Assembly (NCBI GenBank): GCA_030840645.1
Contig: JAVEEC010000056.1
Span: 1 to 64,000 of the forward strand
Reading direction: 5' to 3'
Origin: Frankiaceae bacterium
Lineage (GTDB): Bacteria > Actinomycetota > Actinomycetes > BP-191
DNA: 64,000 nucleotides
A program made the position numbers and the translations under genes. Below the pieces are notes generated by a model. The model did not search any database and was not told where the DNA came from. It worked only from the letters and a program-made list of their open reading frames with translations. Shown in pieces: positions 1 through 64,000 of the stretch. Position 1 is the stretch's first letter. Every line of letters begins with the position of its first letter.

Positions 1-12
1 TTGTGACGGCGG

Positions 13-861
13 GTGGGCATCGACCTGCACGCCCACAGCACGCGCAGCGACGGGACCGACCCGCCGGCGGTCGTCATGCGTACTGCTCACGCTGCGGGGC
101 TCGACGTCGTCGCGCTGACCGACCACGACACCGTCGCCGGTCACGCCGAGGCTGCCGCTGCGTTGCCTCCCGGCCTCACCCTCGTCCCCGGGGCCGAGGT
201 CTCGTGCGCGCTCGACGGGGTGTCGTTACATGTCCTGGGGTACCTGTTCGACCCGGCGTCGCCCGAGCTGGCGGCCGAGCTGGAGCTGCTGCGCACTGAC
301 CGTTCGCGACGCGCGGAGGCGATGGTCGCGCGGCTGTGCGGGCTCGGCGCGGACGTGACGTACCCGCGCGTCCTGGAGCTGGCTGCGGGCGGCTCGGTCG
401 GGCGGCCGCACGTCGCGCGGGCGATGGTCGAGGCGGGCGTCGTTCCCGACGTTGCAGCGGCGTTCACCGACGAGTGGATCGGCTCGGAGGGTCGGGCGTA
501 CGTCGACAAGTACGCCCTCGACCCGTTCCGCGCGGTGTCGTTGATCTCGGGTGCGGGTGGCGTCGCGGTCTTTGCCCACCCCGGTGCCGTCAAGCGCGGC
601 CGGGTCGTCGGCGACGACGTCATCGCGGCGCTGGCCGAGGCGGGGCTGGCCGGGGTCGAGGTGGACCACCCCGACCACCCGGCCGAGGTACGGGCCGCGC
701 TGCGTTCGCTGGCGGGGTCGTTGGGGCTGCTGGTCACGGGGTCGAGCGACGACCACGGGGCCATCACCGGGCACCGTCTCGGCTGCGAGACGACCGCGCC
801 CTCGGTGTGGGAGGCGTTGCTCGCGCGTGCTACGGGCGCCGTGCCGCTGGTGGCCTCGTGA
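13..861 (+). CDS. PHP-domain metal-dependent phosphoesterase
   Basis: A 282-residue PHP-domain hydrolase of the TrpH/YciV type, a family that includes 3',5'-nucleoside bisphosphate phosphatases; the substrate here is not known. The metal-binding motifs are all visible: HAHS at residues 6-9 with Asp13, TDHD at 36-39, Glu62 in GAEVSC, FAHPG near 190 and SSDDHG near 245, which form the usual multinuclear metal site. An in-frame TGA at 4-6 makes GTG at 13 the first possible start. The stop codon overlaps the GTG of the next gene, so the two are probably co-transcribed. Predicted cytoplasmic. Family assignment is firm. Confidence 0.9.
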   Translation: MGIDLHAHSTRSDGTDPPAVVMRTAHAAGLDVVALTDHDTVAGHAEAAAALPPGLTLVPGAEVSCALDGVSLHVLGYLFDPASPELAAELELLRTDRSRRAEAMVARLCGLGADVTYPRVLELAAGGSVGRPHVARAMVEAGVVPDVAAAFTDEWIGSEGRAYVDKYALDPFRAVSLISGAGGVAVFAHPGAVKRGRVVGDDVIAALAEAGLAGVEVDHPDHPAEVRAALRSLAGSLGLLVTGSSDDHGAITGHRLGCETTAPSVWEALLARATGAVPLVAS

Positions 862-1463
862 TCGACGCGCGGCTGTTCGGCGAGGTGTTCGTGACCCTCA
901 CCGTGATCATGGACCCGTTGGGGACGGTGCCGATCTTCCTCGGTCTGACGGCCGGACGGCCGGTCGCGGCCCGGCGGCGGCTCGCGTGGCAGGCGGTCGT
1001 CGTCGCGGGCCTGGTCATCGCGACGTTCGCGGTGTTCGGCCAGCAGATCCTCGACTATCTGGGCATCACGCTGCCAGCGCTGCAAGGCGCGGGCGGGCTG
1101 CTGCTGGTCCTCGTGGCGCTGGAGCTGCTGCGCGGCGGCGCGTCGGACCCGGAGGAGGTGCCGGACGTCAACGTCGCGCTGGTGCCGTTGGGGACGCCGT
1201 TGCTCGCCGGTCCCGGCGCGATCGCGGCGACGATCGTGTTCGTGCGCTCGGCGCAGGGCGCGTCGGAGTACGTCGCGATCGGGCTCGGGCTGGTCGCCGT
1301 GCACGTCGTGCTCTGGCTGGCGCTGCGGTACTCGGTCGGCGTGCTGCGGCTCGTGCGCGAGGCGGGCATCCACCTGATCACGCGGATCCTGGGGCTGCTG
1401 CTGTCGGCGATCGCGGTGCAGCTGCTCGCCGACTCCGTGCGGGCGTTCGTCCGGGCCGGTTAG
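858..1463 (+). CDS. MarC family integral membrane protein
   Basis: A 201-residue hydrophobic protein of the MarC (UPF0056) family, inner-membrane proteins of unknown transport activity. The N-terminal pattern VIMDPLGTVPIF and the central PLGTPLLAGPGAIA are family hallmarks, and about six membrane spans can be read. The GTG start at 858 overlaps the TGA of the PHP gene by four bases (GTGA), which fixes this start and implies translational coupling; a second GTG at 891 is less likely. The pairing of a PHP phosphoesterase with MarC is suggested here only by position. The historical link of MarC to antibiotic resistance is not supported for the family, so no resistance role is inferred. Confidence 0.9.
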   Translation: MIDARLFGEVFVTLTVIMDPLGTVPIFLGLTAGRPVAARRRLAWQAVVVAGLVIATFAVFGQQILDYLGITLPALQGAGGLLLVLVALELLRGGASDPEEVPDVNVALVPLGTPLLAGPGAIAATIVFVRSAQGASEYVAIGLGLVAVHVVLWLALRYSVGVLRLVREAGIHLITRILGLLLSAIAVQLLADSVRAFVRAG

Positions 1464-1490
1464 TCCACAGGCGTCCTTCCGTATCCACAG
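1464..1490 (+). promoter_or_regulatory. Paired TCCACAG boxes, copy 1
   Basis: Two TCCACAG heptamers lie at 1464-1470 and 1484-1490, in direct orientation with starts exactly 20 bp apart, about 41 nt upstream of the nuclease start codon. The same arrangement recurs at 25635-25661 and, on the other strand, at 8713-8739. The heptamer resembles the core of an actinobacterial DnaA box, but the constant phase and promoter-proximal position suggest a regulator site. No factor can be named. Confidence 0.45.
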
Positions 1491-1531
1491 TTCCGCGCCG
1501 CTCCCGTTTCCTGTCACCCGGGGGTGCCACG

Positions 1532-2383
1532 ATGGCGGGCATGGACACGTTGCCGCTTGTCGGGCTGCCCCGCCGCCTGTTCGGCGTGTCCGCGTCATCG
1601 CTCGGGGCGTGGCAGGACTGCCCCCGGCGGTACCGGTTCGCCTACGTCGACCGGCCGGCGCCGCCGCGCGGGGGCGCGTTCGGGCACAGCTCGCTCGGGG
1701 CGAGCGTGCACAACGCGCTGCGCGAGTGGTGGCTGGCGCCGCGCGGGCGGCGCACGCCCGAGGCCGCCGCGACGCACGTCGACCTCACCTGGATCCCTGA
1801 CGGGTACCGGGACGAGGCGCAGTCGGAGACGTGGCGTTCGCGGGCGCGCGAGTGGGTCACTCGTTACGTCACCGGCCTCGACCCCGACGACGAGCCGCGG
1901 GCGGTCGAGCGGAACTTCGCCGCCCCGTACCGCGACACCCAGCTCAAGGGCCGGGTCGACCGGCTCGACGACCGCGACGGCGAGCTGGTCGTCGTCGACT
2001 ACAAGACCGGGCGCCGGGGCGTCACCGCGGACGAGGCGCGCGGCTCGTGGGCGCTCGCCATCTACGCCTACGCAGCCGAACGCACCCTGCGCCGCCCCTG
2101 CCGACGGGTCGAGCTGCACGACGTTCGGACCGGCGAGGTCGTGGCGCACGAGTTCGACGTGGAGTCGTTGCGGCGCCAGCTCGACCGGATCGACGCGGCG
2201 GCCGAGGACGTGCGGCTGGCCGTGGAGGGGGCGGCGGAGGGCGGGGTCGTGGCGTCGCTGTTCCCGGCACGGCCGTCGCCGGGGTGCGCCGGGTGCGACT
2301 TCCACCGGTCGTGCCCGGAGGGCAGGGCTGCCGCGCCGCAGGCGCGCCGGCCGTGGTACGCGCTCGAGGCGGACGTCGGGTAA
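1532..2383 (+). CDS. RecB-type PD-(D/E)XK nuclease with Fe-S cysteines
   Basis: A protein of about 283 residues with a single PD-(D/E)XK nuclease domain of the RecB/Cas4 type (PDDEXK_1). The nuclease core is GRVDRLDD followed by ELVVVDYKTGR, giving the catalytic Asp and the E/D-x-K pair. One Cys in DCPRRYRF near the N-terminus and three in the C-terminal CAGCDFHRSC match the four-cysteine Fe-S staple of AddB, AdnA and Cas4 nucleases. ATG at 1532 and ATG at 1541 are both possible starts; the second gives a more usual N-terminus. There is no helicase domain, so it acts alone or with a separate motor. Likely DNA end processing in the cytoplasm; not a cas4 by context, since no CRISPR genes are present. 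Confidence 0.85.
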   Translation: MAGMDTLPLVGLPRRLFGVSASSLGAWQDCPRRYRFAYVDRPAPPRGGAFGHSSLGASVHNALREWWLAPRGRRTPEAAATHVDLTWIPDGYRDEAQSETWRSRAREWVTRYVTGLDPDDEPRAVERNFAAPYRDTQLKGRVDRLDDRDGELVVVDYKTGRRGVTADEARGSWALAIYAYAAERTLRRPCRRVELHDVRTGEVVAHEFDVESLRRQLDRIDAAAEDVRLAVEGAAEGGVVASLFPARPSPGCAGCDFHRSCPEGRAAAPQARRPWYALEADVG

Positions 2384-2704
2384 CGGGCCCGCCCGGCGCG
2401 GGGCGAGGACGCGCCCGGGCTCGCACGCCCGTGCGCCGGCCGGAACCAAGGTTCTTGGGGACGAGGTCCCGACACGAGGTCCGGACATGGGCCCGGAGCC
2501 GAGGTCCGGACGCGACTTTCCGGAGCCCACGTTCCGGAGCGCACGTTCCGGAGCGCACGTTCCGAAATCTTGGTCCGGAAACGCGGGTGGCGCCGTGGGT
2601 CGAGACTTGCCGGGTCGTGGCGGCTCGTCGCGTCGGGGTGCGCCGCCTCCGCGGCCCGCGCTGTCACCGGCGCCGGGTGCCCCGCTGGCGCGCCGGTCCG
2701 GCCG
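2384..2704. other. Intergenic region with short tandem repeats
   Basis: No convincing gene was found in this gap between convergent genes. It contains an imperfect minisatellite (see the repeat entry), and its open frames are low-complexity readings of it. Confidence 0.6.
2463..2565. repeat. Degenerate short tandem repeats
   Basis: Three copies of GAGGTCCSGAC begin at 2463, 2476 and 2501. They are followed by three 14-bp units of the form CRCACGTTCCGGAG starting at 2526, 2540 and 2554. The shared CGAGGTCCGG core also occurs, on the opposite strand, in the 24-bp repeats at 55743-55830. No function is evident; the array could act as a 3'-end structure between the two convergent genes. Confidence 0.6.
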
Positions 2705-3625
2705 TCAGCCGGCAGCGTCGACGAGGCGGCGGCGCGCGCGCTGGTGGGAGTCGGGCTCCGTTCCGGCGGCGCGGGCGCGTGCGTCGCGGACGGGCGGCGC
2801 TTCGCGGACGTGCGCCGGCATGAGCAGCAGTGACCGCCGGATCGCGCGCACGGCAGCGGTCGCGCCGAGGTCCGTCGGCAGGACGGCCGGGACGCCGTAG
2901 AGGCGCCGCGCCCAGCGCGGCATCAGCGCGAACGCCGTTCCTGCCACCGACGCCCAGAGCGGCCGGGCCGGCTCCAGCCAGCGGTTCGGCATCGGCGGCA
3001 GCAGCACGAACGCCGCCGCGCGCTTCGCCTCCCGCGTCGCGCGAAGCTCGGGGCGCATGGCGGCGAAGTAGGCGGCCAGGTCGGCGACGTTCGCGGGAAC
3101 GCAGCCCGGGTCGACGCCGACGAGGGCGGCGGCGCGGAGCTGCTCGGCGACGTACGCGTCCGCCTCGGCGCCGGTCAGCGGGCCGCCGGCCCGGCGGTAC
3201 GTCGTCAGGAACGAGTCCACCAGGCAGCAGTGCACCCAGCGCAGCAGTTCGGGATCGTCGACCCGGTACGTGGCGCCGCTCTCCGGCTCGACGCCGTTCA
3301 GCGGCCGGTGGATGCCGCGGACGCGGGCAGCGGCACGTTCGACCTGGGAAGTCGTGCCGAACGACACCGTCGTGACGTAGTTGACCGTCCGCAGCAGCCG
3401 CCCCCACGGGTCCGCACGGAAGTCGGAGTGCTGCGCGACGCCGGCCATGGCGAGCGGGTGCAGCGCCTGCAGGTGCAGTGCCCGCAGCCCACCGATGCCC
3501 ATGACCGGATCGGCGTGGATCCGCCAGGTCACGCTCCCGGGCCCGAACAGCCCGACATCACCCACGTCGTCGGCCGCGCGCTCGACCGGCCGGTCGACCG
3601 CGTCGTCGCGCAGGGTGCCACCCAC
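2705..3625 (-). CDS. MpaB/latex-clearing-type oxygenase family protein (DUF2236)
   Basis: A 306-residue protein of the DUF2236 family (mpaB and rubber-oxygenase-like domain), widespread in actinomycetes and thought to contain b-type haem. The family pattern is visible: LFGPGSVTWRIHADP at the N-terminus, ALHLQALHPLAMAGVAQHS around residue 55, the WVH near residue 130 and LVDSFLTTYRR, with several conserved His residues as candidate haem ligands. GTG at 3625 is the start. The gene is divergent from the ABM-domain gene, 50 nt away. The C-terminal 25 residues are Arg/Ala-rich and extend into the repeat region. Family is firm; the substrate is unknown. Confidence 0.85.
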   Translation of the reverse strand: MGGTLRDDAVDRPVERAADDVGDVGLFGPGSVTWRIHADPVMGIGGLRALHLQALHPLAMAGVAQHSDFRADPWGRLLRTVNYVTTVSFGTTSQVERAAARVRGIHRPLNGVEPESGATYRVDDPELLRWVHCCLVDSFLTTYRRAGGPLTGAEADAYVAEQLRAAALVGVDPGCVPANVADLAAYFAAMRPELRATREAKRAAAFVLLPPMPNRWLEPARPLWASVAGTAFALMPRWARRLYGVPAVLPTDLGATAAVRAIRRSLLLMPAHVREAPPVRDARARAAGTEPDSHQRARRRLVDAAG

Positions 3626-3675
3626 GCCGTTAGCCTGGCACGCGCCATCCGTCGCCGCCCGCCGAGGAGCCCTGC

Positions 3676-4050
3676 ATGTCCGTCGTCAAGATCAACGTCC
3701 TCACCGTGAGCCCGGAGATGCGGGAGACGCTGGAGCAGCGGTTCGCCGCGCGCGCCGGGGCGGTCGAGGGGAGCGACGGGTTCGAGTGGTTCGAGCTGCT
3801 CCGGCCGGTCGACGGCACCGACGACTACCTCGTGTACACGCGGTGGCGGGACGAGGCGGCGTTCGAGGCGTGGCGCGGGACGCAGTCGCACGCGGGCGGG
3901 CAGCCGGGCGGTACCGCGGGCGGAACGGGCGCGATCCGCCCGGATGGCGCGGGCGGTCCCGGGCCGGGCGGGCCGGCGACGGGGCCGGCGGCAAGCGGGG
4001 CGGCACTGTGGTCGTTCGAGGTGGTGCAGTCGGCGGGGCCGACCGGGTAG
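3676..4050 (+). CDS. Antibiotic biosynthesis monooxygenase (ABM) domain protein
   Basis: A 124-residue protein whose first 75 residues form an ABM ferredoxin-like domain: VKINVLTV at the N-terminus, FEWFELLRP, and DDYLVYTRWRDEAAFEAW. The fold is shared by quinol monooxygenases and non-canonical haem oxygenases such as MhuD and IsdG. A GAGGAG-type Shine-Dalgarno sequence precedes ATG 3676. After the domain comes a Gly/Pro-rich tail of about 40 residues, which is unusual for the family and may be a linker without function. A single ABM unit normally dimerises. Substrate cannot be inferred. Confidence 0.8.
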   Translation: MSVVKINVLTVSPEMRETLEQRFAARAGAVEGSDGFEWFELLRPVDGTDDYLVYTRWRDEAAFEAWRGTQSHAGGQPGGTAGGTGAIRPDGAGGPGPGGPATGPAASGAALWSFEVVQSAGPTG

Positions 4051-4067
4051 CGCCTCCGCGCCACGAC

Positions 4068-4820
4068 CTAGGTACGCAGGTAAGACGCGCCGTTCACGTC
4101 GACGATGGTCCCCGTTGCGAACGCCGCCTCCGGCGATGCCAGGAACAGCACCGCATGCGCGACCTCCTCGGGCCGCGCGACCCGGCCGAACGGGCTCTGG
4201 GCGCGGATCGCGTCGCCGCGTTCGCCGTCGAGGGACGACGCCACCATGTCGGTGTCGACGAACCCGGGCGCGACGGTGGTGACGCTGATGCCGTACCGGC
4301 CGAGCGCCAGGGCGAGGGACTGGCCGAGAGCGTTAAGGCCGGCCTTGCTCGCGGCGTACGCGGGCTGGTCCGGCTCGCCGCGGAACGCGCCCCGCGACGA
4401 GACGTTCACGATCGCGCCGCCACCGCGGGCCCGCAGGTGCGGGACCGCGCAGTAGCAGACGTTGGCGGCTCCGACGAGGTTGGTCGCGAGCGTCCGCGAC
4501 CACGCGGCCTGCCAGGCGTCGTACGACACCTCGGTGAGCGGATGCTCGAAGTAGACGCCGGCGTTGTTCACGAGCACGTCGAGGCCGCCGAGACCCTCGG
4601 CCGCGGCGTCGACCATGGCACGCACCGCCGCCGCGTCGGCGAGGTCGGCCTGGACGACGACGTGGCCGGTGCCGGAGAGCGCGGCCACCGTCTCCGCGGC
4701 CGCGTCTGCGCCCGTGTTGTAGTGCACGGCGACGCGTGCGCCCGCGGCGGCGAACGCAACGGCAACCGCGCGTCCGATGCCGCGCGACGCTCCGGTGACC
4801 AGCACCGCGCGACCGGTCAT
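4068..4820 (-). CDS. SDR family oxidoreductase (FabG-like)
   Basis: A 250-residue classical short-chain dehydrogenase/reductase. The Rossmann motif TGASRGIG follows the N-terminal ATG at once, NNAG sits near residue 88, and the catalytic Ser-Tyr-Lys set is in NVSSRG and YAASKAG. The C-terminus has PGFVDTDM and the terminal VDVNGASYLRT typical of FabG-like enzymes. ATG 4820 is chosen because it begins directly at the beta-strand of the fold; upstream codons belong to the gap after the hydrolase gene, whose stop lies 7 nt before. It is the last gene of a three-gene minus-strand operon. NAD(P)-dependent; the substrate is unknown. Confidence 0.9.
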   Translation of the reverse strand: MTGRAVLVTGASRGIGRAVAVAFAAAGARVAVHYNTGADAAAETVAALSGTGHVVVQADLADAAAVRAMVDAAAEGLGGLDVLVNNAGVYFEHPLTEVSYDAWQAAWSRTLATNLVGAANVCYCAVPHLRARGGGAIVNVSSRGAFRGEPDQPAYAASKAGLNALGQSLALALGRYGISVTTVAPGFVDTDMVASSLDGERGDAIRAQSPFGRVARPEEVAHAVLFLASPEAAFATGTIVDVNGASYLRT

Positions 4821-4827
4821 CCGCCGC

Positions 4828-5679
4828 TCACCGGCCGCGCCAGAAGTCGAGCAGGACGCGCGCGGTCTCGGCGGGGCGTTCCGCGGCGGGGGAGTGCAGC
4901 GCACCGGCGATGACAGTGAACGGCGCGCCGAGCCGCTCGGCCATCGACCGTTGCGTCGGCGGGTCCCACGCGTCGTCCTGCTCGCCGCAGGCCACCAGGA
5001 TCGGGAGGCCGGTGGCGCGCAGCTCCTCGATGCGGTCTGGCTCGGCGACGACCTCGTCGCCCATGACGCGCAGCGCCGTGAGGCTGGACGCGAGGAACCG
5101 GCGGCGCAGGAACGCCGTCAGCTCGTCGTCGGGCGTGCCCGACGCGCGGCCGAGGATGGCGTCGAACAGCACCTCGGGACCGTGCGAGTCGAGCAACGGC
5201 GCCAGGGCGCGCATGCGGTCGACCCGCGCCCCCGAGAGCCCGGCGGGGCCGGAGCCGAGCAGGGTCAGCGACGCGACGGCGCCCGGCTCGGCGATCGCCG
5301 CCGCCCGGGCGACCAGGCCGCCGAAGCTGTGACCCACCAGGTGTACGGGACCCGCTCCGAGGGCGGTGAGGAACTCGTTCAGCTCGGCCGCGAGAGCCGC
5401 GATGCGGTAGGTGGCCGGGTCGTCGGGGCCGACGGACTCGAACTGTCCGCGTTGGTCGATGGCCACGAAGCGCACCCCGCCCGCCGCCACCGGCGCGGCG
5501 AGCAGCGCGAAGTCCTCCTTGCTGCCCGTATAGCCGGGAACGAACACCGCCGTCGCGGCGGCCGGTCCGCCGGCCTGACCCACCGACGAAGCTGCAGCGA
5601 CGTCGAGGTAGGCGAGGTCACCGCCGCTGAGGGCGAGCCGGTGGGTCGGCAGCGGGACCAGCGTGATCCCCAGGCTCAC
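4828..5679 (-). CDS. Alpha/beta-fold hydrolase
   Basis: A 283-residue alpha/beta hydrolase. The nucleophile elbow is GHSFGG, the oxyanion region VPGYTGSKEDF, the acid lies in CGEQDD and the catalytic His in GALHSP. The GTG start at 5679 overlaps the stop of the upstream surface-protein gene by four bases (GTGA), which both sets the start and implies translational coupling; the longer open frame upstream runs antisense to poly-Gly codons and is spurious. No signal peptide is present, so the enzyme is cytoplasmic although its upstream partner is exported. Esterase or lactonase activity is likely, with unknown substrate. Confidence 0.9.
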   Translation of the reverse strand: MSLGITLVPLPTHRLALSGGDLAYLDVAAASSVGQAGGPAAATAVFVPGYTGSKEDFALLAAPVAAGGVRFVAIDQRGQFESVGPDDPATYRIAALAAELNEFLTALGAGPVHLVGHSFGGLVARAAAIAEPGAVASLTLLGSGPAGLSGARVDRMRALAPLLDSHGPEVLFDAILGRASGTPDDELTAFLRRRFLASSLTALRVMGDEVVAEPDRIEELRATGLPILVACGEQDDAWDPPTQRSMAERLGAPFTVIAGALHSPAAERPAETARVLLDFWRGR

Positions 5680-8639
5680 CCCCGCGCCGACCGGAGGCGT
5701 CGCCGCGCGAGCACCGCCAGCAGCAACGGCCACGGCGCCACGAGGATCCACGCCGGCAGGCCGGTGGTCGGGAGGACGCCGCCCCCGCCGCCACCGCCGT
5801 GACCGCCGCCACCGCCGCCACCGCCGCCGCCGCCACCGCCGCTCTTGCCGGTCAGGTCGAGCACCCAGACACCGCGGCCGTGGGTGGCGGCGACCAGCTT
5901 GGTCTGCTGGGGGTTGGTGGAGATCTCGATGGCGGGAACGGCGTCGGGGATGTCGGTGCCGAACGGCACCCACGTGCCCGGGCTCTTCCGCGAGGTCGCG
6001 AAGATGCCGACGTCGGTGGCGACGAGCAGCCGGTCACCGACGACCAGCGGGTCGGAGCCGAACGTCTGCGGCAGGTTGCCGCTGATGTTCGTGAACGTGT
6101 TGCCGCCGTCGACGGACTTGAAGACGACACCGGGCTGGAACGACGCCGGGTCGTACGTCCAGTGGCGGCTGAACGTCGCCACGGCGACGTAGACGACCAG
6201 CGGGTTGTCCGGGTCGATCGTCACGCCCTGGATGAAGCGGTTCGGCAGGCCGTTGGCGGCGACCTGGTGCCAGCACTCCTCCGACGCCTTCTCGGGGGTA
6301 CAGCCGACCTTGGCGTTGGTCGCGAGCCCGCGGCGGAACAGCGTCGGGTCGTAGTTGCCGTCACCGGTGGTGATGTTGCACGCGCTCGCCCCGGCGGGTG
6401 GGTTCGGTGGCAGGCCGCACCAGGCGGCGTAGGACACCGCGCCATGGGTGTCGAGTGCCGTCACGGCCGCGGCCGGGGCGATCTCGCCGTTGGTGACGTC
6501 GAACACCTTGGTCCAGTTGTCGGGGGCGAGCTGCGGAGCGTTGGTGTTCTCCCAGACCTGGCTGCCGGCGTAGACGAAGTGCTCGGGGTCGGTCGGGTCG
6601 AGCGCGAACGGCGTGGAGAACCGTTGCCCCGTGGCGTCCGTGGGGCTGACGTCGATTGACCATTGCACACCGCCGTCGACGGTGACGCGCAGGATGCCGG
6701 TGGCGTACTCCTCGTACGCGACGTCCGAGTCCGCGGGGTCAACCGCGACGTCGAAGCCGTCACCGCCGATGACCTCGTTGGCCACGCCGCTGGTGTCGAT
6801 CCTCGCGGTGCCGTTGTCCTGCAGGCCGGTGTAGACGACGCCGTCGTGACCCATCGCCGCGGCATACGGCATGGTGGTGTTGACGCCGGTGTTGAGTGAC
6901 GTCCACGCGTCGTTGGTGAACCCGCCGAGCGGTCCCGTGGCCGCGTCCTGGCGGTACGTGCCGCCGTCGCTGCCCGCGTAGAGCCGGTAGCCGTCGGCTG
7001 TCTTGGCGAACGCCGCCGCGTGCTGGTCGGGGTGCGTCGTCAGCCCGGTGTAGGTGGGGATTTCGAGGTCCGCGCAGTCGAACTGCTGGACCACGGCCTG
7101 GACGCAGATGTTCCAGTACCGGCCGATGGTCTTCCACGTGACGAACTTGCCGAGCGGCTCCTCGACGGTGCCCTGGTAGATCTCCTCGAGGCCGACGATG
7201 AGGTGGACCTGGTTCACCGCCGTGGGATCCGCCGGGGTCGTCGGCTCGACAATGATGTAGTTGTTGTACCAAGCCTGGACGCCGGGTCCGTAGTTGCCGT
7301 TCAGCGTCGCGTTGGTCGTGGTGAGCCCGGAGCCGGGGGCGGCGCCAAGGGTGGCGTTGTCGCCGATCGGCAGCCAGGTGTTGCCGTCGTCGGGGGAGCG
7401 GTAGATGCCGTTGAGGTTGTTGGTGTTCGCTTGCGGCGGGAGCGGCGAGTCGATCGGGAAGGGCTCGTTGTTCAGCTTCCCCGCGTCCTGGATCACGGCG
7501 TACATGTGGCTGTGCAATGACGTGTCCGGTCCGTCGTAGTACGCGAGCGAGATCCGGCCGATCGGGTCGGTCGAGACACTTTCGGCGCCAAACCCGGTCG
7601 CCGTCATCTTGACCCAGGTGGCGCCGCTGTCGGTCGAGCGGTACAGGCCGGGCGCGGGCTGGACGCCGCCGGAACGCCAGCCCACCGCGGCCGTGACCCG
7701 CTCCGGGTGGTCGGGGTGGACGCGGACGTCGGTGACGAAGTTGCCGAACGCCTTGGTCGACTCGCCCATGCCGGCGGTCGGCAGGACCGCCCGGTGCCAG
7801 GTGGTGCCCTTGTCGTTCGAGTAGTAGAGCCCCTTGTTGGTCGAGACGTAGACGCTGGCGCCGCCGATCGCGATGTGCGTCGTGACGACGCCCTCGGGGA
7901 TGACGCCGGCGCCGAGCAGGCCGCTCCATGTCGCGCCATCGTCCTTGGACATGACGACGCCGGCGCCCGAGTAGTTGTCGCTGCCGGTGTTGCCCTCGCC
8001 GAGTCCGACGAACAGCCACCCGTCGTCGTTCATCGCCATGCCGCCGACCGCCTGGCTCGGCAGCGAGTCGCCGACGCTGGTCCAGGTGTCGCCGCCGGTC
8101 GTCGACTTCCAGACGCCGCCCCCGGCGAACCCCGTGTACAGCGTGTTGCCGGTCGTGTCGGCCGGGTCGGTCACGATGACGGAGACGCGGCCGGCGACCT
8201 TGTCGACGCCGTAGGCCGTGCCGCCGGGGTAGGCGGGGTTGTTGACGACCAGCGGGCTGGGGCCGATCGGCCGCCACTTCGACCCACTGTCGGGGACGGA
8301 GACGCCGTCGGCGACGTAGTCGCGCGTGCCGGAGAGCCGCCGCTCGGTCTCCGCCTCGGTGCGCAACGCCTCCGCCTTGCGGATCGCCGCGACGCGCTCG
8401 CTGCCGTCGAGGCCGGCCCGCGGGCCATCGAACACCGCACGCGCCGCCAGCATCTCGGCCGGCGGCTCCGGCTTGCGCGGGTCGACGCAGCCGACGCCTC
8501 CGTCGAGCCCGCGGCCCCGGACCGGGATCTCGTGCGGCAGGCAGGGGCTTGCCGCGAGCACCGGCGCCGCGGGGCGCGCGCCGGCGACGGCGAGCGCGGT
8601 GGCGGCGAGGAGCGGGAGGGCGAGGAGACGAGTTCGCAT
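5676..8639 (-). CDS. Secreted BNR/sortilin-type beta-propeller with LPXTG anchor
   Basis: A 987-residue exported protein. Residues 1-30 are a signal peptide (Arg n-region, Leu/Ala core). The body is built from BNR (Asp-box) repeats of the form S-x-D-x-G-x-T-W, for example SKDDGATWSG, SNDKGTTWHR, STDSGATWVK and SPDDGNTWLP, as in sialidases, xyloglucanases and sortilin-like propellers. Near the end a Gly/His-rich stretch is followed by LPTTG at about 956-960, a hydrophobic span and RRRLRSARG: a sortase anchor, so it is probably displayed on the cell wall. It heads the operon with the hydrolase and the SDR. No catalytic residues were recognised, so ligand binding is as likely as hydrolysis. Confidence 0.85.
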   Translation of the reverse strand: MRTRLLALPLLAATALAVAGARPAAPVLAASPCLPHEIPVRGRGLDGGVGCVDPRKPEPPAEMLAARAVFDGPRAGLDGSERVAAIRKAEALRTEAETERRLSGTRDYVADGVSVPDSGSKWRPIGPSPLVVNNPAYPGGTAYGVDKVAGRVSVIVTDPADTTGNTLYTGFAGGGVWKSTTGGDTWTSVGDSLPSQAVGGMAMNDDGWLFVGLGEGNTGSDNYSGAGVVMSKDDGATWSGLLGAGVIPEGVVTTHIAIGGASVYVSTNKGLYYSNDKGTTWHRAVLPTAGMGESTKAFGNFVTDVRVHPDHPERVTAAVGWRSGGVQPAPGLYRSTDSGATWVKMTATGFGAESVSTDPIGRISLAYYDGPDTSLHSHMYAVIQDAGKLNNEPFPIDSPLPPQANTNNLNGIYRSPDDGNTWLPIGDNATLGAAPGSGLTTTNATLNGNYGPGVQAWYNNYIIVEPTTPADPTAVNQVHLIVGLEEIYQGTVEEPLGKFVTWKTIGRYWNICVQAVVQQFDCADLEIPTYTGLTTHPDQHAAAFAKTADGYRLYAGSDGGTYRQDAATGPLGGFTNDAWTSLNTGVNTTMPYAAAMGHDGVVYTGLQDNGTARIDTSGVANEVIGGDGFDVAVDPADSDVAYEEYATGILRVTVDGGVQWSIDVSPTDATGQRFSTPFALDPTDPEHFVYAGSQVWENTNAPQLAPDNWTKVFDVTNGEIAPAAAVTALDTHGAVSYAAWCGLPPNPPAGASACNITTGDGNYDPTLFRRGLATNAKVGCTPEKASEECWHQVAANGLPNRFIQGVTIDPDNPLVVYVAVATFSRHWTYDPASFQPGVVFKSVDGGNTFTNISGNLPQTFGSDPLVVGDRLLVATDVGIFATSRKSPGTWVPFGTDIPDAVPAIEISTNPQQTKLVAATHGRGVWVLDLTGKSGGGGGGGGGGGGGHGGGGGGGVLPTTGLPAWILVAPWPLLLAVLARRRLRSARG

Positions 8640-8712
8640 GACGACCTTCGGCGCAGGAGTAAGTAGCACGATCCTAGGTGGGCGTACCCACTCGAACTGG
8701 AACGGCACCGCG

Positions 8713-8739
8713 CTGTGGACGACGGATTTGGGCTGTGGA
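8713..8739 (-). promoter_or_regulatory. Paired TCCACAG boxes, copy 2 (minus strand)
   Basis: CTGTGGA occurs at 8713-8719 and 8733-8739, which reads as two direct TCCACAG boxes 20 bp apart on the minus strand, 73 nt upstream of the surface-protein start. Orientation relative to the downstream gene and phase match the copies at 1464 and 25635. Confidence 0.45.
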
Positions 8740-8743
8740 GCGT

Positions 8744-9241
8744 TCAGGCACGAGGCGGGACGGAGTGCCACTCGACGGACACGAGGCCCGCGTCGAACGT
8801 CGCCGCCACCCACGTCCCCGCCGGCTGGCGGCGCCGGTCGGTGGGGGAGCCGGGGTTGAGCAGGCGCGGGCCGCCCGGGGCGACGGTGTCCCACGGGATG
8901 TGGCTGTGGCCGAAGACCACCAGGTCGGCGTCGCCGTACGCCGCCGCCATCCGCCGCTCTCGCCCCGTGGCCGCGCCGGTCTCGTGGACGACGGCGACGC
9001 GAACGCCGCCGAGCTCGATCCGCGCGACCTCGGGCAGCAGGGCGCGGACGTCGGGGCCGTCGTTGTTGCCGTAGACGCCGACCAGGCGGCACCGGGCGGA
9101 GACGGCGGCGACGAGCGCGGCCGACACCCAGTCGCCCGCATGGACGACGACGTCGGCCGCGTCGATCGCGGCCCACAGGCATGCGGGGAGGTCACGAGCC
9201 CGCGCGGGAACGTGGGTGTCGGCGATGACGACGGCGCGCAC
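8744..9241 (-). CDS. Metallophosphoesterase (YfcE/MJ0936 type)
   Basis: A 165-residue calcineurin-like phosphoesterase of the small YfcE/MJ0936 class. All metal-site motifs are present in order: IADTHVP (Asp8, His10), VVHAGDW, YGNNDG, VVHETG and GHSHIPW, followed by LLNPGSPTDRR, which is characteristic of this subfamily. GTG at 9241 starts directly at the first strand. Known relatives hydrolyse phosphodiesters with Mn2+ or Ni2+; the physiological substrate is unknown. Cytoplasmic. It lies upstream of, and on the same strand as, the surface-protein operon, but a 104-nt gap with its own candidate regulatory boxes suggests separate transcription. Confidence 0.9.
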   Translation of the reverse strand: MRAVVIADTHVPARARDLPACLWAAIDAADVVVHAGDWVSAALVAAVSARCRLVGVYGNNDGPDVRALLPEVARIELGGVRVAVVHETGAATGRERRMAAAYGDADLVVFGHSHIPWDTVAPGGPRLLNPGSPTDRRRQPAGTWVAATFDAGLVSVEWHSVPPRA

Positions 9242-9262
9242 GCGACCAGTGTCCAGCAGCGG

Positions 9263-9712
9263 TCAGACCCGCGCGCGGACCTCGTCCAGCGACAGGTTGG
9301 GGACGTTCATGTCGGTGAGGCCGTCGAGGCGGCCGCAACCGACGCAGCGGACGGCGACGGCGAGCCAGGTGACGGTCGTGCCCGGCTCGACGTGCAGGCC
9401 GGTCGCGACCTCGAACATCGACTGGCCGCACGTGCCGCACGCGTGCATCGGCGGGTGCGTCCACGCCGCCTCGGAGTCGAGCAGGTGCGCGACGTCCCCG
9501 CACGCGAGGCAGCGGCGCCGGGCGACGGCGTTGGCGGCGTCGGCCTCGACGTAGAACCAGGTCATCGCCTCGTCGCCGTCGTGCACCGGGCTCGTGCACC
9601 GGGCGAGCAGCGTCAGGTCGACGGTGGGGCAGCCCTGGAGGTCCTCCAGCCACTGCATGAGGTCGTCGCTGTCCTCGCCGAGGTCCGTTCCGGCGACCTT
9701 CTGCATCGTCAC
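9263..9712 (-). CDS. Hypothetical protein with three CxxC zinc-ribbon knuckles
   Basis: A 149-residue cytoplasmic protein that I do not recognise by name. Residues 1-60 are acidic and mixed; from about residue 68 three CxxC pairs follow: CLACGD, CGTCGQ and CVGCGR, spaced like treble-clef or rubredoxin-type zinc knuckles, with a His-rich segment (HPPMHACG) between the first two. Zinc binding is inferred. GTG 9712 follows a GAAGG motif at good distance; ATG 9706 is the alternative. It lies between the helicase gene and the phosphoesterase gene on the same strand, 40 and 21 nt apart, so an operon is possible. Confidence 0.7.
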   Translation of the reverse strand: MTMQKVAGTDLGEDSDDLMQWLEDLQGCPTVDLTLLARCTSPVHDGDEAMTWFYVEADAANAVARRRCLACGDVAHLLDSEAAWTHPPMHACGTCGQSMFEVATGLHVEPGTTVTWLAVAVRCVGCGRLDGLTDMNVPNLSLDEVRARV

Positions 9713-9752
9713 GGGTACAACCTTCGGCCGGGCCGAACGCCCCCTTGAGCGC

Positions 9753-11354
9753 TCAGCCCTCCGCGGCCGCCGCGCCCCCGCCGCCGCGCCCGCGCCCGCC
9801 GCGGCGCCGCCGCTTCCTGGCCGGCGCCTCGCCGTCCGCGGTCACGGGCGCCGCAACGCTCTCCGCGGGCGCACTCCCCGTACCCGCCCTGGTCCGGCGC
9901 CGCGCCTTGGCCCGCGCGGGCACGCGGGACAGCGGGTCGCCGTCGTCGGCGCGCGACGCGGGGGCGTGGTGCGTGCCGCCGGTCCGCGCGGGGGGCGCGG
10001 TCTTGCGCCGCCGCCCGGTCTCGCCGATGTCCTCGACGGCCTCCGCAGCGAGCCCGGCGCGGGTCCGCTGCGAACGCGGCAGCGTGCCCTTGGCCTCGCG
10101 CGGGATGTCCAGGGCGTCGTAGAACGACGGGGAGTTGGAGTACGTCTCCGGCGGCTCGGGGAACGGCAGGGACAGCGCGGTGTTGATGGCCGACCACTTC
10201 GGCAGGTCGTCCCAGTCGACGAACGTCACGGCGACGCCGCTCTCGCCCGCGCGGCCGGTCCGGCCGATGCGGTGGAGGTAGGTCTTCTCGTCGTCGGGGC
10301 ACTGGTAGTTGACGACGTGGGTGACGCCGCTGATGTCGATGCCGCGGGCCGCGACGTCGGTCGCGACGAGGACGTCGATCTTGCCGGAACGGAACGCGCG
10401 CAGGACCTGCTCGCGCGCACCCTGCGCGAGGTCGCCGTGGACCGCGCCGGCCGCGAAGCCGCGGTCGACGAGGTCGGTGCCGACCTTGTCGCAGCCGCGC
10501 TTGGTCCGGCAGAACACCATCGTCAGCCCGCGCCCCTCGGCCTGGAGCAGCCGGGCGAGCAGCTCGACCTTGTCCAGCGCGTGGGCGCGGAACACGTGCT
10601 GCTGCGTCGTCGGGACGGTCTGCTCCTCGTGCGCCTCCTCGGCCCTGATGTGCACGGGCTGCTTGAGGAAGCGCCGCGCCATCGTGATGATCGGGCCCGG
10701 CATCGTCGCGGAGAACAGCAGCGTCTGCCGCTCCGGCGAGGGCGTCAGCGACAGGATCTTCTCGACGTCGGGGAGGAAGCCGAGGTCGAGCATCTCGTCG
10801 GCCTCGTCGAGGACGAGGATGCGAACGCCGCCGAGCTGCAGGTGCCCCTGGCGCGCGAGGTCCAAGAGCCGCCCCGGCGTGCCGACGACCACGTCGACGC
10901 CCTTGCGCAACGCCTCGAGCTGCGGCTCGAACGCGCGACCGCCGTAGATGGCGGTGACGCGAACGCCGCGGTCCGCGCCGGCGCGCGAGAGGTCGCCCGT
11001 GACCTGGATGCAGAGCTCGCGGGTGGGCACGACGACGAGCGACTGGACGACGCTGCCGCCGATGTCGATGCGGTCGAGCAGCGGCACGCCGAACGCCAGC
11101 GTCTTGCCGGTGCCGGTACGCGCCTGGCCGATGAGGTCCGCGCCGGTGAGCGCGATCGGGATGGTGAGCTCCTGGATCGGGAACGCGTTCTCGATCCCCA
11201 TCGCGGCGAGCGCCGCGGCGGTCTGGGGCGAGGCCCCGAGTTCGCTGAACGTGGACAGGGCAGAGCCTTCCGACAGGCTCGGTGAGTCGGGCGCGCCCGG
11301 CGTCCCGGCAGTGTCCGGGGCGGCGCGCGACAGCCGAGCGGCTGGAGCGACCAT
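9753..11354 (-). CDS. rhlE: DEAD-box ATP-dependent RNA helicase (RhlE type)
   Basis: A DEAD-box RNA helicase of about 533 residues. The motifs appear in order: PIQELTIP (Q motif), ARTGTGKT (I), PTRELCIQ (Ia), GTPGRLLD (Ib), LDEADEM (II), LLFSATMPG (III), FCRTKRGCD (IV), ATDVAARGID (V) and HRIGRTGRAG (VI). The C-terminal 130 residues are a basic Arg/Gly/Ala-rich tail typical of RNA-binding extensions. The start is uncertain: ATG 11354 is preferred, ATG 11450 would add 32 residues and would overlap head-to-head with the ATG of the divergent subtilase. The position next to the ferritin-like gene and the TetR/DUF3107 pair parallels rhlE (Rv3211) of M. tuberculosis, hence the symbol. Confidence 0.9.
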   Translation of the reverse strand: MVAPAARLSRAAPDTAGTPGAPDSPSLSEGSALSTFSELGASPQTAAALAAMGIENAFPIQELTIPIALTGADLIGQARTGTGKTLAFGVPLLDRIDIGGSVVQSLVVVPTRELCIQVTGDLSRAGADRGVRVTAIYGGRAFEPQLEALRKGVDVVVGTPGRLLDLARQGHLQLGGVRILVLDEADEMLDLGFLPDVEKILSLTPSPERQTLLFSATMPGPIITMARRFLKQPVHIRAEEAHEEQTVPTTQQHVFRAHALDKVELLARLLQAEGRGLTMVFCRTKRGCDKVGTDLVDRGFAAGAVHGDLAQGAREQVLRAFRSGKIDVLVATDVAARGIDISGVTHVVNYQCPDDEKTYLHRIGRTGRAGESGVAVTFVDWDDLPKWSAINTALSLPFPEPPETYSNSPSFYDALDIPREAKGTLPRSQRTRAGLAAEAVEDIGETGRRRKTAPPARTGGTHHAPASRADDGDPLSRVPARAKARRRTRAGTGSAPAESVAAPVTADGEAPARKRRRRGGRGRGGGGAAAAEG

Positions 11355-11448
11355 CTCCAGGCCGCTCGTCACCGGTACGACGTACCGGCGCTTCTTCTCC
11401 TTCAGTGTGACACAGGACTTGCGGGCGAGGGCCGCGAACCACTGAGGC

Positions 11449-12903
11449 ATGCGACGACTCTTGATCACCGTGACCTTCTCCCCCCGGCGTGTCCTCGCCG
11501 CCACGGCCGCGCTCGCGTGCCTCGCCCTCCCCGCCGTCGTGGCGCCCGTGCACGCCGCCGCGCCCGCCCAGCCCACCGCCGTCGTCGGCCTCGTGGACAG
11601 CGGCATCGACGCGTACCACGCGGTGTTCAGGGACCGGTCGCCGCGCGCGTACCGCCACCCGTCGACGTACCTCCCCGGCTACCCGAAGAACGCCGTCGCG
11701 CTGCGCCTGACGCTCGACACGACGGACTACTGGGCGGCGGTCCGCAAGGACTGCGCGATCTGGGCGGGCGTCAAGCCGGGCACGCTGTACTGGGTGCCGG
11801 GCACGCGCATCGTCGGCGCGATCTCGTTCAAGACGGCGTCGCAGACGAAGTGCGACGCCGACAAGCCCTCCGGCATGTCGATCCTCGACGAGGACGGCCA
11901 CGGCACGATGACCGCGTCGCGCGCCGCCGGTGCCGGGTACGGCGCCTGCCGGACCTGCCTCGTCGTCTCCGTGCAGTTCGACGGCGCGATCCCGCTGCTC
12001 GACCCGGAATCCTCGAACAAGCCGACGCTCGACTCGATCCGCTGGCTCGCGAAGAACGCCGGGTGGGTCGACGCGGAGTCGAACTCGTGGGGACCGTTCG
12101 TGCCCGGGTGGGACCCGACCGGCAAGACCGGGCTGCTCACCGCCAGCCCCGAGCTGGTCCGGACGGTCGAGGACGTATCGAAGGCGCACCTGGCGTTCTG
12201 GGCCTCCGGCAACGGCGCGGCGTTCCGCGGCGGCATCGCCGGGCACCCGACGCTGCTCACGCCGCACCTCGGGCCCTCCGCGATCATCGTCGGCGGCCAC
12301 GACTCGGGCATGGTCGCGACCTGGCCGGGCTTCACGGCGCACGTCGTGTCCGACGGCTGCAACTCGTGGGCCGCGAAGTGGCAGACGACCCGCGACTCCG
12401 CCGACACCATCGGGTCCGGTACGTCGGCGGCGACGCCGTTCGTCGCGGGCGGCGCGGCCGAGATCCTCATGGACGCGCGCCGGGTCCTCGGCGACACGCG
12501 GACCGGTGTCCGCGGCAACGTCGTCGCCAAGGGACGGGCGGGGGTCGTCAAGAGCGGCCCGCTCGCGGACGGCGTGCTCACCCTCGCCGAGTGGCGCGAC
12601 GTGGTGTTCAAGACCGCGGTGCGCCGCCCGAAGAAGCAGTACGAGGACGGTCCCGTCTGCACCACGCTGAACGGCGGCAGCGGCCTCTACGACGCGACGC
12701 CGGTGGCGTGGAGCGAGGTGCCCGACCAGTTCCCCGAGTACCTGCTCATCGGCTACGGCGCCGTCGACCGGACGTCGATGGCGCTCGCCGGCAAGGTGCT
12801 GCGCGGCACCGCGCCGCTGCCCACGCGGACCGCCACCGACACGTACTTCGCCACCGACCGCCAGGTGCGCGAGACGACGGCAACGATCTTCCGTGGGCCG
12901 TAG
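11449..12903 (+). CDS. Secreted S8 family serine peptidase (subtilase)
   Basis: A 484-residue secreted subtilase. A signal peptide with an Arg-rich n-region and Ala/Leu core ends near HAAAPA (residue 39). The catalytic triad is Asp50 in VDSGID, His151 in DGHGT and Ser326 in GSGTSAATP, with the oxyanion Asn255 in SGNG. A long insert with several Cys separates Asp and His. No pro-domain is visible between signal and Asp50, which is unusual. ATG 11449 follows a TGAGG motif; GTG 11470 would give an equally good signal peptide. A C-terminal fragment of a second copy lies directly downstream (12934-13068). Confidence 0.85.
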   Translation: MRRLLITVTFSPRRVLAATAALACLALPAVVAPVHAAAPAQPTAVVGLVDSGIDAYHAVFRDRSPRAYRHPSTYLPGYPKNAVALRLTLDTTDYWAAVRKDCAIWAGVKPGTLYWVPGTRIVGAISFKTASQTKCDADKPSGMSILDEDGHGTMTASRAAGAGYGACRTCLVVSVQFDGAIPLLDPESSNKPTLDSIRWLAKNAGWVDAESNSWGPFVPGWDPTGKTGLLTASPELVRTVEDVSKAHLAFWASGNGAAFRGGIAGHPTLLTPHLGPSAIIVGGHDSGMVATWPGFTAHVVSDGCNSWAAKWQTTRDSADTIGSGTSAATPFVAGGAAEILMDARRVLGDTRTGVRGNVVAKGRAGVVKSGPLADGVLTLAEWRDVVFKTAVRRPKKQYEDGPVCTTLNGGSGLYDATPVAWSEVPDQFPEYLLIGYGAVDRTSMALAGKVLRGTAPLPTRTATDTYFATDRQVRETTATIFRGP

Positions 12904-12933
12904 CCGCCTCGCCGCCGCGCTGCTGCCGTCGAC

Positions 12934-13068
12934 GTGACCGCGCGCGCCGCCGCGTTCCTGGTGCTGGCCGGGACGGCGCCGCTGCCGGACCGTTCCGCCG
13001 AGGACGCGTTCTTCGCCGCGGACCGGCAGGCGCGCGACGCGCTGCACGTGGCCTACGGCGGCCGGTAG
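12934..13068 (+). pseudogene. Remnant of a second subtilase copy (C-terminal tail)
   Basis: A 44-codon frame starting at GTG 12934 ends with a sequence closely matching the last 30 residues of the adjacent subtilase: both share GTAPLP, then R-[ST]-A-x-D, FA-x-DRQ-x-R. The catalytic domain is absent. Just upstream, a GTG frame beginning inside the end of the intact gene reads a signal-peptide-like start (GRSRLAAALLP) and stops at 12934-12938. The simplest reading is a tandem duplicate that lost everything between its signal sequence and its tail. Confidence 0.6.
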
Positions 13069-13078
13069 CCTCCGTCCC

Positions 13079-13732
13079 GTGCCGCATGCCGATGCCAACC
13101 GTGCCGCCGTCGTCGAGCTGCTGGGGGCGCTCGCCTACGGCGAGCTGACGGCGTTCGAACGCCTCGCGACCGACTCCGCGCTCGCCCCGACGCTCACCGA
13201 CAAGGCCGAGCTGGCCGCCATGGCGGCCGCGGAGTTCGGCCACTACGACCGCCTGGTCCGCCACCTGCGCGAGCTCGGGGTCGACCCCGAGGCCGCGATG
13301 GCGCCGTTCGTCGAGGCGCTGGACGAGTTCCACGACCTGACCGCGCCGAGCGACTGGTACGAGGGCCTGATCAAGGCGTACGTCGGCGACGGGCTCGCCG
13401 CCGACTTCTACCGCGAGGTCGCCCAGGTGCTCGACCCGGCCACCCGCGACTTCGTGCTCGACGTGCTGGCCGACACCGGGCACTCCAGCTTCGCCGTGGA
13501 CCGCGTCCGCGCGGCCATCGGCGCGGACCCCGCGATCGCCGGGCGGCTGGCGCTCTGGGCCAGGCGGCTGGTCGGGGAGGCGCTCACCCAGGCCCAGAAG
13601 GTGGCCGTTCGCAACGACGCCCTGGCCGACCTGATGACCGAGAGCGGCGACCTCGCGGAGATCGGGCGGATGTTCGCCCGCATCACCGACCGGCACGGCG
13701 AACGCATGGCCGCGCTCGGTCTTTCGGGCTGA
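13079..13732 (+). CDS. Ferritin-like fold protein (MiaE-like)
   Basis: A 217-residue, mostly helical protein of the actinobacterial ferritin-like family that databases relate to tRNA hydroxylase MiaE. Candidate di-metal ligands can be seen: Glu in YGELTAFER, the E-x-x-H set in AAAEFGHYD near residues 50-56, the Glu/His in FVEALDEFHD near 80-90 and ADTGHSSF near 140. GTG 13079 is used without a clear Shine-Dalgarno sequence. Its location between the rhlE-type helicase and the DUF3107/TetR genes matches M. tuberculosis Rv3210c. The biochemical function is unproven; tRNA hydroxylation should not be assumed. Confidence 0.75.
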   Translation: MPHADANRAAVVELLGALAYGELTAFERLATDSALAPTLTDKAELAAMAAAEFGHYDRLVRHLRELGVDPEAAMAPFVEALDEFHDLTAPSDWYEGLIKAYVGDGLAADFYREVAQVLDPATRDFVLDVLADTGHSSFAVDRVRAAIGADPAIAGRLALWARRLVGEALTQAQKVAVRNDALADLMTESGDLAEIGRMFARITDRHGERMAALGLSG

Positions 13733-13785
13733 GGCCCCCGATTCGGTAGGCTCCGCCGACGGCTGGCGAGACGGAGAGGCACGCA

Positions 13786-14130
13786 ATGGGTCGCGCGTAC
13801 GACGCGTGGAAGAAGGTCCGCGAAGCGTGGGTGGAGGCTGACGCCGACGCGCTCCGCGAGGTGTACGCCGAGGACGGCGTCTACCTCGAGGCGCTGAACC
13901 CGCCTCACGAGGGCCGCGAGATGATCCGTTCCTACCTCGACGACTTCCTCGCCGCGCGCCCCAACATCGAGATCACCGAGACCCGGGTGATCGACGGCGG
14001 GGACGCCGTTGCCGTGGAGTGGTTGTTCTCCTACGACCAGCCGACGCGTCGCGCCGTGAACCTCCGCCGCGCCTCCGTGCTGACCGTCAACGACGCCGGC
14101 GAGGTCAAGTACCACCGCGACTACACGTAG
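13786..14130 (+). CDS. SnoaL-like / NTF2-fold protein
   Basis: A 114-residue protein with the NTF2-like SnoaL fold: an N-terminal helix (DAWKKVREAWVEADADALREVYAEDGVY), GREMIRSYLDDFLAARPNIEITETRVI and a C-terminal VLTVNDAGEVKYHRDY strand. Such proteins are isomerases, hydrolases or ligand-binding dimers; no catalytic Asp-His pair stands out clearly enough to choose. GGAGAGG lies 7 nt upstream of ATG 13786. A strong hairpin terminator follows immediately after the stop. Confidence 0.85.
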   Translation: MGRAYDAWKKVREAWVEADADALREVYAEDGVYLEALNPPHEGREMIRSYLDDFLAARPNIEITETRVIDGGDAVAVEWLFSYDQPTRRAVNLRRASVLTVNDAGEVKYHRDYT

Positions 14131-14148
14131 CCGCGCCAGGACAAGACG

Positions 14149-14181
14149 AAGGCCCGGCGCCCCCTACAAGCGCCGGGCCTT
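14149..14181. terminator. Bidirectional hairpin terminator
   Basis: A perfect 12-bp stem, AAGGCCCGGCGC paired with GCGCCGGGCCTT, with a 9-nt loop, sits between the convergent SnoaL-like and GlsB genes. The A and T ends make it usable in both directions. Confidence 0.85.
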
Positions 14182-14194
14182 CGACCTGTACCCC

Positions 14195-14446
14195 TTAGAC
14201 GGTGCCACGCCTTGTCGTCCGGCGCAGCACCAACAGCAGAACGATCGTCGTCACGAGCGCTAGCAGGAACCCCGGCGTGGGGTCGTCGAAGATCGCCCGC
14301 CCGACGATCCCGCCGACGATCGAGCCGACGATGCCGAGCAGGATGGTGCCGCCGATGCTCATGGGGTCGGGCCCGGGTACGAGCAGCCGCGCCAGCGCGC
14401 CGATGACGAGTCCCATGACGATGAGCAGCAGGATGAATCCGAGCAT
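14195..14446 (-). CDS. GlsB/YeaQ/YmgE family membrane protein
   Basis: An 83-residue protein with three membrane spans and the family's glycine-zipper pattern: MGLVIGALARLLVPGPDP, then GGTILLGIVGSIVGGIVGRAIF and a final VTTIVLLLVLRR. Members are small stress-associated inner-membrane proteins, historically annotated as transglycosylase-associated; their molecular role is unknown. ATG 14446 has no strong Shine-Dalgarno sequence. Convergent with the SnoaL-like gene across the terminator. Confidence 0.9.
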   Translation of the reverse strand: MLGFILLLIVMGLVIGALARLLVPGPDPMSIGGTILLGIVGSIVGGIVGRAIFDDPTPGFLLALVTTIVLLLVLRRTTRRGTV

Positions 14447-14545
14447 CGCGCGCCTCCGAGAGTGCGGTGGGTCTCCGTTGGAGGGGTCTTGCCCAGCCTG
14501 GTGGGCGCGCTAACACCCATCCCACACCTGCCGGCCGCCGGCCTC

Positions 14546-14770
14546 TTACAGCCGCCCGAAGCCCACCTTGCGGTCGTCGGGCTTCGCCATCTCGACGTAC
14601 GCCAGCTTGTCGACGGGCACCAGGACCCGGGTCCCCTTCTCGTCGACCAGGGAGAACACGCCGCCGTCGACGATCGCCTTGCTCAACGCCTTCTCGACGT
14701 CGTCCGGCGACTTGTCGGTCTCCACCACCAGCTCGCGGGTCGCGTACAGCACACCGATCTTGACCTCCAC
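14546..14770 (-). CDS. DUF3107 family protein
   Basis: A 74-residue protein of the DUF3107 family, found almost only in actinobacteria: KIGVLYATRELVVETDKSPDDV, then GGVFSLVDEKGTRVLVPVDKLAYVE. In M. tuberculosis the counterpart Rv3208A (TB9.4) also lies next to a TetR gene. The GTG start at 14770 follows CGGAGG closely. It is downstream of, and co-directional with, the TetR gene (95-nt gap). Cytoplasmic; function unknown. Confidence 0.9.
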   Translation of the reverse strand: MEVKIGVLYATRELVVETDKSPDDVEKALSKAIVDGGVFSLVDEKGTRVLVPVDKLAYVEMAKPDDRKVGFGRL

Positions 14771-14865
14771 CAGTACCTCCGCGTCGCGTCGAGCGTCCCG
14801 GGGTCGAGGCTAGTCGATCCGGCGCGCGATTGACCGTCCAGGCGCTACGCCGTCGGCGAACCCGG

Positions 14866-15513
14866 CTAGGTGGTCTTCGGCCCGCGCGAGAGGCCGCGCC
14901 AGGCGAGGGAGACCAGCAGGTCGACGGCGCGGTCCTTCGAGACCTCGTCGCCGGAGGAGAGCCACCAACGGGCGGTCACTTCCGCAAGCCCTGTCAGGCC
15001 GACGGAGAGCAGGCGCGCCTCGGCGGCGTTCACGCCGGTGTCCTGGGCGATCGTGTCGGCGATCGCGCTGACGCAGGAGTCGAGCGCGGTCTCGACACGT
15101 TCCCGGACGGCGGGCTCGTTGCGGAGGTCGCTCTCGAACACCAGCCGGTACGCCGCCCCGTCGCGTTCGACGAAGTCGAAGTACGTCGTGATCGCGCCGC
15201 GGACGCGCTGCCGGTTGTCGGTCGTGCCGTCGAGGGCCGCGCGGACGCGGGCGACCAGGTCGCCGACGTGCTCGTCGAGCAGCGCGAGGTACAGGTCCAG
15301 CTTGCTCGGGAAGTGCTGGTACAGAACGGGTTTGCTCACGCCTGCGTGTTCGGCGATGTCGTCCATCAGCGCCAGGTGGTACCCCTGCGCGACGAAGATC
15401 TCCAACGCCGCCGACAGCAGCTGCGCGCGGCGCGCGGTCCTGGGCAGGCGGCCCCCGCGCGGGGTGGCCGCGCGCTTCGCGGGAACGGCCGGGCGGCGCT
15501 GCGCGCGGGCCAC
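14866..15513 (-). CDS. TetR/AcrR family transcriptional regulator
   Basis: A 215-residue TetR regulator. The HTH lies at about residues 28-75: RRAQLLSAALEIFVAQGYH, then MDDIAEHAGVSKPVLYQHFPSKLDLY, the canonical recognition helix. The remaining residues form the ligand-binding helical core. GTG 15513 gives a basic N-terminal arm of about 25 residues. The gene is divergent from the acyl-CoA dehydrogenase gene and the 86-bp gap contains a short inverted repeat, so control of the dehydrogenase and autoregulation are likely. The ligand would be expected to be an acyl-CoA, by context only. It corresponds in position to Rv3208. Confidence 0.9.
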   Translation of the reverse strand: MARAQRRPAVPAKRAATPRGGRLPRTARRAQLLSAALEIFVAQGYHLALMDDIAEHAGVSKPVLYQHFPSKLDLYLALLDEHVGDLVARVRAALDGTTDNRQRVRGAITTYFDFVERDGAAYRLVFESDLRNEPAVRERVETALDSCVSAIADTIAQDTGVNAAEARLLSVGLTGLAEVTARWWLSSGDEVSKDRAVDLLVSLAWRGLSRGPKTT

Positions 15514-15548
15514 TGCACGCCCCTCTCCGTCGGCTGCTGGCAGCGTAT

Positions 15549-15564
15549 GCTACTCGTCAGTAAC
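15549..15564. promoter_or_regulatory. Candidate TetR operator
   Basis: An inverted repeat TACT-CGTC-AGTA at 15551-15562, extended by an outer G-C match, is the best dyad in the TetR/dehydrogenase divergent gap, about 38 nt from each start. The assignment rests on position and symmetry. Confidence 0.4.
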
Positions 15565-15599
15565 ATCATGGCACGCCCACCCCGCACCGGAGGTTCCCA

Positions 15600-16805
15600 G
15601 TGTCCTTCTCGCTCGCCCTTACCGAGGAGCAGGTCGCGACCCAGAAGTGGGCGCACGAGTTCTCCGAGAGGGAGATCCGGCCGGTCGCACCGGAGTACGA
15701 CGAGTCCGAGGCGTTCCCCTGGCCGGTCGTCGAGAAGGCGCGCGAGGTCGGGCTCTACGGGCTGGAGTACTACCAGATGGCCGGTGCCGACGAGACCGGC
15801 CTCACCTCCGCGATCGTCTCCGAGGAGCTGACCTGGGGTTGCGCGGGCATCACCCTGTCCATCTTCGGCACGGGGCTCGCGCTCGCCGGGCTCGCGGGCT
15901 CGGGGACGCCGGAGCAGTTCGCCACCTGGGCGCCGAAGATGTTCGAGAAGGAGGACGGCTCGATCGCGCTCGGCGCGTTCGGCGTGACGGAGCCGGGCGC
16001 GGGCTCGGACGTCTCCTCGCTGCGGACCCGCGCGGAGAAGACCGAGGGCGGCTGGCTGCTCAACGGCACCAAGGTGTTCATCACCAACGGCGGCATCGCC
16101 GACGTCCACGTCATCGTCGCGACCGTCGACCCGACGCTGGGGCACAAGGGGCAGGCGACGTTCGTCGTCCCGCCTGGCACCCCCGGCATCGCCGGCGGCA
16201 AGAAGGAGCGCAAGCTCGGCATCCGCGCCTCGCACACCGCCGAGGTGATCCTCACCGATTGCTTCGTTCCCGACGAGTGCCTGCTCGGCGGCGAGGACTT
16301 GCTGCGCCGCAAGATGGAGTCGGCCAAGACCGGCACGTCGACGCGGAAGTCCGGCGCGCTGTCGACGTTCGAGGCGACCCGCCCGCTCGTCGGCGCGCAG
16401 GCGCTCGGCATCGCGCGGGCGGCGTTCGAGTTCTCCCGCGACTACGCGAAGGAGCGGATCGCGTTCGGCAAGCCGATCATCAGCAACCAGGGGATCGCGT
16501 TCAAGCTCGCCGACATGGCGATGGAGATCGACTGCGCGCGGCTGCTGGTGCACCGCGCCGCGTGGATGGGGCGCGCCGGGGTGCCGTTCACCCAGGCCGA
16601 GGGGTCCATGTCGAAGCTCAAGGCCGGCGAGGTCGCGGTGAAGGTGACCGACGAGGCGATCCAGATCCTCGGCGGGTACGGCTACATCAAGGACTACCCG
16701 GTGGAGAAGTGGCACCGCGACTCGAAGATCTACTGCATCTTCGAGGGCACGTCCGAGATCCAGCGCCTGGTCATCTCCCGTGCGGTGGCCGCGGCCGGGT
16801 CTTGA
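15600..16805 (+). CDS. Acyl-CoA dehydrogenase family protein
   Basis: A 401-residue acyl-CoA dehydrogenase. Recognisable features are FGVTEPGAGSDVSSLRT (FAD and substrate contact), the NGTKVFITNGG strand, AQALGIARAAFEFSRDYAKER, and the C-terminal ILGGYGYIKDYPVEKWHRDSK, IFEGTSEIQRLVISR. A typical catalytic glutamate lies either in this last segment (EGTSEIQ region) or near residue 255 depending on subclass. GTG 15600 has GGAGGT at 15589-15594. It catalyses the FAD-dependent first step of fatty-acid or branched-chain acyl-CoA oxidation. Probably controlled by the divergent TetR. Confidence 0.92.
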   Translation: MSFSLALTEEQVATQKWAHEFSEREIRPVAPEYDESEAFPWPVVEKAREVGLYGLEYYQMAGADETGLTSAIVSEELTWGCAGITLSIFGTGLALAGLAGSGTPEQFATWAPKMFEKEDGSIALGAFGVTEPGAGSDVSSLRTRAEKTEGGWLLNGTKVFITNGGIADVHVIVATVDPTLGHKGQATFVVPPGTPGIAGGKKERKLGIRASHTAEVILTDCFVPDECLLGGEDLLRRKMESAKTGTSTRKSGALSTFEATRPLVGAQALGIARAAFEFSRDYAKERIAFGKPIISNQGIAFKLADMAMEIDCARLLVHRAAWMGRAGVPFTQAEGSMSKLKAGEVAVKVTDEAIQILGGYGYIKDYPVEKWHRDSKIYCIFEGTSEIQRLVISRAVAAAGS

Positions 16806-16819
16806 GCGGTCGGCCTCGG

Positions 16820-17950
16820 TCAGGCGGCCCGCCGGCGCAGGCGGCTGACCAGCCTGGACAGCAGGGGCGGTTCTTCCTTCGCGTGCTGCTGCTCGGTCGG
16901 GGTGCCCCAGAGCTCCAGGTAGACGATCTTCATCGCCCCGACGAACGGCACGGCGCAGAGCGCGCCGACGACGCCGCCCGCGGCCACGCCGATCAACGCC
17001 GCCGCCATCGTCGCAGGCGGCGAGAGCTTCACCGCCTGGCCGACGACGAGCGGCGACAGGATGTTGTTCTCGAACTGCAGGTACAGCATGAAGAACACCG
17101 CGCAGAGCACGCCCGTCAGCGCGCTGTGCGTGAACCCCATGACGACGAACGGCACCCCGCCCGCCGCCCCGCCGATCTGCGGGACGAGGTCGAACACCAT
17201 GACGTTCGCCGCCAGCAACGGCGTCAGCGGCACCCGTAGCACCAGCCCCGCGATGAGCGTCGCGAGGCCCGCGACGACCGCGACCGTGATGGAGCCGGCG
17301 ACGTAACGGCCGACGGCGTCGTACATCAGCCGGGCGACGCGTTCTGCGGTCGGGCGCCGTTCCTCCGGAACCAGCCGCTTGCCGTGGCGGACGAGGCGCG
17401 GGCCGTCGACGAGCAGCGTGACCCCGAACAGCAGCACGATCATCGCGGCCGCCATCCCACTGGCCGCGGAGCGCGCGACGCCGGCGACCGGCGTGAGGTC
17501 GCCGGAGAGGCGTTGCGGCAGCGTCTGCACGGTCTTGAGTACGCGGTCAGGGACGCCTGCGCGCTCCAGCCTCGGCCCGACGACCGGCAGGTCGGCGAGC
17601 TGGTGGACGACGCGCGGCAGGTCCCTGCCGAGGTTCCTCGCCTGCGAGGCGGCGGGCGGTACCAGGACGAGAGCGAGCGCTGTGGCGACGACGGCGAGCG
17701 TCGCGAACACCAGCCCCACGGACGACGCGCGGGTGAGCCGCGTCCGCCGCTGGACCGTCTCCACGAGCGGGTTCAACGCCAGCGCGAGCAGGCCGCCGAC
17801 GGCGAGCGCGGTCATGGTGCGCGGCGCCTCGCGGACGGCCGCGGTCACGGCGATCAAGGCGGTGAAGCAACCGCAGAACGCCAGCATCGTCCGGACGTCC
17901 AGGTCGACGTGGCGAGTCGTCACTCCCGCTCCGCCTCGCCGCGTCGGCAT
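16820..17950 (-). CDS. AI-2E (PerM) family transporter, first copy
   Basis: A 376-residue multi-span membrane protein of the AI-2E/PerM family. It has an N-terminal pair of spans, a charged stretch of about 100 residues containing LGRDLPRVVHQLADLP, and a C-terminal bundle with VFDLVPQIGGAAGGVPFVVMGF and LYLQFENNILSPLVVGQAVKLSP, the family signature. It may export small molecules; the autoinducer link of the family name is weak for actinobacteria. The start is GTG-like in context: ATG 17950 is taken, GTG 17923 would also fit. Divergent from the second AI-2E gene, 17 bp away. Confidence 0.88.
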   Translation of the reverse strand: MPTRRGGAGVTTRHVDLDVRTMLAFCGCFTALIAVTAAVREAPRTMTALAVGGLLALALNPLVETVQRRTRLTRASSVGLVFATLAVVATALALVLVPPAASQARNLGRDLPRVVHQLADLPVVGPRLERAGVPDRVLKTVQTLPQRLSGDLTPVAGVARSAASGMAAAMIVLLFGVTLLVDGPRLVRHGKRLVPEERRPTAERVARLMYDAVGRYVAGSITVAVVAGLATLIAGLVLRVPLTPLLAANVMVFDLVPQIGGAAGGVPFVVMGFTHSALTGVLCAVFFMLYLQFENNILSPLVVGQAVKLSPPATMAAALIGVAAGGVVGALCAVPFVGAMKIVYLELWGTPTEQQHAKEEPPLLSRLVSRLRRRAA

Positions 17951-17967
17951 GCGGCTACGGTAGCGCC

Positions 17968-19002
17968 ATGGCGGCGGCGGACCGGCGTGAGCGGCTGCGT
18001 GTCAGCACCCGTTCGGTCGCCCTCTTCGTCGCCCTCGTCGGCCTGACGCTGGTCCTGATCCGGATGGTCGCGGCGGCCGGCCGGGTCATCGGCTGGATGC
18101 TGGTCGCGGCCGCCGCCGCCGGGCTCCTGGACGGGATCGTCCGCCGGCTCGCCATGCGCGGGTGGCCGCGCGGCCGGGCGGCGCTGCTCGTCGCCGCGGG
18201 CACGCTGCTCGTCCTCGGCTTCGTGACGTACCGCGTCATCGACGACGTCCGCGTCGGCATGCGCGCGCTGGAGACCGCCGCGCCCGCCGCCGCCAGGCGG
18301 GTCGAGGAGAGCCCGCGCTTCGGCGAGACGGCGCGCGCGGTCCGGCTCGCGGAACGCACCGACGAGTTCGTCAAGGACCTGCCGGAACGCCTCCGCGGCG
18401 GCTCGACCGCGGACGCGGTGCGCGCCGCGGCGACGCGCGGGGTGGCGTTCCTGACGACCAGCGTGCTGACGCTGTTCCTGCTGCTGCACGGGCGCCGCCT
18501 CGCGTCGGCGGCGGTCCGGCAGATCGGGGACGAACGCCGCCGCGAGCGGGTCATGCGCGTCGGCGCGGTGGCGTACGAGCGGGCGTTCGGCTATGCACGC
18601 GGCTCGCTGCTGATCGGCGGCCTGTCGGCCGCTGTGGCGTACGGCGCGGCGAGGTTCGGGCAGGTGCCGGGCGCTGCGCCGCTGGCGTTGTGGGTCGGTC
18701 TCTGGGACCTGGTGCCGATCGTCGGCGCCGCCGTCGGCGCCGCGCCGATCGTGGTCCTCGCGACGGTCATGAACCCGTGGCGCGGGGCCGCGCTGGCAGT
18801 GGTGTTCGTCGCGTACCAGGTGGTCGAGGATCTCGTGATGCAGCCGCGGCTCGAACGTTCGACGCTGCGGCTCGGACCGTTCCTCACGGTGGCCGCGGGG
18901 TTCGCCGGCCTCGAGCTGCGCGGGCTGGCCGGCGCGCTGATCGCGGTGCTCGCCGTCGCGACCGTCGTCGCCGCGTTGGACGAGCTGGCGCCTCAGCGGT
19001 AG
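17968..19002 (+). CDS. AI-2E (PerM) family transporter, second copy
   Basis: A 344-residue AI-2E-family membrane protein. The family segment is seen as LWDLVPIVGAAVGAAPIVVLATVM and FVAYQVVEDLVMQPRLERSTLRLGPFLTV. It is more divergent from typical members than its neighbour on the minus strand, with which it shares a 17-bp intergenic space and hence overlapping promoters. The two are not close duplicates, so a heteromeric function is conceivable but unproven. The stop codon overlaps the end of the small acidic gene at 18993 by 10 bp. Confidence 0.85.
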   Translation: MAAADRRERLRVSTRSVALFVALVGLTLVLIRMVAAAGRVIGWMLVAAAAAGLLDGIVRRLAMRGWPRGRAALLVAAGTLLVLGFVTYRVIDDVRVGMRALETAAPAAARRVEESPRFGETARAVRLAERTDEFVKDLPERLRGGSTADAVRAAATRGVAFLTTSVLTLFLLLHGRRLASAAVRQIGDERRRERVMRVGAVAYERAFGYARGSLLIGGLSAAVAYGAARFGQVPGAAPLALWVGLWDLVPIVGAAVGAAPIVVLATVMNPWRGAALAVVFVAYQVVEDLVMQPRLERSTLRLGPFLTVAAGFAGLELRGLAGALIAVLAVATVVAALDELAPQR

Positions 19003-19196
19003 TCGTCGTCCACGGGCACCTCGTACGCCTGCTCCAGCGCGTCGGCCTCCGGCACCCCGTCCGGGATCGACCGCAGCTCCTGCGGCGTCGCCTGCTCCAC
19101 GTCGGCCTGGGCCTGCTCGACCGCGTCCGCCTCCGGCGTCTCCGGGCCGACCTCGACCGGCTCGACCAGACCCGGCACCGCGTCCATCTCGCTCAT
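18993..19196 (-). CDS. Small acidic hypothetical protein
   Basis: A 67-residue acidic protein with two copies of a PEAD-A-[VL]-EQA motif (about residues 19-26 and 49-56), a pattern I associate with small uncharacterised actinobacterial proteins. ATG 19196 has GGGAGGT at ideal distance, which supports real translation. No membrane span or Cys. Cytoplasmic; function unknown. It is divergent from the Rho_N-domain gene with which it shares an 80-bp promoter region holding a GGGTACCC palindrome. Confidence 0.75.
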   Translation of the reverse strand: MSEMDAVPGLVEPVEVGPETPEADAVEQAQADVEQATPQELRSIPDGVPEADALEQAYEVPVDDDYR

Positions 19197-19214
19197 CGGA
19201 CCTCCCTGGTTCGC

Positions 19215-19240
19215 GTGTGTCCGCAATCCTCCTCGGGTAC
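19215..19240 (+). promoter_or_regulatory. SigB-type promoter candidate
   Basis: GTGT-N16-GGGTAC (GGGTAC at 19235-19240) matches the GNNT-N14-16-GGGTAY pattern recalled for Streptomyces sigma-B promoters and lies 36 nt before ATG 19277. Similar elements precede the DUF6158 and CsbD genes. Confidence 0.5.
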
Positions 19241-19276
19241 CCACGACTTCAGGAAACCGACCGGGAGGAGCCGGCG

Positions 19277-19609
19277 ATGCCGAGAGCGTGGAGTGCCAAG
19301 CGGGAGCGTCAGTACGAGCACATCAAGGAGGGGCTGCGCGAACGCGGCGAGCCCGTCGACAAGGCCGAGGAGATCGCCGCCCGAACGGTCAACAAGGAGC
19401 GCGCGCAGCACGGCGAGGCGAAGACCGCGTCGCGGCTGTCCAAGACCGACCTGCCCGCGTCGCGGCGCGGCGGGCTGCGGTCGCACAAGGGGCCCGGCGG
19501 CCGGACGAAGGACCAGCTCTACGAAGAGGCGAAGCGCATGAACATCGAGGGGCGCTCGTCGATGAACAAGGCGGAGCTGGAACGCGCCGTGGACCGCAAG
19601 AAGAAGTAG
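19277..19609 (+). CDS. Small basic protein with Rho N-terminal-like domain
   Basis: A 110-residue highly charged protein. Residues 1-45 (PRAWSAKRERQYEHIKEGL onward) match a family often labelled plasmid stabilisation protein in databases; residues 75-108 resemble the Rho N-terminal (SAP-like) helix-extension-helix motif: TKDQLYEEAKRMNIEGRS, then MNKAELERAV. ATG 19277 has GGGAGGAG upstream. A nucleic-acid-binding, stress-related role is inferred; no toxin or antitoxin partner is nearby, so the plasmid label should not be taken literally. A hairpin terminator follows the stop. Confidence 0.8.
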   Translation: MPRAWSAKRERQYEHIKEGLRERGEPVDKAEEIAARTVNKERAQHGEAKTASRLSKTDLPASRRGGLRSHKGPGGRTKDQLYEEAKRMNIEGRSSMNKAELERAVDRKKK

Positions 19610-19620
19610 GCCAGGACAGC

Positions 19621-19655
19621 ACGAGGGCGGGCACCCACCCGGTACCCGCCCTCGT
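19621..19655. terminator. Bidirectional hairpin terminator
   Basis: A 15-bp stem with one mismatch, ACGAGGGCGGGCACC against GGTACCCGCCCTCGT, separated by 5 nt, lies between the convergent Rho_N-domain and DUF6158 genes. Confidence 0.8.
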
Positions 19656-19664
19656 CGTGTGCGG

Positions 19665-19910
19665 TCAGTCCCTGCCGTCGACCATCCGGCTGCCCTCGCG
19701 GGTCCGCAGGAGGTCCGGCGCGGTCTTCTGCGGGAACCTGCGGGCGTACTCCTGCTCCAGCTCCAGCATCCGCGCCGTGTGCGCTTCGAGCGCGTCGGCG
19801 GTGCCGTTGAGGAACGTCTCGTGCCGCGTCTCGTGCAGGCGTTCCAGCTCGCGCTCCAGGGTGGAGTCGTCGAGCTCCGCCGCCGGGACGCCGTGCGTCG
19901 TGGTCGCCAT
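19665..19910 (-). CDS. DUF6158 family protein
   Basis: An 81-residue, strongly helical protein of the actinobacterial DUF6158 family: GVPAAELDDSTLERELERLH, ETRHETFLNGTADALEAHTARM and LELEQEYARRFP. ATG 19910 has GAGGAGG upstream. The only known association is with small stress-induced cytoplasmic proteins; its function is unknown. A sigma-B-like promoter element lies at 19944-19968. Confidence 0.85.
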   Translation of the reverse strand: MATTTHGVPAAELDDSTLERELERLHETRHETFLNGTADALEAHTARMLELEQEYARRFPQKTAPDLLRTREGSRMVDGRD

Positions 19911-19943
19911 CCGTCCTCCTCGCCGTCGGTTCTCGTTGCGGGC

Positions 19944-19968
19944 GTACCCGCGACACCGCCGGGTATGC
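19944..19968 (-). promoter_or_regulatory. SigB-type promoter candidate, possibly bidirectional
   Basis: On the minus strand GCAT-N15-GGGTAC (GGGTAC is the complement of 19944-19949) lies 33 nt before the DUF6158 start. The element is nearly symmetrical: on the plus strand GCGT-N15-GGGTAT at 19942-19966 ends 10 nt before the GTG of the HAD gene, which would give a leaderless transcript. Confidence 0.5.
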
Positions 19969-19975
19969 AGGACCG

Positions 19976-20638
19976 GTGACGCGGCCCGGAGTGCTCTTCG
20001 ACGTCGACGGAACGCTGGTCGACAGCAACTACCAGCACGTCGTCGCGTGGCTGAGAGCGTTCCGCGCCAACGGCTTCCCCGACGTGAGCGCGGCCGGCGT
20101 GCACCGCTGCGTCGGGATGGGCGCGGAGCGGCTGGTGGAGACGTTGACCGGCGAACGGTCCGAGGCCGCGGTCAAGGCCCACGCGGACGAGTACCAACGG
20201 CTCTGGCCGGAGCTGCGCGCGTTCCCCGGAGCGGTGCCGTTGCTGCGCGAGATCCGCCGGCGCGGGGGAGCGACCGTCCTCGCGACGTCGGCGACCGAGG
20301 ACGAGGTCGGCGCCCTGCAGCGGACGCTCGACGCGGGTGACGCGATCACCGCCGTGACGTCGTCCGCGGACGTCGAGAACGCGAAACCCTCGCCCGACAT
20401 CTTCCTGACCGCGCTCACCAAGGGCGGTGTCGACCCCGAGCGCTGCGTCGTCGTCGGTGACACGCGGTGGGACGCGGAGGCCGCGGTGCGCGCCGGGCTG
20501 CGGTGCGTCGGCGTGCTCTCCGGTGGCATCGGCCGCGCGGAGCTGCTCGACGCGGGGATGACCGAGGTGTACGACGACGCGCGGGCGCTGCTCGCGGCGT
20601 TCGACGACTCGCTGCTGGGTCAGGTCTTGCCGGACTGA
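19976..20638 (+). CDS. HAD family phosphatase
   Basis: A 220-residue HAD-superfamily hydrolase of the beta-phosphoglucomutase/phosphatase type (subfamily with helical cap). Motif I is FDVDGTLVD near residue 9, motif II ATSATE, motif III Lys in ENAKPSPD, motif IV VVGDTRWDAEA. The GTG start at 19976 has no Shine-Dalgarno sequence but a sigma-B-like element ends 10 nt upstream, fitting a leaderless mRNA. The substrate is likely a small phosphorylated metabolite. The 3' end overlaps the convergent oxidoreductase gene by 19 bp. Confidence 0.9.
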   Translation: MTRPGVLFDVDGTLVDSNYQHVVAWLRAFRANGFPDVSAAGVHRCVGMGAERLVETLTGERSEAAVKAHADEYQRLWPELRAFPGAVPLLREIRRRGGATVLATSATEDEVGALQRTLDAGDAITAVTSSADVENAKPSPDIFLTALTKGGVDPERCVVVGDTRWDAEAAVRAGLRCVGVLSGGIGRAELLDAGMTEVYDDARALLAAFDDSLLGQVLPD

Positions 20639-22155
20639 AGATCCTTGCGCGCCAACGGTTCTACGGCGGGTCCCTGGAGCACCGCTCCGTCGACGCCGAA
20701 CCGCGAGCCGTGGCACGGGCAGTCCCACGACCGTTCCGCGGCGTTCCAGCCGACGACGCAGCCGAGGTGTGTGCAGCGCGCGGAGACGGCGTGCAGGACG
20801 CCGTCGTCGTCGCGGTACGCGGCCGTCTTGGACAGACCGGTCCGCACCACCGCGGCCTCGCCCGGCGCCAGGTCGTCGACCGACGCCACGTCGCCCGGCG
20901 ACAGGTAGCCGGTGACCAGCTCCTTGGCGACGGCGACGTTCTCCTTGACGAACTCCTTCGCCTTCGTCGTGACCGGACCGATCCGGCCCGGGTCGTAGAC
21001 GCCGGCCCACGGGTTCTCGACGCCGGTGACCAGGTCGGCGAGCAGCAGCCCGGACATGGTGCCGTTGGTCATGCCCCAGGCGCCGAACGCGGTCGCGACC
21101 CAGAGCCGCTTCGCGCCCGGGTGGAAGCGCCCGACGAACGGCACCCGGTCGGTCGACGTGTAGTCCTGCGTCGACCAGCGGTGGGTGAAGTCGGTGACGC
21201 CGAAGCGCTCCGTCGTCCACGCCTCGAGCCGGCGGTACCTGTCCTCGGTGTCGTCCGCCCGCCCGGTCGTGTGCCCTTCGCCGCCGACGATGAGCAGCAG
21301 CGCGTCGCCGTCCTCGGTGACGCGGACCGAGTGCGTCGGCGTCTCGGTGCTGAGGAACATCCCGTCCGGCGCGTGCGTCGGGTCGATCCGCGCGGCGACG
21401 ACGTAGTCGCGCTTCGGGAACTGTCGCGCGAAGAACATGCCCCGGTCGAGGAACGGGATGTGCGTCGCGACGACGACGTCGCGCGCGCGGACCACGCCGC
21501 GGTCGGTCGTGACGACGCACGGGTCGCCCTCGTCGACGTCGAGCGCGCGGGTCGACTCCACTACCAGGCCGCCGTTCGCGACGATCCGCTCGGCGAGGTG
21601 CAGCAGGTACCTGCGCGGGTGGAACCGCGCCTGGTCGTCGTAGCGGATCGCACCCGCGACGTCGTAGGGCAGCGGCACGTCCTTCACCAGCGAGACGGGG
21701 AGGCCGAGGCGGGTTGCGGCCTCGACCTCGCGTTCCAGCGTCTCCACCTCGGCGGGGTCCTCGGAGTACACGTACGACGGCGTGCGGACCAGGTCGCAGT
21801 CGACGCCCTCGTCCGCCGTGGTTCTGACGATGTGGTCGAGCGCCGCCTGCTGCGAATCGGCGTAGAGCCTCGCCCTCTCCTCGCCGAACGCGTCGATCAG
21901 GTACGCGTAGAGGAGACCGTGTGACGCGGCCACCTTGGCGGTCGTGTGGCCGGTGACGCCCTCGACGATCCGGCCCGCCTCGACGACCGCGACGGAGCGG
22001 CCGCGCGTCTGCAACGCGGCCGCGGTACTGAGCCCCGCGATGCCGCCGCCGAGCACCGCGACGTCCACGTCGAGCTCCGCCGGCGCGGCGTCGTACCGCG
22101 TCGTCGGGGTGCTCGCGATCCAGTACGACACCGGCGCGCCGGGGAGGTCGGTCAT
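20620..22155 (-). CDS. FAD-dependent oxidoreductase with C-terminal Rieske domain
   Basis: A 511-residue two-domain protein. The N-terminal DAO-type domain has the dinucleotide motif VAVLGGGIAGLSTAAAL near residue 30 and GHTTAKVAASHG. The C-terminal 100 residues are a Rieske [2Fe-2S] domain with CTHLGC and CPCHGSRF. This DAO-Rieske architecture is common in actinobacteria and cyanobacteria; substrates are not established. ATG 22155 begins nearest to the fold; a GTG at 22173 would add six residues. No export signal, unlike many Rieske proteins. It ends convergently inside the HAD gene. Confidence 0.9.
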   Translation of the reverse strand: MTDLPGAPVSYWIASTPTTRYDAAPAELDVDVAVLGGGIAGLSTAAALQTRGRSVAVVEAGRIVEGVTGHTTAKVAASHGLLYAYLIDAFGEERARLYADSQQAALDHIVRTTADEGVDCDLVRTPSYVYSEDPAEVETLEREVEAATRLGLPVSLVKDVPLPYDVAGAIRYDDQARFHPRRYLLHLAERIVANGGLVVESTRALDVDEGDPCVVTTDRGVVRARDVVVATHIPFLDRGMFFARQFPKRDYVVAARIDPTHAPDGMFLSTETPTHSVRVTEDGDALLLIVGGEGHTTGRADDTEDRYRRLEAWTTERFGVTDFTHRWSTQDYTSTDRVPFVGRFHPGAKRLWVATAFGAWGMTNGTMSGLLLADLVTGVENPWAGVYDPGRIGPVTTKAKEFVKENVAVAKELVTGYLSPGDVASVDDLAPGEAAVVRTGLSKTAAYRDDDGVLHAVSARCTHLGCVVGWNAAERSWDCPCHGSRFGVDGAVLQGPAVEPLARKDLQSGKT

Positions 22156-22186
22156 GTACGCGCCCCTACCCACGTGCGCCGCGCGG

Positions 22187-23107
22187 CTACCGCAACGTCG
22201 CCGGGAGCTTCTGCTTCGTCGTGAGGACGGGCGCGAACAGGTCGCCGGCCTCGGCGACGCGGTCCAGTGCCTCGCCCGCCTCGAACGTCATCGGCCGCAG
22301 GTCGCCGCTGTCCGCGCACTCGGCGACCTCGTCCCAGGTCACCGGCATCGCGACCGTCGGCCGTTCCCGCGCGCGCAGCGAGTACACGCAGACGGTCGTC
22401 TTGGAGTCGACGTTCTGGCTCCAGTCGACCAGCACCTTCCCGACGCGGAGCTCCTTCTTCTGCTTCGACACGACGAGCGCGGGGTCATCCTTCTCCATCC
22501 GCACGGCGACCTCCTTGGCGAACGGCGTCGTCACGTCGTACGTCACGCGCGGGGCGTTCAGCGGGACGTAGACCTGGAGGCCCTTGCTGCCCGACACCTT
22601 GGCGTAGGAGTCGAGGCCGTTGTCCCGCAGCAGTTCTCTGAGCCGCAGGCCGACGACGCAGCACTGGTGCAGGTTCGCGGGCGGGCCGGGGTCGAGGTCG
22701 AACACCACCATCGTCGGCTGGTGCGGCGTCTTCGCCTTCGCCATCGTCGTGTGCAGCTCGAGGTCGGCGAGGTTGGCCAGCCAGACCAGCGTCGGCAGGT
22801 CGTTGCAGACGACGTAGTCGATATCGCGGTCGTTGCTGTCGCTGTAGATCGCCACCGTCTTGACCCACGGCGGGCGGTGGCTCGGCGCCTGCTTCTCGTA
22901 GAAGAACGGCGCGTCGACACCGTTCGGGTACCGCTTCAACGTCAGCGGCCGGTCCTTCAGGTGGGGCAGCAGGACCGGCGCGACCCGGGTGTAGTAGTCG
23001 ATCACCTCGGCCTTGGTGAAGTGCGCGGCCGGGTACAGCACCTTGTCGAGGTTGCTGAGGACCAGCCGCCGGCCCTCGACCTCCACCTCGACCTTCGTCT
23101 GCGCCAT
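22187..23107 (-). CDS. ligD: LigD-type polymerase (NHEJ primase-polymerase)
   Basis: A 306-residue stand-alone polymerase domain of LigD, of the archaeo-eukaryotic primase superfamily. Family motifs visible are LSNLDKVLYPAAHFTKAEVI, RPLTLKRYPNGV, FDLDPGPP (the two catalytic Asp), VSGSKGLQVYVPL and VLVDWSQN. It fills gaps and adds nucleotides at breaks during non-homologous end joining. In mycobacteria this domain is fused to the phosphoesterase and ligase; here it is a separate gene whose ATG overlaps the upstream stop by one base (TGATG), so the two are translated together. Confidence 0.93.
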   Translation of the reverse strand: MAQTKVEVEVEGRRLVLSNLDKVLYPAAHFTKAEVIDYYTRVAPVLLPHLKDRPLTLKRYPNGVDAPFFYEKQAPSHRPPWVKTVAIYSDSNDRDIDYVVCNDLPTLVWLANLADLELHTTMAKAKTPHQPTMVVFDLDPGPPANLHQCCVVGLRLRELLRDNGLDSYAKVSGSKGLQVYVPLNAPRVTYDVTTPFAKEVAVRMEKDDPALVVSKQKKELRVGKVLVDWSQNVDSKTTVCVYSLRARERPTVAMPVTWDEVAECADSGDLRPMTFEAGEALDRVAEAGDLFAPVLTTKQKLPATLR

Positions 23108-24552
23108 CAGGCCGGCTCCTCGCGGACGACGTCGGTCGCCGGCTTGTCGTACCGGAGCCCCTTGAACGACGGGTGCCGCAGCTTCCCGTCGCGCGTCCAC
23201 TCGGTGAACTCGATCTCCGCGACGAGCACCGGGTCGACGTACGTCGACTTCTTCGCGTACGACGTCGGCACCGGGTCGGCAAACGGCGAGTCCTTGCGCG
23301 CCAACGGTTTCAGCTCCTTCTCCAGGTCGAGGAGGGTCTTGCTCGTGAACCCCGTGCCGACGTGGCCCGCGTACCGCAGCCTGCCCTGCTCGTCGTAGTA
23401 GCCGATCAGCAGCGAGCCGAGGTGGCCGGCGCGCGCCCCCTCGCCCCTCGTCCAGCCGCCGACCACCATCTCCTGGCGTCGCACGTTCTTCACCTTGCGC
23501 CAGTGGTCGACACGCTTCCCCGGGTAGTAGGCCGCGTCGAGGCGCTTCGCCATGATCCCCTCGAAGCCGCGGTCGATGCTGGCCTGGCGGACCGCCGTTC
23601 CCTCGCCGGGGAAGTACGGCGGCGTCTGCCAGTGCGCGCCGTTGAGGTCGAGGCCATCGAGGATCGTCCTGCGCTCGGCGTAGGGCAGCGGCATGGTGTT
23701 GCGGCCGTCGGCGTAGAGCACGTCGAACACGAGGTACGTCACCGGGTACTGGGTCATGAGCCGGCGGACCGCGTCGCCGGTGAGCTTCATCCGCTGCTGC
23801 AACAGCCCGAAGTCGCTGCGCCCCTGCGCGTCGAAGACCACCAGCTCGCCGTCGAGGACGAGCCGCCTGCTGCCGGCTGCCTCGCCGAGCGCCCGCAGCT
23901 CGGGGTACGAGCCGGTAATGTCGAGGAGGTTCCTGCTCTGCGCTCGGGCGCGGCCGCCGTCGATGTACACGATCGCGCGGACGCCGTCCCACTTGAACTC
24001 GAAGGCCCAGTCCCGCTGCCGCGGCGGCAGGTCGCTCGCGGTCGTCGCGAGCATCGGCACGAGGTCCTCCGGCATCGGCTCGTACGCCGGGTCCTGCGGC
24101 GGGTCGACGCGGTGCATCATCCAGTTCTTGCCCTTCGTCTTGAACAGCACGTACTCGCCGGTCAGCCGCTCGCCGTGCAGCACCACCTTGACCTTGGTGT
24201 CGCTCCACTCCTCCTCGTCGTACGTTCCCCGGTCCCAGAGGATGACCTTGCCGCCGCCGTACTGGCCCTTCGGGATCTCGCCCTCGAAGTCGAAGTAGTC
24301 GAGCGGGTGGTCCTCGGTGTGCACCGCGAGGTGGTTCGTCTTCGGGTCGACCGGCGGGCCCTTCGGGACCGCCCACGACACCAGCACCCCGTCGCGTTCC
24401 AGCCGGAAGTCCCAGTGCAGCGCGGTCGCGTGGTGCTCCTGCACGACGAACCGTGGCTGGGTCTTGCGGGGTCGGCGCTTCTTCGCGCCGAACGGCTCCG
24501 GCGTCGCGCCCTTGTCGCGCATCGTCGTGTAGGTCTCGAGCTGGCCCGCCAT
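23107..24552 (-). CDS. ligD: LigD-type ATP-dependent DNA ligase with 3'-phosphoesterase domain
   Basis: A 481-residue NHEJ ligase. Residues about 30-150 are the 3'-phosphoesterase domain with HHATALHWDFRLE (His41, His46, Asp48) and the HTEDHPLDY motif. The adenylation domain begins with the active-site Lys187 in FKWDGVRAI, followed by ELVVFD and GFEGIMAKR; the OB domain ends the protein. It seals double-strand breaks held by Ku. ATG 24552 is preceded by GGAGG. It is co-translated with the polymerase gene downstream; Ku lies 1.9 kb away on the other strand, beyond the LLM oxidoreductase gene and a hypothetical gene. Confidence 0.93.
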   Translation of the reverse strand: MAGQLETYTTMRDKGATPEPFGAKKRRPRKTQPRFVVQEHHATALHWDFRLERDGVLVSWAVPKGPPVDPKTNHLAVHTEDHPLDYFDFEGEIPKGQYGGGKVILWDRGTYDEEEWSDTKVKVVLHGERLTGEYVLFKTKGKNWMMHRVDPPQDPAYEPMPEDLVPMLATTASDLPPRQRDWAFEFKWDGVRAIVYIDGGRARAQSRNLLDITGSYPELRALGEAAGSRRLVLDGELVVFDAQGRSDFGLLQQRMKLTGDAVRRLMTQYPVTYLVFDVLYADGRNTMPLPYAERRTILDGLDLNGAHWQTPPYFPGEGTAVRQASIDRGFEGIMAKRLDAAYYPGKRVDHWRKVKNVRRQEMVVGGWTRGEGARAGHLGSLLIGYYDEQGRLRYAGHVGTGFTSKTLLDLEKELKPLARKDSPFADPVPTSYAKKSTYVDPVLVAEIEFTEWTRDGKLRHPSFKGLRYDKPATDVVREEPA

Positions 24553-24605
24553 ACGCGCCTCCTACCCACTCCCGGCGCCCCGCGCCCGTGGCAGTATCCG
24601 GCGGC

Positions 24606-25595
24606 ATGACGCGTACCGGCCTCGCCCTGCCGTTGAACCTCCTCCTCCCCGTCGCCGGCCTCGTCGACGTCGCGCGGCGGGCCGAGGCGCTCGGGTACGA
24701 CACCGTCTGGGCCGCCGAGGCCGGCACCAACGACGCGTTCGGCCTGCTGACCGCGTGCGCCTGCGCGACGTCGCGGGTCGGGCTGGCGACCGGCGTGCTG
24801 CCGATCTTCACCCGGACGCCGGCGTTGATGGCGCAGTCCGCGGCGACGTTGCAGGACTACTGCGGCGGCCGTTTCTCGCTGGGCATCGGGGTGTCGTCGC
24901 AGACGATCGTGTCGCGGTGGAACGGCATGCCGTACGACCGCCTTCTCGACCGGATGCGCGACTACACGCTCGCCGTGCGCGCGCTGCTGTCGGGGGAGAA
25001 GGTGACGCGTTCCTCGGACCTGTACCCGGTCGACGGCTACCGCCTGCTGCTCTCGGTGCCGCCGCCACCACCGGTCCTCATCGGGGCGTTGAACCCCGCG
25101 ATGCTGCGGCTCGCCGGAGCCGTCTCCGACGGCGCGCTGCTGAACTGGATCTCCGCCGCCGCCGTCCCTGCCGCTCTCGCGCGGGTCGCCGAGGGCGCGG
25201 GCGGCGAGCCGCGGCGCAACGCCGTCTTCGTCCGCGTCTGCGTCACCTCCGACGTCGAGGCGGCCCGGGCCTGGGCGCGGCGCGAGGTCATGGGGTACGT
25301 CACCGTCCCCGCGTACCGCCGCGCCTTCCCGACCCAGGGGTGGGGCGCGGCCTGCGACGCCGCGATGGCGCTGTGGGACGCGGGCGACCGGAAGGGCGCG
25401 GCGGCGTCGTTGCCCGACTCGTTCGTCGACTCCCTCTGCCTCGCCGGGTCCGCTGACTCCGTACGGGAGCGGTTCGACGCCTTCCGGGAGGCGGGGGTGG
25501 ACGAGCCGGTGGCGTTCCTCTTCAGCGGTCAGCGCGAGGTCCCGGCGGTCGTCGCGGAGCTGGAGGCGACGATGGCGGCGCTGGCGCCCGCCTGA
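24606..25595 (+). CDS. LLM class F420-type oxidoreductase
   Basis: A 329-residue luciferase-like monooxygenase-fold TIM barrel, close to the F420-dependent group of actinobacteria (MTRTGLALPLNL, AEALGYDTVWAAEAGTNDAFGLL, TGVLPIFTRTPALMAQSAATLQ, GRFSLGIGVSSQTIVSRWNG, PVLIGALNPAMLRLAGAVSDGALLNW). Binding of F420 rather than FMN is inferred from the phylum and overall resemblance. ATG 24606 starts directly at the first strand. Divergent from the ligD operon across 53 bp. Substrate unknown. Confidence 0.88.
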   Translation: MTRTGLALPLNLLLPVAGLVDVARRAEALGYDTVWAAEAGTNDAFGLLTACACATSRVGLATGVLPIFTRTPALMAQSAATLQDYCGGRFSLGIGVSSQTIVSRWNGMPYDRLLDRMRDYTLAVRALLSGEKVTRSSDLYPVDGYRLLLSVPPPPPVLIGALNPAMLRLAGAVSDGALLNWISAAAVPAALARVAEGAGGEPRRNAVFVRVCVTSDVEAARAWARREVMGYVTVPAYRRAFPTQGWGAACDAAMALWDAGDRKGAAASLPDSFVDSLCLAGSADSVRERFDAFREAGVDEPVAFLFSGQREVPAVVAELEATMAALAPA

Positions 25596-25634
25596 GCCCG
25601 TCCGCGGTCCTCGCGGTCCGCCCGCACCGCGTTG

Positions 25635-25661
25635 TCCACAGCCGAGACTCTCTATCCACAG
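25635..25661 (+). promoter_or_regulatory. Paired TCCACAG boxes, copy 3
   Basis: TCCACAG at 25635-25641 and 25655-25661, direct orientation, 20-bp phase, 49 nt upstream of the ATG at 25711. The first box reads TTGTCCACA in full, an actinobacterial DnaA-box-like 9-mer. Confidence 0.45.
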
Positions 25662-25710
25662 TTTCGGCCGGGTCCGTATTGCGGGCTTGCGCGCTGGCAG
25701 CGTTGCCGTC

Positions 25711-26334
25711 ATGTTCCGCCGCCGCCCGTACCTCGCCGCGCTGCTCGTCCTCGCGCTGCTCCTGGCCGTCGCGCTGCGCGTCCTCGCCGCGCGGTCGCCC
25801 GCACCCGGCCTGACCCTCGCCCGCCCGGCACCCGGCGTTGCGCAACTCCCCGCTACCCCCGCCCCGCCCGCCCCCTCCCAGCCCTCGCCTGCTCGGCCCC
25901 CACTTGCGGCCTCGCCTCCACTGCCATTGCCGGACGCGGCGGCGGTCCGCGCCGCGCTCGCGACCCTCGACCGCGCGCGGGGGGTGGCGTACGCCGATCC
26001 GCCCGGCGCCGACCCCGGCGCCTGGGCGACGCCCTCCTGCGCGTGCCGGGGGGAGGACGTACGGCGGCTGCGGTCCCTCGCCCGGTCCGGCCTGGCGCTG
26101 CGCGGCCAGGCGGTGACCGTCGTCTCCGTGACCGTCCTCGACGCGCGCGCGGGCCCGGCTGGCTCGGTTCGCGTGGACGCCGCCGTCGTGGACCGCGTCG
26201 GCGCATACACCGCCGTCGACCGCACCGGCCGCGCCGTCCGGCGCTGGCCCGCGACGGGTCCGCGCCGGTGGCGGCTCACCCTCGTCCTGGCCGCCGAACG
26301 CTGGCGGTACACGGCCGTCGCGCGGGCGCCCTGA
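25711..26334 (+). CDS. Hypothetical membrane-anchored protein
   Basis: A 207-residue protein that I do not recognise. An N-terminal RRR followed by a Leu/Ala span (residues 6-26) is a signal anchor or signal peptide. Residues 30-75 are Pro/Ala-rich, like an extracellular linker. The last 130 residues form an alpha+beta domain with CACRGEDVRRL and pairs of strands ending VTLVLAAERWRYTAVARAP, which resembles NTF2-like domains of actinobacterial exported proteins; this is a guess from pattern. ATG 25711 lies 49 nt after the paired boxes. Likely outside the membrane. Confidence 0.65.
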   Translation: MFRRRPYLAALLVLALLLAVALRVLAARSPAPGLTLARPAPGVAQLPATPAPPAPSQPSPARPPLAASPPLPLPDAAAVRAALATLDRARGVAYADPPGADPGAWATPSCACRGEDVRRLRSLARSGLALRGQAVTVVSVTVLDARAGPAGSVRVDAAVVDRVGAYTAVDRTGRAVRRWPATGPRRWRLTLVLAAERWRYTAVARAP

Positions 26335-26426
26335 GCACCCGGCGTGGACCAGGAGTGCCGCGGGTAGCACCATGATCGGTAACGCCGGTACGGCCCCGCG
26401 TACCGCGACCGTCGAAGGGCGCACGC

Positions 26427-27338
26427 GTGCGATCGATCTGGAAGGGCGCGATCTCGTTCGGGCTCGTGTCGATACCGGTCAAGCTCTACTCGGCAACCGA
26501 GGAACGCGACATCTCGTTCCGCCAGGTGCACCGCACGGATGGCGGCCGGATCCGCTACCAGCGGGTCTGCACCGTGTGCGGCGAGGAGGTGTCGTACGCC
26601 GACATCGCCAAGGGGTACGAGCAGGAGGACGGCAGCATCGTCGTCCTGACCGAGGAGGACTTCGAGTCCGTCCCGATCACGACCAACCGGATGATCGACG
26701 TCGTCGAGTTCGTGCCGCTGGAGACGATCGACCCGATCTACTACAGCAAGGCGTACTACCTCGAGCCGGAGAAGTCCGGCGTGAAGCCGTACGTCCTGCT
26801 GGCCCGCGCGCTGGAGGAGTCCGGCAAGGTCGCCATCGTCAAGGTCGCGCTGCGCCAGCGCGAGGCGCTGGCCGCCGTGCGCGTCCGCGACGGCGTGTTC
26901 GTCCTCGAGACGATGCTCTGGCCGGACGAGATCCGCGAGCCCGACTTCGGGTTCCTCGAGGAGGACATCGCCGTCCGCCCGCAGGAGCTCGCGATGGCGG
27001 GGACGCTGATCGAGAGCCTGTCGGGCGAGTTCGACCCGAACGCGTTCCACGACTCGTACCGGGAGGCGCTCGAGCAGGTCATCGAGGCAAAGGCCGCAGG
27101 CAACGAGGTCGTTCCGCCGCCGGCCCAGCCGGACACGGGCGGCGCCGTGGTCGACCTGATGTCCGCGTTGCGCGCGAGCGTGGACGCCGCCAAGAAGGGC
27201 CGGATCGGCGACGCCAAGCCCGCCAAGGCCGCGAACCCCGCTACGTCGGGCAAGGCCGCGAAGCCCGCGAAGAAGGCCGCGGCCAAGAAGGCGCCCGCCA
27301 AGAAGGCCGCGAAGCCGGCGGCGCGCAAGTCCGCGTAG
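26427..27338 (+). CDS. ku: Ku protein, bacterial NHEJ
   Basis: A 303-residue bacterial Ku homodimer subunit. The N-terminus IWKGAISFGLVSIPVKLYSAT is highly characteristic; Cys48 and Cys51 in CTVCGEE are the usual pair, and VPLETIDPIYYSKAYYL and LARALEESGKVAIVK follow. The C-terminal 50 residues are a Lys/Ala/Pro-rich tail (AKKA and PAKKAA repeats) as in mycobacterial and Streptomyces Ku, which increases DNA binding. GTG 26427 is the start. It binds double-strand break ends and recruits LigD; the ligD genes lie 1.9 kb away. Confidence 0.95.
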   Translation: MRSIWKGAISFGLVSIPVKLYSATEERDISFRQVHRTDGGRIRYQRVCTVCGEEVSYADIAKGYEQEDGSIVVLTEEDFESVPITTNRMIDVVEFVPLETIDPIYYSKAYYLEPEKSGVKPYVLLARALEESGKVAIVKVALRQREALAAVRVRDGVFVLETMLWPDEIREPDFGFLEEDIAVRPQELAMAGTLIESLSGEFDPNAFHDSYREALEQVIEAKAAGNEVVPPPAQPDTGGAVVDLMSALRASVDAAKKGRIGDAKPAKAANPATSGKAAKPAKKAAAKKAPAKKAAKPAARKSA

Positions 27339-27357
27339 CCCGCGGTCGGGTGACGTC

Positions 27358-27855
27358 CTACCCGCGCCGCCGGAACAACCCGCGCCGCCGCTTCGCGTGC
27401 GCGGGCGAGAGCCGGTGGCCGAGGTGGCAGTACAGGCCGTCGGCGGAGACGGGTACGCGCTCGTCGCACATCCAGCAGTACCGCGCGCCGACCGGCGCGT
27501 CGGCGGGCGCCGAGACCGGCGGCGGCTGCGCGGGAACGGGAGTCGGCACCGGCGGCGCGGACACATGCGCCGACACCGGCCGGGGCGGGACGAGCGGCAG
27601 GGGCGGGACGACCGGGGCGACCGGCGTGGCCGGGGCGACGGGTGCGGGAGCGGGAGCCTCGACCGCTGACGGCGGGTCGCCCGACTCGTCCTGGGCGGGC
27701 GGCGTCCGTACCGGGGCATCCGTGTCCAAATCCGGCGACATCGCGCCGCCGGCGGGCGCTACGGGGACGAGCGAGACCTCGACGACTGTCCGCGGGCGGC
27801 GTCGATGGGCGAAGATGCGTCCAACGAGGGTGGCCGTCGGTGGCGGCTCGATCAC
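27358..27855 (-). CDS. Pro/Ala-rich protein with C-terminal zinc-finger motif
   Basis: A 165-residue protein of unknown function. About 90 central residues are Pro/Ala/Val low complexity. The C-terminus holds a compact motif YCWMCDERV, then YCHLGHRLSPAHAKRRR, giving C-x2-C and C-x3-H as a possible zinc site followed by a basic tail. Convergent with ku, 19 bp apart. Base composition alone could maintain this frame, but the Cys/His cluster argues for a real protein. Other annotators might choose a different frame. Confidence 0.5.
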   Translation of the reverse strand: MIEPPPTATLVGRIFAHRRRPRTVVEVSLVPVAPAGGAMSPDLDTDAPVRTPPAQDESGDPPSAVEAPAPAPVAPATPVAPVVPPLPLVPPRPVSAHVSAPPVPTPVPAQPPPVSAPADAPVGARYCWMCDERVPVSADGLYCHLGHRLSPAHAKRRRGLFRRRG

Positions 27856-27993
27856 GGGAGGATCGATGTCGGGCGTGCTCTCTTCGTCGTACGTCGCCGC
27901 TCCTCGGGCCGGGTCGGCTGCTCAAGCCATTAGGCCGATCGGCCGACATTTGTGGGCAGGGCCGTGCCACGACCCAGCCCGGAAAGGCTTCCC

Positions 27994-28650
27994 GTGACGG
28001 TAACGGACTACGGCGAGATCGTCGCGGCGCTGCGCGCCGTGCCGGGCGTTGCCGACGCCGACGTCGAACCGGACGGCGAGGGTGGCGGCCTGGGGCTGCT
28101 GCGCCTCGGGCTCGCGCCGGGGTTCGACGAGGTCCAGGTGGCGACGTCGGTCGGCCGCGTGCTGAGGGAACGCTTCGGGCTCGGTGTCGACGCCGAACGC
28201 GTCCAGCTCGTCGAGGACGCCGAGGTCCCGGATGACGCCATCGGCCGCGACGGCTCCGCGCCGCAGCACCGGCCGGCGATCCAACGCATGCACCTCGTCT
28301 CCTCCGGGCTCGACATCTCGGCCAGCGTGACGCTCGGCTTCGACGACCGCAGCGCGGTCGGCGAGGCGCAAGGGACCGCGACGCAGAGCGGCGTGCAGAA
28401 GGCGGTCGCGCTCGCGACGTTGCGCGCGATCGAGTCGCTCGTCGACGGCAAGGCGCGGTTCGAGCTCGACCACCTCGAGGTCACCCAGACCGGCCGCGAC
28501 CGCACCGTCGTCGCGGGCGTCACGCTGGTGACCGCCAGCGGCAGCGAGCGCCTCACCGGTGCCGCCGTGGTCCGCGAGGACGTCCGGCAGGCGGTCATCC
28601 GCGCCACGCTCGACGGTCTCAACCGCAGGCTCGGCGCGCTGCTGCACTGA
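27994..28650 (+). CDS. Hypothetical actinobacterial protein
   Basis: A 218-residue cytoplasmic protein without a name that I can assign. Residues 1-75 form a small alpha+beta unit (VADADVEPDGEGGGLGLLRL, APGFDEVQVATSVGRVLRERFGL). Residues 95-215 form a second domain with alternating strands (ISASVTLGFDD, GEAQGTATQSGVQKAVALAT, TLVTASGSERLTGAAVV) and a final helix, faintly reminiscent of LeuA dimerisation repeats. GTG 27994 has GGAAAGG 6 nt upstream. The well-formed domains and clean start support a real gene; no mechanism is inferred. Confidence 0.75.
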   Translation: MTVTDYGEIVAALRAVPGVADADVEPDGEGGGLGLLRLGLAPGFDEVQVATSVGRVLRERFGLGVDAERVQLVEDAEVPDDAIGRDGSAPQHRPAIQRMHLVSSGLDISASVTLGFDDRSAVGEAQGTATQSGVQKAVALATLRAIESLVDGKARFELDHLEVTQTGRDRTVVAGVTLVTASGSERLTGAAVVREDVRQAVIRATLDGLNRRLGALLH

Positions 28651-28668
28651 CCGCGTACGGTCGGCGTC

Positions 28669-29349
28669 ATGGGCCTGATCTGCCTCCAGGGCGGCAACGA
28701 GTTCGCCCCCGAGTGCCGCGACATGGACGCCCTCCTGCTGGACCGGGCGGGCGGCGGCACGGTCGTCCTCGTCCCGCTCGCGGGCGCGCCCGGCCGGGAG
28801 TACGACACCGCAGGCGCCAACGGCGCCCGCCACTTCGCCGCGCTCGGCGCCGACGACGTCCGCGTCGCCCCCGACGCGCGCCGAGACCTCGCCGGCGCGC
28901 TCGCCGCCGTCAACGACGCGAGGCTGCTCGTCCTCCCCGGCGGCTCGCCGCGCCGGCTCCGCGACGCGATCGCCGGAACGCCGCTGCACGACGCGGTCCA
29001 TGCCGCCGCGAGCGACCCCGGGCGGGTCGTGATGGGCTCCAGTGCGGGCGCGATGGTGCTCTGCCGCGTGACGGTGCTCCCGCGATGGCGCGGTACGCCG
29101 GAGACCGGCGAGGGGCTCGGCGTGGTCGGCGACTTCGCGGTGATCCCGCACTACGAAGGGCCGCGGGCGGCGTGGGAACGCGCCCTGCGCGCGGCCGCTC
29201 CCGGCACCGACCTGCTCGGCATCCCGGAGTGCTCAGGAGTGCTGCTCGACGGCGAGGCGGTGACGGCGGTCGGCGCGAAGCCCGCGACGTTGATCACGGG
29301 CGACGGCGACCGCGAGGTACTCGCGCTCGACGTCGAGCCGGAGCGCTAG
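28669..29349 (+). CDS. Peptidase S51/cyanophycinase-like protein
   Basis: A 226-residue protein of the type 1 glutamine-amidotransferase-like fold, closest to peptidase S51 (dipeptidase E, cyanophycinase). The N-terminus reads ICLQGGNEF, LLVLPGGSPRRL forms the first loop, and the nucleophile Ser is in MGSSAGAMVL; PHYEGPRAAWERAL supplies a candidate His. It would hydrolyse Asp-containing peptides or a related amide in the cytoplasm. Only 18 nt follow the preceding gene, so the two may be co-transcribed. The TAG stop is the first base group of a dispersed repeat element. Confidence 0.82.
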   Translation: MGLICLQGGNEFAPECRDMDALLLDRAGGGTVVLVPLAGAPGREYDTAGANGARHFAALGADDVRVAPDARRDLAGALAAVNDARLLVLPGGSPRRLRDAIAGTPLHDAVHAAASDPGRVVMGSSAGAMVLCRVTVLPRWRGTPETGEGLGVVGDFAVIPHYEGPRAAWERALRAAAPGTDLLGIPECSGVLLDGEAVTAVGAKPATLITGDGDREVLALDVEPER

Positions 29350-29483
29350 GAGCGTTCTGCGAGGCTCCTGCTCGGCCCGGCTCCGTCGCGTTCTGTGCAG
29401 CCCACCCGCCCCTCTCGAGCGTGGTGATCTTCACAGAACGAGTGGGGCGGCGGCGGAGCGGGACCGTTGCGCAGATGCCCACT
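29348..29483. repeat. Dispersed palindromic element, copy A (extended)
   Basis: About 135 bp that match 58018-58143 over almost their whole length apart from an 8-base gap. The core, 29389-29440, is bounded by the inverted repeats CGTTCTGTG and CACAGAACG and also occurs at 39252-39304. The left part forms an AGGAG/CTCCT hairpin. It directly follows the stop codon of the S51-like gene. Confidence 0.75.
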
Positions 29484-29547
29484 CGGCGCGTCGAGCACCC
29501 GCGGCGAACGGCGTGGAGTGTCGGTGCCAGCGGGTAGCCTTCGGGGC

Positions 29548-30498
29548 ATGCCCGCCCCCCGCCCCGCGCCGCGCCTGCCGGGGCCGGGCGAGCCGCCCGT
29601 GCCGTCCTGGCCGGGCACGACGGTCACCGTTGCCGGGCAGGGCCTGTTCGTCCGCCGCGCGGGCCGGCCGGACGCGCCGCCTGCGGTGTTCGTGCACGGC
29701 CTCGGCGGTGCGTCGACCAACTGGACCGACCTGATGGCGCTGCTCGCCGACCGGGTCGACGGGCACGCGCTCGACCTCCCCGGCTTCGGCCGCTCCGACC
29801 CGCCGCCAACCGGCCGGTACGGCCTCGACACCCACGTCCGCGCCGTCGTCGCCTACATCCGTTCGCTCGACCGCGGTCCCGTGCACCTGTTCGGCAACAG
29901 CCTCGGCGGCGCGGTCGCCATCCGGCTCGCGGCCGAGCACCCGGAGCTGGTGCGCTCGCTCACGCTGGTCTCGCCGGCGCTGCCCCAGTACCGGCTGCGC
30001 CGGACCAGCGACCCGCGCCTGGCACTGCTCCTGCTGCCCGGTCTCTCGGCCCTGGTCGACCGCGAGCGGGCCCGCTCCGGCGCCGAGCGCGTCGTCGCCG
30101 ACGTGCTCGCCCTCTGCGCCGTCGATCCGTCGCTGATCCCGGCCTCACGGGTCGAGGAGCTGGTCGCCGAGGCGCGGCGGCGGGGTTCGCTGCCCTGGGC
30201 GTCAGCGGCGCTGGCTGGTTCGTTGCGGGGCCTGGTCCGGTCCTACTTCGAGCCCGGGCCGCGCAACCTCTGGCGCCAGCTCGGCCTCGTCCAGGCCCCG
30301 ACGCTCGTCGTCTGGGGCGACCACGACCGCCTGGTGCCGAAGGCACTCGGCCCCGCGGCCGTCCGCCGCCTCCGCAACGCCCGCCTCCTCGCCGTCCCCG
30401 ACGCGGCCCACGTCGCCCAGATCGAACGTCCCGAGCTGGTCGCCGCGGAGGTACTGCGGCTGCTCGACGAGAGCGAACGCCTGCGGGCCACGGCGTGA
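29548..30498 (+). CDS. Alpha/beta-fold hydrolase
   Basis: A 316-residue alpha/beta hydrolase. The oxyanion motif is FVHGLGGASTNW, then DLPGFGRSD, the nucleophile elbow GNSLGG, the acid in WGDHDRLVPK and the catalytic His in PDAAHVAQIERPE. No signal peptide. ATG 29548 lies after a CGGGGC stretch without a clear Shine-Dalgarno sequence. The DUF3152 gene overlaps its stop by four bases (GTGA), which suggests a joint role, perhaps at the envelope. In M. tuberculosis a lipase-like gene also lies in this neighbourhood (Rv3203), but orthology cannot be claimed. Esterase or lipase activity is likely. Confidence 0.9.
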   Translation: MPAPRPAPRLPGPGEPPVPSWPGTTVTVAGQGLFVRRAGRPDAPPAVFVHGLGGASTNWTDLMALLADRVDGHALDLPGFGRSDPPPTGRYGLDTHVRAVVAYIRSLDRGPVHLFGNSLGGAVAIRLAAEHPELVRSLTLVSPALPQYRLRRTSDPRLALLLLPGLSALVDRERARSGAERVVADVLALCAVDPSLIPASRVEELVAEARRRGSLPWASAALAGSLRGLVRSYFEPGPRNLWRQLGLVQAPTLVVWGDHDRLVPKALGPAAVRRLRNARLLAVPDAAHVAQIERPELVAAEVLRLLDESERLRATA

Positions 30499-31262
30499 CC
30501 AACGTCCATCTCACCCGCCGCGGCCGGCTGCTGCTGCAGACGTTCCCGCTGTTCCTCCTCCTCAGCGTGGCGGCGCAGGCGGTCGTGCACCGGTCCGGCC
30601 CGCCGCCCGCCCGCGCGTCGCTGAGCGGTCCGGAGGGGACCTCCTCGCCGTCGGCGTCGCCCCCGGTCACGCGCCCGCCCGCGACCCCCAGCCGGACCGC
30701 GACGCCCCGCCCGCGCGCCACCGCCAAGCCCGCGCTGACCGGCACCGGCCGGCTTGCAGTCGTTCCCGGGCAGAGCGCCGTGCACGGCACCGGCGGGTTG
30801 CGCCGGTTCACGGTCGAGGTCGAGGTGGGGCTCCCGGACGATCCGGCGGCGTTTGCCGCGGCCGTGGAGGCGGTGCTCTTCGACGCCCGGGGCTGGTCCG
30901 GCGGGGGCCGGGTCGCGTTCCAGCGGGTGTCGTCGGGCCCTGTGTCGTTCCGCGTCACGCTCGCCAGCCCGGCGACCACGAACCGGCTCTGCGCGCCCCT
31001 CGACACCGGCGGCCTCTACTCCTGCCACAACGCCGGCCGTTCGGTCCTGAACGCCATGCGCTGGCGCGACGGGGCCGCGGCGTACCCCCACGACCTCGCC
31101 GCGTACCGGACGTACGTGATCAACCACGAGGTCGGCCACGCCCTCGGCCACGGCCACCGCTACCGGTGCGGCGCCGGCGGGCTGGCGCCGGCGATGATGC
31201 AGCAGACGAAGAGCCTGTACGGGTGCCGGCCGAACCCCTGGCCGCTCCGCGCCGAGCGGTAA
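30495..31262 (+). CDS. DUF3152 secreted protein with metzincin motif
   Basis: A 255-residue exported protein of the DUF3152 family, found in actinobacteria (Rv3207c is the M. tuberculosis member). An N-terminal basic segment and Leu/Val span (about residues 10-30) is a signal or anchor, followed by a Pro/Thr-rich linker to residue 80 and the DUF3152 domain. Residues 211-221 read HEVGHALGHGH, the metzincin zinc motif HExxHxxGxxH, and MM 13 residues later could be the Met-turn. Three Cys may form disulphides. A zinc endopeptidase acting outside the membrane is inferred. GTG 30495 overlaps the hydrolase stop (GTGA). Confidence 0.88.
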   Translation: MTNVHLTRRGRLLLQTFPLFLLLSVAAQAVVHRSGPPPARASLSGPEGTSSPSASPPVTRPPATPSRTATPRPRATAKPALTGTGRLAVVPGQSAVHGTGGLRRFTVEVEVGLPDDPAAFAAAVEAVLFDARGWSGGGRVAFQRVSSGPVSFRVTLASPATTNRLCAPLDTGGLYSCHNAGRSVLNAMRWRDGAAAYPHDLAAYRTYVINHEVGHALGHGHRYRCGAGGLAPAMMQQTKSLYGCRPNPWPLRAER

Positions 31263-31375
31263 CGCCCTCCGCCCCGCCGGCAGTAGCCGCCGCGCCCTGT
31301 GGCGCGCCTGCCCTTCGGGCGTGCGTGCCGGGGGGATACTCGTGCCGACCTGACCCGAGCCGTACGGGAGTGTCC

Positions 31376-32773
31376 GTGGACGACCCCTTCGCCAGCAGCT
31401 CCGGCTCCGAGGCGCCGCCGCCGTACCTCGGCGCCGGGCAGCCGCCGGGCATCTCCGAGCGCATGCAGGCGCTGATGTCCCGGGCCGAGCAGGAGATCGC
31501 CGAGCAACGGCAGCTCCAGGCGCTCGTCGGCGAGGTACGCCAGGCCCTCGGCACGCTGCAGGACGAGATGCGCACCGTGGCGGGCGCCGAGACGCTGGAG
31601 AGCGTTCGCGAGGAGGTCAACGGCGTCGGCGCCGAGGTCCGCGCCTCCACGACCCTGATCGGCGAACGGCTCGAGGCCGTCGTCCGCGCCGTCGGCGCGA
31701 GCGCGCAGGTCATGCAGGGCGTCGGCGACCAGCTCGAGCGCATCACCGAGCTGCTCAACCAGCAGCAACAGCAGATCGGCACGCTGACTACGGCCGTCGC
31801 GCAGCAGCGCGACGAGCTCGGGGCGCTGCCGGAGACCATCGGCGACCGGACCGCGGGACCGGTCGCCGACGTCGGCGACCAGGTCGCCGCCGTGTCCGGG
31901 GCCGTGTCGTCGGTGTCGGGCGCCGTCGGGGCCGTCAACGACGACGTGGCCGCGCTGCGCGGACGTCTCGACGACGTCGCGGTCGAGATCCGTTCCGACG
32001 CGGTCGCGGCCCTGCGAACCATGGGCGAACGCATCGACGGCGCCGTGATCGCGCTGGCCGAGGCGCTGCTCCGGCCGCGCGGCGGCGGCTCCGCCGCGGC
32101 GCCCGCCGCGCCGGCCGAGCCCGCCGCCGACGCGAGCGTTGCGAGCGAGTCGGGCGACGAAGAGGACGCGCCGACCACCTCGGTGATGACCGTCCCCGTG
32201 TCGCCGCCGTGGGCCGGCGCCGCGAACGGGTCGACCGACGCCCCGGAAACGGCTGAACCCGAGGTCGAGGACGAGTCCGTCGCCGACGAGCCGGACGAGG
32301 CTCAGGCCGAGGTCGAGACGTTCGAGGTGCCTGGGGTCGTGCCGGACGAGACCGGCGACGTGGCCGACACCGCGGACGAGGACGACGACGAGCCGGCCGA
32401 GGCCGTCGAGACCGAGGTCGCCGAGACCGAGAACGAGCAGGAGTCGGTCGAGGAGGTGCCGCTCGACGCCTGGCCGGCCGACGCCGGGCCGGACGCCGCG
32501 GACGAGACACCCGAGACCGAGACGTCAGAAGCCGAGACGTCCGAGACCGAGGCCCCCGAGACCGAGGCCCCCGAGGCCGAGACCCCCGAGGCCGAGACCC
32601 CCGAGGCCGAGAGGCCGGCGGACGAGCCGCCCGCGACCTGGGGCTGGGACACGCCCGTCGAGGACGTTGCCGGCGAACGGCAGCCCGACCAGCCGGGCCT
32701 GGCCGACGACCCGGAGGAGTCGGACAACCCGGAACAGCAGAAGCGCCGTCCCTGGTGGCGGCCGGGCGGCTGA
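31376..32773 (+). CDS. Coiled-coil protein with long acidic repeat tail
   Basis: A 465-residue protein of unknown function. Residues 1-30 are flexible; 30-235 are heptad-like helices rich in Gln, Glu, Val and Leu (EQEIAEQRQLQALVGEVRQ, then repeated VGD-Q-AAVSGAV segments), predicted coiled coil. From about 245 the chain is extremely acidic, with imperfect E-T/A-PEAET repeats around 380-410 encoded by a 15-bp DNA repeat. It ends RPWWRPGG. GGGAG precedes GTG 31376; GTG 31370 is also possible. Cytoplasmic by sequence. A terminator follows the stop. Such proteins are often structural or scaffold components. Confidence 0.75.
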   Translation: MDDPFASSSGSEAPPPYLGAGQPPGISERMQALMSRAEQEIAEQRQLQALVGEVRQALGTLQDEMRTVAGAETLESVREEVNGVGAEVRASTTLIGERLEAVVRAVGASAQVMQGVGDQLERITELLNQQQQQIGTLTTAVAQQRDELGALPETIGDRTAGPVADVGDQVAAVSGAVSSVSGAVGAVNDDVAALRGRLDDVAVEIRSDAVAALRTMGERIDGAVIALAEALLRPRGGGSAAAPAAPAEPAADASVASESGDEEDAPTTSVMTVPVSPPWAGAANGSTDAPETAEPEVEDESVADEPDEAQAEVETFEVPGVVPDETGDVADTADEDDDEPAEAVETEVAETENEQESVEEVPLDAWPADAGPDAADETPETETSEAETSETEAPETEAPEAETPEAETPEAERPADEPPATWGWDTPVEDVAGERQPDQPGLADDPEESDNPEQQKRRPWWRPGG

Positions 32774-32794
32774 GGCACCCGGCCCCGCACACGA

Positions 32795-32823
32795 CGAAGC
32801 CCCCGGGAGACCCGGGGGCTTCG
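32795..32823. terminator. Bidirectional hairpin terminator
   Basis: A perfect 13-bp stem CGAAGCCCCCGGG/CCCGGGGGCTTCG with a 3-nt loop lies between the coiled-coil protein gene and the convergent csbD-like gene. Confidence 0.88.
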
Positions 32824-32837
32824 GACGTTCGGGCGGG

Positions 32838-33008
32838 CTAGTTGAAGGCGTCCTTGACCTTCTCGCCGGCCTGCTTGATGTTGCCGACGACCTGGTCCTT
32901 CTTGCCCTCGGCCTGCATCGACTCGTCGCCGGTGGCCTCGCCGACCTTCTCCTTGGCGATGCCGGTGACTTCCTGCGTCTTGTCCTTGATCTTGTCGTCC
33001 AGACCCAT
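32838..33008 (-). CDS. CsbD family stress protein
   Basis: A 56-residue CsbD-like protein: GLDDKIKDKTQEVTGIAKEK, GEATGDESMQAEGKKDQVVG and a C-terminal KQAGEKVKDAFN. This hydrophilic helical family is a standard general-stress marker (sigma-B-controlled in Bacillus); molecular function is unknown. ATG 33008 has AGGAG 8 nt upstream. A sigma-B-like promoter lies 40 nt before the start. Confidence 0.92.
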   Translation of the reverse strand: MGLDDKIKDKTQEVTGIAKEKVGEATGDESMQAEGKKDQVVGNIKQAGEKVKDAFN

Positions 33009-33047
33009 CGAAGGTCTCCTTGTCCGGTCGCGGGTTACCTGCACTCC

Positions 33048-33075
33048 GGTATGCCCGCGCGCCACCCGGGTAACC
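33048..33075 (-). promoter_or_regulatory. SigB-type promoter candidate for the csbD-like gene
   Basis: On the minus strand GGTT-N15-GGGCAT deviates by one base from the GNNT-N14-16-GGGTAY pattern and sits 40 nt upstream of the CsbD start, the same distance range as the elements before the Rho_N-domain and DUF6158 genes. Confidence 0.4.
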
Positions 33076-33149
33076 TGCCGCGCGGGGAATCCACGGGTCG
33101 ACGGTGGGGTTGCCCGCAGGACAGGTCCGAACGCTGAGGAGTGCTTCCG

Positions 33150-34322
33150 TTGTCGCTGCCCCCGCTGGTCGAGCCGGCCGCCGAGCTGACCCGTGACGAG
33201 ATCCGGCGCTACTCGCGCCACCTGATCATCCCGGACGTCGGGATGGACGGGCAGAAGCGCCTGAAGAACGCCAAGGTCCTCGCGATCGGCGCGGGCGGGC
33301 TCGGCTCGCCGACGCTGATGTACCTGGCCGCGGCGGGCGTCGGGACGCTCGGGATCGTCGACTTCGACGTCGTCGACGAGACCAACCTCCAGCGCCAGAT
33401 CATCCACGGCCAGTCCGACATCGGTCGGGCCAAGGCGCAGAGCGCGAAGGAGACGATCGAGGAGATCAACCCGTACGTGACGGTGAGACTCCACGAAGAG
33501 CGGCTCGACTCGAGCAACGCTCTGGACATCGTTGCCCAGTACGACCTGATCGTGGACGGGACGGACAACTTCGCGACCCGGTACCTCGTCAACGACGCGT
33601 GCGTGCTGTCCGGCAAGCCGTACGTCTGGGGGTCGATCTACCGGTTCGACGGGCAGGCGAGCGTGTTCTGGGCCGAGCACGGCCCGTGCTACCGCTGCCT
33701 GTACCCCGAGCCGCCGCCGCCGGGCATGGTCCCGAGCTGCGCCGAGGGCGGGGTCCTCGGCGTGCTCTGCGGCACCATCGGCTCGGTCCAGACCACCGAG
33801 GCGATCAAGGTGCTGACGGGCATCGGCGACCCGCTGGTCGGGACGCTGTTGATCTACGACGCCCTCGCGATGGAGTTCCGGACCGTGCGGGCCCGCAAGG
33901 ACCCCGAGTGCCCGCTCTGCGGGAAGAACCCGACGATCACCGGGCTGATCGACTACGAGGAGTTCTGCGGAACGGTCTCCACCGCCGCCGAGGAGGCGGC
34001 CGCCACGTCGACCATCACCGCGGCCGAGCTGAAGGCGATGCAGGACAACGGCGACGACCTGCTGCTGGTCGACGTCCGCGAGCCGGGGGAGTACGAGATC
34101 GTCCGCATCCCGGGCTCCGTCCTCATCCCGAAGGGCGACCTCCCCGCGCACCTGGCCGAGCTGCCGCAGGACCGGCCGGTGATCGTGTACTGCAAGACCG
34201 GCGTGCGGTCGGCGGAGGCGCTGGCCCTGCTCAAGGGCGCCGGCTTCGCCAGCGCGAAGCACGTCCAGGGTGGCGTCACCGCCTGGGCGCACCAGGTCGA
34301 CCCGAGCCTGCCCACGTACTAG
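33150..34322 (+). CDS. moeZ: MoeZ, adenylyltransferase/sulfurtransferase
   Basis: A 390-residue fusion of an E1-like ThiF/MoeB adenylyltransferase (residues about 10-250) and a rhodanese domain (about 285-390). Motifs: IGAGGLGSPTLMYLAAAGVG (ATP binding), RQIIHG, zinc pairs CYRC and CPLC, and the persulphide Cys in VYCKTGVRSAEAL. MoeZ activates and sulphurates small ubiquitin-like carriers for molybdopterin, thio-acid and siderophore pathways in actinomycetes. TTG 33150 is chosen since it gives the family N-terminus MSLPPLVEPA and sits 9 nt after GAGGA; GTG 33141 is too close to that site. M. tuberculosis counterpart: Rv3206c, also near DUF3152. Confidence 0.94.
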   Translation: MSLPPLVEPAAELTRDEIRRYSRHLIIPDVGMDGQKRLKNAKVLAIGAGGLGSPTLMYLAAAGVGTLGIVDFDVVDETNLQRQIIHGQSDIGRAKAQSAKETIEEINPYVTVRLHEERLDSSNALDIVAQYDLIVDGTDNFATRYLVNDACVLSGKPYVWGSIYRFDGQASVFWAEHGPCYRCLYPEPPPPGMVPSCAEGGVLGVLCGTIGSVQTTEAIKVLTGIGDPLVGTLLIYDALAMEFRTVRARKDPECPLCGKNPTITGLIDYEEFCGTVSTAAEEAAATSTITAAELKAMQDNGDDLLLVDVREPGEYEIVRIPGSVLIPKGDLPAHLAELPQDRPVIVYCKTGVRSAEALALLKGAGFASAKHVQGGVTAWAHQVDPSLPTY

Positions 34323-34438
34323 GTAGGGACCGCGAGAACGGTCCGGCGGACCCTCAGCGGGCTCGGCCGCGAGAGGAACGCGTCCCCGCCGCGTCGAACG
34401 GTGTGCCTACACACACCACCGACAACGGGGAGTCCCTC

Positions 34439-36664
34439 GTGCGCCGTTCGTCCTTCCGCGTACTCGTCGCGGCGTTCCTGCTCGTCCCGGCCATTGCCGC
34501 GTCCGCCGGCGACCACGGCGGTGGCGGCGGGAACCACGGTGGCGGCCACGGCAACAGCGGCCACGGCAACGGCGGCCACGGCAACGGCGGCCACGGCCAT
34601 GAGGGCGACGGCACGCACGGCGAGGGCCACGGCGACGGCGGCGGCACCGTCACGACCGCCGCACCGGTGTTCACCGGCGCCCGCGCCGCGTCGCCCGTCA
34701 TCCTGACCGGCGCGAGCATCCCGGCCTGGTCGCGGCTCGCGGCGCAGGGTCTGGCGAAGCCGTACCCGAGCGGCGCCACGACGACCGGCGACGGCGTTCG
34801 GCACGCGCACAACGGCACCCTCGTCGTCCCCACCGACGCCCGCACCGGCGTCGACCCGGACCGGATCGTCGCGTACCGGTGGGACGGCGCCGCGTTCGCC
34901 GAGGTGCCGGTGCAGGTGGACCAGCGGTTCCCGTACTTCCTGGCCAACGGGCGCTCGTCGTTCTCGGTGTACTCGGGCACCGACGAGGAGCTGACGTACG
35001 CGTACGCCCCCGACGCGCACAGCGCGGGCGAGGAGGCGTGGAAGAAGGTGTTCGGCGACTGCGCGGCGCGCTACGCGACCGCGGCCGAGAACGCCGCCCT
35101 CCCGGCCTACGCCAACCCGGCGCCGGCCGGCTCGCTCGACACCAACGGCTACACCGCCGCGATGGCCGACCCGGTGCCGACGCTGGACGACGACGACGAG
35201 ATCGTGGTCATGGCGCGCGACGCGGGACCGGCCGCGCCGAGCACCGCGAGCCTGCCGAACGGCGCCACCGACGGCCAGGCGATCCGCGTCACCGACCCGC
35301 TCGCGCCGCACGCGCCGGGCTTCGTCTACCTCGCGCTCAAGGCCGGTGGCTCCGCGTTCAACGCGGCCACGTCGCCCTACGTCACCATGGCCCGCGACGG
35401 CAACGCCGACGAGTGGGTCGACCGCTACGCGTACGCCCCGGACGACCCGGAGAAGATCGGCACGAGCAACACCGGGTACGGCCCGAACCTCCCCGGCACG
35501 GTCTGCCGGACCAGCGCGGCGAACGACGGCGGCATCACGACGCCCGACGGCACCTCGCGCGCGTCCACGGACCGCGTACCGAGAGACGGCATCACCGTCA
35601 CGACCCCGACGTACAGGCTGACGGCGACCGGCCGCTGGATGGTCCGCAGCCTCGCGGTCACCGCGCCGAACACCACCGGGGCGTACGGCCCCGACCTGGT
35701 CAGCCGGTGGAAGGGGCGGGCGTTCCAGCAGAGTCCGGACTCGTCGGTCTCGGTCGTCGGCTTCGAGGACGAGCAGGTCAACTGGGAGGCCAACTCCGCG
35801 CTGCTCGGCTGGCGCGCCGGGCCGGTCCGCGCGATCCGCGAGGTGTGGGGCGCCGACTCCGGCACCAACGTCACCAAGACCGAGCTGTACTACCGCGACG
35901 CCGACGTCTTCAACTACCACGTCCGCGTCCACCCGATCCCGCCGGACGGCCTCTACACGTCGTGGAACTACAACCCCGGCGCGGTCAGCACGTACTACGA
36001 CCTGGTCAAGCCGAACGGCGTCGCGATCGACGGGCAGAACGACGACGTCGGCCAGGTGGACGAGGTGCCCGTGAGCGGGCAGCCGGCGTTCTTCGACACG
36101 TGCGACCCGACGTTCGACGTCTGCTCGGCGGTCGGCAAGCCCGAGGAGGTCGCGGGCCCGAACGGCGGCCTCGTCTACCAGTTCGAGCTGACGTCGCCGC
36201 ATGAGCTGGCCGGCAACATGGCCGCCGTGCCGTACTACCGCGACGACGCCTGCCTCGACGACGGGACAGGCGACACGCCCGTGCCGCGGCCGTGGCCGGG
36301 CGAGACGCGGACCGACAGCCGGGTGAAGCAGGGGTACGTCGACTACTGGAAGGCGCACGGCGCGCCGGCCACGCTCACCTACGCCGACCTCCGGTGCGAA
36401 CCGGCCGCGGACCCGGCGACGACGCCGGCCTGGCAGCGGACGCCGTTCGCGGGGGCGTTCGGGCAGCACGGCCTGCACTTCTTCGTGACGCAGGACAGCG
36501 ACAACGCGTTCGGCCCGAAGCCGGTCGACGAGCTGGACGGGCAGCAGTGGCGGTTCGCGGTGCCGATGTCCGCGCCGACGAACGTCCTCGCCGAGTACAG
36601 CGCCAACGTCAGCGCCAAGCTGACGGGCGTCGTCACGCCGTACGGGGCCCTCCCCGGCCTGTGA
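34439..36664 (+). CDS. Large secreted protein with Gly/His-rich N-terminus
   Basis: A 741-residue exported protein that I cannot assign to a named family. A signal peptide (RRSSFRVLVAAFLLVPAIAASA) is followed by about 45 residues of Gly-His-Asn repeats such as GNGGHGNGGHGH, which could chelate metal ions. The rest is a long mixed alpha/beta region rich in Tyr, Trp and Asp, with motifs VPVQVDQRFPYF, DDDDEIVVMARDAG and MARDGNADEWVDRY, and several paired Cys. GTG 34439 has GGGGAG upstream. A glycan- or surface-associated role is possible. The ATL gene overlaps its stop (GTGA), though functions look unrelated. Confidence 0.75.
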   Translation: MRRSSFRVLVAAFLLVPAIAASAGDHGGGGGNHGGGHGNSGHGNGGHGNGGHGHEGDGTHGEGHGDGGGTVTTAAPVFTGARAASPVILTGASIPAWSRLAAQGLAKPYPSGATTTGDGVRHAHNGTLVVPTDARTGVDPDRIVAYRWDGAAFAEVPVQVDQRFPYFLANGRSSFSVYSGTDEELTYAYAPDAHSAGEEAWKKVFGDCAARYATAAENAALPAYANPAPAGSLDTNGYTAAMADPVPTLDDDDEIVVMARDAGPAAPSTASLPNGATDGQAIRVTDPLAPHAPGFVYLALKAGGSAFNAATSPYVTMARDGNADEWVDRYAYAPDDPEKIGTSNTGYGPNLPGTVCRTSAANDGGITTPDGTSRASTDRVPRDGITVTTPTYRLTATGRWMVRSLAVTAPNTTGAYGPDLVSRWKGRAFQQSPDSSVSVVGFEDEQVNWEANSALLGWRAGPVRAIREVWGADSGTNVTKTELYYRDADVFNYHVRVHPIPPDGLYTSWNYNPGAVSTYYDLVKPNGVAIDGQNDDVGQVDEVPVSGQPAFFDTCDPTFDVCSAVGKPEEVAGPNGGLVYQFELTSPHELAGNMAAVPYYRDDACLDDGTGDTPVPRPWPGETRTDSRVKQGYVDYWKAHGAPATLTYADLRCEPAADPATTPAWQRTPFAGAFGQHGLHFFVTQDSDNAFGPKPVDELDGQQWRFAVPMSAPTNVLAEYSANVSAKLTGVVTPYGALPGL

Positions 36665-36960
36665 GGGCGGAGCCGACACCGTTCGCCGAACGCGTGCTCG
36701 ACGCCGTGCGCCTGATCCCGCGCGGGCGGGTCATGTCGTACGGCGACGTGGCCGAGTACGTCGGTGCCGGCGGCCCGCGCGCGGTCGGCACCGTGCTCGG
36801 GCGCTGGGGCGGCGGGGTGCCGTGGCACCGCGTGGTGACCAGCGACGGGCGGCCGAACCCGGCCCACCCGGAGGAGGCGGCGGTACTGCTGCGGCGCGAG
36901 CGGGTGCCGTTCCGGCGGGAACGCGTCGACATGGTCCGCGCGCGCTGGGACGGCCGGTAG
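36661..36960 (+). CDS. Alkyltransferase-like protein (ATL, MGMT fold)
   Basis: A 99-residue MGMT-fold protein. The alkyl-acceptor motif PCHR of methylguanine methyltransferases is replaced by PWHRVV (Pro54-Trp55-His56), as in ATL proteins, so it cannot transfer alkyl groups. Other motifs are RVLDAVRLIPRGRVMSYGDVA (DNA-binding helix-turn-helix) and VGTVLGRW. ATLs bind O6-alkylguanine, flip it and flag it for nucleotide excision repair. GTG 36661 overlaps the stop of the secreted-protein gene. A counterpart, Rv3204, lies in the same neighbourhood in M. tuberculosis. Confidence 0.92.
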   Translation: MRAEPTPFAERVLDAVRLIPRGRVMSYGDVAEYVGAGGPRAVGTVLGRWGGGVPWHRVVTSDGRPNPAHPEEAAVLLRRERVPFRRERVDMVRARWDGR

Positions 36961-37045
36961 CGCGACGTTTCGGCCCCCGCGCCGTCTCCCCGGACGACAC
37001 CCGTCGTCGTTCCCGGGCCTCGCCCGGGCGAAGGGAGAGCCCAGC

Positions 37046-38866
37046 GTGTCCACCCGCCGCCGTCTCGCCACGTTCGTCGCCCTCGCGGCCCTCGCCTTCG
37101 GGGCGCCCGCCGCGTACGCCAGCCCCGACCGACCCACCGCCGCCGAGCCGACGTCGCGCGGCGAGGCCGTGGTCGCGTTCTACGGGGCACTGCCGCCCGG
37201 CCTGCGCGCCGGGGCGCGACTCGGCGGGTACGAGGTGACGCAGGTCTCGGCCGGCGGCGCGTTCGCGGTGGTCAAGGCCGCCGACGTCGCCCGCGTCCGC
37301 GCCGACCTCGCCGGGCTCCCCGGCCTGCGGCTGGTCGAGGACAACGTCACGGTCACCGCCCTCGTCACGCCGAACGACACGCAGTACGGCTCGCAGTACG
37401 GCCCCGGCATGATGGGCTTCCCGGCCGCGTGGGGGCAGGTCGGCTACGGCACCGCCGCCGTCAAGGTCGCGGTCATCGACACCGGAATCCGCCGTACCCA
37501 CCAGGACCTGACCGGCGGCCGCGTCCTGCAGGGCCACGACTACTACAACAACGACAACGACCCCGCGGACGACTGCGGCCACGGCACGCACACCGCGGGC
37601 ACCATCGGCGCGACGACGAACAACGGCGTGGGCGTCGCCGGCATGAGCCAGGTCACGATCCTGCCGATGAAGGTGCTGTCCGGGACCGACATCCTCGGCA
37701 GCTGCAGCGGCTCCGCCGCCGCGATCGCGCAGGCGATCCGCGACGCCGCCGACCAGGGCGCGAACGTCATCTCGATGAGCATCGGCGGGCCGGACAGCAC
37801 GGTCGAGCACGACGCCGTGACGTACGCGTACAACAAGGGCGTCATCATCGTCGCCGCCGCGGGCAACGACGGCGGCAACAACTCGATCGACTACCCGGGC
37901 GCGTACCCCGAGTCGATCGCGGTCGCCGCGCTCGACTCGACCAAGACCCGCGCGTCGTACTCCGACGGCGGCCCGCAGCTCGACATCGCCGCGCCGGGCT
38001 CCAACGTGATCTCGACGTACAACGCCAGTGACACGTCGTACTCCACGCTGTCGGGCACGTCGATGGCGACGCCGCACGTCGCGGGCGCCCTCGCACTCGC
38101 GCTGTCCTGCGCGCCCGCGGGCACCACCAGGACCACCATCGTCAACGCCCTGTACTCGACCGCCGAGGACCTCGGAGCGGCGGGCCGCGACGACCTGTAC
38201 GGCAACGGCCTGGCCCGCGCCGACCGCCTCGTCGCGAACGTCTGCAGCGGCACCGCGCCGGTCAACCACGCGCCGGTGGCGTCGTTCACCGCGACGCCCT
38301 CGGGTCTCGCGGTGTCGGTCAACGGATCGGCGTCCTCGGACTCCGACGGCGACCCGCTGACGTACGCGTGGACGTTCGGCGACGGCGGCACGGCGACCGG
38401 CGCGACCGCGTCGCACACCTACGCGGCGGCGGGCACGTACGCGGTCGGCCTGACCGTGAACGACGGGCGCGGCGGCACCAACACCGCGACGCAGAACGTC
38501 ACCGTCGCCGCGGGCGGCGACCCCGACCCGTCGACGCCGAACCTCTCCAACGGCGTTCAGGTCAACGTCGCGCTGACCGGCGCGGGGGACCAGAAGTTCT
38601 ACAAGATCAGCGTGCCCGCGGGTAAGTCGCAGCTCCAGGTCGTGATGACGGGTCCGGCCTGCGGCCTCCTGTCCTGCGCGCTGGACGCGGACCTGTACAC
38701 GAAGTTCGCGGCGCGGCCGACGGACACCGTGTACGACTGCCGGCCGTTCGCCTCGGGCAACGCGGAGACGTGCACCCACGCGTCCCCGGCGGCCGGGTAC
38801 TGGTACGTCCGCGTGTACGACTACAGCGGGTCGGGAACGGTCACCATCAAGGCGACGTACTCATAA
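37046..38866 (+). CDS. Secreted subtilase with PKD and C-terminal pre-peptidase-type domains
   Basis: A 606-residue secreted S8 peptidase. Signal peptide to about residue 25; an inhibitor-I9-like pro-region to about 108; the catalytic domain with Asp145 (VIDTGIRRTH), His179 (CGHGTHTAGT) and Ser339 (LSGTSMATPH), thermitase-like; a PKD domain at about 405-490 (SFTATPSG, then DPLTYAWTFGDGGTATG); and a terminal beta-sandwich resembling the bacterial pre-peptidase C-terminal domain (KFYKISVPAG, YWYVRVYDYSG). GTG 37046 has GGGAGAG upstream. It is a conventional extracellular protease, with a strong terminator after the gene. Confidence 0.93.
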   Translation: MSTRRRLATFVALAALAFGAPAAYASPDRPTAAEPTSRGEAVVAFYGALPPGLRAGARLGGYEVTQVSAGGAFAVVKAADVARVRADLAGLPGLRLVEDNVTVTALVTPNDTQYGSQYGPGMMGFPAAWGQVGYGTAAVKVAVIDTGIRRTHQDLTGGRVLQGHDYYNNDNDPADDCGHGTHTAGTIGATTNNGVGVAGMSQVTILPMKVLSGTDILGSCSGSAAAIAQAIRDAADQGANVISMSIGGPDSTVEHDAVTYAYNKGVIIVAAAGNDGGNNSIDYPGAYPESIAVAALDSTKTRASYSDGGPQLDIAAPGSNVISTYNASDTSYSTLSGTSMATPHVAGALALALSCAPAGTTRTTIVNALYSTAEDLGAAGRDDLYGNGLARADRLVANVCSGTAPVNHAPVASFTATPSGLAVSVNGSASSDSDGDPLTYAWTFGDGGTATGATASHTYAAAGTYAVGLTVNDGRGGTNTATQNVTVAAGGDPDPSTPNLSNGVQVNVALTGAGDQKFYKISVPAGKSQLQVVMTGPACGLLSCALDADLYTKFAARPTDTVYDCRPFASGNAETCTHASPAAGYWYVRVYDYSGSGTVTIKATYS

Positions 38867-38878
38867 GTTCACCCGCGG

Positions 38879-38907
38879 GCCGGGCAGGGGTTGCGCCCCT
38901 GCCCGGC
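38879..38907 (+). terminator. Hairpin terminator of the subtilase gene
   Basis: A perfect 12-bp stem GCCGGGCAGGGG/CCCCTGCCCGGC with a 5-nt loop begins 12 nt after the stop codon. No T-tract follows, as is common in actinomycetes. Confidence 0.75.
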
Positions 38908-38952
38908 GAATCCGCCACCCTGACCGGCCCTACACCCTCAGGGAGCCCGCCG

Positions 38953-39231
38953 ATGTCCGTCCTCGCGCAGCTGGAACGGCTCGACCACCGGATCACCGGC
39001 CGCCCGGAGACGACGTACGTCTTCGAGTCGCGGAAGTGGCGGCTGCGGCTCGCCGTGGTCGTGCTGCTGACGCTCGTGTCGCTGGCCATCGCGCTGGCGA
39101 GCACCGCGCGCGTCGCCGGGTGGCTGCTGGTCGCGTTCGCGGTCGCCACCGGCGTCAAGACCGTGCTCGGGCGGCGGCGTTGGCGGGCCGTCGCCGTGCC
39201 GTCGACCGGCGGCCGCTGGTACGAGGTCTGA
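38953..39231 (+). CDS. Small two-span membrane protein
   Basis: A 92-residue protein with two membrane segments (residues about 31-50 and 54-70) separated by a short loop, a basic segment LGRRRWRAVAVP and a charged N-terminal helix LAQLERLDHRI. No family recognised. ATG 38953 lies after a GGGAG motif. It stands alone between the subtilase terminator and the adnA gene, with a copy of the dispersed element after its stop. Confidence 0.65.
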   Translation: MSVLAQLERLDHRITGRPETTYVFESRKWRLRLAVVVLLTLVSLAIALASTARVAGWLLVAFAVATGVKTVLGRRRWRAVAVPSTGGRWYEV

Positions 39232-39251
39232 GGGCCAACCCCTACCCGGCT

Positions 39252-39304
39252 CGTTCTGTGAAGATCACCACGCTCGAGAGGGGCCGCGTGGGCTGCACAG
39301 AACG
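39252..39304. repeat. Dispersed palindromic element, copy B (core only)
   Basis: 53 bp in opposite orientation to copies A and C, again ending in the inverted repeats CGTTCTGTG and CACAGAACG, with an inner CCACGC/GCGTGG dyad. It starts 20 nt after the stop of the small membrane protein gene. Confidence 0.75.
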
Positions 39305-39336
39305 CGATTGTCACACCCGCCTGATTCGATGACGGC

Positions 39337-42300
39337 ATGACGTCGCCCGCCTACCGGCTGCTCCGCGCGGCACCGCCCCCGGTGCCCGTTCCGGTGCTGG
39401 ACGCGGCGCAGCAGGCCGTCGTCGACCACGCCGGCGGGCCGCTGCTCGTCCTCGCCGGGCCCGGCACCGGCAAGACCACGACGCTCGTCGAGGCGGTCGT
39501 CGAACGGGTACGGCGCGGCGCGGCGCCCGAGCAGGTGCTGGTCCTCACGTTCTCCCGCAAGGCCGCCGACGAGCTGCGCGGCCGGGTCACCGCGCGGCTC
39601 GGGCGGACCGTGACCGAGCCGTCGGCGTGGACGTTCCACGCGTTCTGCCTCGCACTGGTGCGGCGCTACGCCGACCCGTCGCCGGCGCCGGTGCGGCTGC
39701 TGTCGGGTGCCGAGCGGGAGGTCCGCATCCGCGAGCTGCTCGCGGGCAACGCCGACGGCGAGGGCACGGCCTGGCCCGACGCCGTACGGCCCGCCCTCGG
39801 CACGCGCGGCCTCGCGCGCGAGGTCGCCGACGTCGTCGACCGGGCCCGCGAGCGCGGCCTCGACGGCGCGGCGCTGGCGGCGTTGGGGGAGCGGTCCGGC
39901 CGGGCCGGCTGGGTGGCGGCGGGGCGGTTCCTGGACGAGTACCTCGACGTCCTCGACCTGCGCGGCGAGCTCGACTACGCGGGTCTGGTCGGGCGCGCGG
40001 TCGACCTGCTCTCCGAGCAGGAGGTGCTGGCCGACGTGCGCGACCGGTACCGCGCGGTGTTCGTGGACGAGTACCAGGACACCGACCCGTCGCAGGAGGC
40101 GCTGCTCCGGCTGCTCGCCGGGGACGGTCGCGACCTGGTCGTCGTCGGCGACCCCGACCAGTCGGTGTACGCGTTCCGCGGGGCCGACGTGTCGGGGATC
40201 CTCGACTTCCCCGACCGGTTCCGTACGGCGGCCGGCCGCGCCGCGCCGCGGCTCGCGCTCGCGGTGTCGCGGCGCTTCGACGAGACGACGCTGGCGCCGT
40301 CCCGCGCGCTCGCCGCGCGCATCCCGACGCCGGGCCTGCCCGCCGCGCTGCGGGAGGCGCACCGAGGGGTCCGGGCCGTCGGCCCGGCCGGTGCCCCACC
40401 CGAGGTCCGGCTCTACCCGGCCGTCGCCGAGGAGGTCCAGGCCGTCGCCGACCTGCTCCGCCGCGAGCACCTGTCGGGTGGCGTGCCGTGGCGGGAGATG
40501 GCGGTGCTGGTGCGGTCCGGGGTGCGGTCGATCCCGGTGCTGCGGCGGGCGTTCGCGATGTCGGGCGTCCCGGTGACCGTGGCGGCCGACGAGGTGCCCG
40601 TCGCGCGCGACCCGGCCGTCCTGCCGTTGGTCACCGCGCTGCGGGTGGCGGACTGGCTGCGCGCGCGGAAGGGGGAGGCGCCGTTCGACGCCGAGCAGGC
40701 GGAGCTGCTGCTGCTCTCGCCGCTCGGGCGGGCGCTGCCGAGCGGGCTGCGGCTGCTGGGGCGGCGGCTGCGCGAGCTGGAACGTGCCGCGGGCGAGGCG
40801 TTCCCGCCGCCGTCCGCCGAGCTGGTGCGGCTGGCGATCCTCGACGCGCGCGACCTGACGGCGGTCGAGGGCTGGGCGGCCGGTCCAGCGCGGCGCCTCG
40901 TGTCGTTGCTGCATGCGGCCCGCGACCTGCTGGCTTCGGGCGGGACGCCGGAGGAGGCGCTGTGGGCGCTCTGGGACGGCAGCGGCTGGGACCGCCGCCT
41001 TGAGGCCGACTCCGGGGGTACGTCGACCGCCTCGCGGCAGGCCGACCGCGACCTCGACGCGGTGCTCGCGCTGTTCCAGGCCGCGGCCCGCCTCGAGGAA
41101 CGCCGCCCGCGCGGCGGTGTCACCGCCCTGCTGGACGAGCTGGCGGCGCAGGAGATCCCCGCGGCGCCGACCGAGGAGCGCGCCGCCTCCGAGCAGGCCG
41201 TCCGGCTGCTGACCGCGCACCGTTCGAAGGGGCTGGAGTGGGACGTGGTCGTCGTCTCCGGCGTGCAGGACGGCGTCTGGCCGGACCTGCGGCGCCGCGG
41301 GTCGCTGCTCGACGCGGACCTGGTCGACGCCGTCGATCCGCGCCCGCCCGCGACCCCGGCGCAGCTGCTCGCGGAGGAACGCCGCCTCCTCTACGTCGCC
41401 CTCACCCGCGCCCGCCGCCGGCTCGTCGTGACCGCCGTCGAGGCGCTGGACGAGGGCGGGGAGCGACCGAGCCGGTTCCTCGACGAGCTCGGGGTCGAGC
41501 CGGTGCGGGACCGGGCCGCGGCCGCCGCAGGGACGCTCTCGGCCGGCTCGCTCGTCGCGCGGCTGCGCCGTTCCCTCGCCGACCCGGCGTCGTCGGACGC
41601 GCTGCGGCGGGCCGCGGCGCACCGCCTCGCCGCGCTCGCGACGGCGCGGGGGGGCGACGGTGCCGCGCTCGTCCCCGTCGCGGACCCGGACGCGTGGTGG
41701 GGGCTGCGCGCGGTGACGCCCGGGGTGCGGCCGGCGCGGGACCCGGAGGCGCCGTTGGTGCTGTCCGGCTCGGCCCTCGCGGCGCACCAGCGCTGCCCGC
41801 TGCGCTGGCTGCTCGAACGCGAGGCGGGCGCCCGCGGCCCCTCGACCGCGGCGCAGGGTTTCGGCGTGGTGCTGCACGCCGTGGTCCGGCTGGTGAGCGA
41901 GGGCGTGCTCGCTCCCGACGTCGACGCGTTGCTGGGGCGGCTCGACACGGTCTGGCCGTCGCTCGGCTTCGAGGCGCCGTGGCACGGCGCCGCCGAACGC
42001 CGCGAGGCCGAGTCGGCGCTGCGCCGCTTCCTCGCCTGGCACTCGGCGCGCGGACGCGAGGTGGCGGGCAGCGAGATGGCGTTCCGCGTGACGGTCGGCG
42101 ACGTCGAGCTGGTCGGCTCGGCCGACCGGGTCGAGGTCGCGGCCGACGGTGCCGTACACGTCGTCGACTTCAAGACCGGCCGGACGGCCAAGGCCCGCGA
42201 CGAGGTCGACCGCGACCCGCAGCTCGGCGTCTACCAGCTCGCCGCGCGGGAGGCGGCGTTCGGCCCGCCGGCCGCCCTCGGTGGCGCGGACCTGGTCTGG

Positions 42301-42513
42301 CTCCGGGTCGAGCGCAAGGGCGGCGTGCCGCAGGTGCAGACCCAGGAGCCGTTGCCGGAGGCGCCGGTGACCTGGGTACACGACCTGCTCGACGGCACGG
42401 CTCGGGGCATCCGGGCCGAGCGGTACCCGGCGCGGCCCGACGACGACTGCGACCGCTGCCCGTTCCGCGGCTGCTGCCCCGCGCACCCGGCCGGCGGGCA
42501 GGTGGTCTCGTGA
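39337..42513 (+). CDS. adnA: AdnA-type helicase-nuclease subunit
   Basis: A 1058-residue UvrD-family helicase with a C-terminal RecB nuclease domain. Motor motifs: GPGTGKTTTL (Walker A, near residue 42), LTFSRKAADEL, VFVDEYQDTD (Walker B), VVGDPDQSVYAFRGA, LTAHRSKGLEWDVV and YVALTRARRRL. The nuclease core is GSADRVE, then VHVVDFKTGR, flanked by four Cys (RCPLRW and CDRCPFRGCC) for an Fe-S cluster. With the next gene it forms the actinobacterial AdnAB motor-nuclease that resects double-strand breaks. The adnA/adnB naming follows gene order in mycobacteria (Rv3202c then Rv3201c) and could be reversed by a phylogeny. Confidence 0.92.
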   Translation: MTSPAYRLLRAAPPPVPVPVLDAAQQAVVDHAGGPLLVLAGPGTGKTTTLVEAVVERVRRGAAPEQVLVLTFSRKAADELRGRVTARLGRTVTEPSAWTFHAFCLALVRRYADPSPAPVRLLSGAEREVRIRELLAGNADGEGTAWPDAVRPALGTRGLAREVADVVDRARERGLDGAALAALGERSGRAGWVAAGRFLDEYLDVLDLRGELDYAGLVGRAVDLLSEQEVLADVRDRYRAVFVDEYQDTDPSQEALLRLLAGDGRDLVVVGDPDQSVYAFRGADVSGILDFPDRFRTAAGRAAPRLALAVSRRFDETTLAPSRALAARIPTPGLPAALREAHRGVRAVGPAGAPPEVRLYPAVAEEVQAVADLLRREHLSGGVPWREMAVLVRSGVRSIPVLRRAFAMSGVPVTVAADEVPVARDPAVLPLVTALRVADWLRARKGEAPFDAEQAELLLLSPLGRALPSGLRLLGRRLRELERAAGEAFPPPSAELVRLAILDARDLTAVEGWAAGPARRLVSLLHAARDLLASGGTPEEALWALWDGSGWDRRLEADSGGTSTASRQADRDLDAVLALFQAAARLEERRPRGGVTALLDELAAQEIPAAPTEERAASEQAVRLLTAHRSKGLEWDVVVVSGVQDGVWPDLRRRGSLLDADLVDAVDPRPPATPAQLLAEERRLLYVALTRARRRLVVTAVEALDEGGERPSRFLDELGVEPVRDRAAAAAGTLSAGSLVARLRRSLADPASSDALRRAAAHRLAALATARGGDGAALVPVADPDAWWGLRAVTPGVRPARDPEAPLVLSGSALAAHQRCPLRWLLEREAGARGPSTAAQGFGVVLHAVVRLVSEGVLAPDVDALLGRLDTVWPSLGFEAPWHGAAERREAESALRRFLAWHSARGREVAGSEMAFRVTVGDVELVGSADRVEVAADGAVHVVDFKTGRTAKARDEVDRDPQLGVYQLAAREAAFGPPAALGGADLVWLRVERKGGVPQVQTQEPLPEAPVTWVHDLLDGTARGIRAERYPARPDDDCDRCPFRGCCPAHPAGGQVVS

Positions 42514-45500
42514 CGACGCTGCTGCCGGACACGCGCGGCCTCGCGCCCGATGCGGGCGGCGCGTACCTCGCCGCCGTCCTCGGCTTCACCCCGACGCCGG
42601 GGCAGCTCGCCGTCGCGACGGCGCCGCGCGAGCCGTTGCTCGTCGTCGCGGGCGCGGGCTCCGGCAAGACCGCGGTGATGGCCGCGCGCGTCGTCCACCT
42701 CGTGGCGTTCCACCGGGTGCCCGCGTCCTCGGTGCTGGGGCTGACGTTCACGAACAAGGCGGCCGCCGAGCTCGGCACCCGCGTGCGCGGCGCGCTGCAG
42801 GCACTCACCCGCGCGGGCATCGTTGCGGAGGACCTGGTCGACGACCTGCCGACCGTGTCGACGTACCACGCCTACGCCGCCGCGGTCGTCCGCGACCACG
42901 CGCTGCGGATCGGCCGCGAGCCGCAGTCCGAGCTGCTCACCGAGGCGACCCGCTGGAAGGTCGCGGGGCGGGTGGTGCGGCGGGCGCAGGGGCCGTTCCG
43001 GCACCTGCGGTGGCAGCCGCCCTACGTCACCCGCCTGCTGCTCGCGCTGGATGGCGAGCTGTCGGAGCACCTCACGTCGCCCGAGGACGTGCGGGCGTTC
43101 GACGCGCGGGTTGCCCGCGAGGTCGACGCGCTCGCGAAGCCGACGCAGCGCGTCGCCCTGTGCGCCGACACGGCCCGCGCGCGCGACGAGCTGCTCGACC
43201 TGGTCGTCGCCTACCGCGCCGCCAAGCGCGACCGCGACCTGCTCGACTTCGGCGACCAGGTCGCGCTCGCCGCCGAGATCGCCGACGCCGCGCCCGAGGT
43301 CGGCGCCGCCGAGCGGGTGCGGTACGCCGCCGTCCTGCTCGACGAGTACCAGGACACCGGCGTCGCCCAACGCCGCCTGCTCCAGCGGCTGTTCGGCGGC
43401 GGCGACAGCGTGACCGCGGTCGGCGACCCGAACCAGGGCATCTACGGCTGGCGCGGCGCCAGCGTCGGCAACCTCGCCCGCTTCCCTTCGCACTTCCCGA
43501 CGGCCTCCGGTACGCCCGCCGCGGTGCTGCCGTTGATGACCAGCTTCCGTTGCGACGGCCGCGTCCTCGCCGTCGCCAACGCCGTCGCCCGGCCGTTGAC
43601 CACGTCGCCGGGCGCGCTGCGCCGCCCGCCTGTCGACGTACCCGAGCTGTCGCCGTGCGCTGGGGCCGAGGACGCCGGCGAGGTCCGCGTCGCGCTGCAC
43701 CCGACCGTCGAGGACGAGGCCGCGTGGGTCGCGTCCGCGATCGCCGCCGTCGTGACCGCTGGCACGGCGCCGAAGGAGTGCGCGGTCCTCTGCCGCCGGC
43801 GGACCGACTTCGTGCTGCTGCACCAGGCGCTGGTCGACCGCGACGTACCCGTCGAGGTCGTCGGCCTCGGCGGCCTGCTGGAGATGCCGGAGGTCGCCGA
43901 CGTGGTGGCGTACCTCCGGGTGCTCGTGGACCCCGCCGCCAACCCGGCGCTGGTCCGCATCCTCACCGGCCCGCGCTGGCGGCTCGGGCCGCGCGACCTG
44001 GTCGCGCTCGGCCGCCGCGCCCGCCACCTCGCCGCGCCCGCGAGGTCCGACCCGCCCGACCGCGCCGACGCCGACGCGGCGCTGCGCGCGGCGGCGGTGG
44101 GCGTCGACCCGGTCGACGTGGTGTCGTTCGCCGACGCGCTGGACAGCCTCGGCGGGCCCGACCACTACTCGGCCGAGGCGTACGAGCGGCTGCTCGCCCT
44201 GCGCGACGAGCTGCGCGGGTTGCGGCCGTTGCTGGGGCAGCCGGTCGTGGACGTCGTCGCCGAGATCGTCGGCCGGACCGGCCTCGACGTCGAGATCGAG
44301 GCCGAGCCGGACCGCGTCGCGGTCGCGCGCGCGGCCAACCTCGCGGCGTTCCTCGACCACGCGGCGCACTTCACCGGCGTCGACGGGACGAGCGACGCGC
44401 GGGCGTTCCTCGCCTACCTCGACGCCGCCGCCGACGTCGAGAACGGTCTCGACGCGGGCGGCGTGTCCGGCGCCGACACCGTCAAGCTGCTCACCGTCCA
44501 CAAGGCCAAGGGCTTGGAGTGGGACGTCGTCGCCGTGCCAGGGCTGTCCCATGGCGTGTTCCCGTCCAGCCAGGGGCGGGCGCGGTGGACGCAGCGGGCC
44601 GAGGTGCTGCCGTACGAGCTGCGCGGCGACAGCGCCGACCTCCCGACGCTGGGGGCGTTCACGACGCCGGGGCTGACCGCGTTCAAGGACGACTGCACCG
44701 CCGACAACGACGACGAGGAACGCCGCCTCGGCTACGTCGCGTTCACCCGCGCCCGCCACACGCTGCTGCTCTCCGGGTACTGGTGGGGTGCCGCGCAGGT
44801 CCGGCCGAAGGGGCCGTCCACCCTGCTGACCGAGGTGCTCGGGCTCGGCGACCTCGTCACCGTCGAGACGGTCGCGGGGGAGCCGGAGGGCGGCAACCCG
44901 CTGCTCGCCGCCAGCCGGGTCGACGTACCGTGGCCGGCGGCGTACGCGGCCGACCGGCTGGCCCGCCGCGAGGACGCCGCCCGGCTCGTCCGCGACGCGA
45001 TGGCCGCCCCGACCCCGGGCGCGCGCCCGTTGATCCCTGCCGATGCCGCGACCGACGCCACCTGGGCGACCGAGGCCGAGCTGCTGTTGACCGAGCTGCG
45101 CGACGCACGTCGCGGCGAACGCCTCGTCCCCCTGCCCGCCCGCCTCACCGCCAGCCAGATCGTGCTGCTCGCCGAGGACCCGGACGAGCTGGCCCGCCGC
45201 CTCGCCCGCCCGCTGCCGCAACCTCCCGGCGCGCGCGCGCGGCGCGGCACGAGGTTCCACACGTGGGTCGAGTCGCTGTACGGCGACCGCCCGCTCCTCG
45301 ACGCCGAGGACCTGCCCGGCGCGCGCGACGACGACCTCGACGACGCGACGCTGGCGGCGCTGAAGGAGTCGTTCCTCGCCTCGGCGTACGCCGAGCGGCG
45401 GCCGGTCGCGGTGGAGGCGGCGTTCGAGCTCGTCGTCGGCGGCCGGGTCGTGCGCGGGCGGATCGATGCCGTCTACGCCGACCCGGACGGCGGCTACGAC

Positions 45501-45737
45501 GTGGTCGACTACAAGACCGGCGCCGTGCCGCGCGACTTCGCGGCGGCGTCGGTGCAGCTCAGCGTCTACCGGCTCGCCTGGGCAGGCATCGCGGGCGTCG
45601 ACCCGGCGACGGTGCGGGCCGGGTTCCTGTACGTCGCCGAGAACGCCGTCCGGCGACCCGACACCCTGCTCGACGAGGAGGCCCTGGCCGCGCTCCTCTC
45701 CGACCCCGCCGTCGGCGCGCAGACAGCGTTGTTCTGA
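42510..45737 (+). CDS. adnB: AdnB-type helicase-nuclease subunit
   Basis: A 1075-residue partner of AdnA. Motor motifs: GAGSGKTAVMAARV, LTFTNKAAAELGTRV, VLLDEYQDTG, AVGDPNQGIYGWRGA, LTVHKAKGLEWDVV and YVAFTRARHTL, all intact, so the motor should be active. The C-terminal nuclease has RGRIDAVYADP followed by DVVDYKTGAVP and QLSVYRLAW; unlike AdnA it lacks the Fe-S cysteines. GTG 42510 overlaps the adnA stop by four bases, so the subunits are made together. A palindromic element follows the stop. Confidence 0.92.
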   Translation: MTTLLPDTRGLAPDAGGAYLAAVLGFTPTPGQLAVATAPREPLLVVAGAGSGKTAVMAARVVHLVAFHRVPASSVLGLTFTNKAAAELGTRVRGALQALTRAGIVAEDLVDDLPTVSTYHAYAAAVVRDHALRIGREPQSELLTEATRWKVAGRVVRRAQGPFRHLRWQPPYVTRLLLALDGELSEHLTSPEDVRAFDARVAREVDALAKPTQRVALCADTARARDELLDLVVAYRAAKRDRDLLDFGDQVALAAEIADAAPEVGAAERVRYAAVLLDEYQDTGVAQRRLLQRLFGGGDSVTAVGDPNQGIYGWRGASVGNLARFPSHFPTASGTPAAVLPLMTSFRCDGRVLAVANAVARPLTTSPGALRRPPVDVPELSPCAGAEDAGEVRVALHPTVEDEAAWVASAIAAVVTAGTAPKECAVLCRRRTDFVLLHQALVDRDVPVEVVGLGGLLEMPEVADVVAYLRVLVDPAANPALVRILTGPRWRLGPRDLVALGRRARHLAAPARSDPPDRADADAALRAAAVGVDPVDVVSFADALDSLGGPDHYSAEAYERLLALRDELRGLRPLLGQPVVDVVAEIVGRTGLDVEIEAEPDRVAVARAANLAAFLDHAAHFTGVDGTSDARAFLAYLDAAADVENGLDAGGVSGADTVKLLTVHKAKGLEWDVVAVPGLSHGVFPSSQGRARWTQRAEVLPYELRGDSADLPTLGAFTTPGLTAFKDDCTADNDDEERRLGYVAFTRARHTLLLSGYWWGAAQVRPKGPSTLLTEVLGLGDLVTVETVAGEPEGGNPLLAASRVDVPWPAAYAADRLARREDAARLVRDAMAAPTPGARPLIPADAATDATWATEAELLLTELRDARRGERLVPLPARLTASQIVLLAEDPDELARRLARPLPQPPGARARRGTRFHTWVESLYGDRPLLDAEDLPGARDDDLDDATLAALKESFLASAYAERRPVAVEAAFELVVGGRVVRGRIDAVYADPDGGYDVVDYKTGAVPRDFAAASVQLSVYRLAWAGIAGVDPATVRAGFLYVAENAVRRPDTLLDEEALAALLSDPAVGAQTALF

Positions 45738-45766
45738 ACGCGCCCGCCGCGCCGCCCGCTCCGCCG

Positions 45767-45817
45767 CGTTGTGTGCGGGATTCGCCCGGCTAGCGCCTGC
45801 AAATCCCGCACACAACG
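45767..45817. terminator. Perfect palindromic element D, probable bidirectional terminator
   Basis: A perfect 16-bp inverted repeat, CGTTGTGTGCGGGATT and its complement, around an 18-19-nt spacer, between the convergent adnB and capA-like genes. Its ends (CGTTGTGTG/CACACAACG) resemble those of elements A-C. Confidence 0.75.
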
Positions 45818-45833
45818 GGAGCCGGGGGCCGGG

Positions 45834-46919
45834 TCAGGCGGCCAGCCCGGCGCAGCCTCGTAACGCCGCCCACCGCCGTCGCGCCGCGTCGGCCGCCGCG
45901 CCGGTCACCGGCCGGGGGATGCCGCCGCTGATCACCGCGGGCGACCATCGGTAGCGGTCGACGTGGCGCCCGGTGATCGTCACCGTCAGCACGCCGGTCT
46001 GCGCGCCGATGCCGCCGCGCGCGTAGAAGACGAAGTTCCCGAGCCCGTACGACACGAACGCCCGCCCGAGCATCCCCGCGCCGAGCAGCACGTGCGCGTG
46101 CGAGCCGACGACGACGTCCGCGCCTGCGGCGGCGAGCTTGCGCGCGATCTCCGGCTGGCGCGGGATCGGGCAGGTATGCCGCTCCTCGCCCCAGTGCAGG
46201 TACACGACGACCGTGTCCGATGTCGCCCGCGCCGCGCGGACTGCGGCGAGCAGCCGCGCCTCGTCGTACGCCGACGCGAGGCCTGGCTTGCCGTCGCCAG
46301 CGGACCACGCCGCCTTGAGGTTGTTGTCCAGCACCTGCGTCGCGCCGATGAACGCGAGCCGCTGCCCCTTCACCGTCACGCGGTACGGCGCGAACGCCGC
46401 TGCCGCGTCGAGCCCGATCCCCACGACCGGGAACCGCGCCGCGCGCGCCGCCGCGATCGAGTCGCGCAGGCCGACCACGCCGTAGTCCATGCCGTGGTTG
46501 TTCGCCTCCGTCACGACGTCGATGCCGGCCGCGCGCAGCGCCGCGAACGCCGATGCCGGCGCCCGGAAGTTGAACTCCTTCGGTGCCCGGGTGCCGCGGT
46601 CGGTGACCGCCGTCTCCAGGTTGACCATCGCCACGTCGGCCGCCGACAGCAACGGCGTGATCGCGCGCAGCCCGCCCGACAGCGCGGACCGCGACGCCCC
46701 CTCGAAGTGCACGTCGCCGCCGAACGCAAGCGTCACGGCGTTGCCGCTGCCCCGCGCGTCGGGCGCCGCGGACGTCGACGGCACGCGCCCCAACGTCGGC
46801 GGCCGCGAGATCGGCGACGGCGCGGTTCGGCGCGGCGCCGAGGACGGCGAGCAGGCGACGGCGGCGAGCAGCAGCAGCGTCAGGAGGAGGCGGTTCGGCA
46901 CGCCGACAACAGTAGCCAC
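45834..46919 (-). CDS. CapA family lipoprotein
   Basis: A 361-residue exported protein of the CapA/PgsA family (metallophosphatase-like fold). A signal sequence ends with the lipobox AAVAC-SPS, so it is likely lipid-anchored outside the membrane. Family motifs: LAFGGDVHFEG, AMVNLETAVTDRGT, EANNHGMDYG, VVVYLHWGEE, VVVGSHAHVL and VSYGLGNFVF. CapA proteins act in poly-gamma-glutamate or polysaccharide export in Bacillus, but most actinobacterial members are uncharacterised. GTG 46919 is taken; GTG 46901 gives an equally good lipoprotein signal. Last gene of a minus-strand trio. Confidence 0.88.
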   Translation of the reverse strand: MATVVGVPNRLLLTLLLLAAVACSPSSAPRRTAPSPISRPPTLGRVPSTSAAPDARGSGNAVTLAFGGDVHFEGASRSALSGGLRAITPLLSAADVAMVNLETAVTDRGTRAPKEFNFRAPASAFAALRAAGIDVVTEANNHGMDYGVVGLRDSIAAARAARFPVVGIGLDAAAAFAPYRVTVKGQRLAFIGATQVLDNNLKAAWSAGDGKPGLASAYDEARLLAAVRAARATSDTVVVYLHWGEERHTCPIPRQPEIARKLAAAGADVVVGSHAHVLLGAGMLGRAFVSYGLGNFVFYARGGIGAQTGVLTVTITGRHVDRYRWSPAVISGGIPRPVTGAAADAARRRWAALRGCAGLAA

Positions 46920-46922
46920 GGG

Positions 46923-47570
46923 CTACGACAACGCCGCCAACGCCGCCGGGAGGGCCGCGAGCGAGTCGATGCGCAGATCCGCCGCCGCGGCCTCCGGCCA
47001 GCCCGCGTGCACGTACCCCCACGGCCCGCGCCGCAGGAACACCGCCGTCATGCCTGCGGCCTTCGCGGGGAGGACGTCGTTGTCGACGCGGTCGCCGACG
47101 TAGGCGATCTCCGCCGCCGCGAGGCCGCTCTCCGCCGCGAGCCGGACGAAGAACCCCGGGTCCGGCTTCTCCACCCCCCACGCCGCCGAGGACGCGACCA
47201 CGTCGAGGTCGAGGCCGAGCGAGTGCACCAGCCGTTCGGAGACGTCGGGCGGCTGGTTGCCGGCGACGCCGACGACGAGGCCTGCGGCCTTGACCGCGCG
47301 CAGGCAGGGCACGGCGTCCGGGTAGAGGTCGGCCGCCGACAGGACGTACGAGCGCCCGGCCGCCGCCCGCGCGGCCTCCGCCGCGTCGAGGTCGAAGTCC
47401 TGGTCGAACGTCCGCAGCACGTCGAGGTGGTGCCCCCGGCGTTCGACGACCGCCCCGAGGACGCCGGACAACGTGAGCCGCGGCACGCCGTACCAGTCGG
47501 CCCACGCCCCCCACACGCCCTCCTCCGACAGCAGCGTCTCGCCGACGTCGAAGAACACCGCCCGGATCAA
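46923..47570 (-). CDS. HAD family hydrolase
   Basis: A 215-residue HAD-superfamily hydrolase. Motif I is AVFFDVGETLL at the N-terminus, motif II in VGVAGNQPPDVS, the Lys in WGVEKPDPGFF and motif IV in YVGDRVDNDVLPA. Motif I has Gly in place of the usual second acidic residue position (DVGET instead of DxDxT), as in some dehalogenase-like phosphatases. The TTG start at 47570 overlaps the stop of the membrane-protein gene (TTGA). It ends 3 nt before the capA-like start, so the three genes form one operon. Confidence 0.88.
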   Translation of the reverse strand: MIRAVFFDVGETLLSEEGVWGAWADWYGVPRLTLSGVLGAVVERRGHHLDVLRTFDQDFDLDAAEAARAAAGRSYVLSAADLYPDAVPCLRAVKAAGLVVGVAGNQPPDVSERLVHSLGLDLDVVASSAAWGVEKPDPGFFVRLAAESGLAAAEIAYVGDRVDNDVLPAKAAGMTAVFLRRGPWGYVHAGWPEAAAADLRIDSLAALPAALAALS

Positions 47571-48025
47571 CGGCGCGGCCTCACGACCCCGCGGAACGCC
47601 GTGAACGCGGCCAGGCCGAAGATCAGCCAGGTGAAGAACGACGCGTCCCTGAGCCAGAGCTCGCGCATCAGCGACACCGGCGCGTGGCGGATCAGGTAGC
47701 CGAGCCCGGTGTCCAGGTAGCGCGCGAGCCGCGCGTACTCCTCCAGCAGGTGGCCGAGCGCGCAGCCGAGCAGCGCGAGCGCCGCGGCCAGCGCGCCGTA
47801 CGCGGGGGTGGTCCCGCCGCCGGCCCGGCGCACCGCCCACGCGACGGCGACGCCGATCGCGAGGCCGACCAGCGCGAGCCGCACGTCGAGCAGCACGGCG
47901 AGCGCGAACCACACGAGTGCTCCGGCGACGGCGGCGCCCAGCCCGGCCGCGACCGGCGCGAGCGGGCCGCGGCGCGGCACCACCGCGGGCGGCGGCAGGG
48001 GCGCATAGTCGTCGACGACGGACAC
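47567..48025 (-). CDS. Hypothetical membrane protein
   Basis: A 152-residue protein with about four membrane spans: two Ala/Leu/Val spans at 26-65, one at 75-92, and one near the C-terminus (FFTWLIFGLAAFTAF). A loop LEEYARLARYLDTGLGYLIRHAP links the last two. No family name recognised. GTG 48025 is the first gene of the minus-strand trio with HAD and CapA; 37 bp separate it from the divergent dipeptidase gene. Confidence 0.75.
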   Translation of the reverse strand: MSVVDDYAPLPPPAVVPRRGPLAPVAAGLGAAVAGALVWFALAVLLDVRLALVGLAIGVAVAWAVRRAGGGTTPAYGALAAALALLGCALGHLLEEYARLARYLDTGLGYLIRHAPVSLMRELWLRDASFFTWLIFGLAAFTAFRGVVRPRR

Positions 48026-48062
48026 TCGAACCTCCCGCGAACGGCTCGCCTAGGGTGGGCGC

Positions 48063-49442
48063 GTGACCGAGACCGTACGCGACTACGTCGCCGCCCACAC
48101 CCACCGTCTGCACGCCGACCTCGACGCGTGGCTGCGCATCCCGAGCATCTCCGCGGACCCCGAGCACCGGGCGGACGTCCGGCGTTCCGCGGAGTGGGCG
48201 GCGGAAGCGCTGCGGCGCAGCGGGTTCGAGACTGTCGAGGTCTGGGAGACCGGCAACGACGGCCACCCTGCCGTCTACGCCGAGCGGCATGTCGGCGACG
48301 ACAAGCCGACCGTCGTCGTCTACGGCCACCACGACGTGCAGCCCGTCGACCCGCTGGAGCTGTGGGAGTCGCCGCCGTTCGAGCCGACGATCCGCGGCGA
48401 CGATCTGTACGCCCGCGGCGCCGTCGACGACAAGGGGCAGGTGCTGTTCCACCTGCTCGGTCTCGAAGCGGCACTGGCCGTGTACGGCGAGATCGGCGTC
48501 AACCTCAAGGTCCTGGTCGAGGGCGAGGAGGAGATCGGCTCGCCGAACTTCGCCGCCCTGCTCCGCCGCGAACGCGAGCGGCTGCGCTGCGACGTCGTCG
48601 TCGTCAGCGACACCGGCATCTTCGACAAGGACACCCCGTCGATGTGCATAGGTATGCGCGGCATGGTGTACGCGCAGCTCGACGTCTACGGCCCGCGCGT
48701 CGACCTGCACAGCGGCTCGTTCGGCGGCGGTGTGCCCAACCCCGCGACGGAGCTCGCGAGACTCGTCGCCGCGCTGCACGACGACCAGCGGCACGTCACC
48801 ATCCCGGGCTTCTACGACCGCGTCGTCCCGCTGTCGGAACGCGAGCGCGAGCTGATGGCGGCGCTGCCGTTCGACGAGGCCGCCTGGCTCGACGACGCCG
48901 CGTCGACCGCGACGCTCGGCGAGGCCGGGTACTCGACCCTGGAACGCGTCGGCGCCCGGCCCACCGCCGAGGTCAACGGCATCTGGGGCGGCTACACCGG
49001 CGCGGGCCAGAAGACGATCATCCCGGCCGATGCGCACGCGAAGATCTCGTTCCGCCTCGTCGCGGACCAGCGGCCGGAGGAGGTCGAGGCGGCGGTCCGC
49101 GCGTGGGTCGCGGCGACGCTGGCCGACGGGCTGCGGCACGAGATGACGTTCTTCGGCGGCGTCCGCCCGTGTCTCACGCCGCTCGACCACCCGGCGGTGC
49201 AGGCCGCGACGCGGGCGATGGAGCAGGCGTTCGGCACGCGGGTCCTCTACACCCGCGAGGGCGGCAGCGGCCCCGAGGCCGACCTCGCCGAGGTCCTGGA
49301 GGCGCCGGTCGTGTTCCTCGGCGTGGGGCTGCCCGACGACCGCATCCACTCGCCGAACGAGAAGGTCCACCTGCCCTACCTCGCCAAGGGTGCCGAGGCC
49401 GCGGCGTACCTCTGGCGGGAGCTGGCGGAGCTGCCGCGCTGA
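48063..49442 (+). CDS. M20 family dipeptidase
   Basis: A 459-residue metallopeptidase of the M20 family, carnosinase-like dipeptidase group. Metal and catalytic motifs: VVVYGHHDVQPVDP, LYARGAVDDKGQ, LVEGEEEIGSPNF, CDVVVVSDTG, and a C-terminal HSPNEKVHLPYLAKG; the lid domain contains HSGSFGGGVPNP. Di-zinc-dependent cleavage of small peptides or acylated amino acids in the cytoplasm. GTG 48063 begins right after the divergent promoter region. Such proteins often act in peptide scavenging. Confidence 0.93.
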   Translation: MTETVRDYVAAHTHRLHADLDAWLRIPSISADPEHRADVRRSAEWAAEALRRSGFETVEVWETGNDGHPAVYAERHVGDDKPTVVVYGHHDVQPVDPLELWESPPFEPTIRGDDLYARGAVDDKGQVLFHLLGLEAALAVYGEIGVNLKVLVEGEEEIGSPNFAALLRRERERLRCDVVVVSDTGIFDKDTPSMCIGMRGMVYAQLDVYGPRVDLHSGSFGGGVPNPATELARLVAALHDDQRHVTIPGFYDRVVPLSERERELMAALPFDEAAWLDDAASTATLGEAGYSTLERVGARPTAEVNGIWGGYTGAGQKTIIPADAHAKISFRLVADQRPEEVEAAVRAWVAATLADGLRHEMTFFGGVRPCLTPLDHPAVQAATRAMEQAFGTRVLYTREGGSGPEADLAEVLEAPVVFLGVGLPDDRIHSPNEKVHLPYLAKGAEAAAYLWRELAELPR

Positions 49443-49481
49443 CCGCTACGGGTCGAGGTGCAGCAGCCGCGGGCGGCGTCG

Positions 49482-50354
49482 CTACCGCAGCTCGTCGGGC
49501 AGCGCGACGTCCTTCTCGCTCACCGAACGGATCACGTCCCGCGACAGGTCGTGCACCCGCAGGCCGGAACGCCGGGCTATCTTGCGCAGCCGTTCGAACG
49601 CCTCGCGGGGCGCGATCTCGAAGCGTTCGGCCAGGGCGCCGATCGCCTGCTCGACGATCACCCGCGCGGCCAGCGCGTGCTCGAGCTGGGTGATCGCGAG
49701 CCGCAGCTGGCCGACCTCGTCCAGCGGCGCGTCTGGCCGGCCCGGGCGGCCGCCCGGCGCGAGGTCGTCGGCGAGCAGGTCCGCGAGCACCATCGCGCTG
49801 GTGAGGTCGCCGCGTTCGCCGTCGTCGACCTGCCACCCCTCCGGCGTACGGCGGATCACCGCGCCCGCGACCGACCCGTCGTCCGCGAGGTGGGCGGACA
49901 CGATGCCGGCCAGCTCGCGCAGGACGCCGACCGCGGCCTCGCCGACGAGGACCGAGGAACGGTCGATGCCGCAGAGCGTCCCGACGACCGAGCCCTCCGC
50001 GTCGCGGATCGGGACGCCGACGTACGAGCGGACGCCGAGCCGCACCCGGATCGGCGCGTCGGCGTAGTGCGCGTCGGCGGCGGCGTCCGCGGTGGCCGGC
50101 GGCGCGCCCGCGAGCATGCGGTGGCAGAACGAGTCGGTGCGGTCGTTCACCATGCCCTCGTCCAGTCCGGGCCACGTGCCGCGGACCCGGTCGAAGGTGA
50201 ACGTCGTCTCGTCGAGCCCGCCGATGAACACGACCTCCATGCCGAGCAGCGTTGCGGCCGTCGACAGCGCGGCGTCGATGGCCGGGTGCCGGAGCGAGGG
50301 TGACATGGTGCTGGGGTCCTTGCTGTCGTAGGGGTACGTATCATCGTCCCCCAC
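49482..50354 (-). CDS. GAF-ANTAR transcription antitermination regulator
   Basis: A protein of up to 290 residues with an N-terminal GAF sensor domain (about residues 20-165) and a C-terminal ANTAR RNA-binding domain (about 205-280: LRLAITQLEHALAARVIVEQAIGALAERFEIAPREAFERLRKIAR). ANTAR domains bind paired hexaloop hairpins in leader RNAs and prevent termination. No target hairpin pair was recognised nearby. GTG 50354 and ATG 50306 are both possible; the second starts at the GAF helix. The GAF ligand is unknown. Confidence 0.88.
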   Translation of the reverse strand: MGDDDTYPYDSKDPSTMSPSLRHPAIDAALSTAATLLGMEVVFIGGLDETTFTFDRVRGTWPGLDEGMVNDRTDSFCHRMLAGAPPATADAAADAHYADAPIRVRLGVRSYVGVPIRDAEGSVVGTLCGIDRSSVLVGEAAVGVLRELAGIVSAHLADDGSVAGAVIRRTPEGWQVDDGERGDLTSAMVLADLLADDLAPGGRPGRPDAPLDEVGQLRLAITQLEHALAARVIVEQAIGALAERFEIAPREAFERLRKIARRSGLRVHDLSRDVIRSVSEKDVALPDELR

Positions 50355-50382
50355 GCGCCCCCCGTGCGGAAGCCGGAAGCCG

Positions 50383-50631
50383 TCAGGCAGGGCGCCCCAG
50401 CTCGACCAGGATCTCCGCGGGGCTGGGGTTGGTGAGTGCCGAGCCGCTGGGGAACTGCAGCGTCGGGACGGTCCGGTTGCCGCCGTTCACCGACATCACG
50501 AAGTCGGCGGCGGCCGGGTCCTCCTCGATGTTGACCTCGCGGTAGCCGATGCCCTCGCGGTCGAGGAAGCGCTTGAGCCGGACGCAGTAGCCGCACCACG
50601 TCGTCGTGAACATCACCAGCTGGTCCCTCAT
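50383..50631 (-). CDS. mrx1: Mycoredoxin (glutaredoxin-like)
   Basis: An 82-residue glutaredoxin-fold protein of the mycoredoxin-1 type: VMFTTTWCGYCVRLKRFLDREG with the redox motif CGYC at residues 13-16, YREVNIEEDPAAADFV, and the cis-Pro in NRTVPTLQFPSG. Mycoredoxins reduce mycothiol mixed disulphides in actinobacteria. GAGGAGG precedes ATG 50631. It is divergent from uvrD2, as Rv3198A adjoins uvrD2 in M. tuberculosis. Confidence 0.92.
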   Translation of the reverse strand: MRDQLVMFTTTWCGYCVRLKRFLDREGIGYREVNIEEDPAAADFVMSVNGGNRTVPTLQFPSGSALTNPSPAEILVELGRPA

Positions 50632-50783
50632 CGGGCCGCCTCCTCTCCCCTGCACGGGCGTCTCCGCAACACGGCGCCGTACACCCGGCACGACATCATC
50701 ATCGCCGCCGGGTAACGGTGCCGCGCGCTCACCCGGACGCGACGCGCGCGCGCCTGTCGCACCCGCCTGGGAGACTGCGGCTC

Positions 50784-52751
50784 GTGCACCCGGACGACGT
50801 TCTCGCCTCGCTCGACGACGAGCAGCGCGCCGCCGTGCTCGCGGTCAGCGGGCCGGTCTGCATCCTCGCGGGCGCCGGCACCGGAAAGACGCGGACGATC
50901 ACGCACCGGATCGCGTACGCCGCCCTCACCGGCGCCGTGCAGCCGGAGCACGTGCTGGCCGTGACGTTCACCGCGCGGGCGGCGGGCGAGCTGCGCGGGC
51001 GGCTGCGCGCGCTCGGCGTCGAGCGGGTCCAGGCCAGGACGTTCCACGCCGCCGCGCTGCGGCAGCTCACCTACTTCTGGCCGCGCGTCGTCGGCGGCGA
51101 GGTGCCCTCGCTCGTGCAGTCGAAGTTCGCGCTCGTCGGCAACGCCGCCGGGCGCAACCGCCTCTCGGCGCGCGGCCCCGAGCTGCGCGACCTCGTCGCC
51201 GAGATCGAGTGGGCGAAGGCCCGGCTCGTCTCGCCGGCGGCGTACGAGGCCGCGGCGACGGCACTGCACCGCGAGCCGCCGTTCCCGCTGGAGTCGGTGG
51301 CGGCCGTGTACGCGACGTACGAGGACCTCAAGCAGCGCGGCGGCAACGTCGACTTCGACGACCTGCTGATGCTCACCGCGGCCGCCATCGAGGACCACGA
51401 GGACGTCGCCGAGGAGGTGCGCCGCCGTTACCGGCAGTTCGTCGTGGACGAGTACCAGGACGTCTCGCCGTTGCAGCAGCGGCTGCTCGACGCGTGGCTC
51501 GGCGAGCGGACCGAGGTCTGCGTCGTCGGTGACGACGACCAGACGATCTACTCGTTCACCGGCGCGTCCCGCGAGTACCTGCTCGGCTTCCCGTCGCGGT
51601 ACCCGGCCGCGACGGTGGTCCGGCTGGTGCGCGACTACCGGTCCACCCCGCAGGTCGTCGGGCTGGCCAACCGCGTCCTCGCCGGCGGCAAGCGGCTGGT
51701 CGCGCAGCGCCCAGAGGGCCCGGCGCCGGTGTACACGCAGTTCGACGACGAGCCGGCCGAGGCGGCGTGGATCGCGCGGTCCGCGGCCGCGCTGATCGCC
51801 GCGGGGACCCCGCCGCACGAGATCGCCGTGCTGTACCGCGTCAACGCGCAGAGCGAGGTCTACGAGGCCGCCCTCGCGGCGGCCGGCGTGCCGTACCTCG
51901 TCCGCGGCGGGGAGCGGTACTTCGACCGGCCCGAGGTGCGCGAGGCGATGCTGTCGCTGCGGGTCGCGGCCCGTGACGTGCCGTCGGAGGTGCCGTTGGC
52001 GGAGGCCGTCCGCGGCGCGCTCGGGACCGTCGGCTGGGGCCCGGAGGAGCCGGCGGCGCGCGCGGGCGCCGTACGCGACCGCTGGGAGGCCCTGACGGCC
52101 CTCGTGGGGCTCGCCGACGAGGCCGCGTCCCGCCCGGCGCCGGTGCCACTGGCGGAGTTCGTCGCCGAACTGGAGCAGCGCGCCGCCGACCAGCACGTGC
52201 CGAGCGTCGCCGGCGTCACGCTGGCGTCGTTGCACGCCGCCAAGGGCCTGGAGTGGGATGCGGTGTTCCTCGCCGGCCTGACCGACGGGACGCTGCCGAT
52301 CACCCACGCCGTCACGCCGGAGGAGGTCGACGAGGAACGGCGCCTCCTCTACGTCGGCGTCACCCGCGCGCGGTCGCACGTCCACCTGAGCTGGGCCCTC
52401 GCGCGCGCCGCGGGCGGGCGGCGCACCCGGCGGGTGTCGCGGTTCCTCGACGGCATCGTGCCGGCCGCCGCGCGGCCCGCACCGAAGCCGAAGGCCGCCT
52501 CGCGCGAGGCGGCCCGGGACGGGCTCGGGCCGGACGAGCAGGCGCTGTTCGACCGGCTGCGGGACTGGCGGCGCGAGCGGGCGGCCGGGCTCGGGCAGCC
52601 GGCGTACTGCGTGTTCACCGACGCCACCCTCGCGGCCATCTCGAAGGCCCGGCCGGCGGGGGAGTCGGAGCTGGCCGGCGTACCCGGCGTCGGCGGGACG
52701 AAGCTGGACAAGTTCGGCGCCGAGGTCCTCGCGATGGTTGCGGATTCGTAA
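50784..52751 (+). CDS. uvrD2: UvrD2-type ATP-dependent helicase with HRDC domain
   Basis: A 655-residue superfamily 1A helicase: GAGTGKTRTI, VTFTARAAGELRGRL, VVDEYQDVSP, VVGDDDQTIYSFTGA, LVRDYRSTPQVV, LHAAKGLEWDAV and YVGVTRARSHV, followed by a C-terminal HRDC domain (about 575-655: DEQALFDRLRDWR to GVGGTKLDKFG). The tetracysteine motif that joins helicase and HRDC in mycobacterial UvrD2 is absent; a Pro/Ala linker replaces it. GTG 50784 precedes HPDDVLASLDDEQRAAV. Located between mycoredoxin and whiB7 as in mycobacteria. A 3'-5' DNA helicase of repair or replication. Confidence 0.92.
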   Translation: MHPDDVLASLDDEQRAAVLAVSGPVCILAGAGTGKTRTITHRIAYAALTGAVQPEHVLAVTFTARAAGELRGRLRALGVERVQARTFHAAALRQLTYFWPRVVGGEVPSLVQSKFALVGNAAGRNRLSARGPELRDLVAEIEWAKARLVSPAAYEAAATALHREPPFPLESVAAVYATYEDLKQRGGNVDFDDLLMLTAAAIEDHEDVAEEVRRRYRQFVVDEYQDVSPLQQRLLDAWLGERTEVCVVGDDDQTIYSFTGASREYLLGFPSRYPAATVVRLVRDYRSTPQVVGLANRVLAGGKRLVAQRPEGPAPVYTQFDDEPAEAAWIARSAAALIAAGTPPHEIAVLYRVNAQSEVYEAALAAAGVPYLVRGGERYFDRPEVREAMLSLRVAARDVPSEVPLAEAVRGALGTVGWGPEEPAARAGAVRDRWEALTALVGLADEAASRPAPVPLAEFVAELEQRAADQHVPSVAGVTLASLHAAKGLEWDAVFLAGLTDGTLPITHAVTPEEVDEERRLLYVGVTRARSHVHLSWALARAAGGRRTRRVSRFLDGIVPAAARPAPKPKAASREAARDGLGPDEQALFDRLRDWRRERAAGLGQPAYCVFTDATLAAISKARPAGESELAGVPGVGGTKLDKFGAEVLAMVADS

Positions 52752-52771
52752 CGTCGACGGCGGGCCGCGGT

Positions 52772-52807
52772 AAATCCGTTGCCGGATACGGCCACGTCGC
52801 TTAACCT
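52772..52807 (+). promoter_or_regulatory. whiB7 promoter with AT-rich autoregulatory box
   Basis: AAAT at 52772-52775 lies 3 nt before a -35 TTGCCG (52779-52784), 17 nt before a -10 TAACCT (52802-52807). WhiB7 is known to act with the primary sigma factor at promoters carrying an AT-rich motif 3 bp upstream of -35, so positive autoregulation is expected. The transcript would start near 52814. Confidence 0.65.
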
Positions 52808-52849
52808 CCGCGAGGACGTACCCGAACCGACGCCGAGAGGAGGTGCCCG

Positions 52850-53059
52850 ATGGAGACCACGTGGACTGCGACCCGTACGGATCGCGCGCTGACGTCTGCC
52901 CTCGGCACCGTTCCCGCGTCGTCCCGTACGGGCAGCGTCGCGCTCGCCGCCAAGCCGCGGATCAATGGGGTCGCGCCCATGTCCGCGTTCGCCGGCGTCG
53001 CGTCGACGCACGTCGCGGACCAGGAGTCCCACCCGCCTCGAGAGCATCCGGTTGCCTGA
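52850..53059 (+). CDS. Leader peptide (uORF) of whiB7
   Basis: A 69-codon frame with a strong Shine-Dalgarno sequence (GAGAGGAGG at 52835-52843) inside the whiB7 leader. The peptide (start METTWTATRTDRALTS) has no recognisable domain, as expected of a regulatory uORF. Codons 58-65 overlap the left arm of the antiterminator hairpin, so a ribosome that completes the uORF blocks that arm and lets the terminator at 53079-53119 form, while stalling upstream frees it. Confidence 0.7.
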   Translation: METTWTATRTDRALTSALGTVPASSRTGSVALAAKPRINGVAPMSAFAGVASTHVADQESHPPREHPVA

Positions 53060-53093
53060 CCTGACCGGCGCCCCTCGAGGCCGCGGACTCCTG
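53021..53093 (+). promoter_or_regulatory. Antiterminator of the whiB7 leader
   Basis: CAGGAGTCC at 53021-53029 is a perfect complement of GGACTCCTG at 53085-53093, and CCTCGAG at 53036-53042 pairs with CTCGAGG at 53074-53080. Together they make a 16-bp two-part stem which uses bases that also belong to the left arm of the terminator, so the two structures exclude each other. Confidence 0.7.
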
Positions 53094-53119
53094 CCAAGGA
53101 GACCGCGGCCTTTTCGTTT
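53079..53119 (+). terminator. Intrinsic attenuator terminator of whiB7
   Basis: GGCCGCGG and CCGCGGCC form the base, CTCC/GGAG the upper stem with an A-A mismatch between, loop TGCCAA, followed by TTTTCGTTT. It lies 32 nt before the whiB7 start. Confidence 0.85.
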
Positions 53120-53151
53120 CCCCGCTCGAGTCACAAGGAGGTGACCTCGCA

Positions 53152-53421
53152 GTGTTCGACCTGATGGAGGCGGCCGACCTCCGCACGGACCTGCCGTGCT
53201 GGAGCTTCGACCCCGAGCTCTTCTTCGCGGAGAGCCCGGCGGACGTCGAGTACGCCAAGACGATCTGCACCGACTGCCCGATCAAGGCGGACTGCCTGGC
53301 CGGGGCGCTCGAACGGCGCGAGCCGTGGGGCGTCTGGGGCGGGGAGCTGCTCATCCAGGGCGTCGTCGTGCCCCGCAAGCGTCCGCGGGGCCGGCCGCGC
53401 AAGGAGGACGTCGCCGCATGA
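53152..53421 (+). CDS. whiB7: WhiB7 transcriptional regulator (antibiotic response)
   Basis: An 89-residue WhiB-family [4Fe-4S] protein. Cys16, Cys39, Cys42 and Cys48 are the cluster ligands; GVWGGE at 60-65 is the family turn that contacts the sigma factor; RPRGRPRK at 77-84 is an AT-hook, the mark of the WhiB7 subgroup. WhiB7 binds SigA and activates ribosome-protection, efflux and drug-modification genes when translation is inhibited. AAGGAGG lies 10 nt before GTG 53152. Position between uvrD2 and the ABC1 kinase matches mycobacteria. Expression should be controlled by the leader attenuator. Confidence 0.95.
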   Translation: MFDLMEAADLRTDLPCWSFDPELFFAESPADVEYAKTICTDCPIKADCLAGALERREPWGVWGGELLIQGVVVPRKRPRGRPRKEDVAA

Positions 53422-53486
53422 GGGCCGTCACCCCGGCGCCCGCCGGCACCACACACACGACCAAGACCACGACCAAGGAGAACACC

Positions 53487-53651
53487 ATGTTGCTGCTCCA
53501 CGAGGAGCTGGCGCGAAGCCATCAGCAGCGCCTGCTCTCGGAGTCCCGGAGCGCCGGCCGTGCCGCGCGGCTGATCGCCGCACGGCGCTGGGCGCGCCGG
53601 GCGGAGGCGGCGGGCCGCAGGGCCCGTGCCGCGTCGCTCGCCATCTGGTGA
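53487..53651 (+). CDS. Small basic protein downstream of whiB7
   Basis: A 54-residue, Arg/Ala-rich helical protein (LLLHEELARSHQQRLL to ARAASLAIW) with AAGGAG 6 nt before ATG 53487. An in-frame ATG at 53418 that overlaps the whiB7 stop (ATGA) would give 77 residues and translational coupling. Similar short LHEELAR-type proteins are scattered in actinobacteria; function unknown. Co-transcribed with whiB7 up to the terminator at 53683. Confidence 0.65.
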   Translation: MLLLHEELARSHQQRLLSESRSAGRAARLIAARRWARRAEAAGRRARAASLAIW

Positions 53652-53682
53652 GCGCCGTTCCTCCGCACTCCGTTCGGAACCA

Positions 53683-53716
53683 CGAAAGGCCCGGCATCTC
53701 GATGCCGGGCCTTTCG
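53683..53716 (+). terminator. Terminator of the whiB7 transcription unit
   Basis: A perfect 15-bp stem, CGAAAGGCCCGGCAT and its complement, with a CTCG loop. Confidence 0.9.
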
Positions 53717-53741
53717 CGTACCGCCGCGCGTAGCGCGGGCC

Positions 53742-53841
53742 GGTGTGCCGCGTCCCCCTCAGAACGCGCACACCATGGGCGGCGGGCGGCCCGGTGTCCC
53801 CCTCAGAACACCGAGCCGCCCTGGGCGAGCCCGAAGGCTCG
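53742..53841 (+). ncRNA. Twin hairpins with identical C-rich loops (6C-like candidate)
   Basis: Two stable hairpins, 53742-53774 and 53784-53821, each expose the loop TCCCCCTCAGAA. The first stem is GGTGTGC(C)GCG/CGCGCACACC; the second GGGCGGC-GGTGT/ACACC-GCCGCCC with a 2-nt internal mismatch. A third hairpin, CGAGCC-CGAA-GGCTCG, ends at 53841. Two hairpins with C-rich loops are the plan of the actinobacterial 6C sRNA, though only five Cs occur here. It could instead be the leader of the gene at 53937. No promoter was identified. Confidence 0.45.
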
Positions 53842-53936
53842 CGTCATGCCGCGTCCACGTAGAGCCCTCGGCATCGATCTTGGTTCGCTGTAGCGCCGGC
53901 GGAGCTCCGGCTGCGGGTCGGCGCTACCGTCTCCCC

Positions 53937-54119
53937 ATGGCGAAGGACGAGAAGCCGCCGCCCGCGTACTGCACGTGGTGCGGGACGCAGGCGCCGGACG
54001 GCGCGCCGCCGACGTGGACGGTGCAGACCAGCGAACGCGGCCTGCAGACGTTGTGCGAGGCGTGCACGCGGTCGAACCTGCGATCCATCGAGGCGAACCT
54101 CAGCACCGACTACTGGTAG
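53937..54119 (+). CDS. Small zinc-ribbon-like protein
   Basis: A 60-residue protein with CTWCG (residues 12-16) and CEACTR, a C-x2-C...C-x2-C pattern that suggests one zinc knuckle. Such short proteins occur next to whiB7 or ABC1-kinase genes in other actinobacteria, as far as I recall; no function is known. ATG 53937 has no clear Shine-Dalgarno sequence. Convergent with the ABC1 kinase gene, one base apart. Confidence 0.75.
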   Translation: MAKDEKPPPAYCTWCGTQAPDGAPPTWTVQTSERGLQTLCEACTRSNLRSIEANLSTDYW

Positions 54120-54120
54120 G

Positions 54121-55656
54121 TCACGGCTCCCGCTTCGCGCTCTGCCGCTTCGCGGGCGTCGCGCTCTGCCTCTTGGCGGGCTTCGGGCTCTGCCTCGTGC
54201 CGGCCTTCGGGCTCTGCGTGCTGGCGGCCGTCGGGATCGCCGCCTTCTCGGCCTTCGTCGTCGCGGCCTTGCTCGCGAGCGCGACCTTCCGCGCCGGTGC
54301 CTTCGTGGCTGGCGGTCGCACCCGTGCGCGCCGCGGCGCCCGGGCCGCCTCGGCGAAGCCGGGCAGGTACGTCTCGGCGATCGCCCGGAAGTCGCCACTG
54401 GCGCCGAGCTGGCAGAGCACACCGGTCGTCCCCGCGGAGACGCGGTGCACGAGCAGGTAGGTCGGCGGCAGGTTGAACTGGCGGCCGGTGCGGTAGTCGG
54501 CGCTGCGCGGGTCGCCCAGCCGGACGCCCTGCGTTCGCAGCCACTCGCGGCTGAACGTGAACGAGTGCGTCGCGATCGATTCCAGCAGGGGGCCGAAGTA
54601 CTCCAGCACCGCGGTCGGCGGCACCTCGTGCCCCGGGCGGATGAACCCCTCCTCGCGGAACAGCGCCGCCACCTGCTCGGCATGCCCGTCGAGCGTGTAC
54701 CTGGCGATCCGGCCGAGCGCCGGAGGGAGGCCGCCGGGCAGGCGCGCAACCGCGCCGAAGTCGAGCACGACGAGGCGGCCGTCATCGGTGAGCCGGAAGT
54801 TCCCCGGATGCGGGTCGGCGTGCAGCATCCCGACCCGCGACGGGGACTCGTACAGGAACCGGGCGAGCAGCAGGCCGGCGCGGTTGCGTTGCTCCGGCGT
54901 GCCGTCGTTGATGATCGCCGACAGCGGCGTGCCCTCGACCCACTCGCTGACCAGCACCGTGCCGCTGTGCGCCACCACGTGCGGGATATGGAACGCGGGG
55001 TCGCCGTCGTACGCCGTCGCGAACGCTTCCTGCGCCTCCGCCTCCAGTGCGTAGTCGAGCTCCTCCGCGACCCGCACCTTGAGCTCGGCGATGAGCGGCT
55101 TGATGTCCAGCCCGGGACTGAGCACCGAGAACAGCCGCGCCACCCGTCCCAACTGGGTCAGGTCGGCGAGCAGCGCCCGCCCGGCGCCGGGGTACTGGAC
55201 CTTCACCGCGACCGCGCGCCCGTCGTGCCAGACGCCACGGTGTACCTGGCCGATGCTCGCCGCGGCGGCCGGCTTGTCGTCGAACGACGCGAACGCGTTC
55301 CGCCACTGCGGGTCCAGCTCCTCCGCGAGCACCCGGTGCACCTGGGCAACGGGTAGCGGCGGCGCCGAGTCCTGCAGCTTGGTCAGGGCCGCGCGGTACG
55401 GCTTGGCCAGCTCCTCCGGCAACGCCGCCTCGAACACGCTCAACGCCTGGCCGAGCTTCATCGCCCCGCCCTTGAGCTCGCCGAGCACGCGGAAGATCTG
55501 TTCCGCCGTGCGCTGCTGCAGCTCCGTCGCGACGATCTCCGCCGGGCGCCCGCCGATGCGCTTGCCGATGCCGAGCGTTGCGCGGCCCGCGACACCCAGG
55601 GGGAGTGAGGCGAGCTTCACCGTACGGGTCACTGCCCGGCGCGGGATGTCGGCCAC
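54121..55656 (-). CDS. ABC1/AarF family atypical kinase
   Basis: A 511-residue ABC1 (UbiB/COQ8-like) atypical kinase. The start [21 protein letters not shown] leads into the family KxGQ motif as [22 protein letters not shown] is the Ala-rich loop, VAVKVQYPG holds the nucleotide-binding Lys, [10 protein letters not shown] is the catalytic loop and [10 protein letters not shown] the DFG motif. The last 60 residues are Lys/Ala/Pro low complexity with [17 protein letters not shown]-type repeats. Members support quinone or lipid metabolism; Rv3197 is the M. tuberculosis neighbour of whiB7. GTG 55656 gives the expected family N-terminus. Confidence 0.92.
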
Positions 55657-56021
55657 CCGGCCATCATCGCCTGCCGGCGCGGCCCGCACACTCCGGACCT
55701 CCGACCGCCGACGGCGAGCCGACCCCGGACCCCGACGGCGAGCCGGACCTCGGCCCCGATGCGGGCCGGACCTCGGTCCCCGATGCGGGCCGGACCTCGG
55801 TCCCCGATGCGAGCCAGACCTCGGCCCCACGGCCGCGCCGAAGGCGCCCCGATGGCGGCCGCAACCTCGCGCTCGGACCGCGGGCCGGACCTCGGGCAGT
55901 GACCGCACCTCGACCCACTCGCGGTGCCGCCGCGCGTCGTGACGGCGCAACTTCGCCTGCGCCGCGTACTCCTGTGCCGTACCGACCTGCGGCGGACCGC
56001 GCGCGGTGCGAGGGAACGCCG
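55657..56021. other. Intergenic region with minisatellite
   Basis: This 365-bp stretch upstream of the ABC1 kinase holds no convincing gene. Its frames are low-complexity translations of the tandem repeat at 55743-55830. The promoter of the kinase gene should lie here but no clear -10/-35 was found. Confidence 0.6.
55743..55830. repeat. 24-bp tandem repeat
   Basis: Units CCGGACCTCGGTCCCCGATG with four more bases start at 55743, 55766, 55790 and 55814 (23, 24, 24 bp), with more decayed copies to the left. Each unit includes the dyad GGACC-TC-GGTCC. The core is shared, inverted, with the array at 2463. Confidence 0.75.
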
Positions 56022-57272
56022 TCATCCGCTCGCCTCGTTCGCGTTCACCGTCGCGCGCTGCATGCCGCTGTCCGCCGGCCCGCTGCCCGTCGCCGACCTG
56101 CCCGCCGGCTCCTGCTCGGCAGCGCTGGCCTCCCGTTCCGCCTTCGCTGCCGCGGCGAGGGCGGCCTCGACCCGCGCCGCGCGTTCGGCCGCCTCCGCCG
56201 CGGCGATCGCCTCCGCGGCACCGCACGGGCAGTCGACGTGGGGTGTCCAGGTCCGCCGCCGCACCGTCCAGTCCGGGAGCCGCAACTCCAACGTCGCGTC
56301 CACGCACCGCGACAGCCCCGGTCCCATGAGATGCGCCAGCACCTGGCCCGCGGTCAGCGCGGCGACGCCCGCCGCCAGCGCCACGTCGCACGCGGCCTCC
56401 GTGTCGTACGCGCTCTCGGCGGCGAGCTGGGCGGCGAGCACCGGCCAGGACGGGTCGCGTGCGCCGCGGTGCAGGTCGAGGCAGCGCGGGCAGGACGAAC
56501 GCCCCGGGCGGACGAGCGGGCCGACGATGCCGTACGTCTCCCGCACGCCGGTCACCAGATACGGCAGGCCGACGACCCGGAACAGCTCGATCAACGGTGC
56601 CGGCGGCACCAGCCAGCCGTCGCAGGCGACGACGGCGATCTCGGCGGTCCGACAGTCGTTCGCGTCGGGTGGCCGCACCGCGCCGTCCACGGAAGCCGCA
56701 CCCGCGCGCTGCGCGGCCGTCACGGCGGCGAGCGCGCGCGCATGCCCGTCGTCCCCGGGCGTCAGCCCACCGGGAACGGCGTCCCGCGGGCCGGCCAGCC
56801 GTTCGTCGCGGACGGCGACGTGCCCGACCCCGGCAGCCGCGAGCAACGACGCGACGAGCGCGCCGACCCGCCCCGCGCCGACGACGAGGACCGAAGCGCC
56901 GCGACGGTCCTCCAGCGAACGCGCTCCCGCGCCCGGCTTGGTCGTCAGCAGCGTCAGCGTCGCGAGGTCCGGCTGCAGGCGGGCACGTTCCGCGACGGCG
57001 AGGCGCCGCGGAACGATGCCGGCGTCGTCGAGCAGGTGCACGTCGCGCAGCACCATGAGCAGGCCGCGTACGTCGGCCGCCGGCACGCCCTCGACCTCAG
57101 CCGCCGCGACGACCTCCTCGGTCGTGCGGGCGCCGTCGAGCAGCGCCATGACGTTCGAGATCGCGCCGTCGACGCCTTCGAGGATCACGGCGTGCGCGGG
57201 GTCGGCGCCGAGCTGCATCGTGTCGTCGCTGCGCCAGAGGCGGCGCAGGGCCGGCTTCAGAACGGGTCGCAC
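56022..57272 (-). CDS. ThiF-fold protein, probable E1-like, actinobacterial
   Basis: A 416-residue protein. The N-terminal 90 residues form a small domain ([20 protein letters not shown], then a winged-helix-like stretch), followed by a ThiF/E1-like Rossmann domain with [21 protein letters not shown] near residue 115. Pairs SCPRC and CPCGAAE may bind zinc. The catalytic Arg/Asp set of active E1 enzymes is not obvious, so it could be a degenerate, RiPP-type or sensor member. The C-terminus is an Ala/Glu-rich helix. GTG 57272 has GAGGTG upstream. In M. tuberculosis the comparable place next to the ABC1 kinase is held by Rv3196. Confidence 0.8.
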
Positions 57273-57330
57273 GGGTGGCACCTCGGGTCGCGGTCGGACA
57301 GCATCCGCGAACTCTGGCACCGCGCGGCAT

Positions 57331-57353
57331 CTGTGGACGGCCGTCATCCACAG
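57331..57353. promoter_or_regulatory. Inverted CTGTGGA/TCCACAG pair
   Basis: CTGTGGA at 57331-57337 and TCCACAG at 57347-57353 face each other with a 16-bp phase, 59 nt upstream of the ThiF-like start. Same heptamer as the three direct pairs, different geometry. Confidence 0.35.
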
Positions 57354-57451
57354 GCGGGTGTTGTCCCCAGGTCGCGTAACCCCGCGACTTCTGTCACTGC
57401 CTCGCGCTTGGCTGTTCCTGGGCACATCGGATCGACGGACAGGAGGCTCGG

Positions 57452-57613
57452 ATGAGATCGGCAACGAGGCCGCGGACCCGCGCACCGCCGCACGGGCCGT
57501 TCACGTGGTTACCGTCGCGCGACCCCCGCGGCCGGTCCGGCCGGGCGTGGGCGGAGCGGCCGGGAAACGGGCGACGGCGACGTTCCCGGGGAACGCCGCC
57601 GTCGGACGACTAG
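57452..57613 (+). CDS. Possible small Arg/Pro-rich protein
   Basis: A 53-codon frame with AGGAGG five to six nt before ATG 57452. The peptide is Arg/Pro/Gly-rich with GRRRRSRG near the end and FTWLPSRDPRG in the middle. Good initiation signals and position between two minus-strand genes are the only support; composition could produce it by chance. No function inferred. Confidence 0.35.
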   Translation: MRSATRPRTRAPPHGPFTWLPSRDPRGRSGRAWAERPGNGRRRRSRGTPPSDD

Positions 57614-57642
57614 GGCGCGCCGCGATCGCGGCGCCGTGCGCG

Positions 57643-57795
57643 TCAGGCCTTGCCGAGGATGCGGTTCATCTTCGTGCCGCAGACGGGGCAGGGGCCCTTC
57701 GCCATGCGACGGCCGTTGTCCGTCGTCGTCACCTCGCCGTCGAACTCGCGCTTCTCCTTGCACTTCACGCAGTAGCCCTCGTACTTCTCGGCCAC
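57643..57795 (-). CDS. DUF5679 zinc-ribbon protein
   Basis: A 50-residue zinc ribbon of the DUF5679 family: AEKYEGYCVKCKEKREFDGEV and GPCPVCGTKMNRILGKA, with two C-x2-C knuckles. GTG 57795 has GAGGAGG upstream. Widespread in actinobacteria and archaea; related short ribbons bind nucleic acid or ribosomal components. Function unknown. Confidence 0.92.
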   Translation of the reverse strand: MAEKYEGYCVKCKEKREFDGEVTTTDNGRRMAKGPCPVCGTKMNRILGKA

Positions 57796-58138
57796 GGTGC
57801 TCCTCCTCGTGTCGGCTCCTTGAGGCGAGCGTATAGGCACCTGCGGGAATGGCGGGGAAGGCGCGTGTAGCGGTGTGGTGACGTTGCGTGACGGCGCGGG
57901 GTGTCCCCGCCACGCTCGGACGCGCTGCGGCGAGACGCGGACGTCGTCCGGGGCGGCGGTCCGGGAGTCCGGATGCGGCGACCGGGATGCGCCGACCCGG
58001 GCACCTGGGCAGGGTCTAGGAGGTGCTGCGAAGCTCCTGGTGCCGTCGCGTTGTGTGCAGCCCACGCGCCCCTCTTGAGCGTGGTGATCTTCACAGAACG
58101 TGTCGGGCGGCGGCGAAGCGGGACCGTTTCGCAGATCC
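57796..58138. other. Intergenic region upstream of the DUF5679 gene
   Basis: 343 bp without a convincing gene. The right third is occupied by dispersed element C; the rest is G+C-rich sequence that should contain the DUF5679 promoter, not identified. Confidence 0.6.
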
Positions 58139-58143
58139 CTACT
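58018..58143. repeat. Dispersed palindromic element, copy C (extended)
   Basis: Nearly the same sequence as 29348-29483, with the core at 58049-58100 (ends CGTTGTGTG and CACAGAACG). Its right end contains the stop codon of the sensor kinase (58139-58141), so as with copies A and B it lies at the 3' end of a gene. Confidence 0.75.
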
Positions 58144-60907
58144 GGTGCGGAACGCTCCGGCACGCCCGCACGCGAGCCTGACGGGCACCGGAGTCGGGGT
58201 CGTACGCGTCGGCCTCGGCGTCGGCGTCCGGCGTCGGGTCGGCCGCGAACTCCGCGAAGCCGGTGGCGACCTCCGTGCGCGGCACAGCCACCGCAGTAGC
58301 AGTCAGCGGCGTCGGTGCGTGCCCGCCGGCGTGCCCGCCGGCGATGCTGGACGCCAGTCCCGCCTGGGCGGCCAGCGCTGCGGCGAGCGACGATTCCGCC
58401 TGCGCAGCGGACGACGCCGGCTGTGCGGCCGACGAGGCCGCCGGCGTGGACGGCTCCAGCGGCGTGGACGGCTCCAACGGCAGCCGCGGCAACGGCGCCA
58501 CCGTCTCCGCGAGCGGCAGCACGAGGACGAACGTCGATCCCGTGCCGAGCGTCGAACGCAGCACCACGTCGCCGCCCATCGCCCGCGCGAGCTGGCGGGC
58601 GATGTACAGGCCGAGGCCGGTGCCGCCGGTCGTCATCGTCAACGGGTCCTCGACGCGGTGGAACTTGTCGAACACCGCTTCGAGCTGGTCGGCGGGGATG
58701 CCACGGCCGCGGTCAGTGACGGTGACGCGCGCGTTGCCGTCGTACGCGGTCACGGCGACGTCGACCTGCGTGGTCGAGGGCGAGTACTTCAGCGCGTTCG
58801 AGATCAGGTTGCCGACGACCTGGACGGCGCGCATCGGGTCGCAGGACACGAACACCGGCGCCTCGGGCAGCATGAGGTTCACGCGGGCGGCGTCGGTGGT
58901 GAAGTCCCCGGCCGACCTGCGCGTGAGCGCGACCAGGTCGCCGGTGGCGAGCGTCACGTCGTGGGAGATGTTGCGCGGCGAGGAGATGCGCGACGCGAGG
59001 AGCAGGTCCTCGACGAGGCGGGCCAGGTGGTTGACCCGGTCGCCGATGATCTCGAGGCACTCGTTCCGCTTGTCGGGGGTCATCTGCTCGCCGCGGCGGC
59101 GGAGCAGGTCGGCGTAGCCCTTGATGGGCGTGATCGGCGTACGCAGCTCGTGCGAGACGGTCGCGATGAAGTCGGCCTTGAGGCGCTCGACCTCACGCTG
59201 GCGCGTGACGTCGTGAACGATGACGACGTCGCGGACCAGCCGACCGTCGTCGAACAGCCCGGCGTGCGCGCAGCGCACCCAACGCTGCTCGCCGTCCGGC
59301 CGGACGACGGCCATCTCGACAGTGACGCGGGGCGCTTCCGGCGTGAGCGCGAACGTCGCCGCGAGCGGGTCGACCCGCTCGCCGTCGGTGCCGAGCGCGT
59401 GCAGCAGTTCCGAGAGAACGCCGTGCGCCTCGTCGGCGGGAACGCCGGTGACGGCCGACATGGCCGGGTTCCAGAGCAGCACCCGCCCGCCGCCGTCGAG
59501 AACGAGGATGCCGTCGGAGGAGTGGTCGACGACGACCTTGAGCTTCGCGGTCTCCTCGGCGATGCGCTCGAGGTGCTCCGCGCCACGCAGCGCGACGGAC
59601 AGGGCCGACGCCAACGGCGTGAGCAGCGCGGCGTCGCCGTCGGACAGCCCGCCGTGCGAGTCGCGCGAGTCCTTGGCCAGGGCGAGCACGCCGAGGCGCA
59701 GCCCTTCGGCCTCCAACGGCGCCAGCAGCGCCTCGGCCCAGCCGGAGGGGAGCAGGTCGCGGGCGAGCACGGCGGCGTTGCCGACACCGCCAGGGCGCTC
59801 CAGGAGCGCGACGTCGGCGGTCGTGGCGGGCCGGCGCGAGACGCCGGCGGCGGAGACCTCGACGACGACCGGCCACGCGGCCAGCCCCACGTCGAGCACG
59901 ACCCGCGCGCGGTCGGCGCGGAACGCCTGCCGCGCCGAGGTGAGGAACGACGCCACCAGCTCGTCCGCGTCCAGCCGCCCGACGAGCGCCTGCGAGAGGT
60001 CGAGGAGGCGGGCGGCGCGGTCGCGTTCGTCGATGCTCGCCGCGGCCGACCGGTAGGCGTAGGTCAGCGCGGCCGCGGGCAGCGCGGTGAACGGCAGCAG
60101 TGTCGGTGCGGCCTGGCCGACGGCGACGACGACGGTGCCGAGGGCGACGTTGCCGATCGCCATGACGCCGGAGAGCCGCCACCCCTCGGAGAGGACCTCC
60201 CGCACGGGAACGTCCTCGACGACGGAGAGCACGCGGGCGAGGCAGAGCAGGTTGACGGCCGCGAAGCCGACGGTGCCGAGCGTGAGCCCGATGACGGACC
60301 GCGCCGCGAACGGCGCCGCGCCACCGGCGACGATGCGGAACGTCCCGACGAGGACGACGGTCGCGAGGGCGTACGTGCCGAGGTTGAACGCCGCCTTCAT
60401 CATCGGCCGGCGCCGGATCGCGGACGCGAGCGCCAGCGCGAGCACCGGCACGACGACGGCGGCGGCGGGGGAGAGCAGCAGGACGTCCACGACGACCGCC
60501 GCCTCGAACAGCGTCAGCTCCTCGGTCGACTCGCCGTGCCGCAGCCGGACGGCGGTCAGCTCGCCCAGCGCGGTCAGCAGCAGCAGCGCGCCGGCGACGG
60601 GCAGCCGGTCGATACCCGACCCGCCGTGCAGCATGAGGCCGACCGCGAGCGCGCCGGCGAGGCCCATGACGTCGACGGCGAGCACCAGCGCGAGCAGGCC
60701 AGGGGGGCGGCCACCCGCCGTGCCGAACGACGCCACCGCGCTCCGCGCCCGCCGCGCCGCGGCGCGGACCGAGCGGGTGAACGACCCGGAGTGCGGGTCA
60801 ACGGAGCCGGCGCCGGCGGGGACGGTACGGAGCCGCCGCCGAGCGGGGCGCGCCGCGCCCGGCTCGGAGACGTCCCCGACCCGCCCGGCCACCGGCGCCG
60901 CCGTCAC
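58139..60907 (-). CDS. Membrane sensor histidine kinase with GAF and PAS domains
   Basis: A 922-residue hybrid-free histidine kinase. About eight membrane spans lie at residues 45-285; a GAF domain follows (about 295-450), then a PAS domain (VDHSSDGILVLDGGGRVLLWNPA, about 465-580). The HisKA H-box is FIATVSHELRTPITPIKGYA; the ATPase domain has N (NLISNALKYSP), G1 (VTDRGRGIP), F and G2 (GGTGLGLYIARQLA). The last 120 residues are Ala/Pro/Ser-rich and variable. GTG 60907 is the most upstream good start after the subtilase stop, 52 nt away; GTG 60892 also possible. No response regulator gene is adjacent, so the partner is elsewhere. Confidence 0.88.
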   Translation of the reverse strand: MTAAPVAGRVGDVSEPGAARPARRRLRTVPAGAGSVDPHSGSFTRSVRAAARRARSAVASFGTAGGRPPGLLALVLAVDVMGLAGALAVGLMLHGGSGIDRLPVAGALLLLTALGELTAVRLRHGESTEELTLFEAAVVVDVLLLSPAAAVVVPVLALALASAIRRRPMMKAAFNLGTYALATVVLVGTFRIVAGGAAPFAARSVIGLTLGTVGFAAVNLLCLARVLSVVEDVPVREVLSEGWRLSGVMAIGNVALGTVVVAVGQAAPTLLPFTALPAAALTYAYRSAAASIDERDRAARLLDLSQALVGRLDADELVASFLTSARQAFRADRARVVLDVGLAAWPVVVEVSAAGVSRRPATTADVALLERPGGVGNAAVLARDLLPSGWAEALLAPLEAEGLRLGVLALAKDSRDSHGGLSDGDAALLTPLASALSVALRGAEHLERIAEETAKLKVVVDHSSDGILVLDGGGRVLLWNPAMSAVTGVPADEAHGVLSELLHALGTDGERVDPLAATFALTPEAPRVTVEMAVVRPDGEQRWVRCAHAGLFDDGRLVRDVVIVHDVTRQREVERLKADFIATVSHELRTPITPIKGYADLLRRRGEQMTPDKRNECLEIIGDRVNHLARLVEDLLLASRISSPRNISHDVTLATGDLVALTRRSAGDFTTDAARVNLMLPEAPVFVSCDPMRAVQVVGNLISNALKYSPSTTQVDVAVTAYDGNARVTVTDRGRGIPADQLEAVFDKFHRVEDPLTMTTGGTGLGLYIARQLARAMGGDVVLRSTLGTGSTFVLVLPLAETVAPLPRLPLEPSTPLEPSTPAASSAAQPASSAAQAESSLAAALAAQAGLASSIAGGHAGGHAPTPLTATAVAVPRTEVATGFAEFAADPTPDADAEADAYDPDSGARQARVRACRSVPHQ

Positions 60908-60959
60908 GGCGAGCCGGGGCCGGCCGCCGTCGCGCGGGCGACGGGAGCGCAAGCACGCA

Positions 60960-62687
60960 TCAGGACTCGTCCCAGTCGACGGACACCCACGCCCGCGCGG
61001 CCCAGGCGCGACCGGCCCACGCGCGGCCCGCCCACTCGTCGCCGGCCCAGGCCCGCGCGGCCCAGCCGTCGGCTGCCCAGGCGCGAGCCGCCCACGCATC
61101 GTCCGACCAGGCCCGTGCGGTCCAGCTGCCGTCGGCCCAGGCACGCGCCGCCCAGGCCCGCGCGGCCCACGCCCGCGCCGCCCAGTCGGTGTCGGCCCAG
61201 GCGCGGGCGGCCCAGGCGCGGGCCAGCCACTCGTCGCCGGACCACGCCGCGCCGGCCCAGGCACGAGCCGCCCAGGCACGCGCCAGCCACTCGGCCGTGC
61301 TCCAGGAGTTCGCGCGCTGCCAGACCATCGCGGCCCAGGCGCGGGCCGCCCAGGCGCGAGCCTGCGGCCCGAGCTGGGCCCAGGCGCGGGCGGCGGCGTT
61401 GAAGTCGTTGTCGAACCACGCGCCGGCCAGGTCCGCGAACGCCGCTTCCTGGTCGCCGCCGGGCCGGCCGGCCTTCGCCGAACGGACCTTGCGGGCCTTG
61501 GCGTCGTACGCCGCCGCGAGGTCGAGCCCGCCGCTGCCCGCCGCGTCCGCGACGGCGAGGCCGGGGGCGTCGTACGTCGAGCCGACGAGCACGTTCTTGA
61601 CCTTGTCCGGCGAGAGGCCGCGGCGCTCGGCCAGCAGCGCCGCCGCCGCACCCGACGTCACCGCGGTCGCCATCGAGGTGCCCGAGCCGCGGAAGTACGC
61701 CGACTCGACGCGGGAGTCCGGGTTCGTGCGGTCCACCGTGCTGCCCGGCGCGCGCAGCGACACGACGTGCGTGCCGGGGGCGGCCAGGTCGGGCTTGGCG
61801 ACGTCCTGCGGCGCGGGGCCGCGGGAGGACCACGAGGGAACGGTGTCGTCCGAACGCGCCGCGGTGCCGTTGTCGTCGACCGCGCCGACCGTCAGCAGGG
61901 TCGGGTCCGAGCCGGGCGAGGTGACCGTACGGTCGTCGGGGCCGTCGTTGCCGCTGGGCACGACGACGACGACGCCGCGGTCCCAGAGCTTGTCGAGGGC
62001 CCGGGTCAGCGGGTCGACCTGGTAGGGCAGCGGGCTGCCGGAGGAGAGCGAGAGGTTCAGCACGTCGACGTCGCGGCGGCCGACGACCTCGAGGCCGCGC
62101 AGCACCTTGGACAACGACGTCGTCCCGGCACCGTCGGCGACCTTGACGTCCAGCAGCCGGGCGCCGGGGGCGACGCCGGTGTACCGGCCGTTCGAGGAGG
62201 CGCCGTTGCCGGCGATCAGGCCGGCCATGAACGTGCCGTGGCCGTACGCGTCGCCGTTGCCCGTACCGGTCACGTCGACGTGGTCGGTGACGACACCGCG
62301 CAGGTCGCGAACGTCCGCGACGCCGGTGTCGACGAGCGCCACGGTCACGCCGGAGCCCTCGCGCCCGGTCGGGGCGAGGCCGATGGTGGAGCGGACGGTC
62401 GAGGCGCCCGCCGTGTCGGCGGACAGGCCGGTGACGTGGAAGGCGCGGTCCTCGGCGACCAGGACGGACCCGGGCAGCGAGCCACGGACGCGGGCGACGA
62501 CGCCGTCGGCGAGCGGCACCCGCGCGACGACCTGCCCGCCCGCGCGGCGGACAACGGACTCGGCGAACGCGGCGCCGCGCGGCGAGGTGACCACGACCTG
62601 GCGGGCCGCGGCGAGCGGGGCGGGGGCGGCGGCACCCATCCCGGCGCAGGCGACCGCCAGGACGAGGGCGGGCAGTCGGCGCGGCAT
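60960..62687 (-). CDS. Secreted subtilase with Trp-pentapeptide repeat tail
   Basis: A 575-residue secreted S8 peptidase. Signal peptide to about residue 28; a short I9-like pro-region to about 95; triad Asp120 (LVDTGVAD), His150 (YGHGTFMAG) and Ser338 (GSGTSMATA), oxyanion Asn247. From residue 434 to 572 the chain is made of pentapeptides of the form W-A-[AGD]-[RDE]-A, with Trp at every fifth position (for example 502, 507, 512 and so on to 572). Such a Trp-periodic tail is not a standard domain. ATG 62687 has GGAGG upstream. Extracellular protease, possibly wall- or polymer-bound by the tail. The kinase gene follows on the same strand. Confidence 0.88.
   Translation of the reverse strand: MPRRLPALVLAVACAGMGAAAPAPLAAARQVVVTSPRGAAFAESVVRRAGGQVVARVPLADGVVARVRGSLPGSVLVAEDRAFHVTGLSADTAGASTVRSTIGLAPTGREGSGVTVALVDTGVADVRDLRGVVTDHVDVTGTGNGDAYGHGTFMAGLIAGNGASSNGRYTGVAPGARLLDVKVADGAGTTSLSKVLRGLEVVGRRDVDVLNLSLSSGSPLPYQVDPLTRALDKLWDRGVVVVVPSGNDGPDDRTVTSPGSDPTLLTVGAVDDNGTAARSDDTVPSWSSRGPAPQDVAKPDLAAPGTHVVSLRAPGSTVDRTNPDSRVESAYFRGSGTSMATAVTSGAAAALLAERRGLSPDKVKNVLVGSTYDAPGLAVADAAGSGGLDLAAAYDAKARKVRSAKAGRPGGDQEAAFADLAGAWFDNDFNAAARAWAQLGPQARAWAARAWAAMVWQRANSWSTAEWLARAWAARAWAGAAWSGDEWLARAWAARAWADTDWAARAWAARAWAARAWADGSWTARAWSDDAWAARAWAADGWAARAWAGDEWAGRAWAGRAWAARAWVSVDWDES
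60963..61388 (-). repeat. 15-bp coding repeat (Trp pentapeptides)
   Basis: About 28 imperfect 15-bp units, each encoding one Trp-containing pentapeptide of the subtilase tail. Trp phase is exactly five over residues 462-572, with single irregular spacings of six at 456-462 and ten at 436-446. Confidence 0.85.
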
Positions 62688-62868
62688 CGTGGCCTCCGGG
62701 GGAGTCGTTGTCCCCCTCTGCGTCGGCTCGTCCCCACCCCGAACTGTCACCCGGTCGGGTGACCGTGAGTGACTGTTTGCTGCTGGCTAGCAGGGGTAGC
62801 GGGCTCGGCAGCGTATGAGTCATCTACATTTGCAAGCACCGACCAGCCCAGAACAGGAGGTGAACGCT

Positions 62869-63059
62869 CCCTCACGCACCGCGCCGAAGCGCCCGTACGC
62901 CGTACCCCCCATGACCTCGGGACGGCAGTCAGACCGGGGCGCGCGGGGGACCCGCCGGGGCAGCAGCACCGCCCCCGGGGCGAATCGGACACCGGCCACG
63001 CCGGCCTCCGTAGGGAGTCACGCTCCCGAGCCCGTCAGCTCACCTCGTAGGCGCGAGGG
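62869..63059 (+). promoter_or_regulatory. c-di-AMP riboswitch (ydaO-yuaA class)
   Basis: Conserved ydaO motifs appear in order: CGCGCCGAAGC near the 5' end, GCGGGGGACCCGCC (62942-62957), GGGGCGAATCGG (62977-62988), GTAGGGAGTCACG (63010-63022), then CCGAGCCCGTCAGCTCACC and TCGTAGGCG. The P1 stem pairs CCCTC/GCGCC at 62869-62885 with GGCGC/GAGGG at 63050-63059. GAGGGA just before the rlpA-like start doubles as a Shine-Dalgarno sequence, so P1 closure could hide it. Class control is normally OFF with ligand. Confidence 0.85.
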
Positions 63060-63068
63060 ACTCACTCG

Positions 63069-63626
63069 ATGATCCGACCCAGCCCCACCGGCCGTCATCG
63101 ACGGCCGGTGTCCCATGTCCGCCGCCGCGCGCCGTACGCCGCCGCCGGGCTCCTCGCCCTCACCGGCACCGTGACCCCGGCCCTGCTCCGCGCCGAGACC
63201 CGCCCCGCCGCGGCCGTCAGCCGCCCCGCGCTGGCCCGCCGGGCCAGCCCGCGCACGCTCGCGGACGTCGTCCGCCGCGCGCCGGTCCGCGCCGGCCGCG
63301 GCAGCCCGCGGACCGCGCCGCCGCGCGCCGAAGGACCGACCCTGCGCGGCCGGGCCACGTGGTACGGCCCCGGCTTCGACGGGCGGCGGACCGCGAGCGG
63401 CGAGCGCTTCGCGGCCGACCGCGCGCTCACGGCGGCGCACCGGACGCTGCCGTTCGGCACGCTGCTCCGGGTCTGCCACGGCCGCCGCTGCGTCGTCGTG
63501 CGGATCAACGACCGGGGCCCGTTCGGGAACGCGATCCTCGACCTGTCGCACCTCGCCGCCGTCCGGCTCGGGATCGAGCGGCGGGGCGTCGCGTACGTCA
63601 CCGCAACGGTCCTGCACGCCGAATAG
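63069..63626 (+). CDS. RlpA-like double-psi beta-barrel secreted protein
   Basis: A 185-residue exported protein with a C-terminal RlpA-type double-psi beta-barrel (about residues 95-185): [49 protein letters not shown] and [13 protein letters not shown]. RlpA-type barrels bind or cleave peptidoglycan glycan strands (septal lytic transglycosylases); the catalytic Asp is in RINDRGP and the His in AAHRTLP. An N-terminal basic segment and Ala/Leu span form the signal. ATG 63069 follows the riboswitch directly. Cell-wall hydrolases are classic targets of c-di-AMP riboswitches in actinobacteria. Confidence 0.92.
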
Positions 63627-63636
63627 GCTGCGCCGC

Positions 63637-64000
<364 letters not shown>

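Follow-up and report, generated by a model that had tools for sequence, protein, structure and literature searches.

A probable ribosome-controlled attenuator leader of whiB7 in a Frankiaceae bacterium, and a microprotein gene next to whiB7

Results

The whiB7 locus

We analysed a 64,000-nucleotide stretch of DNA (the window) from a Frankiaceae bacterium (assembly GCA_030840645.1, contig JAVEEC010000056.1). The host genome comprises 3.5 Mb in 152 contigs, and its actinobacterial order is represented by just three genomes in the genome collection searched. In the window, whiB7 is flanked on the 5' side by a UvrD/HRDC helicase gene and on the 3' side by an ABC1 kinase gene. Mycobacterial whiB7 at Rv3198c-Rv3197 has the same neighbourhood, with a uvrD2-like gene before it and an ABC1 kinase gene after it. 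The WhiB7 protein matched the Pfam family Whib (E 1.5e-15, 57.9 bits), and its match to Pfam AT_hook was weak (16.2 bits, slightly under the family cut-off). Direct reading of the residues gave four cysteines, REPWGVWGG and the AT-hook KRPRGRPRK. The protein therefore has what characterizes Wbl class V (WhiB7/WblC), namely a four-cysteine Wbl domain, EPW with G(V/I)WGG, and KRPRGRPRK (PMC6282962).

The features of the leader, of whiB7 and of the region 3' of it are listed below with the evidence for each.

52772-52775, +: AT-rich putative WhiB7 (AT-hook) site AAAT, within GTAAAT (52770-52775), 3 nt 5' of the -35 (sequence, relatives, published motif)
52779-52784, +: -35 hexamer TTGCCG (sequence, relatives, genome pattern search)
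52802-52807, +: -10 hexamer TAACCT (TANNNT) after a 17-nt spacer (sequence, relatives, genome pattern search)
52838-52844, +: Shine-Dalgarno sequence AGGAGGT of the upstream open reading frame, uORF (sequence; kept across the class)
52850-53059, +: uORF of 69 codons, ATG at 52850, TGA at 53057-53059 (list of open reading frames; class-wide frame conservation)
53021-53029, +: 5' arm CAGGAGTCC of the predicted antiterminator outer helix P1, in uORF codons 58-60 (coevolves with the terminator arm)
53035-53042, +: 5' arm GCCTCGAG of the predicted antiterminator helix P2 (fold, relatives)
53048-53068, +: predicted hairpin P3, 53048-53053 with 53063-53068, uORF stop in the loop (fold, relatives)
53074-53081, +: P2 3' arm CTCGAGGC, overlapping the foot of the terminator
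53077-53119, +: predicted intrinsic terminator, stem 53077-53112, T-tract TTTTCGTTT from 53111 (fold energy, relatives)
53085-53093, +: P1 3' arm GGACTCCTG, common to the terminator left arm (fold, swap test)
53152-53421, +: whiB7, 89 aa, GTG start (Pfam Whib, direct sequence reading)
53487-53651, +: predicted 54-aa Arg-rich single-helix microprotein (homologues, purifying selection, AlphaFold2)
53685-53714, +: strong inverted repeat AAAGGCCCGGCATC-TCGA-TGCCGGGCCTTT (equivalent hairpin after the microprotein gene in both congeners)

Promoter and WhiB7 site

The promoter reads GTAAAT-CCG-TTGCCG-N17-TAACCT. A preliminary description of this DNA had claimed AAAT 3 nt before TTGCCG-N17-TAACCT, which is exact in the sequence. 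GTAAAT matches five of the six positions of GAAAWY, the WblC site of Streptomyces coelicolor, which also sits 3 nt 5' of the -35 (PMC7157823). It is also in register with the published AT-rich site that WhiB7 needs for activation in vitro, where autoactivation by WhiB7 has been found (PMC3905903). The sequence features of a WhiB7-autoregulated SigA promoter, i.e. an AT-rich motif 3 nt before the -35, TTG... and TANNNT, are all present here. An AAAT-like AT-rich motif followed by N3-TTGC-N17/18-TANNNT was found in the same register before the uORF in 90 of 97 leaders of relatives. Across the 3.5 Mb genome the pattern AAAT-N3-TTGC-N18..20-TANNNT had a single occurrence, which is the whiB7 leader, and the reversed control gave 0. 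A generic sigma-70 promoter and terminator scanner run on the window called neither a promoter nor a terminator, as TTGCCG/TAACCT and the tail of the terminator fall outside its consensus rules.

With AAAW-N3-TTGC-N18..20-TANNNT as the pattern, one other exact site was detected in the genome (G000:C119:6856-6892, reverse strand; L118 1501-1537), about 180 nt upstream of a gene for a WhiB1-like protein of 86 aa. This suggests possible control of the WhiB1-like gene by WhiB7; a site near that gene was not found in two congeners with the same pattern.

Upstream open reading frame

The 69-codon uORF with a strong Shine-Dalgarno sequence, as claimed earlier, was borne out by the sequence, and its frame and stop position are kept across the class. 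Requiring GGAGG or AGGAG as the Shine-Dalgarno sequence, a length of 30 codons or more and a distance of 19-32 nt from stop to terminator, we found such a uORF in 92 of 107 leaders, with stops 20-31 nt from the terminator, as compared to 0.3 expected from shuffles. An attenuator needs a uORF with a Shine-Dalgarno sequence between promoter and terminator; the sequence provides one, with its translation predicted.

Between congeners, differences in the uORF at codon positions 1/2/3 numbered 14/16/16, with 28 nonsynonymous versus 5 synonymous codons, and no amino-acid selection was seen in this codon-position comparison. The congener uORFs have 69, 65 and 69 codons, so that length changes in whole codons. 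The frame and the stop position appear to be under selection and the peptide does not, and therefore the uORF would sense translation in general. An ermC-like drug-sensing arrest peptide, or a sensor of a specific amino acid, would place the signal in the peptide itself. The uORF is indeed rich in Ala and Thr (13 and 9 of 69 residues), and mycobacterial whiB7 responds to alanine starvation according to PMC11550727, which cites Poulton 2024 for this. However, high Ala (class mean 16.8%) is expected from the GC content, and the RNA arms of P2 and P3 dictate the conserved C-terminus that recurs as WSPPV or WSDPA. A selected peptide is required of an erm-type arrest leader, whereas the change here was equal at all codon positions and mostly nonsynonymous. 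A peptide or residue sensor is thus highly improbable.

Terminator and antiterminator

An intrinsic terminator upstream of the gene, another requirement of an attenuator, is found before whiB7. It had been placed at 53079-53119 with a T-tract; terminator and T-tract are present, and the stem starts at 53077, which adds 2 bp to its 5' side. The antiterminator had been described as two-part and sharing GGACTCC with the terminator. GGACTCC is common to both structures and the complementarity is exact: 53021-53029 (CAGGAGTCC) is perfectly complementary to 53085-53093 (GGACTCCTG), and 53036-53042 (CCTCGAG) to 53074-53080 (CTCGAGG). P2 comprises 8 bp in all (53035-53042 with 53074-53081). To that description we add a third hairpin around the uORF stop, P3, which appears conserved since its layout CCGGTC..stop..GACCGG recurs in most leaders.

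Comparison of whiB7 loci

For comparison we sampled 110 whiB7 loci across the class, 80 from named genome contigs and 30 from whole genomes including the window's own. A terminator of the GGCCGCGGA..CC type was found upstream of whiB7 in 107 of these. The window had no Rfam family at threshold, and the leader, searched with relaxed settings, gave chance matches only. The terminator GGCCGCGGAACCC..GGGATCCGCGGCC is near-invariant across the class and lies outside every Rfam family; a covariance model of it would be a useful addition to Rfam.

The pairing of the antiterminator was analysed with the terminator right arm omitted, which mimics the moment before that arm is transcribed. In the 97 distinct leaders the left arm made 16.2 pairs with upstream sequence, as compared to 9.5 in shuffles; in 77 of the 97 the pairing outdid 95% or more of the shuffles, and the mean z of the ensemble energy was -3.66. 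In the window's leader the left arm paired upstream better than in 40 of 40 shuffles. A MAFFT alignment of the leaders misplaced the outer helix because the spacing of P1, P2 and P3 varies, and counting of aligned pairs was replaced by these shuffle tests and by swap tests. The latter, in which each leader's own terminator arm is compared to a foreign one, were chosen to avoid the circularity of predicted pairs; as the relatives are phylogenetically non-independent, their p-values are indicative. In 18 minority-class leaders, those with a terminator arm other than the majority GGAACCC, the outer arm gave -10.35 kcal/mol with the native and -7.47 kcal/mol with the foreign partner (p=0.002). This was clearest in the window's genus (GGACTCC) and in a GGCACCC group, with L001 giving -12.6 native versus -4.9 with GGAACCC. 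The 64 majority leaders differed little (-7.7 versus -7.1). Swapping of P2 gave -10.4 native versus -6.9 foreign (p=5e-11), and within the genus P2 has changed on both sides, with L089 having CCTCGGGG and CCCCGAGG.

The preliminary description would have been overturned by a lack of conserved alternative pairing in relatives. Both kinds of test and L089 show instead that the pairing is kept with compensatory change, and the antiterminator overlaps both the uORF and the terminator left arm, as in an attenuator. These data also bear on the alternative of a plain constitutive terminator, e.g. of the upstream uvrD2-like gene, with an accidental antiterminator pairing. The hairpin is very stable and lies about 330 nt 3' of a gene on the same strand, as such a terminator might. 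On the other hand, the antiterminator arms coevolve with the terminator arm, the uORF, the promoter and the distance from stop to terminator are kept class-wide, and a conserved promoter lies between uvrD2 and the hairpin. We therefore give a constitutive terminator next to no credence.

Predicted folding and ribosome geometry

The stretch 53043-53125 was predicted to fold as the terminator (-38.5 kcal/mol, z -3.3) and 53015-53125 as the antiterminator (-50.3 kcal/mol, z -3.25; none of 200 shuffles as good). Folding had been proposed as a check, and truncation from the 5' side past the P1 left arm did switch the antiterminator to the terminator: folds started at 53010 or 53020 gave the antiterminator (P1 0.93) and the fold started at 53030 gave the terminator (0.84), and it is in this interval, 53020 to 53030, that the P1 left arm is lost. 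In most relatives the terminator was thermodynamically preferred in the fold of the complete region; the antiterminator was absent from that equilibrium fold in most of them and appeared when the right arm was left out. The switch must therefore be kinetic, with the antiterminator folding ahead of synthesis of the right arm.

Stalling before codon 58 of the uORF had been claimed to expose the left arm. With a 26-nt ribosome footprint, the value used for ilvB1 (PMC13236596), the P-site must halt before about codon 53 to keep 53021 free, which moves the limit accordingly. A single ribosome at the uORF stop leaves the left arms of P1 and P2 uncovered, and the OFF state would therefore require ribosomes in codons ~53-66 while the terminator is synthesized, or steric blocking.

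In the predicted fold of the complete, ribosome-free leader, 52851-52872 pairs with 53012-53031 and the terminator forms; in a fold started at 52900 the P1 arm is freed and mainly the antiterminator results. This is the behaviour of a trp-type four-segment attenuator, in which 52850-52872 would sequester the P1 arm when no ribosome is present, untranslated RNA would terminate, and only stalls early or midway in the uORF would switch the gene on. A similar pairing was predicted in L089. However, it was absent in the congener L088 and inconsistent elsewhere: 31 of 83 leaders had more than 50% of the arm sequestered, with scattered partners. The conserved 1:2 pairing required of a trp-type attenuator is thus predicted in the window and inconsistent in relatives. 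In addition, loss of uORF translation turns the gene on in the published wblC model as outlined in PMC11550727, and the predicted OFF state of the window's ribosome-free full leader differs from the published rule that translation represses. We regard a trp-type attenuator as unlikely. The trp-like sequestering arm, predicted in the window and not conserved, is not claimed as a feature.

Microprotein gene downstream of whiB7

The 54-aa reading frame of the microprotein spans 53487-53648. Homologues (~55 aa) are encoded directly 3' of whiB7 in 92 of the 110 loci, and in 60 whole genomes 28 of 31 matches to the microprotein profile adjoin whiB7. Differences between congeners fell at codon positions 1/2/3 in a 9/2/21 pattern, and the microprotein appears to be under strong purifying selection. 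The AlphaFold2 model is a single helix (pLDDT 93). No match was found in Pfam, NCBIfam, PHROGs or PDB, nor was the microprotein seen at the whiB7 loci examined from mycobacteria, Rhodococcus and Frankia. A literature search, thin on subscription papers, found no paper on it. No T-tract terminator was seen in the gap between whiB7 and the microprotein gene, and the inverted repeat at 53685-53714 is likely the end of the whiB7 transcript; the microprotein and whiB7 are therefore probably on the same transcript. Beyond the 3' end of the whiB7 unit, at 53750-53810, the phrase GTCCCCCTCAGAAC is repeated, and L088 has a comparable phrase in about the same location.

Discussion

We consider it very probable that the leader attenuates whiB7 transcription under ribosome control and that WhiB7 in addition activates its own promoter. 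This reading is based on the anatomy, the mutually exclusive predicted folds and the coevolution of the arms; the transcript in vivo, the positions of ribosomes, the drug response and the autoactivation are what we infer from it. A SigA-type promoter bearing an AT-hook site for WhiB7 would start transcription at about 52813, and ribosomes would load at the strong Shine-Dalgarno sequence and translate the uORF. During free translation, ribosomes over the last ~15 codons (53010-53059) would block the left arms of P1 and P2, the GGCCGCGGACTCC hairpin would form and RNA polymerase would stop at the T-tract before whiB7. With stalling or slowing before about codon 53, by drug-bound ribosomes or starved tRNAs, P1, P2 and P3 would form first and occupy the terminator left arm, and RNA polymerase would continue into whiB7. 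WhiB7 would then boost its own promoter. Homology makes induction by most ribosome-targeting drugs plausible.

The microprotein gene is a newer observation than the attenuator mechanism. We propose, tentatively and as a possibility a little short of even, that in most Actinomycetes, mycobacteria and their kin excepted, the whiB7 unit has an undescribed second product, an Arg-rich helical microprotein of ~55 aa, which would be induced by the same attenuator and act with WhiB7 in the response to antibiotic or translation stress, e.g. on RNA polymerase, WhiB7 or the ribosome. Set against the leader peptide, which shows no selection, the strong selection on the microprotein points to a new, testable component of a resistance regulon that affects drug tolerance across Actinobacteria.

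The proposal that a uORF attenuates whiB7/wblC dates from 2014 (PMC4128351), and PMC11550727 treats it as established; summaries of the genetic evidence in S. coelicolor and mycobacteria are given in PMC11550727, PMC13236596 and PMC4128351. The mechanism is thus already known and is found here in a poorly sampled actinobacterial order. The window's leader appears to match the whiB7/wblC attenuator on every point that sequence can test, and is to all appearance a real and complete copy of this known switch for the resistance regulator whiB7. With strong comparative support, our analysis adds an order represented by three genomes to the known range of this antibiotic-response switch, and gives a class-wide consensus of a near-invariant terminator, a three-helix antiterminator around the uORF stop, and a uORF selected for frame and not for peptide.

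In comparison to other systems, trp/ilv leader-peptide attenuators such as ilvB1 of M. tuberculosis (PMC13236596) likewise let the ribosome position on a leader ORF pick antiterminator or terminator, but the leader studied here has no regulatory codon block or selected peptide and would sense translation in general. The Mycobacterium whiB7 leader, as far as described in Burian & Thompson 2018 and Dinan 2014 (PMC4128351), shares a uORF right after a consensus Shine-Dalgarno sequence, a terminator with a T-tract and an autoregulated AT-rich promoter. The mycobacterial loci L034, L042 and L062 differ in a diverged terminator (GGCCACGGACCCG), in P1/P2 pairing that is weaker or elsewhere, and in being without the microprotein. 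For S. coelicolor wblC (Lee, Lee & Roe 2022, Mol Microbiol 117:179, as described in PMC11550727), the account gives a uORF, a Rho-independent terminator and a competing antiterminator upstream of the gene, with the same promoter type. The Streptomyces loci compared here have the same terminator motif and three-helix antiterminator. They differ in the uORF (about 90-119 codons in most, versus 69 here), in the distance from terminator to whiB7 start (about 150-220 nt versus 39) and in P1 (GGAACCC versus GGACTCC/GGAGTCC), and in the window's leader the antiterminator wins at equilibrium after the 5' part is removed.
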